Assembly (NCBI GenBank): GCA_029261405.1 | Contig: JAJDBK010000035.1 | Span: 1-33,674, forward strand | Reading direction: 5' to 3' | DNA length: 33,674 nucleotides | Source: Nitrospinaceae bacterium | GTDB lineage: Bacteria; Nitrospinota_A; UBA7883; JAJDBK01 | Part shown: one piece after another, positions 1-33,674 of the stretch | Position numbering within the stretch: the first letter of the stretch is position 1 | How the letters are laid out: each line of letters opens with the position of its first letter | Notes under the pieces: generated by a model | Seen by the model: only the letters and a program-made list of their open reading frames with translations | Databases searched by the model: none | What the model was told of the DNA's origin: nothing | Translations under genes and position numbers: made by a program

Positions 1-4
1 TACG

Positions 5-190
5 TTGAGATGTGTAAAACTACTCTTCATCGCCAAGATTGAAAGTGAACTTGAGATATTGCAGACCAACCATCAATCGGGTCAGATTCAAGTTTGGATT
101 TCAATGAATAATCTACAGGTTTTGAGAGATATTGATGATTACATGACAATATTATACCCTAATGAAGTTGAGAATATTCAATGTTTATAG
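5..190 (+). CDS. Possible C-terminal fragment of an unidentified protein at the window edge
   Basis: An open frame runs from the window edge to a TAG at 188-190. It has a hydrophobic patch near the start (KLLFIAKI) followed by a polar stretch with an acidic DIDDY. The only available start is a TTG with no ribosome binding site in view, so if it is coding it probably continues from upstream of the window. I do not recognise the family. It could equally be a chance frame. Confidence 0.25.
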   Translation: MRCVKLLFIAKIESELEILQTNHQSGQIQVWISMNNLQVLRDIDDYMTILYPNEVENIQCL

Positions 191-205
191 GATTATGGCG
201 CTTTT

Positions 206-816
206 TCAGGAGCGACCAAGTAGTACAATATTTATGTCCAACGTAGCAGGCGACAAGATAAATTTCTCGCTAAGATCAAATCCGCTCATATCAGACAGAT
301 CAACCTCTGCAATTACAATATCCGGTTTCTCCTTTTTCGCTATTTTCAGCGCGTCAGCTCCAGTCTTGGCTTGCAAGGGCTTGTAACCGTACTTGGTCAC
401 CATCATTGATAACGCCCTTGTAATAGTCGCGTTCTCCACCACTATCGGGATCTTTTCGAGCTTGTGGGTTTTACGGTTGAATTTCATCAACTCCGAAAGC
501 ATCGTTTCGTTATCGATAATGCCGTTCTTAACCAGTACCTCCACTTTTCTACGGGCCTTATCTCCAGCATAAACCTGAGTTGGTTGGAGTTGATTAAACC
601 TAGGGAGACGGCCGCCTCTCCAAACTTCAGGTTATTTTTGCTCTTATTGACCATTTCTGTCACCTGACGAATCTTCTTTTCGTCAAGGTAGTTCATCTCA
701 ATGGCGATCTCTCCCAGGAGCCGGTTCTTGCTCTGTATGGCGAGGGCTTTCTCGTGAGCCTCGTTGGATATTACGCCCTTGTCTACAAGGTACTGTCCGA
801 ATCTTTGAGATTTCAT
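206..816 (-). pseudogene. Frameshifted protein: GspE-N/MshEN-like repeats plus degenerate response-regulator receiver
   Basis: Two overlapping frames make one protein. Frame one (ATG at 816) has two helical repeats of the type lGeyLvekgvIs..ql..al, as in the N-terminal domain of type II secretion and pilus ATPases. It should switch near 555-570 into a second frame that carries the rest of repeat two (GDKARRKVEVLVKNG) and a receiver fold. In the receiver the acidic pair is reduced to VEN. The phosphoacceptor position reads E in IAEVDLSDMSG instead of D. The frame stops just after beta-4 (VLLGRS), so the conserved Thr/Ser and Lys and the last helix are missing. It is either a decayed gene or an assembly indel plus a genuinely truncated pseudo-receiver. 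No conserved partner lies nearby. Confidence 0.6.
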
Positions 817-1116
817 AGCATTACCATAAGAAATGTTAACTACAAATAGTGTGACGAAGTTTCCCTCAGAACCCTACCCAGAATATCCCCATACCATCAG
901 TATAGCCCCTTTAGTTTGGAATGTTGGGCGCCTTCATAGAATTAGGCCAACGGTTTCAGTGTAGCCGCCCAGCGCGCCCCGCATCTTCTGATCTTACTGA
1001 TCAATTTCGACAACCGGTCGAGATACGGAAAGATCATTGTTCAGGTAATAGGTGAATTATTATGATACGCTCCACAAACATACTTTAAATGTTGAATAAC
1101 TGGCGGTTTCTTACAA
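817..1116. other. Intergenic region without recognisable gene
   Basis: These 300 bases separate the minus-strand pseudo-receiver gene from the plus-strand amidohydrolase and so must hold divergent promoters. I see no convincing -35/-10 pair, no RNA gene and no open frame beyond antisense shadows. The last 100 bases before the amidohydrolase are A/T-rich, as expected for a promoter region. Confidence 0.4.
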
Positions 1117-2028
1117 ATGATCGTAGATTCCCACGTCCATCTTGTCACGGGTGGAATGGTCAAGGCGGCAAAAAAAAAACTGGACAAAGACTTCCCTGGT
1201 GTCCTAGACAAGTCTATAAAAAAAGGGAAAGGTCTCATCAACGCCGATTTCATTAAATTTCTTTCAACGACCTCCCTGGAAAATCTTGCTGACCTTTGGG
1301 AAAAGGAACTCCTGAAGAACAGGGTGGACAAAGCCGGTTTTCTACCCATAACCGGAGCAAGGACCGGGGAACTGGATGAGTTTCTCTCCATTAATCCTGA
1401 AAAATTCTACGGGTACATCTTCATAGACAATATAGACAATCCGTCGTCGAAAAGCGCCGCCCAATCTGTCAAGAAATGGTCGAAAAACGGACGGTTTAAA
1501 GGAATTAAGCTGTATCCCTCATTGAACCGGACAAGCGTGGCCGACAAACGTCTCTATCCGCTATACGAAGCCGCTGGCGAAACCGGTACTCCGGTACTGA
1601 TCCACTTCGGTATCAGCACCGCCCCCGCCGCCGACTACAGATATACAAATCCTCTCGATCTGCAACTCCCCTCACGACTCTTCCCGGAAACAAAATTCAT
1701 AATCGCCCATTTCGGGGCCGGGTTCTTCAGGGAGACGCTACTGTTGGGGTTTCACTCCGAAAACATATTTATCGACACATCCGGCACAAACAACTGGCGA
1801 CTTTTTCTGCCTGAAATCATGCCGTTAAGCCAGGTTTTCAAACGCGCCATCGACGTGTACGGGGCTGAGAGGATCCTCTTCGGTACAGATACATTGCTAA
1901 ACGGAACAAGCGGTTACAGGGATTTGGTTTTGAAAGAACAGAAAAAAGCGTTATCATCCATAAAGACACCTAAAAACGAGAAGGATCTCATCATGGGAGG
2001 AAACGCTCAACGGTTGTTTCGTCTTTAA
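1117..2028 (+). CDS. Amidohydrolase-2 (TIM-barrel) family metal-dependent hydrolase
   Basis: This 303-residue protein begins with the metal-binding HxH motif (H6, H8 in DSHVHL). Next come a KLYPS strand, H163 (VLIHFG), H198 (IIAHFG) and D258 (LFGTD). That is the metal and catalytic arrangement of amidohydrolase-2 barrel enzymes, which hydrolyse or decarboxylate small carbonyl compounds. The final NAQRLFRL is the usual family terminus, so the protein is complete. The ATG is preceded by a GGCGG-like purine stretch. It lies 62 bases upstream of ccmE on the same strand, but nothing links it functionally to cytochrome maturation. The substrate cannot be told from sequence. Confidence 0.8.
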   Translation: MIVDSHVHLVTGGMVKAAKKKLDKDFPGVLDKSIKKGKGLINADFIKFLSTTSLENLADLWEKELLKNRVDKAGFLPITGARTGELDEFLSINPEKFYGYIFIDNIDNPSSKSAAQSVKKWSKNGRFKGIKLYPSLNRTSVADKRLYPLYEAAGETGTPVLIHFGISTAPAADYRYTNPLDLQLPSRLFPETKFIIAHFGAGFFRETLLLGFHSENIFIDTSGTNNWRLFLPEIMPLSQVFKRAIDVYGAERILFGTDTLLNGTSGYRDLVLKEQKKALSSIKTPKNEKDLIMGGNAQRLFRL

Positions 2029-2090
2029 CGGTGATATGCTAGAATAAGTCCAGCAGTTAGAATCGCAAGAGCAGTACATTCAGGAGAAGT

Positions 2091-2570
2091 ATGAACAACG
2101 AAACCAACCCGCCACAGGTCAAGCCGAAAAAGAAGGGGCTTAACCAGGCACAGAAGAAATTTTTAATCGGCTCGTTAATTCTTGTCGGCGCCATAACGTA
2201 CCTGATCTATTCAGCCATAGACACCAGCGCAAACTACTACTACAAGGTGGCCGAAGTAAAGGCCATGGGAAGCCGCGCCATGAATATGGCCCTTCGCCTG
2301 GAAGGAAAGGTAGCCCCTGGTACCATCGCTAACGACGCCGCCAACCTGAAACTTCGTTTCGAGGTTGTGGACGACTCAAAAGCCAGCATTCGGGTCTACT
2401 ACGAAGGAATGGCGCCAGACATGTTGCAGGACGATATAGATGTCGTGGTCGAAGGCTCCCTCGATTCTTCGGGGCAACTGGTAGCCACGAGGGTTCTGAC
2501 AAGCTGTCCGTCGAGATACGACGCCGCCGAAGAGGCAAAAGAGGCCAAGGAGTCTGAGAAATCGATCTAG
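2091..2570 (+). CDS. ccmE: Cytochrome c maturation heme chaperone CcmE, Cys (CX3Y) variant
   Basis: CcmE receives heme from the CcmABCD transporter, binds it covalently in the periplasm and hands it to CcmF. This 159-residue protein has a short basic cytoplasmic tail, one membrane anchor (about residues 24-42) and the OB-fold segment containing YYEGMAPDMLQD. The conserved heme-attachment motif is normally HxxxY. Here it reads C139-P-S-R-Y143, so the heme-binding histidine is a cysteine. CX3Y CcmE proteins are known from some archaea and sulfate reducers. A short charged tail rich in Glu and Lys follows. An AGGAG sits upstream of the ATG. ccmF follows after 87 bases. Confidence 0.92.
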   Translation: MNNETNPPQVKPKKKGLNQAQKKFLIGSLILVGAITYLIYSAIDTSANYYYKVAEVKAMGSRAMNMALRLEGKVAPGTIANDAANLKLRFEVVDDSKASIRVYYEGMAPDMLQDDIDVVVEGSLDSSGQLVATRVLTSCPSRYDAAEEAKEAKESEKSI

Positions 2571-2657
2571 ACGTATCTGCAAGTAGATCATGCTTACCAT
2601 CAATATTATCCCGATGGCGCGAACATAATTGTCGGCCATTCGCAGAGGTTTTCCACA

Positions 2658-4643
2658 ATGAATGAAATAGGTGAATATTCTCTTATACTGGCACTATTGG
2701 CTTCTGTCTACGCCGTGATTACTCCGGTTATAGGTGACCGGAAGGGTTCAGTGGCAATGGTCAAAAGCGGTGAATACGCTTTAATGGTTGTTTTGGGTCT
2801 GTTGAGCATAACGTCATACGCGCTCATGAACGCCCTCTACAGCAACGATTTTTCACTCGAATACGTCTACAGTTATACGAACCGTGAACTCGGCTGGTTC
2901 TACCGCGCATCGGCGTTCTGGGCCGGTCAGAAAGGCTCACTTCTCCTCTGGGCGTGGATGCTTGCCCTGTTCGGAAGCGTGGCTGTCTGGCAGAACCGGA
3001 AGATGAACCGTGTGTTGATGCCGTATGTAACATCAATCATCGCTTTTACACTGACTCTTTTTACGATGTTGATGGTTTTCGCGTCACCTGTTTTTTCTAG
3101 AATGGACGTTCTGCCGGGGGACGGTTACGGATTAAATCCGATGCTGGAAAATCCGGGAATGGTTTTTCACCCACCATCCCTGTACGTCGGTTTCGTGGCG
3201 GTAACCATTCCTTTCGCATTCGCCATGTCGGCTCTTATAACAGGTCAGTTGGGGGATGTGTGGATACGGACCACCCGGCGATGGTCGATTTTCGCATGGC
3301 TCTTCCTGACCTTCGGAAACCTGCTAGGCGCCAACTGGGCCTATGTGGAACTCGGATGGGGTGGTTACTGGGCATGGGACCCGGTTGAGAACGCCTCCTT
3401 CATGCCGTGGCTCACCTGCACCGCGTATCTTCATTCCGTCATGATCCAGGAGAAGAAGGATATGCTCAGGACATGGAACATGGTCCTGATTTCACTGACT
3501 TTTCTCTTGACGATATTCGGAACGTTTATTACCCGATCCGGCATGATAAGCTCTGTCCATTCATTTGGCGAATCTACTGTGGGAGCCTACTTTCTAGCTT
3601 TCCTGATCTTTTGCACCCTTTTTTCCATAGCTCTCATTGTCTGGAGGCTACCCCTGCTTAAAAGCGAGCACTCCCTCGATTCCATGCTCTCCAGAGAAGC
3701 GTCGTTTCTATTCAACAACCTGCTTCTGGTTGGAGCGGCGTTCACAGTATTCTGGGGAACAATGTTTCCGATGATCTCCGAGCTTGTGCAAGGAGAGAAG
3801 ATAACCGTTGGCCCCCCGTTTTTTAACCAGGTGATGACTCCTATCGCCCTGGCTATTCTTGTTCTTACAGGGATATGCCCCCTTATCGCGTGGCGAAAGG
3901 CCAGCGTTAAAAACTTTAAAAAGAACTTCATGACACCCTTTCTCATAACCGTCGCCGGGTCAATTATTGTGGGACTGACAGGTGTCACACAGTTCATGCC
4001 GTGGCTCTCGCTGACTATCTGCATATTCGTTCTGGCCACAATCTCAATGGAGATTTTCAAGGGCGTAAAAGCTCGGTCGGCTTCCGGCAAGGAGAACGCC
4101 CCCCAGGCTTTCATAAACCTTTTGTGGCGGAACAAGAGGCGGTATGGTGGCTACATAATTCATACCGGCGCTGTTTTTGCGATTATCGGCATGACAGGCT
4201 CCTGGTTTAATATGGAGACCGAAGCCACATTGCAACAGGGTGAGAAGATGACCGTCGGGGATTACACTCTCACCTATTACAAATACGACTGGACCAGGCC
4301 GAAGGAGACCAAAGAAGAGGTGGTAGCCACCTTGCTTGTGGAGAAGAACGGTGAACCGATAGGTTACGTCACACCGGAGAGAAACACCCACTACACAAAG
4401 ACCATTAACGGTGAGATGAATCCTCAGCCTACCTCTGAAGTGGCTATCCACACAACATATAAAGAGGATCTCTACGTTATCTTCGCATCCCTCAACGAAG
4501 ACGGTTCCGGGACATTTAAAGCCCACGTCAACCCGTTGGTCAAATGGCTCTGGCTAGGCGGAGTCATCATGGGATTAGGCGGTATCCTCACAATGTGGCC
4601 CGACAAAAAAGAAAGAGAAAGATTCCTCGCCCGGCACCAATAG
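2658..4643 (+). CDS. ccmF: Heme lyase subunit CcmF
   Basis: CcmF is the polytopic core of the System I heme lyase, which ligates heme to the CXXCH motifs of apocytochromes c in the periplasm. The 661-residue protein has more than ten hydrophobic segments. The tryptophan-rich WWD heme-handling motif reads GWGGYWAWDPVENASFMPWL. Other typical family stretches are GLNPMLENPGMVFHPP and GTFITRSG. A soluble periplasmic segment near the C-terminus (about residues 520-630) precedes the last transmembrane helix. Length and motifs match a complete CcmF. An AGAGG lies upstream of the ATG. It follows ccmE directly; ccmH- and ccmI-like genes are 23 kb away. ccmABC are not in the window. Confidence 0.96.
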   Translation: MNEIGEYSLILALLASVYAVITPVIGDRKGSVAMVKSGEYALMVVLGLLSITSYALMNALYSNDFSLEYVYSYTNRELGWFYRASAFWAGQKGSLLLWAWMLALFGSVAVWQNRKMNRVLMPYVTSIIAFTLTLFTMLMVFASPVFSRMDVLPGDGYGLNPMLENPGMVFHPPSLYVGFVAVTIPFAFAMSALITGQLGDVWIRTTRRWSIFAWLFLTFGNLLGANWAYVELGWGGYWAWDPVENASFMPWLTCTAYLHSVMIQEKKDMLRTWNMVLISLTFLLTIFGTFITRSGMISSVHSFGESTVGAYFLAFLIFCTLFSIALIVWRLPLLKSEHSLDSMLSREASFLFNNLLLVGAAFTVFWGTMFPMISELVQGEKITVGPPFFNQVMTPIALAILVLTGICPLIAWRKASVKNFKKNFMTPFLITVAGSIIVGLTGVTQFMPWLSLTICIFVLATISMEIFKGVKARSASGKENAPQAFINLLWRNKRRYGGYIIHTGAVFAIIGMTGSWFNMETEATLQQGEKMTVGDYTLTYYKYDWTRPKETKEEVVATLLVEKNGEPIGYVTPERNTHYTKTINGEMNPQPTSEVAIHTTYKEDLYVIFASLNEDGSGTFKAHVNPLVKWLWLGGVIMGLGGILTMWPDKKERERFLARHQ

Positions 4644-4679
4644 GCGCGTGTACCCTCCAGGGCATAAACTCCCTGCCAT

Positions 4680-4797
4680 TAACGCTGGGAGCCGATGGTC
4701 TGATTACGATTGCTCCGGTAGGTGCGTGGCGCACACCCATTCACGCTGACGCTGGGAACCGAACGGTTATTTACGTTCGCTCCGGTAGCGGTGGCTT
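4680..4797. repeat. Imperfect tandem repeat, period 67 bases
   Basis: Two copies start with the same ACGCTGGGA (4682 and 4749). They share the order ACGCTGGGA, CCGA, GATTACG or ATTTACG, then GCTCCGGTAG. The period of 67 is not a multiple of three. On the plus strand the copies read LTLGADGLITIAPVG and, one frame over, LTLGTERLFTFAPVA, which suggests repeated coding sequence that has since frameshifted. The protein family is not recognised. The repeat occupies the start of the 383-base interval after ccmF. Confidence 0.55.
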
Positions 4798-5026
4798 CGC
4801 CACCTTCCTCCGACTCTGTTACGGGTGGCTGGGCCACACTGCCATGACACACCCATGACTCCGATAGCAAGGACGAGCGGCGCAGTAAGACTCCCACCAG
4901 CAGTACGTTGGTATCAACTGTCATCAGTAACGACTTATATTGGTACCGCTTAAATGGCCTCCCACATTCAAATCTATTTAAACGTTATAATGAGAGTGTA
5001 TTCAAGAATAGAACGGGAGAGGATTT
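4798..5026. other. Intergenic region upstream of the GAF histidine kinase
   Basis: No convincing gene is present. A TATAAT at 4986-4991 lies about 35 bases before the kinase start and could be its -10 box, but the -35 region is poor. GGGAGAGGA at 5015-5023 is a strong ribosome binding site for the TTG start at 5027. Confidence 0.4.
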
Positions 5027-6301
5027 TTGTCATCTGGAGATTCGGGCGCTAACGAGGTATACGCCAAGGCATTGGCGGAGTCTAACCGGGCCTTTAGCGG
5101 CAAGGTCAAAGAACTCTCCCTTGTAAGACGGCTATGTGACGCGCTTCTGAAAGCCGACAGCCTGGAGTCTACCCTCCGTTTAAGTGTCGATATAATTTAC
5201 GAAGAGATGGAGCCTATGAACTGCTCCATCATGCTCTACGATGAAAGACGGTGCGAACTGATCTTGCGATCTGTCAGGGGTAGAAGCAATAAGTCGGCCC
5301 ACTACTTCAATTATTCGCCTGATAGCAGGGTCATCCCGGTAGACACCACCCTGGCCGGGAAAGCGGTGCTGTCGCGTACTACGTTCTATTCGAACGACAC
5401 AAAGACCGAACCATCGTTTCTTTTTATACCTGACGGAGTGAAGATACTATCAATCCTGTGTACACCTCTGCTCTCCAAGTCAAAGGTTCTGGGGGTCATA
5501 AACTTAAGCTCGGCCAACCCGGACCATTTTACCACCGAGGCCGGAAGGATTCTTTCTATAGTATCCGGATACGTCGCCATGAGCGTCGAAAACGTAAATT
5601 TGCTAAAAGACCTTCTGGCCAAGGAGCGTCTCTCCGCCCTGGGCGCCATGGCTTCGACGATGGTTCACGACATGAAAACCCCGATTCATGTTATCGGCGG
5701 GTTCGCTCAACTTCTACTGGATGAGGGTGGAGACAGGATAGAGAGGGAGGAGTATTACCGTACCATCCAGACTCAACTGAAACGTTTCACATCCCTGGCG
5801 GAGGATACCCTCGAATATGTACGAGGTCATGAATCGAGCCTGACGTTTACTCCCATAACGCTGGAGATCCTCGCATCGGAAGTGAGCAAAGCTTTCGGCC
5901 CTTTACTCGATAAAAATGGAATATCTCTCTCCTGCACCGTGGTTAACAACGCCACGATTAAAGTTGACTGGGATAAATTTTGGCGGGTGATCGATAACAT
6001 AGTGAAAAACTCCATCAACGCCATGAGCGATGGGGGCAAGATGAATATAACTTTTACCGGCGCCGATAGAGAAGCGATCATGGAGTTCTCGGACAACGGA
6101 CCGGGAATACCGGCGATGATCCGTGAAAAAATATTCGATCCGTTCGTCACCATGGATAGAAGGAACGGAACGGGCCTGGGGCTTGCCATCGTAAAAAAGA
6201 TCGTCAACCAGCACGGCGGTTCAATAACCGTAACCTCATCACCAGGCTCTGGCTCCACATTTATCATCGGCCTCCCGGCCGATACTATGGGGGTGGGTTA
6301 G
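5027..6301 (+). CDS. GAF-domain sensor histidine kinase
   Basis: This 424-residue soluble kinase has a GAF sensory domain (about residues 30-190). A HisKA dimerisation domain follows, with phospho-acceptor H214 in MVHDMKTP. A complete HATPase_c domain comes next, with the N box (NIVKNSINAM), G1 (DNGPGIP), F box and G2 (GTGLGLAIV). There are no transmembrane segments, so it senses a cytoplasmic signal or partner. The start is a TTG, chosen because GGGAGAGGA sits just upstream. No response regulator is adjacent, so it is an orphan kinase. The CheR/CheB cluster at 17-25 kb contains candidate receivers, but that link is speculative. Confidence 0.9.
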   Translation: MSSGDSGANEVYAKALAESNRAFSGKVKELSLVRRLCDALLKADSLESTLRLSVDIIYEEMEPMNCSIMLYDERRCELILRSVRGRSNKSAHYFNYSPDSRVIPVDTTLAGKAVLSRTTFYSNDTKTEPSFLFIPDGVKILSILCTPLLSKSKVLGVINLSSANPDHFTTEAGRILSIVSGYVAMSVENVNLLKDLLAKERLSALGAMASTMVHDMKTPIHVIGGFAQLLLDEGGDRIEREEYYRTIQTQLKRFTSLAEDTLEYVRGHESSLTFTPITLEILASEVSKAFGPLLDKNGISLSCTVVNNATIKVDWDKFWRVIDNIVKNSINAMSDGGKMNITFTGADREAIMEFSDNGPGIPAMIREKIFDPFVTMDRRNGTGLGLAIVKKIVNQHGGSITVTSSPGSGSTFIIGLPADTMGVG

Positions 6302-6454
6302 CCTCGCCAGGCGCTGGATCTAGAACCAGGTCCATATCGGCTATGCGCATGAAGATTCAAGAGCGCGTTTTTCCCACTCTTCGACGTTTACACCCTTAAC
6401 CAAAAACCACAGACCAAATGATATTTTAAAAAGCCCCCCCCGACTCCCAGCGCC

Positions 6455-7224
6455 ATGCCCCAGAGGATACCCCCACGCACCGCCACCCGAAGGCCGCCCC
6501 AGCGGGCCAAGGTGATTCTTTATTCCTCCGAGGGATTACCGTTACCTTCCATCAGTGAGAAAAGTGGTCTTAGCAAACAGAACCGCTCAAAGTGGCGCAA
6601 GCGGTTCTCCGAAAACCGGCTTGAAGGATATGAAGGGCCGGGGCAGACCGCGAGAGATCACGCCACAGCAACGTCTGAATGTCATCGCACTTGCAAGTAG
6701 CAAACCGACCGACGGTAGTGTGAGAAAGCTGGCTGAGGCGACCGACATTGGCGTGGCTACGGCGCATCAGATTCTCAACGAAGGAGAGATAAAACCCCAC
6801 AAGGTCGAGTATTGGCGCGGCAGGAGTCCAGACCCTGAGTTCGCGGAGAAACAGACGGCCATTCTCGGTTTGTATCTGAATCCGCCGGAGAACGCGCTGG
6901 TGTTGTCCGTTGACGAGAAGTCGCAGATACAGGCTCTTGACCGCACTCAACCGGAGCTTCCCAAGCGCTCATAAACATCACGCCGTCACACAGTGGGCGT
7001 CGAAGCGGAGGCGCTTGACATTTCACTTTACGCCGACATACGCATCATGGCTCAATCAGATTGAGATATGGTTCAACATTTTCACTAAAGATGTAATCAA
7101 GGGAGGAGTGTGGCGCTCCAGGAAAGAGTTGGTCAAACAGATCATGGGCTACATTAAACATTACAATGAAAACCGGGCGGCGCCTTTCAAGTGGACCTGC
7201 ACAGGAAAACCTCTGGTGGTGTAG
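6455..7224 (+). pseudogene. IS630-family transposase, frameshifted and internally deleted
   Basis: Three frames together give an IS630-type transposase. An N-terminal HTH (LPSISEKSGLSKQNRSKWRKRF) lies in the first frame. Near 6630 the reading moves to a second frame (KGRGRPREITPQQRLNVIAL through VLSVDEKSQIQAL, holding the first catalytic Asp). A third frame (LTFHFTPTYASWLNQIEIWF, holding the catalytic Glu) runs to a TAG at 7222-7224. The block that should carry the second catalytic Asp (the VDN.....HKH region) is missing at about 6960-6985, so the element cannot transpose itself. Terminal inverted repeats were not identified. Confidence 0.85.
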
Positions 7225-7273
7225 CTACCATGCTATTTACCGAACGTGACACTAGCTGGGCCTTCAGCGGTAA

Positions 7274-7456
7274 GCCAAGTTTGATGACTTCGTCGATGAG
7301 TTTAACAACGAAAGACCACATGAAGCTCTCAATATGAAGTCTCCGGCACAGGTCTACACCCCGTCGAGACAAGCTTATAAAGGGTTACCTGAAGTTGCGT
7401 ATCCGCCCCACGATAGAAACATTCTTGTCACAACTGTGGCCGTATGGGATATATAG
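7274..7456 (+). pseudogene. C-terminal remnant of an IS481-type integrase/transposase
   Basis: A 60-codon open stretch begins after a TAA at 7271-7273 and ends at TAG 7454-7456. It reads FVDEFNNERPHEALNMKSP, then VYTPSRQAYKGLPE and a YPPHD motif. This is the classic C-terminus of IS481 and related rve-core integrases. Everything upstream in that protein, including the catalytic DDE core, is absent. It follows the IS630 wreck by 50 bases. Confidence 0.8.
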
Positions 7457-7499
7457 ATTTGGAGCGGAAAACTATGCAACCACTCGATAACCCGTTCGG

Positions 7500-7555
7500 C
7501 CCGAGGTCGTTACCTATGTCTTAGGTACGTTCTGACACCCATGTCTCCGGGTCGG
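7500..7555. repeat. Probable terminal repeat region of the IS481-type remnant
   Basis: Two related blocks, ACCTATGTCTTAGGT and ACACCCATGTCTCCGGGT, lie in tandem just downstream of the integrase remnant. Such ATGTCT repeats are typical of the ends of IS481-type elements. The region sits 14 bases from the tRNA 3' end. The exact boundary cannot be set from one copy. Confidence 0.45.
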
Positions 7556-7568
7556 ACCCTTGATTTGT

Positions 7569-7645
<77 letters not shown>

Positions 7646-7656
7646 CCGGAAGAGGG

Positions 7657-7685
7657 ATGGTATCAGAGGGTTTGTACAAAGTCAA
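7657..7685 (-). promoter_or_regulatory. Sigma-70 promoter of the initiator tRNA
   Basis: On the minus strand TTGACT (7680-7685) is followed after exactly 17 bases by TACCAT (7657-7662). The mature tRNA 5' end lies 12 bases further on, which fits a short leader. Confidence 0.65.
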
Positions 7686-7767
7686 CAGATAGAGTGGTAA
7701 TATAAACGTGTCACCGTAGTTTACGTTCCCCTGGATACTCATAGATGAGATGTCGGACAAGCTCAGG

Positions 7768-7795
7768 TTGACTTTGGCGTTGGCGATCCTATCAT
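7768..7795 (+). promoter_or_regulatory. Probable sigma-70 promoter of hrcA-grpE
   Basis: TTGACT (7768-7773) and TATCAT (7790-7795) are spaced 16 bases apart and lie about 46 bases before the hrcA start. No CIRCE inverted repeat (TTAGCACTC-N9-GAGTGCTAA) is seen between 7646 and 7842, so there is no visible HrcA operator here. Confidence 0.5.
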
Positions 7796-7841
7796 ATATA
7801 GGGTTTAACTAAAATTCGCAAAAATATGAGAGGCTAACAGG

Positions 7842-8906
7842 TTGGAAATAATTTCTGACAGGGCCGCTTCGGTGTTACGGGCCGTGGTGGAGCGTTACAT
7901 GGCGCTGGCGGAACCGGTTGGAGCCAAAACACTTGCACATGGAAGAAAATTCAGTCTTTCCGCCGCATCCATACGCAACGTCATGCAGGAGCTGGAACTG
8001 AAAGGATATCTTACTGCGCCCCATACTTCCGCCGGAAGGATTCCCACCGACAAAGGTTACAGATATTTCGTCAATTCCCTGATGCAACCTGTCATGTTGT
8101 CCTTAACGGAGATCGAAAACCTGAAAAACGCCACCCACGGAAGTAGATGGCGTGATTTCGCCAGTCTGTTATCTTCAGTGTCGCGAGCGTTAGCGGAGCT
8201 TTCCATGCAGACTGCCTTGGTTGGCTTCGTATCGTCCAACGGACCTCCTGTAAAAAAAATACATTTCGTAAAGATCCAGGAGGAGCTTGTTATGGCGGTT
8301 ATCGTGGGACCGGGAGGAGAGATTAGAAACAGACTGATTCGACCTTCCGGCGGTTTTACCCAGAGCCACCTCGACAGAATTTCAAACTACTTTAATGATC
8401 GGTTCGCAGGAATGACTCTGCCTGGAATTTACAGTATGCTACTCGAAGAGACACTGCTCGAGAAGAACAGGGTAGATTTTCTCGTCAAATGGGCGTTTCA
8501 AATGGCCGACGCCATGGAAAAGGAGGAGCGAGCGCAAGCCGATGAAATGGTTTGCGTCGAAGGAGTGAGTAACCTCCTTATAAAGGAGAAGGGCGGTCCG
8601 AAGATTTCGGAGGTTAAAACCTTGCTAAAAACCTTGGACGAAAAGAGCAGGCTCACGGGTTTCCTTAACGAACTTTTAGTAAACGATGGTGTGAACCTTG
8701 TTATAGGCGGTGAGTCTGGAATAGAAGAGCTTTCACAGTTCTCAATGGTAAGCCACGTTTTTCCGGCTTGTAATAAGCCTTTGGGAGCGGTTTGTATTAT
8801 TGGTCCGAAGATTATGGACTACGGCAAAATTGTTGCGCTGGTATCGGTCACGGCCCTGGAAATGGGACAGCGGCTGTCGGGTTGCAGATATGGAGAGATG
8901 CATTGA
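7842..8906 (+). CDS. hrcA: Heat-inducible transcription repressor HrcA
   Basis: HrcA represses chaperone genes by binding CIRCE operators. The 354-residue protein has the N-terminal winged helix (RAASVLRAVVERYMALAEPVG; then SAASIRNVMQELELKGYL; then HTSAGRIPTDKGYRYFV), which is the family signature. The GAF-like core and dimerisation domain follow. The start is a TTG preceded by GAGAGG. The 3' end overlaps grpE by four bases, so the two are translationally coupled. Autoregulation through CIRCE is usual in this family, but no CIRCE is seen upstream. Confidence 0.95.
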   Translation: MEIISDRAASVLRAVVERYMALAEPVGAKTLAHGRKFSLSAASIRNVMQELELKGYLTAPHTSAGRIPTDKGYRYFVNSLMQPVMLSLTEIENLKNATHGSRWRDFASLLSSVSRALAELSMQTALVGFVSSNGPPVKKIHFVKIQEELVMAVIVGPGGEIRNRLIRPSGGFTQSHLDRISNYFNDRFAGMTLPGIYSMLLEETLLEKNRVDFLVKWAFQMADAMEKEERAQADEMVCVEGVSNLLIKEKGGPKISEVKTLLKTLDEKSRLTGFLNELLVNDGVNLVIGGESGIEELSQFSMVSHVFPACNKPLGAVCIIGPKIMDYGKIVALVSVTALEMGQRLSGCRYGEMH

Positions 8907-9589
8907 AGATAGAGATTGATGAGAACGGAGATCCAGAGGAGAGCGATTCCTGGATGGAAAAAGAGCTGGAAAAAGAGTTGGAGCCAGCGGAGTTTGACTC
9001 CGAGCCTCTGGAGGATCTGGAAGTCACACCCCTTTTCCAGAGGGAGTTACCTGTCGAACCGAGAGATGAAACTAAAGAACTAAAAGAGAGAATCGAGAGC
9101 CTGCAAATGGAACTCGAAATGCGCGAAGACGAACTAAGAAGAGCCAACGAAAAGTTTCTGCTCGTTACAGCGGAAACAGACAACTATAAAAAAAGGCTTG
9201 AGCGGGAAGCCGGAGAGGCGAAAAAATACGCCGCCCTTACTACTGTGGAGGCGCTTTTGCCAACTCTCGATAATTTCCACCAGGCGCTGGAAGCCGCAAA
9301 CTCTGAAAACACAAGCCTCACTTCCATCCAGGAAGGGGTGAAGATGGTTTTCGAGCAACTCTTTTCAGCCTTGGCTGAACACGGTTTGGAGCGAATATCC
9401 CCGGTGGGCCTGCAATTCAATCCGGAGAGTTCCGAAGCTATACAGATAGTGGAGGATCCGACAGCCGGGGACGGAACTGTTGTGGCCGAGTTCTCTCCCG
9501 GATACCGCTTTAAAGACAGGGTGATTCGTCACGCAAAGGTAGCTGTGGCGAAATCATCCGACCCCGACAGTCAGGATAACGCATCCTGA
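8903..9589 (+). CDS. grpE: Nucleotide exchange factor GrpE
   Basis: GrpE drives ADP release from DnaK. I place the start at the TTG (8903) that overlaps the hrcA stop as TTGA, because GGAGAG lies about six bases upstream. This gives 228 residues. An acidic N-terminal tail leads into the long coiled coil (about residues 55-110, ELKERIESLQMELEMREDEL). The four-helix and beta-wing head follows, with LLPTLDNFHQAL and the C-terminal GYRFKDRVIRHAKVAVA signature. dnaK and dnaJ do not follow; the next gene is an unrelated transporter. Confidence 0.94.
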   Translation: MKIEIDENGDPEESDSWMEKELEKELEPAEFDSEPLEDLEVTPLFQRELPVEPRDETKELKERIESLQMELEMREDELRRANEKFLLVTAETDNYKKRLEREAGEAKKYAALTTVEALLPTLDNFHQALEAANSENTSLTSIQEGVKMVFEQLFSALAEHGLERISPVGLQFNPESSEAIQIVEDPTAGDGTVVAEFSPGYRFKDRVIRHAKVAVAKSSDPDSQDNAS

Positions 9590-9692
9590 AAAGTCCTGAC
9601 CAGATTTCTTCCTTTTCGACCTTTCTTCACAGACAATGGAAGATCACCCATAAAAACCGGCTGACCGGTAGCAGGAGTTCCCGATAAGCAAC

Positions 9693-10874
9693 ATGAAAAA
9701 ACCAGGTTTTTCTCCAGCGGAAAAAAAAGCGATAGCTGGACTCTCCGCTGTTATCGGTTTCAGGATGCTGGGGCTTTCCGCCCTGATTCCAGTCTTCTCG
9801 GTATACGCATTATCCCTTCCGGGGTCGTCCCCCATGCTGGCTGGACTGGCCTTTGGTGTATACGGACTCACCCAGGCGTTATTGCAGATACCTTTCGGTT
9901 TCATGTCGGACAAGTATGGCAGAAAACCGGTGGTGGTCGTAGGTTTGGCTATTTTCGGCATCGGAAGCGTAATCGCCGCTATGACCGGGAATATCTATAC
10001 GCTTATCGCCGCCCGTTTTTTACAGGGCGCTGGAGCCATAGCGTCCGCTTGTTTCGCCTGGATCGCTGACCTGACGGATGCGTCCAGAAGAAATATGGCC
10101 ATGGCCTTCATGGGGATATCTATCGGGGGCGGAATAACGTTGGGTATGATTTTTGGCCCGGTCCTGGGGTCAGCTTTAGGGGTGCCATTCCTCTTCTGGA
10201 TGGCGGCTCTTCTGTCGGTTTTGGCGATATATATAACTTTATTTATCTTGAGGGAGCCTGAAAAACCGGAGACCGATGTCGATCCAGACTTTGCCCTTAA
10301 CCCTCGAATAGCCCTCAAGTATGCGGCCACATGGGATCTTTTCAAGCTCGACCTTGCGGGATTTATCGTTAATACGAGCATGATAGGAACATTTTTCATC
10401 GTACCGCTCAGGTTAGCGGAGAGTTTTGCGATGTCAGAGCTGTGGCAAATCTACCTTCCGTTTTCCGTTTTTGGTTGCGCCGCCATGATGTTTTCGTCGA
10501 TACGCGCAGATCGTGGTTCAGCCAAAGAGGTGATTGCGATGTCACATATCTTCATCGCGTTATCTTTTTTCGGATTGGCGCTGGGTGAGGAGACCTGGGT
10601 CGTCATAGTCTCGTTCGGTATTTTCTTCTCCGCCTTCTCCGCCCTGGAGGCGACACTGCCTGCGGCGGTAACAAAACTTGCCGACCCCGAGCATAAGGGG
10701 TCGATTGTGGGCGTTTATAACTTTTCCCAGTTCATGGGGACATTTGTCGGGGGTGTTTCGGCCGGATTATTCGCTGGAGTCGGTGGCTCTTACATGTGCG
10801 TTCTGGCCATTTCCAACGTAATAGCCGCAGGACTTGTGTATAGCGCTACGGGAATAAACAAAACCCCCGAATGA
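9693..10874 (+). CDS. Major facilitator superfamily transporter
   Basis: This is a 393-residue inner-membrane protein with about twelve hydrophobic segments in two halves. The MFS signature between TM2 and TM3 reads GFMSDKYGRKPVVVVG. The TM4-TM5 region is RFLQGAGAIASACFAWIADL, resembling drug-proton antiporters. The substrate cannot be told. An AGGAG lies 14 bases upstream of the ATG. It follows grpE by about 100 bases and probably has its own promoter. Its stop codon lies inside a hairpin shared with the convergent small gene downstream. Confidence 0.88.
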   Translation: MKKPGFSPAEKKAIAGLSAVIGFRMLGLSALIPVFSVYALSLPGSSPMLAGLAFGVYGLTQALLQIPFGFMSDKYGRKPVVVVGLAIFGIGSVIAAMTGNIYTLIAARFLQGAGAIASACFAWIADLTDASRRNMAMAFMGISIGGGITLGMIFGPVLGSALGVPFLFWMAALLSVLAIYITLFILREPEKPETDVDPDFALNPRIALKYAATWDLFKLDLAGFIVNTSMIGTFFIVPLRLAESFAMSELWQIYLPFSVFGCAAMMFSSIRADRGSAKEVIAMSHIFIALSFFGLALGEETWVVIVSFGIFFSAFSALEATLPAAVTKLADPEHKGSIVGVYNFSQFMGTFVGGVSAGLFAGVGGSYMCVLAISNVIAAGLVYSATGINKTPE

Positions 10875-10887
10875 CCCGTCATTCGGG
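10866..10887. terminator. Hairpin shared by two convergent genes, containing both stop codons
   Basis: CCCGAATGA (10866-10874) and TCATTCGGG (10879-10887) are perfectly complementary around a four-base CCCG loop. The left arm ends in the TGA of the MFS gene and the right arm contains the complementary TGA of the minus-strand small gene. On the minus strand the stem is followed by a GGTTTTGTTT tract, so it is most likely a terminator for the small gene. On the plus strand no T run follows. Confidence 0.6.
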
Positions 10888-11037
10888 AACTATTACAGGA
10901 ACTTCATCTTCAGGAACGAACGTCTCTTCGCATTTTGTATTTATACACTTGTTCTCTTCCCCTACTATTCCAACCTGGTTGGTTTTGCAATGGGGGCAAA
11001 GTACGACAATGACGCTCGATTTAACCTCTTCTGACAT
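10879..11037 (-). CDS. 52-residue zinc-ribbon-like small protein
   Basis: This short gene begins with ATG at 11035-11037, nine bases downstream of an AGGAG. The 52-residue product carries C14-P-H-C17 and C31-(X4)-C36, a CX2C-X13-CX4C spacing that could bind zinc. An acidic tail follows (VPEDEVPVIVPE). No signal peptide or membrane segment is present. It is divergent from the CDF-like gene (64 bases between starts) and convergent with the MFS gene. The family is not recognised. The good ribosome site and Cys spacing make it likely real. The pairing with a CDF-like protein hints at metal biology but is not evidence for it. Confidence 0.7.
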   Translation of the reverse strand: MSEEVKSSVIVVLCPHCKTNQVGIVGEENKCINTKCEETFVPEDEVPVIVPE

Positions 11038-11101
11038 GTGATATGCTCCTTGAATAACGAAATGGGGATTATACCAAAAAACAGAGAGAGAATCGCCTGA
11101 T

Positions 11102-11770
11102 ATGGAAAAAACTGATCGCGCCGGTTTTGTAAGTTGGGCTGTCAGGCTCGCCTGGCTGACAATCGCCTACAATACCGTTGAGGGAGTGGTATCGATCTAT
11201 TACGGCGCTACCGATATGTCGATGGCCCTGGCAGGATTCGGAGTCGATAGTTTTATTGAGGTTGGCTCGGCTATTCTGGTGTTATGGCGGTTGAGACATG
11301 AGACCATGAGCAGAGAGGGGGTCTCTATCAATGCGGAGCGAAAAGCGACGTTGGGGATTGGTATCCTGTTTATCGTTCTCGCTGTAATCACATCTGTCGG
11401 CGGTATTTATCAGATCGTTACAGAGGGGCGACCAGACACCACCCTACCCGGTTTTATCATATCGACCTTAAGCCTTGCTTTCATGTTCTGGTTATATCGG
11501 GAGAAAACGGATGTCGCTATCAGGATCGACAGCGCGACGGTTATGAAAGACGCAAGATGTTCGCTTGCATGTCTAAAACTATCGGCAATTCTTTTCGCCG
11601 GGTCGATTGTATACCTGCTGGTACCTTCGTTATGGATGGCCGATTCTGTTGCGGCGGTTCTCCTTTCGATCCTGATCGGGAAAGAGGGGGTGGAGACTGT
11701 AAAAAACTCTCAGAGTGAAAATTTTTCCGGGGGGTGCGGGTGTGAAAAAAAATCGGTTACGATTTTGTAA
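11102..11770 (+). CDS. Cation diffusion facilitator-like membrane protein
   Basis: This 222-residue protein has about five to six hydrophobic segments. The CDF-type motifs are ALAGFGVDSFIEVGSAILVL (metal-site Asp in TM2) and MADSVAAVLLSILIGKEGVE near the C-terminus (TM5 Asp). CDF proteins export divalent metals by proton exchange. The usual cytoplasmic C-terminal domain is missing and is replaced by a short Cys-rich tail (GGCGCEKK), so it resembles the short TM-only subgroup. The last 61 bases overlap the convergent NUDIX gene. The start ATG has no strong ribosome site. Confidence 0.75.
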   Translation: MEKTDRAGFVSWAVRLAWLTIAYNTVEGVVSIYYGATDMSMALAGFGVDSFIEVGSAILVLWRLRHETMSREGVSINAERKATLGIGILFIVLAVITSVGGIYQIVTEGRPDTTLPGFIISTLSLAFMFWLYREKTDVAIRIDSATVMKDARCSLACLKLSAILFAGSIVYLLVPSLWMADSVAAVLLSILIGKEGVETVKNSQSENFSGGCGCEKKSVTIL

Positions 11771-12174
11771 TGGTCGAAAACAAGCTCTGGCATTTTATCG
11801 GTAGCGAAAAGCTCCGCCCGATTAGCGTCGTCACCACCTTCTGGAACACCGTTTGCCGTAGCGGAGAAGACAACCGATACATTGTGTTGACGAGGGTCGC
11901 GGTCTGGAGCTGAGTAGGCTCTGAACTGCTGTAGATTATCGAGATCAAGTCCGGTCTCCTCTTTTGCTTCACGCAAGGCCGCTGACTCCAGCGATTCACC
12001 GTAATCGACGAATCCACCCGGTAACGCCCAGCCGAACGGTTCGTTTCTCCGCTCGATAAGAACTATACGGTCGCCGATTCTTATAATTATATCTACCGTT
12101 ACCTTCGGGTTTTCCCACTCCGAGACATTGGCTCCACACGATGGGCAGGTTGTGAACTTCTTTGCGCCCACCAT
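11710..12174 (-). CDS. NUDIX hydrolase with N-terminal zinc ribbon
   Basis: NUDIX enzymes hydrolyse nucleoside diphosphates linked to another moiety. The 154-residue protein starts with a short zinc finger-like CPSCG motif. The NUDIX fold carries a complete box (G-X5-E-X7-REAKEETG: GGFVDYGESLESAALREAKE). Preceding motifs ERRNEPFGWALPGG are typical of housecleaning or ADP-ribose-type members. It is the last gene of the GH57-hisD-hisC operon, two bases after the hisC stop. Its C-terminal 20 codons are antisense to the end of the CDF-like gene. The substrate is unknown. Confidence 0.88.
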   Translation of the reverse strand: MVGAKKFTTCPSCGANVSEWENPKVTVDIIIRIGDRIVLIERRNEPFGWALPGGFVDYGESLESAALREAKEETGLDLDNLQQFRAYSAPDRDPRQHNVSVVFSATANGVPEGGDDANRAELFATDKMPELVFDHYKIVTDFFSHPHPPEKFSL

Positions 12175-12176
12175 CG

Positions 12177-13235
12177 TTAAACCGACTTTGGCAAGGCTTT
12201 CAAAAAAGCGTCATTTTCAGCGGGAGTTCCGATAGTAACCCGAAAAAAGTCAGAAAGTCTCGGATCGCCTTTGAACCAGCGGACCCGAACAGAATGGTCA
12301 AGCAGACTTCTGAAAGTTTTCTCAGGATCGTTATTAATCCTTATCAGATGGAAGTTCGCTTCCGATGGATAGACGGTTACCCCTTCAATTGATGAGAGGG
12401 CGTTGAAGACACGTTGTCGCTCTTCTTTGGTTTTTTCAAACTGTGATGCGATCTGGTCCCACCGTTTCAGGACTTCCACCGCGCACGCCTGGGTCGCCGT
12501 ATTTACGTTATAAGGGAGCCTGACCTTCTCCACTTCGTTGGCGACAGCCGGGTCGGCTTTCATATAGCCGAGTCGCAGGGCGGCGAATCCGATTTTTGAA
12601 AATGTTTTTAATACGATAACTTCAGGGGAATCGAATTCATCTGGTGGTGATCCGGAAAAATCGACATAAGCCTCGTCCACCACCACTATACCCGGCGCCG
12701 ATTCGACAATGGCATGTAGCGTCTCTTTCGGGTACCGTTGCCCGGTGGGGCTATTTGGCGACGCGATAAAGGTGACTTTCGGTTTTTCCCGCGCCATGGT
12801 CTCTTTTATCGCCTGTAGATCTACAGACCAGTCATCCTTAAGCGGAGCTTCCACGGTTTCTACGGAGAAATATGTAGCGATCTGTTTATACATCGAAAAG
12901 GTTGGAGACAAGGTCAATATCTTTTCGCCCGGATCGCAAAACGCTCCGATTATCGACTGGATGATCTCATCTGAACCGTTCCCGAAAACAATTCCGTTTT
13001 CAGGTACGCCCTCTTTATTGGCGATCATTTTTCGCAACATATATGCGGACGGATCGGGGTAACGGTTAAACTCCGTTCCCGCCATTACGATAAAGAGGGA
13101 TTCGAGTACTTTATCGGGAAGTCTGTAAGGCGATTCATTGGCATCGAGAATCACCCTCGCTTCGAAAGGCTCCACATGGTACGCCTTCAATCTGCCTATG
13201 GATGGACGGACGAGGGAATCGATGAACGAACTCAT
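12177..13235 (-). CDS. hisC: Histidinol-phosphate aminotransferase HisC
   Basis: HisC converts imidazole acetol phosphate to histidinol phosphate using PLP. The 352-residue fold-type I protein has LDANESPYRLP, RYPDPSA, the cofactor-binding GNGSDEII, SPNSPTGQ, DEAYVDF and the PLP lysine K214 in KTFSKIGFAALRLGY. The length is normal. Its start overlaps the hisD stop by four bases (ATGA), so the two are translationally coupled for consecutive late steps of histidine synthesis. Other his genes are not in the window. Confidence 0.96.
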   Translation of the reverse strand: MSSFIDSLVRPSIGRLKAYHVEPFEARVILDANESPYRLPDKVLESLFIVMAGTEFNRYPDPSAYMLRKMIANKEGVPENGIVFGNGSDEIIQSIIGAFCDPGEKILTLSPTFSMYKQIATYFSVETVEAPLKDDWSVDLQAIKETMAREKPKVTFIASPNSPTGQRYPKETLHAIVESAPGIVVVDEAYVDFSGSPPDEFDSPEVIVLKTFSKIGFAALRLGYMKADPAVANEVEKVRLPYNVNTATQACAVEVLKRWDQIASQFEKTKEERQRVFNALSSIEGVTVYPSEANFHLIRINNDPEKTFRSLLDHSVRVRWFKGDPRLSDFFRVTIGTPAENDAFLKALPKSV

Positions 13236-14518
13236 TTTACAACTCTCATCTCAACGGCCCTGGCGTGGGCCGTTAATTTTTCTTCGCGGGCCAAAGCGAT
13301 AACGTCGTCTGCGAGCATGGTAAGCCCTTTTTTTGTAAAGTTAAGTATGCTCGTTCTTTTCATAAAATCGTACACACCCAATGGGGAAAAAAAACGTGCA
13401 GAGCCACCGGTGGGCAGGACATGGTTAGGTCCGGCCATATAGTCACCAAGCGCTTCAGGGGTCCACGGGCCGACGAAGATGGCGCCAGCGTTTTTAACCT
13501 GTTTCACTCGCTTGGCGGCGTCGGTCGTAATGATCTCCAGATGTTCTGGGGCTATCCGGTTCGATATCTCAATCGCCTCGTCGATACTTTGAGTTACAAG
13601 CGCGTAACAATTCTTTTTAAGACAGGCTCGAATGATTTCTTTCCGGTCAAGTCTTTTAGTCTGCTCTTTTAATTCGATGGAGACTTTTTGCGCCAGTTCT
13701 CCCGAATCGGTCACGAGGATAGGGTAAGCGTTTGCATCGTGTTCCGCCTGGGACAACAGGTCACCTGCAATGTGCGCCGGGTCTGCGGAATCGTCGGCCA
13801 CTACCAGGATTTCGCTCGGTCCCGCCACCATATCGATATCAACTTTTCCGAAGACCTGCCTTTTCGCTTCGGCCACATATACGTTGCCCGGCCCCACTAT
13901 CTTATCTACCGGTTTGATCGATCCGGTTCCGAAAGCCAGAGCCGCTACCCCCTGTGCGCCCCCTACCCTGTAGATTTCGGTCACCTTTGCAAGTCTGGCC
14001 GCCACCAGCGCATGAGGGTTGATATATCCGTCCGGCGCGGGAGTCACCATCACTATCCGCTCAACACCTGCGATGGAGGCGGGTACGGCGTTCATCAGGA
14101 CGGAACTCGGATACGAAGCCGCTCCACCCGGAACGTATATTCCGACCGACTGAAGCGGTCCGATGATCTGTCCAAGCCTGGCGCCATCTTCGGTGATGGT
14201 CCACGATTTCTCTTTCTGGTTGTTATGAAATCTTTTAATCCGGGCAAGAGCCTTTTTGAGGGCGCTGACCACTTTTCTGTCCGACTCGCTCTCCGCCCTG
14301 TCAATCTCCTCTTCGGAGACACGCACGTTATCTTCCGTCAATGTGAGTCGGTCGAACTTTTTCGTGCAGGCGAAAAGAGCCTTGTCGCCCCGTTTACGGA
14401 TATCGCCTATTATCTGAGCTACTACATCCTCAACGCCTGAAGGACCGTACTCCATCCGGGAATCTATCCGTTTGAGAGCCTTGTCGAACTGCAAAGAGCC
14501 GCTGGTGAATATTTTCAT
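13232..14518 (-). CDS. hisD: Histidinol dehydrogenase HisD
   Basis: HisD catalyses the last two NAD-dependent oxidations from histidinol to histidine and binds zinc. The 428-residue protein shows GIYVPGGAASYPSSVLM, GAQGVAALAFGT, DKIVGPGNVYVA, DMVAGPSEILV and the zinc ligands in LLSQAEHD. The catalytic Glu-His pair is APEHLE, and a late His sits in TAHARAVEMR. The length is typical and it looks intact. It starts immediately after the stop codon of the GH57 gene (no spacer) and overlaps hisC by four bases. Confidence 0.97.
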   Translation of the reverse strand: MKIFTSGSLQFDKALKRIDSRMEYGPSGVEDVVAQIIGDIRKRGDKALFACTKKFDRLTLTEDNVRVSEEEIDRAESESDRKVVSALKKALARIKRFHNNQKEKSWTITEDGARLGQIIGPLQSVGIYVPGGAASYPSSVLMNAVPASIAGVERIVMVTPAPDGYINPHALVAARLAKVTEIYRVGGAQGVAALAFGTGSIKPVDKIVGPGNVYVAEAKRQVFGKVDIDMVAGPSEILVVADDSADPAHIAGDLLSQAEHDANAYPILVTDSGELAQKVSIELKEQTKRLDRKEIIRACLKKNCYALVTQSIDEAIEISNRIAPEHLEIITTDAAKRVKQVKNAGAIFVGPWTPEALGDYMAGPNHVLPTGGSARFFSPLGVYDFMKRTSILNFTKKGLTMLADDVIALAREEKLTAHARAVEMRVVK

Positions 14519-16651
14519 CTATTTTGTATCCACAACAGCAAGGGTAAGTGGAATATCCACCGACTGACCCGGCGCTAAATCGATATCGTTTATCATCGTA
14601 ACGCTCGACCCCTGATACGTCCTCTCGAATCCCGATTCCGACTGCGAAACGGTCTCCACAGCAAATCGCCAGAACTCGACCGGAGTCTCACTGGTCAGGC
14701 TCGCTTCGAACCTGTGCCAATCATCCCTGATTCCAATTTTTCGCGATCCCTTATGGATACCAGATTCGTTCATCAAAGGTTTTCCCTTAACCGTGTCACC
14801 GGTAAAATAACGGTCTTTAGCGTCGCCTGCCAGAAGGGTCATATTAAACTCAATACCGAATTTTACTTTAAGCTGTCGGTCGGAATTATTGGTCACCTTG
14901 TAATCAGCGACAATCGTCGATTCGCCCCCGGTAAACCGCAAAGTTTTACTCACGGTAACCGGAAGTTTTTTGGAGGACGATATTACAACGCCATCGCGTT
15001 CCAGAGTTACTGATGCGGATTTTTCGTCGGTGACATTATCGGCAAGATTATACGCTCCATCAAGAAAATCGCCCGCCTCTTCGTAATCAGACTTTGAAAA
15101 CGAGTTTAACGTAATATCGCTTGATAAAAAATGGTCCTGGAAAGAACGTCTGTCCGCTTTGTCGTAGACGAGTTTATCGGCAAGGCCCTCTTCTTTCATC
15201 TTTACGATATCGTGGATCGAAGCGGGTGTTTCATCCCCTACCGGCAGGTCGGTGTTGGCGTTTACGATTTTTTCGTGATACGCCTCGTATCGCCTCGTCA
15301 AGGTGTTTGAGAGACTAAACTCCGCTCTCCTGTAATCGAGTTGAAGGAGGGAGCCACCATAATCGGGATCGATAACAGCGGAAATAAGCTTGTTCTGGAC
15401 AACGACCTCCTGCAAACCGTCCGCATCGTAATCGAGTTGTTCCAACCGAATCCAGTCGTTTCCCTTTTCGAGGGCATTGTCGATGATGTTCTCCGCCGCT
15501 ATCATACGGTTATAAACAGCGTGGCGAAGATAGTTTAAATAGAGCCCTCCGAAAAGACCGTGCCAGTAAGGGCAATTACATTCCCCTTTATAAAGCTCCC
15601 GTTGTGCGTTTTTCCGATCTTTAGCTTTAAGCTTAGCGCCGTGTAGTCTGTCAGAAACGTGGATCGCCTTTCGCAACATCCGGTTCGATTCGTCATATTT
15701 TGTCTGGAAATTTGACCAGAGACCGCCGCGCATGAAAGGTTTATAAATTTCCTTCTTTCCTAATACCTCAATCTCCGTCATCAGACTATGAAATTTTGCG
15801 CCTGCCTTCGCCGGAAGCGTCCACTCCATCATCTCTTCGTAAGAAGCCTGCGGAAGATAAATTCGCCCACGGGATGGGTGGCTCGCGATAAACTCGGAGA
15901 AGTGGGTCATCTTAATGGTGTCCGAGTTTTTTTCAAGCTCGGTATAAAAGTTATCGAGCCATTTCTCTTCGTAAACCCATTTATATGTATCGGGCCAGAC
16001 TCCGAATTTTTCCCCATCGTCACCGTATGTGACACCCTGCTTGCCAACGAGACTTTTCAAATAAGCGATATTATCGCTGGGCCATTTGAAAGGGATGGAG
16101 TAGCGCAGGTTTTTGTCTATCGGGAAGACGGCGAGAGTGGCGCCATGTTTCTCCGTAACGTAATAACCGAACATATCCTCAGCTTGCAGACCTGCGTAAT
16201 AGAAGTGGGTGTCGTCGAGCAGTGTGTATCGGATACCGGCCTGGTTGGCGATCTTAGGCATGGCGGGATCCCAGATTCTCTCCGCTGTCCACATGCCCTT
16301 CGGTGTTTGGCCGAATCGCTTCTTGATATATTCGTTCATCATCACAATCTGGCCGATGGCGTCATCCTCCGGGATAGCGCTCAAGATAGGCTCGTAGAAC
16401 CCGCCAGACATTATTTCGATCTGCCCCGCTTCCGCCATTTGGGCGATAGTGTCGATATATTCGGAGCGATTTTTCTCGATCCACTCAAAAAGGGGGCCGG
16501 AGTGGTGCAGGGCAATTCTGACACCTGGATGTCGTTTAAGAATTTCGGTTTGCGGTTTGTAGCAGTTATCGAACGACTCTTCAAAAACGTGATCGAAGTT
16601 CCCTACCGGCTGATGGTTGTGCAGTCCGGCAAGGAAGTGTATTTGGCTCAT
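14519..16651 (-). CDS. GH57 family glucanotransferase (4-alpha-glucanotransferase-like)
   Basis: The family includes 4-alpha-glucanotransferases and alpha-amylases acting on alpha-1,4-glucans. I start at the MSQIHFLAGLHNHQP methionine (710 residues). The longer frame to 16723 adds 24 residues that do not fit the family. Motifs are HNHQP (residues 11-15), GGFYEPIL, the nucleophile E124 in MWTAERIWDP, and YGDDGEKFGVWP (D211/D212), containing the general acid/base region. Domains DUF1925- and DUF1926-like follow in the second half, as in the Thermococcus litoralis enzyme. No signal peptide is present, so it should act in the cytoplasm on storage glucan or maltodextrin. It is the first gene of an operon with hisD, hisC and NUDIX, an unusual partnership. 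Confidence 0.93.
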   Translation of the reverse strand: MSQIHFLAGLHNHQPVGNFDHVFEESFDNCYKPQTEILKRHPGVRIALHHSGPLFEWIEKNRSEYIDTIAQMAEAGQIEIMSGGFYEPILSAIPEDDAIGQIVMMNEYIKKRFGQTPKGMWTAERIWDPAMPKIANQAGIRYTLLDDTHFYYAGLQAEDMFGYYVTEKHGATLAVFPIDKNLRYSIPFKWPSDNIAYLKSLVGKQGVTYGDDGEKFGVWPDTYKWVYEEKWLDNFYTELEKNSDTIKMTHFSEFIASHPSRGRIYLPQASYEEMMEWTLPAKAGAKFHSLMTEIEVLGKKEIYKPFMRGGLWSNFQTKYDESNRMLRKAIHVSDRLHGAKLKAKDRKNAQRELYKGECNCPYWHGLFGGLYLNYLRHAVYNRMIAAENIIDNALEKGNDWIRLEQLDYDADGLQEVVVQNKLISAVIDPDYGGSLLQLDYRRAEFSLSNTLTRRYEAYHEKIVNANTDLPVGDETPASIHDIVKMKEEGLADKLVYDKADRRSFQDHFLSSDITLNSFSKSDYEEAGDFLDGAYNLADNVTDEKSASVTLERDGVVISSSKKLPVTVSKTLRFTGGESTIVADYKVTNNSDRQLKVKFGIEFNMTLLAGDAKDRYFTGDTVKGKPLMNESGIHKGSRKIGIRDDWHRFEASLTSETPVEFWRFAVETVSQSESGFERTYQGSSVTMINDIDLAPGQSVDIPLTLAVVDTK

Positions 16652-16732
16652 TTTAACTTTCTTCTTCGGTAATACAAATGAAGTATTGTACAGGGTAACC
16701 ACTCGTTGAAAAGATTTTTTCAACTCCGGACG

Positions 16733-17139
16733 TTATACGCAACCCGGCCAAACATCCCGGGCTACATGATAAAGGTGGCGTAACATACCGCATCATCAGC
16801 GACCATCTCGGATCGCCCCGATTGGTGGTGAACACCACCGATGGCACAATTGCTCAAAGGATTGACTACGATGAGTATGGTATAATTACCATCGATACGA
16901 ATCCTGGCTGGCAACCGTTCGGATTTGCGGGCGGATTGATTGACAACGACACAGGCTTAACAAGATTCGGAGCCAGAGATTATGATACTGAAATTGGGAA
17001 GTGGACCGCAAAAGACCCGGTCAGGTTTGATGGTGACGGGCCAAATATTTACGCATACACAATGAACGATCCCATTAACCTGTACGATTTATCAGGCATG
17101 GGAACATGTGGACCCAACAGTCTGGAGTGCACACCATAG
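16733..17139 (+). pseudogene. RHS repeat-associated core fragment
   Basis: The stretch reads NIPGYMIK, then after a frameshift at about 16770-16775 [57 protein letters not shown] and PINLYDLSG. These are the hallmark end motifs of the RHS/YD-repeat core, whose full proteins are over 1000 residues. Only about the last 130 residues remain, followed by a 12-residue tail. All upstream YD repeats are missing. It is a displaced 3' tip of an RHS gene, wedged between the GH57 operon promoter region and an IS21 end. Confidence 0.85.
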
Positions 17140-17177
17140 GTAATCAGAACTCATCCATAAAGTATTCATTATCTGAG

Positions 17178-17315
17178 TGTCAGGGTTCACCTAAAACCGG
17201 CCACGTAGGGTCACTTCAAGACCGGCCATTTTAAGAGGTTTGTATACCTTCTCGGTTGAGGAGGTATATATGTCAAACAATCTTAACGATGGCTGAAATC
17301 AACGCAATCATAGTT
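17178..17315 (+). mobile_element. Left-end fragment of an IS21-family element with the start of istA
   Basis: The 8-mer ACCGGCCA occurs twice (17196-17203 and 17221-17228), as in the multiple terminal repeats of IS21 elements. GAGGAGG at 17258-17264 precedes ATG at 17270. A second ATG at 17289 reads MAEINAI, the usual beginning of IstA. The coding sequence then dies within about ten codons, next to the stop of the REC-kinase-REC gene. The rest of the element is absent here. Confidence 0.65.
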
Positions 17316-17328
17316 TTACTGGCTCATG

Positions 17329-18831
17329 TCAGATAATGTACTTTTTAATTATCGCCAGGAAATCATCTTTATTTATAGATTTATCAATAAAGTCGTTGGC
17401 GCCAAGATGTATGGCCTTGTTCCTTGTATTCTCCTCGATATTCGTGGATACCACTATAAAAGGAACGTCCTTCGTTGTCCTTACTCTCCTTACCTCCGAT
17501 AGCAGGTCCAACCCATCGATACTTGTCATGACCAGATCGGAGATGATCAGGTGTAAGTTCTCCTCTCTTAAAATCTTGAGCGCCTCTTTGCCGCTCTTCG
17601 CTTCCATTGCCGTTACGCCAAGCTCCCGAAGGTACGTGTTAAAGAGCAAACGGATGTTTTTCTCGTCGTCCACAATCAGTATTTTAGGAGTGACCGAAGG
17701 AAGGCATATTACAAACGAAGTCCCTTTCCCTTCTTTCGACTCTACTGTCAGGTCTCCACCATGGACCTTCATGATGTCAAAACAGTATGGCAGACCAAAC
17801 CCCGTTCCATGCTCACCTTTGGTTCCGAGCGTCGTGGTTTTGATTTCGTGTTTGAACAGGTCGGGCACTGTATTTCCTGGAATCCCGACTCCATAATCCT
17901 TGATGGCGATACAGTTTGGCCTCCCCTCCGGTCGGTAGATACGAATTTTTCCACCGGTGTTGGAAAATTTGACAGCGTTGGATACCAGGTTTTGAATAAC
18001 TTCTCCGAAAAGCGATATATCGGCATACGCTCGCGTGCCCAGCTCAATGTCGTTTATCAGCTCGACCTTTTTTTCAGCGGCGTAATAACGGTTGTTATCC
18101 ATAATTGTGGCGCAGAGGTAATATGCGTCGAAAAAATTTCGTTTTAACAGGACATTCCCCGCCTGAAGCCGTTGCAGGTTCAGGATCTCATCTATCATCT
18201 GAAGAAGGTTGCCGCCCGATTTGACCACATTGGAGAATACTTCAACGTATTGCTCCGTCAGTCCGTTCTCATTGTCCTCTGATATAAATCGCAGAATACC
18301 GATTATCGAAGCCAGCGGAGACTTCAGGTCATGGGCTACCAAAGAGACGAACTCATCTTTTATCTTTGTGGCTTTCTCGGCGGTCTCCTTTGCCTTACGC
18401 AACTGCTCCACCATACTGCCAAGTTTCTGGTTAGCCTCTTCAATCTCCACTTTTTTTCTGTGCAGTTCGCAGAATATCCTGACCTTGCTCCGCACCACAT
18501 TCGGGTCAAGCGGTTTGAACAGGTAATCAACGGCGCCACTTTCGTATCCTTTGAAAACGTATTCACTCTCTTTACTGATCGCGGTAACGAATATTATCGG
18601 AATGGTTTTTGTCGCCTCCATCGATCTCATAAGTTCAGCCACCTCGAAACCATCCATCTCCGGCATTTGCACATCGAGCAGAACCAGGGCGAAATCCTGT
18701 TCCAACATCAACCCCAGCGCTTCATTCCCCGATCCTGCCGTTACAATGTTCAGTCCAGGGTTCTCCAGCAGACTTACCAGCGCAAAGAGGTTCTCCTCCC
18801 GGTCATCTACAGCAAGAATATTTATCTTCAC
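17329..18831 (-). CDS. REC-histidine kinase-REC hybrid signalling protein
   Basis: This 500-residue soluble protein has an N-terminal receiver (D53 in LLDVQMPEMDG, T83, K106), a short coiled coil and a HisKA domain with H167 (LVAHDLKSPLAS). HATPase_c follows (NLVSNAVKFSN, KDYGVGIPG, GTGFGLPYC), then a C-terminal receiver (D432 in IISDLVMTSIDG). No sensor domain or membrane segment is present, so input must come by phosphotransfer through the first receiver. Its start overlaps the upstream cheB by four bases. It is the last gene of the cluster hybrid kinase-cheR-cheB-this, so it probably receives phosphate from the 1403-residue kinase. Confidence 0.92.
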   Translation of the reverse strand: MKINILAVDDREENLFALVSLLENPGLNIVTAGSGNEALGLMLEQDFALVLLDVQMPEMDGFEVAELMRSMEATKTIPIIFVTAISKESEYVFKGYESGAVDYLFKPLDPNVVRSKVRIFCELHRKKVEIEEANQKLGSMVEQLRKAKETAEKATKIKDEFVSLVAHDLKSPLASIIGILRFISEDNENGLTEQYVEVFSNVVKSGGNLLQMIDEILNLQRLQAGNVLLKRNFFDAYYLCATIMDNNRYYAAEKKVELINDIELGTRAYADISLFGEVIQNLVSNAVKFSNTGGKIRIYRPEGRPNCIAIKDYGVGIPGNTVPDLFKHEIKTTTLGTKGEHGTGFGLPYCFDIMKVHGGDLTVESKEGKGTSFVICLPSVTPKILIVDDEKNIRLLFNTYLRELGVTAMEAKSGKEALKILREENLHLIISDLVMTSIDGLDLLSEVRRVRTTKDVPFIVVSTNIEENTRNKAIHLGANDFIDKSINKDDFLAIIKKYII

Positions 18832-19394
18832 AAACTCGCAAGCTCCTGCAAGGTTTTGGCTATATCCTCAAGGGGAAGGATATAATCGGGGTTTGCCGTT
18901 TCAATCGCCGCATTGGGCATCGAATTTGATTCAGCGGTTGCGGGGTCCTGGACGATGCCTGTCCCGCCAAGATCCTTTATATACTTCAGGCCGTCACTTC
19001 CGTCGTTATTACCACCTGTCAGGACCACACCGATCAGAGCCGGTCCGTAGGCCAGAGCGGCTGTTTCAAAGAGAACATCAATGGAAGGGCGCGCATATTT
19101 TACCCGTTCTGATGTGGAAAGAGAGAGGGTTTTGTCTTCTTCGACAAGCAGGTGATAGTTCGGCGGAGCTACATATACGGCGCCATCAGTAATGTTCTCT
19201 TTCTCTTCCGCCTCCTTCACTACAAGAGGACTATTTGCATCCAGGTGGCGCGTCAGGTAATTTGTGGAGCTTGGAGCGATATGGTTTACCACCATGACAG
19301 GAAGCGGGAACGTCGCCGGGAGAGATGAGAGGATTATCCGTAACGCATCCATCCCCCCTGCGGAGGCTCCGATTACCACAGCCGAGTATTTCAA
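18828..19394 (-). CDS. cheB: CheB-type protein-glutamate methylesterase without receiver domain
   Basis: CheB removes methyl groups from, or deamidates, receptor glutamates. The 188-residue protein is only the catalytic domain: S11 in IGASAGG, H38 in VNHIAP and D131 in VLTGGNNDGSDG form the triad. The N-terminal receiver of classical CheB is missing, so regulation by phosphorylation would have to come from the adjacent receiver protein. The start is a TTG with a GGAAG about twelve bases upstream. It is followed by the REC-kinase-REC gene with a four-base overlap and preceded by cheR 137 bases away. No MCP with a standard signalling tip is in the window. Confidence 0.9.
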   Translation of the reverse strand: MKYSAVVIGASAGGMDALRIILSSLPATFPLPVMVVNHIAPSSTNYLTRHLDANSPLVVKEAEEKENITDGAVYVAPPNYHLLVEEDKTLSLSTSERVKYARPSIDVLFETAALAYGPALIGVVLTGGNNDGSDGLKYIKDLGGTGIVQDPATAESNSMPNAAIETANPDYILPLEDIAKTLQELASL

Positions 19395-19531
19395 AGCCCG
19401 CTTCTTCCGATCTTAATCTTCATTTGCTTCATTTTCGTGCGGCTGTTCACCGGTCGGTTTTCCAGGAGTCTGTCGGACTTGGGGGTTCGTCCGCGAAAAA
19501 GCCCGGTTTTGTAGCAGAATCATCCTAAGTC

Positions 19532-20374
19532 CTACTGACTCCTAGGCCAGAGCAGTTTTTTCCTGAATATTTTCTCTTTCTTGCTGATCTCATCATACAT
19601 ATCAGCGTGTCCTGAGTACTTGAGGCTCTCTTTCGATCCGAGGCATAGGTATGCGCTACCTCCCAGACTTTCGGTGAAAAGCCCGATCACATGGTCCTGT
19701 AGCTCACGGGAAAAATATATGAGCACATTCCGGCAGAGAATCAGGTTCATTTCGCCGAAGGGTCCGTCCGTTACAAGATTATGGTTGGAGAAAACGATTT
19801 TCTCCTTCAGGGAGCGGTCTATCATAGCCAGACCGTGGGACGCCGAATAGTAATCAGCGAAAGAGCCTTTGCCGCCCGCTTGCTGGTAATTGCTGGTAAA
19901 GTTTTTTATCTGATCCGCCACATAAACGCCTTCGCTGGCCTTATCGAGAACTATAGAGTTAAGATCAGTCGCGTAAATCCGGGTTCTCTCATACAGGCCT
20001 TCCTCCTTGAGAATTATCGCCATGGAATAGACCTCTTCGCCTGTTGCGCAACCGGCGTGCCATACCTTTATGAAAGGGTAGGTTCTTAATACCGGGATCA
20101 CCTCGTTGCGAAGCGAAAGGTAGAATGAAGGATCCCTGAACATCTCCGTTACGTTGATCGACAGATCCTTCAGAAGCCTTGCGAATGCGTCCTTGTCGTA
20201 GAGTATTAACTTTTGCAGGTCGGAAATTCTCTTCAGGCCGAGCGTCTTTAACCGGTTCAGAAGGCGACGTTTAATATGCGCGTGAGCGTAACCCCGGAAA
20301 TCGTAACCATACTTCAGATATATAGCCTCAAGGAGAAGCTTGATCTCGATATTTACGTTGTCGTTCAAAGTCAC
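19532..20374 (-). CDS. cheR: CheR-type protein-glutamate O-methyltransferase
   Basis: CheR methylates receptor glutamates with S-adenosylmethionine. The 280-residue protein has the N-terminal helical domain (LLEAIYLKYGYDFRGY; HIKRRLLNRL) and LSINVTEMFRDPSFY. The SAM-binding motif is WHAGCATGEEVYSMAI, and the catalytic-domain signature is LILCRNVLIYFSRELQ. It appears complete. It starts 12 bases after the stop of the large hybrid kinase, in the same operon. Its target may be the glutamate-rich coiled coil or HAMP region of that kinase. This is an inference. Confidence 0.93.
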   Translation of the reverse strand: MTLNDNVNIEIKLLLEAIYLKYGYDFRGYAHAHIKRRLLNRLKTLGLKRISDLQKLILYDKDAFARLLKDLSINVTEMFRDPSFYLSLRNEVIPVLRTYPFIKVWHAGCATGEEVYSMAIILKEEGLYERTRIYATDLNSIVLDKASEGVYVADQIKNFTSNYQQAGGKGSFADYYSASHGLAMIDRSLKEKIVFSNHNLVTDGPFGEMNLILCRNVLIYFSRELQDHVIGLFTESLGGSAYLCLGSKESLKYSGHADMYDEISKKEKIFRKKLLWPRSQ

Positions 20375-20386
20375 GGTCTTCTCCCG

Positions 20387-23300
20387 CTACCTGTTAAGCC
20401 ATACCCTTAACAACGAAATCAATTTGTCCGAATCTATCGGTTTTGCCATATAATCGTTGGCGCCAGCTTCGATACATTTACCACGGTCGCCTCTCATCGC
20501 TTTTGCCGTGAGGGCGATGATAGGCATATCCTTGAACTTCCTTTGCGTTCGTATTCGACGCATTGCCTCGTATCCGTCCATCTCAGGCATCATTATATCC
20601 ATCAGGATAAGGTCGATATCGGGAGTTGCAGCGAGCTTGTCAAGGCAATCCTTCCCGTTTTTGGCGGTTACGATGTTCATGCCTTTCCCCTCCAGGATAG
20701 CAGAGACAGCGAATACGTTTCGCATGTCATCATCCACGATCAGGACTCTTTTTTTATCTAAAACCGCCTCCCTGTCGTGTACCATTCTTATCATGCGCTG
20801 TTTCTCTTTCGGCAAGGCGATTTCGACGCTGTGCAGAAAGAGGGTGGCCTGATCGAGAAGGCGTTCAGGTGATCGCGCTCCCTTTATGATTATACTTTCC
20901 GAGAAAGCCTTGAGGGTCTCTTCCTCCTCCTCGCTCAAATCCTTGCCTGTGTATACGATTACAGGTATCAGAGCGATTTTTTCGTTATTTCTCATCTTTT
21001 CAAGAAGCTCAAACCCGGTCATGTCACCTAAAACAAGATCGAGAATAAAACAGTCGAACGGTTCAGTCTCCAGAAGTTCAAGAGCCTCCGCTCCCGTGGC
21101 GACAGCCGATACCTCCACCTCGTTGCTCTCGATAAGCTCGGTTACGGCCCTCCTCTGAACCGTGTCGTCCTCCACCAGAAGAACCTTTTTGACTCTTTTG
21201 GAAATGACATCCTCTATGACGTTGAAGGTTGAGTCGAGACTCTCGATATTGACAGGTTTGGTGAGGTATCCTATTGCGCCCTTCTTGAGTCCGTCTATCG
21301 GTTTGTCGGCCGCTGAAATGAAATGTACAGGAATGTGCCTCGTTGAAGCAGACTCTTTTAAATGGTCCATAACCTGCCAGCCGTCCATGCCAGGCAGTCC
21401 TATATCGAGGATAATGGCGCTCGGTTGGTAATAGTCGGCCAAGTGCAGGCCCGTTTCCCCTGAGCCCGCCACAAGGCACTTGAAACCTTTCTGGTGTGAA
21501 AGGTCTGAGAGAAGGTTTGTAAAGGTCGGGTCGTCGTCAATTATCAGAAGGGTTTTATCTCCTTTGTTCATATGCCTCCTGTCATCGCTGATATCCTCTA
21601 TGGTAGTTGGTGGCGATGGTAACTTTGGGGGACTCTTTTCAGGAACTGGCGCCTGCCTTGCTGGCCGGAATGGCTTTTTCACTTTTTCCATCGTCTCAGG
21701 GATGTAAAGCGTAAACGTGGCGCCTTCCCCCTCCCTGCTATGTACATGGATCTCCCCACCGAGAAGCCGGGCAAGTTCACGCGATATGGAAAGTCCCAGA
21801 CCGGTGCCACCATATTTTCTGCTGGTCTTCCCGTCGGCTTGTTTAAAAGCGTGGAACACAGTCTCCTGCTCTTCTCCAGGTATTCCGATTCCTGAATCGA
21901 TAATGGAGATGGTTACGGTTTTCTCCGCTATAAGGTCACTTTGCATTATGAACTTATCGTTCGGTACTGGTCTTGACACTATCAGTTCGACACTACCCGA
22001 TTCTGTAAACTTGAAAGCATTAGATAGAAGGTTTTTTACTATCTGATTCAACCTCAGTTTGTCAGTGGCTATGGATTGGGGTATGTCATCTTTTATTTCG
22101 ATGGTGAAATTGAGGTTCTTCTCCGTAGCCATCTGGCGGAAACCCCGTTCGACGCCAGTGATGAAATCTTTCAGGTTCGTATCATCTATTTCTATTTCGA
22201 TTTTTCCCGCCTCTACCTTCGAAAGATCGAGAACCTCGTTGATAAGCGATAACAGATCGTTTCCTGAAGAGTTGATGGTTCTGGCCGATTCGATCTCCTT
22301 TTCATTGAGCCGTCCGGTTTTGTTCTCAGCGAGGAGTTGGGAGAGAATCAGGATGCTGTTTAGCGGTGTCCGAAGTTCATGGGACATGTTAGCGAGGAAT
22401 TCAGATTTGTATTTGCTTGCAATGGCAAGCTCCTTTGCCTTGAGGGAAATTTTTTCGCTGGCTTTCTTCAGCTCACTATTTGTCCTCTTTATACTCTCTT
22501 TCTCCGCCTGCAACTCCTCTGTTTTCTCTTCAAGCTCTTCATTCATAACGCGCAGTTCTTCCTGCTGGGCCTGCAACTCCTCTTCAGACTCCCTTAGCGC
22601 CTTGGTCTGCTCTTCGAGTTCTTCGTTGGTCTGCCGCAACTCTTCTGACTGGGCCTGAAGCTCTTCTGACTGGGCGGTGGTCTTTTCCAGTAGTTCGGTC
22701 ATTCGGGTACGCGCCCGGGCGGAGTTGACCGCCATTGCGACGCTTTCTGAAACTTGAAAAAGAAAATCTATGACACTATTGGAATCGTCCTGTAGCAGTC
22801 CGAGTTCGATGACCCCTTTAACCTCGTTGTTCATCAGAAATGGGTATACAACAATGACACTCGGAACAGTCTCCCCCAGACCGGAGCCTATCCGGATATA
22901 ATCTTCCGGACACTTCGTCAGGGAAATCGGTGTTTTTTCAAGCACAGCCTGCCCGATCAAACCCTCGCCGGGACGAAATTCGTTCGACAGGTTTTTACGT
23001 TCCAGGTAAGCGTAGCTTGCAACCAGGTGTTGCACCCCACTATCTTCGGAGACGTAGAAAGCGCCTACTCTGGCGCCCAGATATGAACAGAGATATGTAA
23101 TGATCGACCGGGACAGGTCTGTCAGGTTCTGATCGCCGCGCATCGCATTATTAAGTTCTGTCTGGCCGGTCATGATCCTGCTTTTATGTTCATTGTCGGA
23201 TGTTACTTTGCTTAACGAGCTGGTCATATCTGAAAGAGCGGAGCCGAGCTGATCCTGTTCGGAGCGGCGTCTTATCTGGGTTGTATAGTCACCTTTAGCG

Positions 23301-24598
23301 ACCCTCTCCGCCTGGACTACTACAGCCCGAAGGCTTTTGGCCATCTCGTTCACCGCTTGTCCCAAAGAGTCTTTCTCGCTCCGGATCTCTACATCCTTGC
23401 TGAAATCACCTTTGGCGATGGCCTCGCAGACATCGCTTACCGATTTGAACGACTCGACGACCTGACGGAAGTTGTTTCCGAGCAGACCTATTTCATCATC
23501 GCTCCCGGAGGCGCCCGATATTTCCAGGTCGCCTTTCGCCACCCGGTTGGAGAGCTTTGAGAGCGCTCTTACCGGCCTGATGATCGAATTGGTCATGCGC
23601 CATGAAGCGAAGATACCGAGAACAACCAGTAATATAGCAAAAAACCTTATGTCGATGGAAGTACTCTTCCCTTTAGCCTCCGAAAGATTAACCGCTTCGA
23701 AGGTCCTGTCATTTTGCCAGCTTAAAAACTTGTCAATCTCGTTGTGCAGAGAAATCTCCGAGTCACCAAGATGTTTTTCCAGCAGATTGGCTCTGCCGAT
23801 CCTCCCTTCTTCAATATATGAAAGCGCTTTCATGGCCAGCGACTCGTACCTTTTGTAGAGCGCTGTGATTCTGTCCAGAGCCTTTATGGCTATTAACATT
23901 TCATTCGCATCCGCCTGAGTGCCAGGGGGCTCCAGTTCCAGCAATGTAGTCGCCTTCTCAAGAGTTTTGACGATCAATTGTGATAGTTTTCGGAATTCTC
24001 CAGATGCGGAAAGAGCCCGCTGGGTGGATACCCCTCTCCCCTGAATTTTCCAGCGGTAAGCCTGGCTCAAAGCGCTCATCTGCTCCACTTGGTACAATTG
24101 GATCTTTGCAACGGAGGCGTTTAGCGGAATAACCTCTTTTGAGATGTTCTCAAGCTCCGTACCAAGCTGGCCCAAGGTTGAGAGGGCGTACATAAATGCA
24201 CCTACCGTCATGATAATCAGGAGGCCGAACCAACCGATCAGTTTTGCCCCGACAGTGACTTTGTACCGGAGAACTCCGTCTTTGTCCGGCATTCGAGCGA
24301 ACATGACTGCCAGGAAGGTGAAAAGAAATAGTACGGTCACCCCGAAGAGAAAGAACGCCCACTCGTTTCCGGTTTGCTTGACAGGTTGTATCTGGCGATG
24401 TGGCAGTGTGATACTGGATTGGAATTCCCGCAAGAATTCAGATACGGCCTTTTGGTCTTCAGCCGTTATATCGCTTATTGCATCTACCGCGGTCAGGCTT
24501 TCATTCTGAAGAGAGCCTGTAGTTTCCTTTCCGGCGCTTCCTGTCACCGTAAACGTTATGGTTATAAAAAACAGAAAGAGTGTTCTGCAAAAGCTCAT
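20387..24598 (-). CDS. Large membrane hybrid sensor kinase (triple HAMP, GAF, coiled coil, kinase, three receivers)
   Basis: The 1403-residue protein starts with a signal-like segment (about 1-22) and a membrane helix (about 79-101). A second helix follows (about 118-142), then a periplasmic four-helix bundle and a third helix (about 325-343). Three HAMP-like units come next (RVAKGDLEI, AIAKGDFSK, RVAKGDYTT repeats), then a GAF domain. A long EEL/QAQ coiled coil leads into HisKA (H740 in MSHELRTPLNS) and HATPase_c (NLLSNAFKF, DSGIGIP, GTGLGLSIS). Three receivers end the protein, with D1065, D1187 and D1334. It leads the operon with cheR, cheB and REC-kinase-REC. The signal sensed is unknown. 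Multi-HAMP, multi-receiver kinases of this shape often control sporulation, motility or biofilm programmes. Confidence 0.95.
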   Translation of the reverse strand: MSFCRTLFLFFITITFTVTGSAGKETTGSLQNESLTAVDAISDITAEDQKAVSEFLREFQSSITLPHRQIQPVKQTGNEWAFFLFGVTVLFLFTFLAVMFARMPDKDGVLRYKVTVGAKLIGWFGLLIIMTVGAFMYALSTLGQLGTELENISKEVIPLNASVAKIQLYQVEQMSALSQAYRWKIQGRGVSTQRALSASGEFRKLSQLIVKTLEKATTLLELEPPGTQADANEMLIAIKALDRITALYKRYESLAMKALSYIEEGRIGRANLLEKHLGDSEISLHNEIDKFLSWQNDRTFEAVNLSEAKGKSTSIDIRFFAILLVVLGIFASWRMTNSIIRPVRALSKLSNRVAKGDLEISGASGSDDEIGLLGNNFRQVVESFKSVSDVCEAIAKGDFSKDVEIRSEKDSLGQAVNEMAKSLRAVVVQAERVAKGDYTTQIRRRSEQDQLGSALSDMTSSLSKVTSDNEHKSRIMTGQTELNNAMRGDQNLTDLSRSIITYLCSYLGARVGAFYVSEDSGVQHLVASYAYLERKNLSNEFRPGEGLIGQAVLEKTPISLTKCPEDYIRIGSGLGETVPSVIVVYPFLMNNEVKGVIELGLLQDDSNSVIDFLFQVSESVAMAVNSARARTRMTELLEKTTAQSEELQAQSEELRQTNEELEEQTKALRESEEELQAQQEELRVMNEELEEKTEELQAEKESIKRTNSELKKASEKISLKAKELAIASKYKSEFLANMSHELRTPLNSILILSQLLAENKTGRLNEKEIESARTINSSGNDLLSLINEVLDLSKVEAGKIEIEIDDTNLKDFITGVERGFRQMATEKNLNFTIEIKDDIPQSIATDKLRLNQIVKNLLSNAFKFTESGSVELIVSRPVPNDKFIMQSDLIAEKTVTISIIDSGIGIPGEEQETVFHAFKQADGKTSRKYGGTGLGLSISRELARLLGGEIHVHSREGEGATFTLYIPETMEKVKKPFRPARQAPVPEKSPPKLPSPPTTIEDISDDRRHMNKGDKTLLIIDDDPTFTNLLSDLSHQKGFKCLVAGSGETGLHLADYYQPSAIILDIGLPGMDGWQVMDHLKESASTRHIPVHFISAADKPIDGLKKGAIGYLTKPVNIESLDSTFNVIEDVISKRVKKVLLVEDDTVQRRAVTELIESNEVEVSAVATGAEALELLETEPFDCFILDLVLGDMTGFELLEKMRNNEKIALIPVIVYTGKDLSEEEEETLKAFSESIIIKGARSPERLLDQATLFLHSVEIALPKEKQRMIRMVHDREAVLDKKRVLIVDDDMRNVFAVSAILEGKGMNIVTAKNGKDCLDKLAATPDIDLILMDIMMPEMDGYEAMRRIRTQRKFKDMPIIALTAKAMRGDRGKCIEAGANDYMAKPIDSDKLISLLRVWLNR

Positions 24599-24831
24599 AA
24601 GGCGATCCTAATGTCTATCAATCGTGGGCGTTTCTTATTTCGTCTGAATTATCCTCAAGTGAGCTATGGCGATCCGGGAAAATAAAGCGATCTGATATAA
24701 AAGGGCGATTTCAAGCCACATCCCAAAGCTCTTCGTCTGCGAGTAACTTTTCTATTTACCGTAAACGGGAAAAATAGAGGGAAAACCGCACTTCTATACG
24801 CGAATGACCACGACTCGGCGGTAGTATATCA
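24599..24831. other. Intergenic region upstream of the hybrid kinase operon
   Basis: The promoter of the 24.6-17.3 kb operon must lie here, since pirin ends at 24832 on the same strand. An AGGAT about eight bases before the kinase ATG is its ribosome site. I see no clear -35/-10 pair, terminator or RNA gene. Confidence 0.35.
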
Positions 24832-25701
24832 TCAATCCACTTCCGGTCCGAACAGCCCTTTACGGTAATCCGAGATAGCCGTTTCAATCTCTTCTTTTGT
24901 GTTCATGACGAACGGGCCATATCGGGCCACCGGTTCGTTGAACGGACGCGCCGCTACAAGAATCGCCCTCGCCTTCGAGCGGTCTGTTCTTATCCTGAGA
25001 GTGTTGCCGTCACCCAATACCGCCAGGTGACCGGTATCGACCGATTCACTCTCTTCACCGATCTCGATTACACCTTCAAAGACATAAACGAAGGCGCTAA
25101 AACCCTCCTCCACCGGAATAGTAATGTCGCTCTTTTCCGGCAGGAAGATATCAAGATACTTTGGCTCCGCTGAAACTCCCGAGATTGCGCCCCTGGTATC
25201 CATATAACTTCCGGCGATTATCCGGACAATCGATCCGTCATCACCCCTGATTTCCGGTATCTCGTCAGGTTCAGCGTTGGCGTAGTGAGGTTCACACATT
25301 TTTAACGCCGAAGGCAGGTTCACCCAGAGCTGGAACCCGGCAAGCAACCCATCCTCCTGTTGAGGGAGCTCGGAGTGGAGAACTCCACGACCAGCGGTCA
25401 TCCATTGCGCTCCGCCCGCTCGCAAAACTCCTTCCGAACCATTACTATCCTTATGCTTCATCAAGCCGTTGAGCATGTAGGTGACAGTCTCGAAACCACG
25501 ATGTGGGTGAGACGGGAAACCGCCGATATAATCGTTCGGGTTGTCAGAGGAAAAATAGTCCAACAGTAGAAACGGATCGACTTCCGATAACTCGCGTGTC
25601 CCGATAACCCTTGTCAGTTTTACCCCCTCCCCGTCGAAAGTCGATTCTCCTTTTACGATCTTACTTACTGTACGGCTATTCCTTGTCTCTATCTTTTCCA
25701 T
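24832..25701 (-). CDS. Pirin family cupin protein
   Basis: This bicupin protein carries the pirin metal site (FPSHPHRGFETVTYML, then GVLHSEL) and the family signature GGAQWMTAGRGVLHSE. The C-terminal cupin ends with FGPEVD. Pirins bind iron, and some act as quercetin 2,3-dioxygenases or redox-responsive co-regulators. I start at MEKIETRN (289 residues), four bases after the MarR stop, because AAAGGG lies just before it. The frame could extend eleven residues upstream into the MarR gene. Co-transcription with a MarR regulator suggests a stress- or phenolic-responsive pair. Confidence 0.9.
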   Translation of the reverse strand: MEKIETRNSRTVSKIVKGESTFDGEGVKLTRVIGTRELSEVDPFLLLDYFSSDNPNDYIGGFPSHPHRGFETVTYMLNGLMKHKDSNGSEGVLRAGGAQWMTAGRGVLHSELPQQEDGLLAGFQLWVNLPSALKMCEPHYANAEPDEIPEIRGDDGSIVRIIAGSYMDTRGAISGVSAEPKYLDIFLPEKSDITIPVEEGFSAFVYVFEGVIEIGEESESVDTGHLAVLGDGNTLRIRTDRSKARAILVAARPFNEPVARYGPFVMNTKEEIETAISDYRKGLFGPEVD

Positions 25702-25705
25702 GAGA

Positions 25706-26137
25706 TTACCCTTTATTTTTGACGCTTTTGCCAAGCGCTTTCAGTTCTGTAATCAACAACGTTCTTCTCTCTTCGCCTATTTCTTCCACCGCGCTCTCCA
25801 TCCAGATGGCGTGTTCGGAGAAAGCTTTATTGATAAAAGCTCTTCCCGTCTCCGTAAGATTGACAATCTTTACCCTCCGGTCTTCCGGGCTATCCATCCG
25901 GGTTACAAAGCCTTTTAATTCAAGCCGGTCCACAGCGGATGTTATTGATCCGCTCGTGAGGAAAACTTTCTTCCCGATCATGTTGACCGGCATGGGGCCT
26001 TTGTGAAGGAGAGATTCGAGCAGGGCAAAATCGGTCAGGCACATATCAAGCCGGGCGATATGCGCTATAGCGTGTTCTTCGAGAGCTTTCGCGGCTTTTT
26101 TCAACACAAGCCACATATGTACGCCGGAAGTGTCCAC
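25706..26137 (-). CDS. MarR family transcriptional regulator
   Basis: The 143-residue winged-helix protein has the MarR core: LTDFALLESLLHKGPMP, GSITSAVDRLELKGFV, DSPEDRRVKIVNLTETG, and flanking dimerisation helices. The start could be GTG at 26137 or ATG at 26116 (MWLVLKKA); neither has a strong ribosome site. Pirin follows after four bases, so the two form an operon. A 10-bp palindrome 20 bases upstream of the GTG is a likely operator, implying autorepression relieved by an electrophile or phenolic ligand. The ligand is unknown. Confidence 0.9.
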   Translation of the reverse strand: MDTSGVHMWLVLKKAAKALEEHAIAHIARLDMCLTDFALLESLLHKGPMPVNMIGKKVFLTSGSITSAVDRLELKGFVTRMDSPEDRRVKIVNLTETGRAFINKAFSEHAIWMESAVEEIGEERRTLLITELKALGKSVKNKG

Positions 26138-26156
26138 AGGTTACGACTCCATTTAC

Positions 26157-26183
26157 CTTGACATCAAGTTACATGATGCCAAG
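26157..26183. promoter_or_regulatory. Palindromic operator upstream of marR-pirin
   Basis: CTTGACATCA (26157-26166) and TGATGCCAAG (26174-26183) are complementary at nine of ten positions around a 7-base spacer. The size suits a MarR dimer. It lies in the divergent region between the MarR gene and the plus-strand lipoprotein gene. Confidence 0.55.
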
Positions 26184-26240
26184 CGAATTGTCAAGCGTAC
26201 CCAAGCTCATTATCGGAGTTGCAGGTGGTCTGATGGATTG

Positions 26241-26249
26241 TGGTATAAT
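26241..26249 (+). promoter_or_regulatory. Extended -10 promoter element of the lipoprotein gene
   Basis: TGGTATAAT is a perfect extended -10 (TGN-TATAAT) lying 49 bases before the ATG at 26298. A weak TTGCAG lies 19 bases upstream of the hexamer. The extended -10 would compensate for the poor -35. Confidence 0.6.
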
Positions 26250-26297
26250 TCGCCCTCATTTTAAACAAGAAACTACAGACATAGGGGATTATTAGAT

Positions 26298-26891
26298 ATG
26301 AAGCGAGCCGTCCGGGCGTTACTGTTTGTTTTTATTATCGCTACCGGTTGCGGCGGCGGCGGTGGCGGCTCCACGGAAGACAGCTCCGGTTCGACAGACA
26401 GCTCCGCTGATTCTACGGCGGGTGGCGGTACGGCAGATGTTGCGGATTCATCGACAGGCGGTGGTGAGGCTGTTGTAATAACGCCGTTACCGGCTACCTA
26501 CACAGGCACAGTCACCCTGGATGTTAACCACAGCTTTCGATCCTGCTCCAACTCTATATCGGAAGATGTAACGATCATTCTGCAGGACGATAACACAGCT
26601 TCCATATCGCATCAACGCTACTATTTTAATGTCTCCATTATAAACTCCACATGCACAGTTGAGTTCAGTACTGATACGGGGTATGAGGGGATAGGAGCCT
26701 ACATGGATGGAGAGATCATTTACACCCAGACAACCCATTGGCAAGATACAGAGTATGTATATTCGGTAACCGGAACATACGACGCCAACTCAATAGAAAT
26801 GACTGGCAGTCTGGCATACTCCGATACCAACTCCGCCGGGATGCCCATAACCATTAACTTTACCCTGACATACTCACTGCAAAGGCAATAG
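26298..26891 (+). CDS. Putative lipoprotein, unknown function
   Basis: The 197-residue product has a signal peptide ending in a lipobox (ATGC, C18) followed directly by a poly-Gly run and a Ser/Gly/Asp-rich flexible linker (about residues 18-60). A mature beta-rich domain with two cysteines follows (RSCSNS, NSTCTVE; about residues 80 and 117). Such linkers tether small domains to the outer membrane. An AGGGG precedes the ATG and an extended -10 promoter is visible. The family is not recognised. The function is unknown. Confidence 0.8.
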   Translation: MKRAVRALLFVFIIATGCGGGGGGSTEDSSGSTDSSADSTAGGGTADVADSSTGGGEAVVITPLPATYTGTVTLDVNHSFRSCSNSISEDVTIILQDDNTASISHQRYYFNVSIINSTCTVEFSTDTGYEGIGAYMDGEIIYTQTTHWQDTEYVYSVTGTYDANSIEMTGSLAYSDTNSAGMPITINFTLTYSLQRQ

Positions 26892-26912
26892 CTGTAGTTA
26901 GTGGGTGTCGGG

Positions 26913-26949
26913 GACGCTATTTGCCAGTCCAGGAGCGGCAAATAACGTC
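26913..26949. repeat. Long hairpin (terminator or REP-like)
   Basis: GACGCTATTTGCC (26913-26925) pairs with GGCAAATAACGTC (26937-26949) at 12 of 13 positions around an 11-base loop. A GGGGG-AAAAA-CCC stretch and a run of seven T follow about 35 bases later. It could terminate the lipoprotein transcript. The outer GGGGAC/GTCCC flanks also resemble REP-type palindromes. Confidence 0.5.
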
Positions 26950-26997
26950 CCAAGGGGGAAAAACCCGTGACCCTCAGTTTTTTTCCCGCTCTTATCC

Positions 26998-27025
26998 TAA
27001 AGTATTAGCCACCTCTTGCCGATAT
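26998..27025 (+). promoter_or_regulatory. Sigma-28 (FliA)-type promoter
   Basis: TAAAGTAT (26998-27005) and GCCGATAT (27018-27025) each match the E. coli sigma-28 consensus (TAAAGTTT-N11-GCCGATAA) at seven of eight positions. The spacing is 12 instead of 11. It lies 45 bases upstream of the start of a motility-type small gene, exactly where a class 3 flagellar promoter would be expected. Confidence 0.7.
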
Positions 27026-27070
27026 ACGATTAGAGAGAGATTTGCGCTAACATAAAAATACGAGGGCAAA

Positions 27071-27247
27071 ATGGAAGTAGAAGCAAGCAATCCATTAGCG
27101 GCGGGGACTAACGCCAAAGCAATGGAAACAAATACGAATGTCGGAACCTCTGTAGCGAAGAAAGAGATGGACAACGAAAAGGCCGCCGCAGGCCAGATGA
27201 TAGACATGATTCAGAAAGCGGGATCAATACTTGATGTCACAGCGTAA
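27071..27247 (+). CDS. Small YjfB-like putative motility protein
   Basis: The 58-residue protein has a Thr/Asn-rich N-terminal half and an amphipathic C-terminal half (VAKKEMDNEKAAAGQMIDMI). This resembles the short putative motility proteins of the YjfB family (pattern: lkk.ld..k..a..ll). GAGGG lies six bases upstream of the ATG. A sigma-28-type promoter precedes it, the strongest reason to call it part of the flagellar or late motility regulon. No flagellar structural gene lies in the window. The exact role of YjfB-like proteins is unknown. Confidence 0.75.
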   Translation: MEVEASNPLAAGTNAKAMETNTNVGTSVAKKEMDNEKAAAGQMIDMIQKAGSILDVTA

Positions 27248-27633
27248 TCTATAATACGCTATAAATCAAAGGGTTGACGTGTCAGCCATATCGCTTGTAT
27301 ATATGGCTACCTGAAACAACCGGGTGAGAGGTGAGGTTCCAGTTGTACGGGATATAGTCGGTAACCGCCCTGCTCTCCGATACCGGACGACCGACCAATA
27401 CGCAGGGTAATCTTCCTCTGAATTGACGGACGGAATACCTGGTTTTTCAGTAAAAGCCCAGCTACAGGGGGAGCGATCAGTCAAATCCAAAGGTTGCTGT
27501 AAATTTCACTTCATCGAACTGGTGGAAAAGTTCATTTCATTGCATCCTTTGGGCTTGAGCGACTTGGGCGGGGCCAAACTACCAAAGCCGGTTTTATGGT
27601 ACGATTAGCGTCCAACTGATTTAGGTGTATTTA
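27248..27633. other. Long intergenic region with potential RNA structure, no recognised gene
   Basis: No convincing protein is seen; the two short frames here look like chance. An 8-bp perfect hairpin AGCCATAT/ATATGGCT occurs at about 27284-27308. Further on GTCGGT (27357-27362) pairs with ACCGAC (27390-27395) while CCCTGC (27368-27373) pairs with GCAGGG (27402-27407), an interleaved pseudoknot arrangement. A TCCG/CGGA hairpin lies between. It could be a leader RNA of the downstream ccmH gene or a stand-alone RNA. Confidence 0.3.
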
Positions 27634-28191
27634 ATGCGTAGTTTGCTTATTATTCTGATTTTGATCGCATCACCCGCTTTCGCGCAGACAGCTCCGGTCT
27701 CTGAACATGAAGAGCTGGCGCAGAATATCGCGCAGGGGGGAGGGGTGAGCCACCTCGATGATTTTCTTGTCTCTGAACATGAAGAGCTGGCGCAGAATAT
27801 CGCGGGCCAGCTGATGTGTCTTTGCGGGTGCAAGTCCACTCTTGCCACCTGTCCCCATACCGATTGCGGGTTTGCCATACCAGCCAACAAGCTGATCCTT
27901 GACATGCTAAACAAAGGCCAAACCAAAGATCAGGTCGTAGCCTTTTTCGTCGAACGTGAGGGTGAGGTAATGCTGGCACAGCCACCAAAAAAAGGGTTCA
28001 ACCTGGTAGGATACATCTTCCCGTTCGTGGTGATCCTTTTCGCAGGTTATCTGATAGCCAGAATCCTTGGCGCATGGACCAAACGTGGCGAGATGAAACA
28101 CGCTCCCGCTGGAGCCACAGCGGGAAACCGCACTACCGACGACAGCTATTCTGAACGAATCAAAAATGAACTATCCGATTATGAGGAGTAA
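27634..28191 (+). CDS. CcmH-like cytochrome c maturation protein with an unusual Cys-rich motif
   Basis: Classical CcmH reduces apocytochrome CXXCH cysteines using an LRCxxCQ motif. The 185-residue product (start ATG 27634, preceded by TTAGG) has a signal peptide (1-18) and a short periplasmic domain. In place of LRCxxCQ it has C62-L-C64-G-C66, C73 and C78 (LMCLCGC, then TCPHTDC). The helical ANKLILDMLNKGQTKDQVVAFFVEREGE matches the CcmH bundle. A membrane anchor follows (about 122-142). It should face the periplasm. Residues 22-33 and 46-57 are an exact duplication of VSEHEELAQNIA. The ccmI-like gene follows six bases later. Confidence 0.85.
   Translation: MRSLLIILILIASPAFAQTAPVSEHEELAQNIAQGGGVSHLDDFLVSEHEELAQNIAGQLMCLCGCKSTLATCPHTDCGFAIPANKLILDMLNKGQTKDQVVAFFVEREGEVMLAQPPKKGFNLVGYIFPFVVILFAGYLIARILGAWTKRGEMKHAPAGATAGNRTTDDSYSERIKNELSDYEE
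27697..27804 (+). repeat. Perfect 36-base direct repeat inside the ccmH-like gene
   Basis: Bases 27697-27732 and 27769-27804 are identical over 36 positions, 72 bases apart, with a 36-base unrelated spacer. The period is 24 codons, so the frame is kept and the product carries the 12-residue segment VSEHEELAQNIA twice. Perfect third positions suggest a very recent event. The flanks on either side do not match. Confidence 0.9.
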
Positions 28192-28197
28192 ACGGAA

Positions 28198-28608
28198 TTG
28201 TTATTAGTTGCCGAGATACTACTACTGGGTGCGACCCTATACATCATTGCCCTACCCCTTCTGGGGCAAAAAGTCAGTACCACAGGAGAACTTACAGAAA
28301 ACGCGCTCTCCGAACTGATGTATAAAAAAGACGCGGCTTTCATTGCGCTAAAAGACCTTAAATTCGATCACGCAACCGGCAAGATTGATGAAGTCGATTA
28401 TGAAGAGATGAAAACCCGGTTCGAATCGGACGCTATCGCTGTGTTAAAACAGATCGACGATTATCGTGGTGTCCCGAAAACAAAAGAAACTGTAAAACCA
28501 GCGGAAGCCATCGCTACGGCGGATAAAAAAGTTCGGTATTGCCACCAGTGCGGGGTCAGCACAGTTGAGACGCACAAGTTCTGCTCCGATTGCGGGGCGA
28601 AACTGTAA
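28198..28608 (+). CDS. CcmI-like membrane protein with C-terminal zinc ribbon
   Basis: The 136-residue protein has an N-terminal membrane helix (about 2-24) and a helical segment like the start of CcmI (AFIALKDLKFDHATGKIDEVDYEEMKTRFE; given as about residues 48-77). The end is CX2C-X10-CX2C (YCHQCG...CSDCGAKL), a zinc ribbon. CcmI holds apocytochromes for heme attachment, but its usual TPR domain is missing here and the ribbon takes its place. The start is a TTG with GAGGAG upstream inside the end of the ccmH-like gene. Clearly co-transcribed with that gene. Confidence 0.75.
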   Translation: MLLVAEILLLGATLYIIALPLLGQKVSTTGELTENALSELMYKKDAAFIALKDLKFDHATGKIDEVDYEEMKTRFESDAIAVLKQIDDYRGVPKTKETVKPAEAIATADKKVRYCHQCGVSTVETHKFCSDCGAKL

Positions 28609-28620
28609 AAATACGCCTGA

Positions 28621-29163
28621 CTATTTTTTAGCGGGTGTGTAGACCAGAACAACTTTGGTCGATGGCAGGCCGGTCTCTTCTGACGGGTGATCTTTATATG
28701 CGTAGACTGACAACGAACCCTCCCCCATGGGCGCGTCGAAACCGGCGGAGAACATCTCCTTTGCGCTGATCGAATGTAAAGCCACATATCCTTTTATTTC
28801 AAGCAGTTCCGTATATTTAGCTGATACGTCGTTTAAGGCGCCATCGAAACTAAGATTGATGGTATCCGCCTTGACCCCCCGGATATAACTCAAGGTGTGC
28901 GCCGAATCAGGAATGGGTAACGCCGCCGGAATCCTCCCCTCGGCAACAGGGCCGTCCTCGCTACCAGTCAGCTTTATTTCGGTATCTTTTACTCTGACCG
29001 TAATCGAATTCCGGGTAACATCAACATCCCCGTTCTCACCGGTAGCCTTTTCTATCTGCTCAACTAATTTCCGCTCAACAGATTTTTCAGCATCAAGAAA
29101 ATCACACCCACCCAGTGGCGCTGTCAGTGACAGGGCCAGGATTACGATAGCAATGTGTAACAA
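28621..29163 (-). CDS. Putative lipoprotein, unknown function
   Basis: The 180-residue product has a signal peptide with a lipobox (PLGGC, C20), then an N-terminal helix with EKS-VERKLVEQIEKATG. A central part has IPDSAHTLSYIRG and alternating hydrophobic strands. The pattern suggests a small periplasmic-facing alpha/beta domain. The start is a TTG five bases after the Crp-family stop. Its ribosome site is poor, so translation may be coupled. It is convergent with the ccmI-like gene (12-base gap). The family is not recognised. Confidence 0.75.
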   Translation of the reverse strand: MLHIAIVILALSLTAPLGGCDFLDAEKSVERKLVEQIEKATGENGDVDVTRNSITVRVKDTEIKLTGSEDGPVAEGRIPAALPIPDSAHTLSYIRGVKADTINLSFDGALNDVSAKYTELLEIKGYVALHSISAKEMFSAGFDAPMGEGSLSVYAYKDHPSEETGLPSTKVVLVYTPAKK

Positions 29164-29168
29164 TGGGG

Positions 29169-29846
29169 CTATAGTTCTTCTTTTTCCAGGAAGTCACGTT
29201 TCATAGACAGTTTTCTTCCCTTTACGGTTATAGCGCCTGTTTTTTCAACGGATTTAACTGTGCGGTAGATAGTTTTTTCTGATACGCCGAGCCTCTGGGA
29301 TATTTCGTAATATGTGGGGCGATGATCGACGACAACATTCTCGCCATCAGGTCGCCCTTCTCTTTCAACCAGAGCGCGAATATAACTGACAACCCTCTCA
29401 GTGCCATCCATGGCGCCAAGTCGTTCTATCATCTCATTGGCGGCAAGAAGGCGTTCCACAAGGCTCTTGCACAGGTTTACGCCGATGGTGGGAAATTTTT
29501 GCATCAGTTCGATAAATCGCTCGTTGCTGGTTTTGAACAGGCGGGAGTCTTCCAGCGAAACCGCTGTGGCGGAACGAACATGGTTTGTGAACAGGGAAAG
29601 TTCACCTAAAATACCACCCTGTTTGATGGTATAGACCGTGATTTCCTTGTTGGCGTCGTTGTCGATGATGATTTGAAACGAACCCTGGACAACAAAAAAG
29701 ATTCCTACACTGGGGTCTTTTCTGAAAAAGAGATATGAACCCTTGTTCACACGGACCGGAAAAAGCGCCTCTACCAACTCTTTTAACTCCGGGTCGGTGA
29801 GGCCGGAAAAAACGTCAATACTCTTCAGCGCTTCGACGTCGTTCAT
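29169..29846 (-). CDS. Crp/Fnr family transcriptional regulator
   Basis: The 225-residue protein has an N-terminal cyclic nucleotide-binding-type beta roll (GILGELSLFTNHVRSATAVS) and a long dimerisation helix. The C-terminal Crp-type HTH reads TYYEISQRLGVSEKTIYRTV. No cysteine cluster for an FNR-type iron-sulfur centre is seen, and the phosphate-binding cassette lacks a clear Arg-Ala cAMP signature beyond RSATA. The effector is unknown. It lies between carD (56 bases upstream) and the lipoprotein gene. Confidence 0.92.
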   Translation of the reverse strand: MNDVEALKSIDVFSGLTDPELKELVEALFPVRVNKGSYLFFRKDPSVGIFFVVQGSFQIIIDNDANKEITVYTIKQGGILGELSLFTNHVRSATAVSLEDSRLFKTSNERFIELMQKFPTIGVNLCKSLVERLLAANEMIERLGAMDGTERVVSYIRALVEREGRPDGENVVVDHRPTYYEISQRLGVSEKTIYRTVKSVEKTGAITVKGRKLSMKRDFLEKEEL

Positions 29847-29902
29847 ATCTCTAGGTGATTGAAATGTTTCCGGTTATTGACGCTCTAACTCACCTTAAAC
29901 CG

Positions 29903-30403
29903 TTAGTTGGAAAGAGCCTCATCAATCATTTTTATGATTTTCTCTTCATCTACGCCCTTGGCTACCGCCAGTTCAGAAACTACCAGTTTGTGAGCGTTAT
30001 CGAAGACCTGCTGTTCGCCAAAAGAGAGACCTTTGGATCCACGAAGTAAAAACAGGTCCCTGTAAACAGAAGCAACCTCGAATATAGATCCGGATTTTAT
30101 CTTGTCCTGGTAAGCCTTTTGACGTTTGTTCCAGTTTCGCTCAACGTCCTCATCTATGCCGTCACCAAGAATGCTCATGACTTTGCTGACATCACGTTTC
30201 GGAATAACATGTCGCAAACCGACCATATCAGCCGATTTTATCGGAGCCATGATAGTCATTCCGTTGGTGAAACGGATAACGTAACAGGCCTCGTTGAATG
30301 TCGATTCACCGTTATCGTCAATACTGTACAGAACACCTATTCCATGAGGAGGATAGACAACGGTCGATCCCACTTCAAACTTTGGCGCAACATTTCTCGT
30401 CAC
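29903..30403 (-). CDS. CarD/CdnL-type RNA polymerase-binding regulator
   Basis: CarD/CdnL proteins bind RNA polymerase beta and stabilise open complexes, often at rRNA promoters. The 166-residue protein has the N-terminal RNAP-interaction fold (FEVGSTVVYPPHGIGVL, then YVIRFTNGMTIMAPI). A helical C-terminal DNA-binding domain follows (NWNKRQKAYQDKIKSGSIFE, then LSFGEQQVFDNA, the family signature). The start is a GTG with GAGGGAT eight bases upstream. It leads an operon-like run with the Crp-family gene and the lipoprotein gene. The protein is complete. Confidence 0.95.
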   Translation of the reverse strand: MTRNVAPKFEVGSTVVYPPHGIGVLYSIDDNGESTFNEACYVIRFTNGMTIMAPIKSADMVGLRHVIPKRDVSKVMSILGDGIDEDVERNWNKRQKAYQDKIKSGSIFEVASVYRDLFLLRGSKGLSFGEQQVFDNAHKLVVSELAVAKGVDEEKIIKMIDEALSN

Positions 30404-30651
30404 AATTTATCCCTCGAAAAAATTCTGGTCCAGATTGTCATTATTGATCCGCCACGGCGTATGCCCTTGTTTTCGGCAGTCTTCAACCTATCCGAAGAAA
30501 GAGTCGTTACCATCGCCCAAGCGGCGCAAACAAGTAACCCGGAATGAAATGAATGTCGTAGTCTAGCAAAACAGGGACGTTTAGTCAATGGAGAGCCTTT
30601 TCCAATATGAAATGAGTCTGAGAATGGGTTGAGTCTGTTCAGTATGTAAGG
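30404..30651. other. Intergenic region between carD and the integrase remnant
   Basis: The promoter of the carD-crp run should be here. I see no clear hexamer pair and no open frame other than shadows. It is the last stretch before the accessory, element-rich zone. Confidence 0.35.
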
Positions 30652-30663
30652 ATGCTGATACAG

Positions 30664-31259
30664 ATGGATGAGACACAGATTCGGACTTTGGGAGATATCG
30701 AGGGTTTTTTGAGCGGAACGGGTCAGGTATGCCTTGTATTTCATGGCGGTAAGGATAAAGCCTATGCGTGGATCGAGCGTACTCTGGTACGTTTTCGCTA
30801 CATACAGCTCGACAGGAAGGGTAAAGGGATTGTTCGCAGGTACATCATGCAATTAAGCGGATATTCACGACAACAAATAACTCGATTAATCAGTCAATAT
30901 CGGGAGAGTGGGCATATCCGCCGCCAGCAACGGACAGTTAATGGGTTCGAGCGCAAGTACACGCCCGATGACATACAGCTTTTGGCGATGGTGGATCGCC
31001 TTGTTGATGATGTTTCCGGCACAACGACGAAGGCCTATTGCAAACGGGCGTATGAAGTTTTCCACGACCAGCGTTTTATTCGACTGGCTCATATTTCCGT
31101 GTCCCACATTTACAACTTGCGCGGCGGAAAAGTCTACCAGCGTGTAAGGCGCAAATTCACGAAGACCAAAGGTGTAAAGGTCAACATTGGTCAACGATGC
31201 AAGCCGTGTCCAAATGGAGAGCCGGGGCGTCTGCGGGTGGATTCGGCGCATCAGGGGCC
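30664..31259 (+). pseudogene. Truncated rve-core integrase/transposase, C-terminal half lost
   Basis: The first 200 residues resemble stand-alone DDE integrases of the IS481/IS3-like superfamily: AYAWIERTLVRFRYIQL, GYSRQQITRLISQYRESG, a helical linker, then ISVSHIYNLR, FTKTKGVKVNIGQ and the first catalytic Asp in RVDSAHQG. Reading then runs into unrelated sequence (PVAE and stop at 31272). The rest of the catalytic core is missing. Start ATG 30664 has an AAGGA eleven bases upstream. The breakpoint at about 31254-31260 joins it tail to tail to the toxin-like gene. Confidence 0.8.
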
Positions 31260-31659
31260 TGTCGCCGAATAGCCCCAGTTCAATAAGGAAGTGCACCGCC
31301 TGCTTGTAGGCATCTGGAGTGAATTTATCGACATGAATTATCTTGCAGATATCGCGTGAATAAGCGCGGATAATATCGGTTAAATCGACGTCGCTTAAAT
31401 CAACTAGATGGAACGCATCAAGCAGAATCCATGTTTCTTTGGAAAATGGTTTTAATCCAGGCGGAAGCTTATAGTTTTGAGGCCAATCATTTTTGTGGCA
31501 ACCAATTTCAGGGCTTTTCTTTTTCCGTTGGCTTGTCGCAAGTGCCAGGAGAGCGGTATTCTTTTTTTCATCAAGGCCGATACAAACGGTAAATTTTGAT
31601 TTCGAGGAACCATCCGGGAAAGTCCATTTTTTCCAGTGGCGTATCGCTCCAATCCTCAC
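31256..31659 (-). pseudogene. Basic toxin-like protein, 3' end removed by the integrase junction
   Basis: About 134 residues are preserved before the frame enters antisense of the integrase. The visible part has RHWKKWTFPDGSSKSKFTVC, a strand LLALATSQRKKK, a Cys-containing loop, and FSKETWILLDAFHLVDLSDVDL before C-terminal helices. The strand-rich order and 'ATSQ...FxKxTWIxLD' pattern recall SH3-barrel MazF/PemK-like toxins, but I do not recognise the family firmly. The GTG start overlaps the upstream gene stop as GTGA, so it is translationally coupled. Genes of this size behind a small acidic protein often form toxin-antitoxin pairs. That is an inference. Confidence 0.55.
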
Positions 31660-31877
31660 CCTCGCAACAATTCCTTGAATTCCGCGTGCTCTTTGGCTTG
31701 CGCCATAACCTCATCATATTTGTCGCCTGGGACAGAGAGTGTATAGTCTATTTTGTCATACTGACCGGCTTCGTCTTTCCATGTCCGACACCATGCATGG
31801 TTCTCTTCGTGCGTGACCTCTTTCATTTGGGTTCCGGAATGGTTCTCGTGTTTCTCTGCAAGGCTCTTTAATATCAT
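31656..31877 (-). CDS. 73-residue hypothetical protein, possible antitoxin
   Basis: Start ATG (31875-31877) overlaps the stop of the S24 remnant as ATGA, and the stop overlaps the GTG of the toxin-like gene, giving a coupled three-gene run. The product is hydrophilic, with HENHAWCRTWKDEAG, a strand KIDYTLSVPGD and a C-terminal helix DEVMAQAKEHAEFKELL. It has no signal or membrane segment. The family is not recognised. Size, charge and coupling fit an antitoxin, but nothing shows this directly. Confidence 0.6.
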   Translation of the reverse strand: MILKSLAEKHENHSGTQMKEVTHEENHAWCRTWKDEAGQYDKIDYTLSVPGDKYDEVMAQAKEHAEFKELLRG

Positions 31878-32104
31878 ATCTGAGCATCCAGTTTTCCGCA
31901 TAGCTGGACGGGGTAGTCCGGGTTGCTGGATATGAGCATTATCTTGGCGGCCTGGTATTCGACCCGTTTGACGGCTGCGCCGTCATCCGTATTCACCACG
32001 TACATCTGGCGAGGCTTGGCTTTTTCCGGCGGGAGCGGTTCTTTTCTGTAGACGACCATATCGCCATGGAGGATTTCCGGTTCCATGGAATCCCCTTCGA
32101 CCCG
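31874..32104 (-). pseudogene. S24 (LexA/phage repressor-type) peptidase domain, N-terminus lost
   Basis: The stretch reads EGDSMEPEILHGDMVVY, MYVVNTDDGAAVKRVEY and a C-terminal ISSNPDYP, the self-cleaving S24 domain with nucleophile Ser in GDSM and catalytic Lys in VKRV. The usual N-terminal HTH is absent. Upstream in frame is IS256 transposase sequence and a TAA, so no start exists before the ATG inside SMEP, which would lose the Ser. It is the first cistron of the coupled run and probably once encoded the regulator of that run. Confidence 0.75.
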
Positions 32105-32285
32105 CTCGATCAGCGCCTTCTTCAGCTCGTTTTAAAGGGGGCACCCTCACCAACCAGATCATCCGGTTTACCGTAACCCTTCAGAAGCTCGTCAAGCAGT
32201 TCTTTACTGATCGCCATAATCGTACCTCCATGATTCTACCCATGTTTACAGATTATGACCAGTTACACAGTTTTTAGACAGACCC
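32105..32285 (-). mobile_element. IS256-family left end with the transposase N-terminus
   Basis: From the outer edge at 32285 the minus strand begins GGGTCTGTCTAAAAACTGTG, typical of IS256 ends, followed by a ribosome site (GGAGG) and ATG at 32217. The product MAISKELLDELLKGYGKPDD is the standard IS256 transposase start. A frameshift near 32133 ends that frame at 32122, and ELKKALIERV continues in another frame into the S24 remnant. Only about 180 bases of the element survive. The outer edge abuts the stop codon of the secreted protein gene. Confidence 0.8.
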
Positions 32286-32732
32286 TTAATAAATTCGAAA
32301 ATCACATTTGAATTGCACTGATCTTACTTTTATTCCATTCCCCAGGCCACTGTGAGCGTTTACTTGCGTGCCCGCAGCTTTCTCAATATTCGTATTCAGA
32401 ATATAAGTCCATGCTGCAACGCCAATTCCGTTGCCTCCAAGCTCACCAAAAACAATAATCTTGCCGTTACTGTGTAGGTATTCAACCGTCTTTCCGTCAA
32501 GGGTGAACTTGTCAGCATTATGATCATATTTGAACACCCATTTTGTGCCAAATTTATCTGTCTCCCACTCATCTATAACCACTTTTTTACCATCGAGGGA
32601 GGTTGAATACCGATATCCATGCGTCTCAACATCTAAGCATTCAGCGGTCATACTAAAAGGTATTTTTTCCCAAGCCTCAGCGGTGGAACAAAGAATTAAC
32701 GCGAACGCTACTAGAACTAGTAATACTTTCAT
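32286..32732 (-). CDS. Secreted hypothetical protein
   Basis: The 148-residue product has a clear signal peptide (about 1-20, ALILCSTAEA then W) and a beta-rich mature domain (YRYSTSLDGKKVVIDEW, then WVFKYDHNADKF and KTVEYLHSNGKIIVFG) with two cysteines (CLD, FKCDF) that may pair. AGGGGGG lies just before the ATG. The TAA stop directly touches the outer base of the IS256 end, so the element landed exactly at the gene end or supplied the stop. The function is unknown. Confidence 0.75.
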   Translation of the reverse strand: MKVLLVLVAFALILCSTAEAWEKIPFSMTAECLDVETHGYRYSTSLDGKKVVIDEWETDKFGTKWVFKYDHNADKFTLDGKTVEYLHSNGKIIVFGELGGNGIGVAAWTYILNTNIEKAAGTQVNAHSGLGNGIKVRSVQFKCDFRIY

Positions 32733-32820
32733 GGTTCCCCCCTAAAGTGATACTAGCTTTATTTTACACCGGAATCCTGCCACATAAAAGTATTCTGATC
32801 CCAAATATAGATATATGCGC

Positions 32821-32945
32821 ATTTCACTGAAGTCGGCCACCGAATCCGCTTCAACCCGGCCATTCATTTCACTCGAAGTCGGCCACCTGTTTCAGCCCGT
32901 TCGGCCACTCCATCTTAAGCGTAGCGACGCTGGTGGTTTAATCTT
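32821..32945 (-). mobile_element. Right-end terminal repeats of an IS21-family element
   Basis: AAGTCGGCCACC occurs twice (32830-32841 and 32876-32887), each preceded by TTTCACT, and further CGGCCA copies follow. Arrays of this kind mark the ends of IS21 elements. They lie just beyond the istB stop. The 8-mer ACCGGCCA of the fragment at 17.2 kb is similar but not identical. Confidence 0.7.
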
Positions 32946-32948
32946 CCA

Positions 32949-33674
32949 TTAACCTTCCGGATTCGTCAACTTCGATTTCTTTTTCCGCATCGATTCTCCC
33001 TTCAAATTTATCTTATAGGCATTGTGAACCACCCGGTCGAGGATGGCGTCAGCAAGAGTCGGATCGCCGATCGATTCGTGCCAATCGCCCACCGGCAACT
33101 GGCTGGTGACAATAGCCCATAACGCTCCTCGATGATTTCAAACATAGACCTGCGATGTTCTGTGGACATCGGGTCGAGTCCCAGGTCATCGAGGATAAGC
33201 AGGCCAGCTTTTCCAATGGCTTTGGTGAGCTTGCCGTAGCGTCCATCTTTCCTGACCTCGCCTGTAGTTCTATCGATAACGTCAACCGTGAGGCCGCAGT
33301 AGTCGACGAACATCTTCTCGCCAGCCACATGAACCTGGCGCATGGAAAGGGAAAGCTTACCTTGAAAGGCACGGTAAAGATCGCAGAACCGGGTGTATTG
33401 GTAACCGTCCGGGTGATGGGCCTTGTACTCCTGCCATAGCAAAAGTAAGGTTACACCCTTGCGTTTTAAATCCTTGTGGATATCCGCAAAGTCGGGCATG
33501 GGGCGTTGAACGGACGCCAACGGAGGTGGCGGAAACAAAAGACGTTCTATGGCCTCGTCGTCCATACCATCTGGCAACGGCCACCTGATACCAGCCATTC
33601 TGGCGCGAACAAGGTGGTCGGCCACAGTACTTTTGGCGATTGAAAGGCTTTTGGCAATCTGACGGTTGGTCAGT
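32949..33674 (-). pseudogene. IS21 istA-istB deletion fusion, running off the window edge
   Basis: The minus strand shows the N-terminal part of the IS21 transposase IstA (ADHLVRARMAGIRWPLPDG, then LLWQEYKAHHPDGYQYTRF, then MFVDYCGLTVDVIDRTTGEV). At about 33250 it jumps in frame into the C-terminal half of the IstB helper ATPase (DGRYGKLTKAIGKAGLLILD, the Walker B region, then [10 protein letters not shown]). A second lesion near 33112 shifts the frame, after which [15 protein letters not shown] and [17 protein letters not shown] finish IstB at TAA 32949-32951. Most of istA including its catalytic core and the istB Walker A half are deleted. The istA start lies at or beyond the right edge. 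Confidence 0.85.

Follow-up and report, generated by a model that had tools for sequence, protein, structure and literature searches.

A five-cysteine CcmH and a CcmI-like neighbour accompany a Cys-type CcmE in a Nitrospinaceae bacterium

The 33,674-nucleotide contig of a Nitrospinaceae bacterium analyzed in the present study (contig 35 of its genome; hereafter, the window) encodes a haem chaperone CcmE with a cysteine at the position of the haem-binding histidine. A preliminary description of this DNA also recorded a CcmH-like gene 25 kb away with the pattern CxCGC...C...C instead of LRCxxCQ. Noting that CX3Y CcmE systems have been described as lacking CcmH, it suggested that the variant may use a distinct thiol partner. 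Is this protein a CcmH of the Cys-type system, and does a Cys-type CcmE need it? The release of haem from its covalent bond to CcmE and the role of CcmH are open questions in System I, and Cys-CcmE systems are frequently presented in published work as being free of CcmH.

Cys-CcmE systems are known as System I*, with CPSKY as the common motif (2011 review, PMC3601427). The title of a 2006 paper attributed "no CcmH" to these systems; the 2011 review corrected this view, reporting CcmH in approximately one third of Cys-CcmE bacteria and its absence as not characteristic (PMC3601427). The Cys-CcmE of Desulfovibrio desulfuricans binds haem covalently, and the cysteine of Methanosarcina acetivorans CcmE is required (PMC3601427, PMC9084895). 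The Cys-CcmE archaea Geoglobus and Ferroglobus have two putative CcmH proteins without LRCXXC, which carry LX[SN]C[EDH]C and are encoded beside a duplicate CcmF (PMC4600277).

The features of the window are listed in Table 1. In the alignment, H130 and Y134 of Escherichia coli CcmE corresponded to C139 and Y143, which confirmed the replacement noted in the preliminary description; the PF03100 match was well above the cut-off of 24.6 bits. This was the single PF03100 match in the whole genome (3.27 Mb, 99.5% complete), and the same profile search revealed no His-type CcmE. The window protein thus has the cysteine for histidine and the tyrosine four residues further that define System I*, and no His-type CcmE accompanies it in the genome. 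The absence of CcmH, which was part of the original definition in 2006, does not hold here: two PF03918 proteins exceeded the cut-off of 25 bits. Residue mapping placed H173, H261, H303, and H491 of E. coli CcmF on H171, H259, H301, and H502, respectively, of the window CcmF.

Table 1. Features of the window related to cytochrome c maturation.
Feature	Position	Strand	Description	Basis
ccmE	2091..2570	+	Cys-type haem chaperone, 159 aa; N-terminal anchor helix, CcmE domain 48-145	PF03100, 87.1 bits
C139-P-S-R-Y143 motif of CcmE	2505..2519	+	haem-binding His replaced by Cys, Tyr retained	alignment to E. coli H130/Y134
ccmF	2658..4643	+	haem lyase, 661 aa; WWD motif and H171, H259, H301, H502 kept	PF01578, PF16327
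ccmH, CxCGC type	27625..28191	+	188 aa; signal/anchor, three-helix CcmH domain, C-terminal TM helix	PF03918, 58.1 bits; PDB CcmH 2kw0/2hl7 by profile and fold
Direct repeat in ccmH	27697..27804 (copies 27697-27732, 27769-27804)	+	exact 36-nt repeat in N-terminal part; SEHEELAQNIA doubled	
Cysteine segment of CcmH	27817..27867	+	C65-x-C67-G-C69-x6-C76-P-H-x-x-x-C81 in place of LRCxxCQ	Cys conservation, pLDDT
CcmI-like gene	28198..28608	+	CcmI-N-terminus-like anchor and coiled segment, then zinc ribbon for TPR domain	weak TIGR03142; hhalign; PF13240 just under cut-off

The cysteine segment of CcmH, LMCLCGCKSTLATCPHTDC, contains C65, C67, C69, C76, and C81, all of which were invariant in an alignment of 44 relatives from many phyla. 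The LRCxxC redox motif is absent; its place is taken by CLCGC...C...C, with CPHTDC in the second part. A profile of the variant CcmH aligned to the PDB domains 2kw0 and 2hl7 (E 2e-6 and 1e-5, respectively), with its first cysteine on the LRC cysteine of classical CcmH. The AlphaFold2 model of the window protein, built with 44 sequences, had a pLDDT of 83.6 overall and approximately 97 over the cysteine stretch, and predicted the three-helix-bundle periplasmic domain characteristic of CcmH. A Foldseek search with this model returned 2hl7 and 2kw0 as the top two hits at a probability of 1.00, with E values of only approximately 0.01-0.02 and target TM scores of 0.67 and 0.60, respectively. The profile match, alignment to PDB domains, and predicted fold all identify the open reading frame as a true CcmH. 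The only NCBIfam match, to NrfF (TIGR03147), was weak and far below the cut-off (28.5 bits against 159.2). The 36-nt repeat was absent from the aligned relatives and, among these, is peculiar to the window genome; it looks like a recent insertion within the first helix.

The neighbouring product resembles CcmI only at its N terminus. The CcmI N-terminal profile TIGR03142 scored 17.2 bits, below the cut-off of 29.3, and exceeded it in the orthologues of loci L099 and L118 (31.4 and 30.5 bits, respectively). The hhalign comparison with CcmI N-termini gave 74%. The zinc ribbon match (PF13240) was slightly under its cut-off, and the Pfam profile search found no TPR domain in this protein. In the cross-phylum survey described below, the CcmI-like gene adjoined the CxCGC ccmH in nearly all loci, and the ribbon pattern was present in 56 of the 78 CcmI-like neighbours.

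The remainder of the genome was queried by single-family profile searches. CcmA, CcmB, and CcmC are encoded together on contig 11 and a full DsbD with a thioredoxin domain on contig 54; we regard the system as complete because of these genes. Twelve redoxin-family matches exceeded the cut-off. A second, HxxxY-type CcmE and a classical CcmH elsewhere in the genome, which the preliminary description had named as contrary evidence, did not appear: the PF03918 search found no LRCxxCQ CcmH, and the second PF03918 protein, on contig 1, carries CPCECP...CHMSC. It is encoded within a cluster (locus L302, G000:C1:44000-60000, positions 5368-10718) together with a redoxin, a CcdA-like membrane protein and a 347-aa protein (both without a Pfam match), an FGE-sulfatase-type protein, CxxCH proteins, and a TlpA-like thioredoxin. 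CcmH of this CPCECP...CHMSC type was present in approximately 12 of 15 Nitrospinota genomes and in some Desulfobacterota.

In the window genome, ccmH is approximately 25 kb from ccmE and not linked to it. Among 15 Nitrospinota genomes, each at least 90% complete, CcmE was found in 13, with the motif CPS[KR]Y in every CcmE read, and the CxCGC CcmH in all 15. Some Nitrospinota relatives (L074 and L078) have an unsplit ccmE-ccmF-ccmH, and in a Nitrospinota metagenome-assembled genome (L065, positions 1587-4073), ccmF continues into the CxCGC ccmH without a stop, as one open frame of 829 codons, which is either a real fusion or the result of a lost stop codon. Since relatives keep this order, one of them as a single frame, the 25-kb gap most plausibly reflects the splitting of an ancestral operon.

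We then used the CxCGC CcmH alignment as a query against one genome per species, without selection for the CcmE type. It yielded 80 loci, which by name belong to about a dozen phyla, at least 10 of them besides the phylum of the window; these names are the submitters' titles, mostly of metagenome-assembled genomes, and some of them plainly cannot be trusted. For example, the CcmF of a metagenome-assembled genome titled Klebsiella pneumoniae (L102) groups with Binatia, and the title is probably wrong. The order ccmE-ccmF-ccmH(CxCGC)-CcmI-like-ccmA-ccmB-ccmC recurred in many of the 80 loci. Every readable motif of a CcmE linked to a CxCGC CcmH was of the Cys type (CPSKY, CPSRY, CPSKF, or CASKY), and the 55 loci in which the motif was called comprised 55 Cys and no His. 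When 47 of the genomes with a CxCGC CcmH were searched in full, CcmE was detected in 41; these searches returned 30 loci, in which every CcmE read was of the Cys type. The co-occurrence that the preliminary description expected was therefore borne out across many phyla, usually within one operon. Tandem ccmE paralogues were present in four loci (L080, L096, L084, and L101), the extra copy having CPHQY/CPHAY or CPSKL/CPDKL for CPSKY. Five loci (L070, L083, L113, L128, and L298) carry a further CcmH-like cysteine module (CxCGxC...CxC) in other open reading frames, that of L083 also bearing zinc-ribbon-like CxxC pairs.

Two phyla, their names inferred from the titles of the centre genomes, were surveyed from the side of CcmE. 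Among 98 Desulfobacterota genomes drawn evenly, 17 had CcmE (16 Cys and 1 His). A PF03918 CcmH, of the CxCGC or CYxCxGEPL...DRC type, was detected in 10 of the 17, and no PF03918 protein was detected in the other seven, namely, 6 of the 16 Cys-CcmE genomes and the His-type genome. The sole His-type CcmE in this sample (KHSEEY; genome G093, loci L198 and L301) thus belongs to a genome in which PF03918 was not found. Among 151 Chloroflexota genomes, 110 had CcmE and 82 of these had a PF03918 CcmH. Both surveys, together with the 2011 correction, contradict the view that Cys-CcmE systems are free of CcmH. Three pairings were observed in Chloroflexota: Cys-CcmE (CPSKF) beside a classical CPVCQ CcmH, Cys-CcmE (CPTRY) beside a CPVCE...CPTEAC CcmH, and His-CcmE (KHDENY) beside a CPDCQ CcmH. 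Cys-CcmE lineages outside the CxCGC group have a CcmH with C-x2-C and two further cysteines or one, and the CcmH of locus L283 has lost most of its cysteines. A Metabacillus plasmid (L175, NZ_CP088246.1) encodes Cys-CcmE with a CcmH of the GCTDSMTADYC type; its ccm operon also includes genes for a TlpA family protein and for cytochrome oxidase assembly. His-CcmE with an LRCxxCQ CcmH was found in E. coli and in five Pseudomonadota loci of the plasmid collection.

Based on these results, we consider it likely that the window carries two of the three pieces of a System I* operon that has been split, and that its CcmH/CcmI pair is remodelled and acts on CcmF. The pieces would be ccmE-ccmF (2-4.6 kb) and ccmH with the CcmI-like gene (27.6-28.6 kb) in the window, and ccmA-ccmB-ccmC outside it, on another contig. 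CcmABC would export haem, which Cys139 of CcmE would bind covalently and hand to CcmF; for the chemistry at C139, we infer this from homology to Desulfovibrio and Methanosarcina. CcmF, the CcmH variant, and the CcmI-like anchor protein would then join haem to CXXCH apocytochromes. The latter two proteins most likely sit on CcmF, in keeping with the gene order of the operons and the single frame that joins ccmF to ccmH. The CxCGC CcmH would be the standard CcmH of a broad Cys-CcmE operon lineage, inherited with the operon and not demanded by the cysteine chemistry.

The alternative closest to the preliminary description is that the two proteins are co-adapted and that Cys-CcmE depends on the CxCGC CcmH as a dedicated thiol partner, which might, for example, cleave the stable haem-cysteine thioether or maintain Cys139 in the reduced state. 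We find this unlikely, although the exclusive occurrence of the CxCGC type with Cys-CcmE speaks for it. In the table of linked loci, which includes near-copies, Cys-CcmE accompanied a CxCxC CcmH in 55 loci, CxxC with further cysteines in 19, plain CxxC in 18 (all Chloroflexota), and other CcmH in two; His-CcmE, sourced from E. coli K-12, plasmid records, and Chloroflexota, accompanied plain CxxC in 14 loci, had no CcmH nearby in three, and was never linked to a CxCxC CcmH. Plain CxxC was thus found in 14 of the 14 His loci with a CcmH and in 18 of the 94 Cys loci, the other 76 having different motifs (Fisher p 3e-9, uncorrected). However, on the CcmF tree (122 rows), with four changes for the CcmE residue and seven for the CcmH motif, only three independent contrasts were available for His-CcmE against plain CxxC CcmH, a number too small to give a test any power, so that the association is not significant and coupling is unproven. 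In CcmF, the residues that distinguished the Cys systems from each of the two His clades were scattered exchanges only, with nothing interpretable. We regard the association as real as a description, and common operon inheritance may account for it. The 18 Chloroflexota loci, the six Cys-CcmE Desulfobacterota genomes without a PF03918 protein, and the Desulfovibrio system, which functions without CcmH (PMC3601427), also argue against co-adaptation. A strict coupling of Cys-CcmE to the CxCGC CcmH is ruled out by the Chloroflexota pairs. The partnership is not obligate because Cys-CcmE also occurs with a classical CxxC CcmH or with none. Because Chloroflexota use a classical CcmH and some Desulfobacterota none, the five-cysteine motif is typical of one large Cys-CcmE lineage and not required by the cysteine chemistry. 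In L283 most of the cysteines have been lost, and in other loci CcmH is missing entirely, which likewise suggests that Cys-CcmE chemistry can, in general, proceed without the five cysteines. The preliminary description therefore stands in its genome content and co-occurrence, whereas its CcmH-free premise does not and the proposed need for a distinct thiol partner is weakened by the classical CPVCQ CcmH of Chloroflexota and the lineages with none.

A reading of more weight than co-adaptation, albeit not a favoured one, is that the five-cysteine segment forms a structural metal (zinc) site without redox activity and that CcmH is only a scaffold on CcmF. The five invariant cysteines, their zinc-knuckle-like spacing, and the high predicted confidence of the stretch are consistent with such a site, as are C-x2-C with two or one further cysteines in other Cys-CcmE lineages and the losses in L283, which are expected if redox activity is dispensable. 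However, the fold search returned no matching metal site, and one of the cysteines occupies the alignment position of the LRC cysteine in classical CcmH. It is very improbable that the CcmH-like gene serves another pathway, such as that of an NrfF-type lyase, and is present with Cys-CcmE incidentally. The 25-kb distance from ccmE and the weak NrfF match as the sole NCBIfam hit might point to this, but the gene lies directly behind ccmF in the ccm operons of other phyla and other Nitrospinota, and once in one open frame with it (L065). We tentatively speculate, with considerable doubt, that the five-cysteine CcmH and zinc-ribbon CcmI-like protein constitute a synthetase module distinct to bacterial Cys-type Ccm systems, in which a metal site or multi-cysteine relay at the point of the classical CxxC may help release haem from the CcmE cysteine.

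The window genome shares CPS[KR]Y CcmE, a single CcmE, WWD CcmF, and CcmABC with the System I* of D. desulfuricans and M. acetivorans. In contrast to these, it has retained a homologue of CcmH along with a CcmI-like protein, whereas Desulfovibrio has neither CcmH nor CcmG and the archaea lack CcmD, CcmH, and CcmI (PMC9084895). With the classical CcmH of E. coli (2kw0) and Pseudomonas aeruginosa (2hl7), the window protein shares the predicted three-helix bundle, TM anchor, PF03918, and position behind ccmF, between which and ccmH classical operons have ccmG; it differs in having CxCGC...C...C for LRCxxCQ and a zinc-ribbon CcmI-like neighbour for the TPR-bearing CcmI. The CcmH proteins of Geoglobus and Ferroglobus are also rich in cysteine, without LRCXXC, and from a Cys-CcmE host. 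However, they are archaeal and have a different, shorter motif, which sets them apart as described (PMC4600277). That paper was the only one on a cysteine-rich CcmH in our literature search, and the open literature searched, which excludes most subscription papers, contained no description of the five-cysteine bacterial CcmH or its zinc-ribbon CcmI-like partner. The pair is well conserved and apparently undescribed. Cys-CcmE systems form a natural series with five-cysteine, four-cysteine, three-cysteine, classical two-cysteine, and no CcmH around a conserved CcmF core, which offers ready test cases for which cysteines of CcmH, if any, are needed with a Cys-type CcmE.

Inspection of the window by eye also showed short near-repeats downstream of ccmF, ahead of the following gene (4651-4860), and transposase-remnant-like open reading frames at 6455-7224, 30652-31659, and 33008-33674, the last of which is at the contig end.
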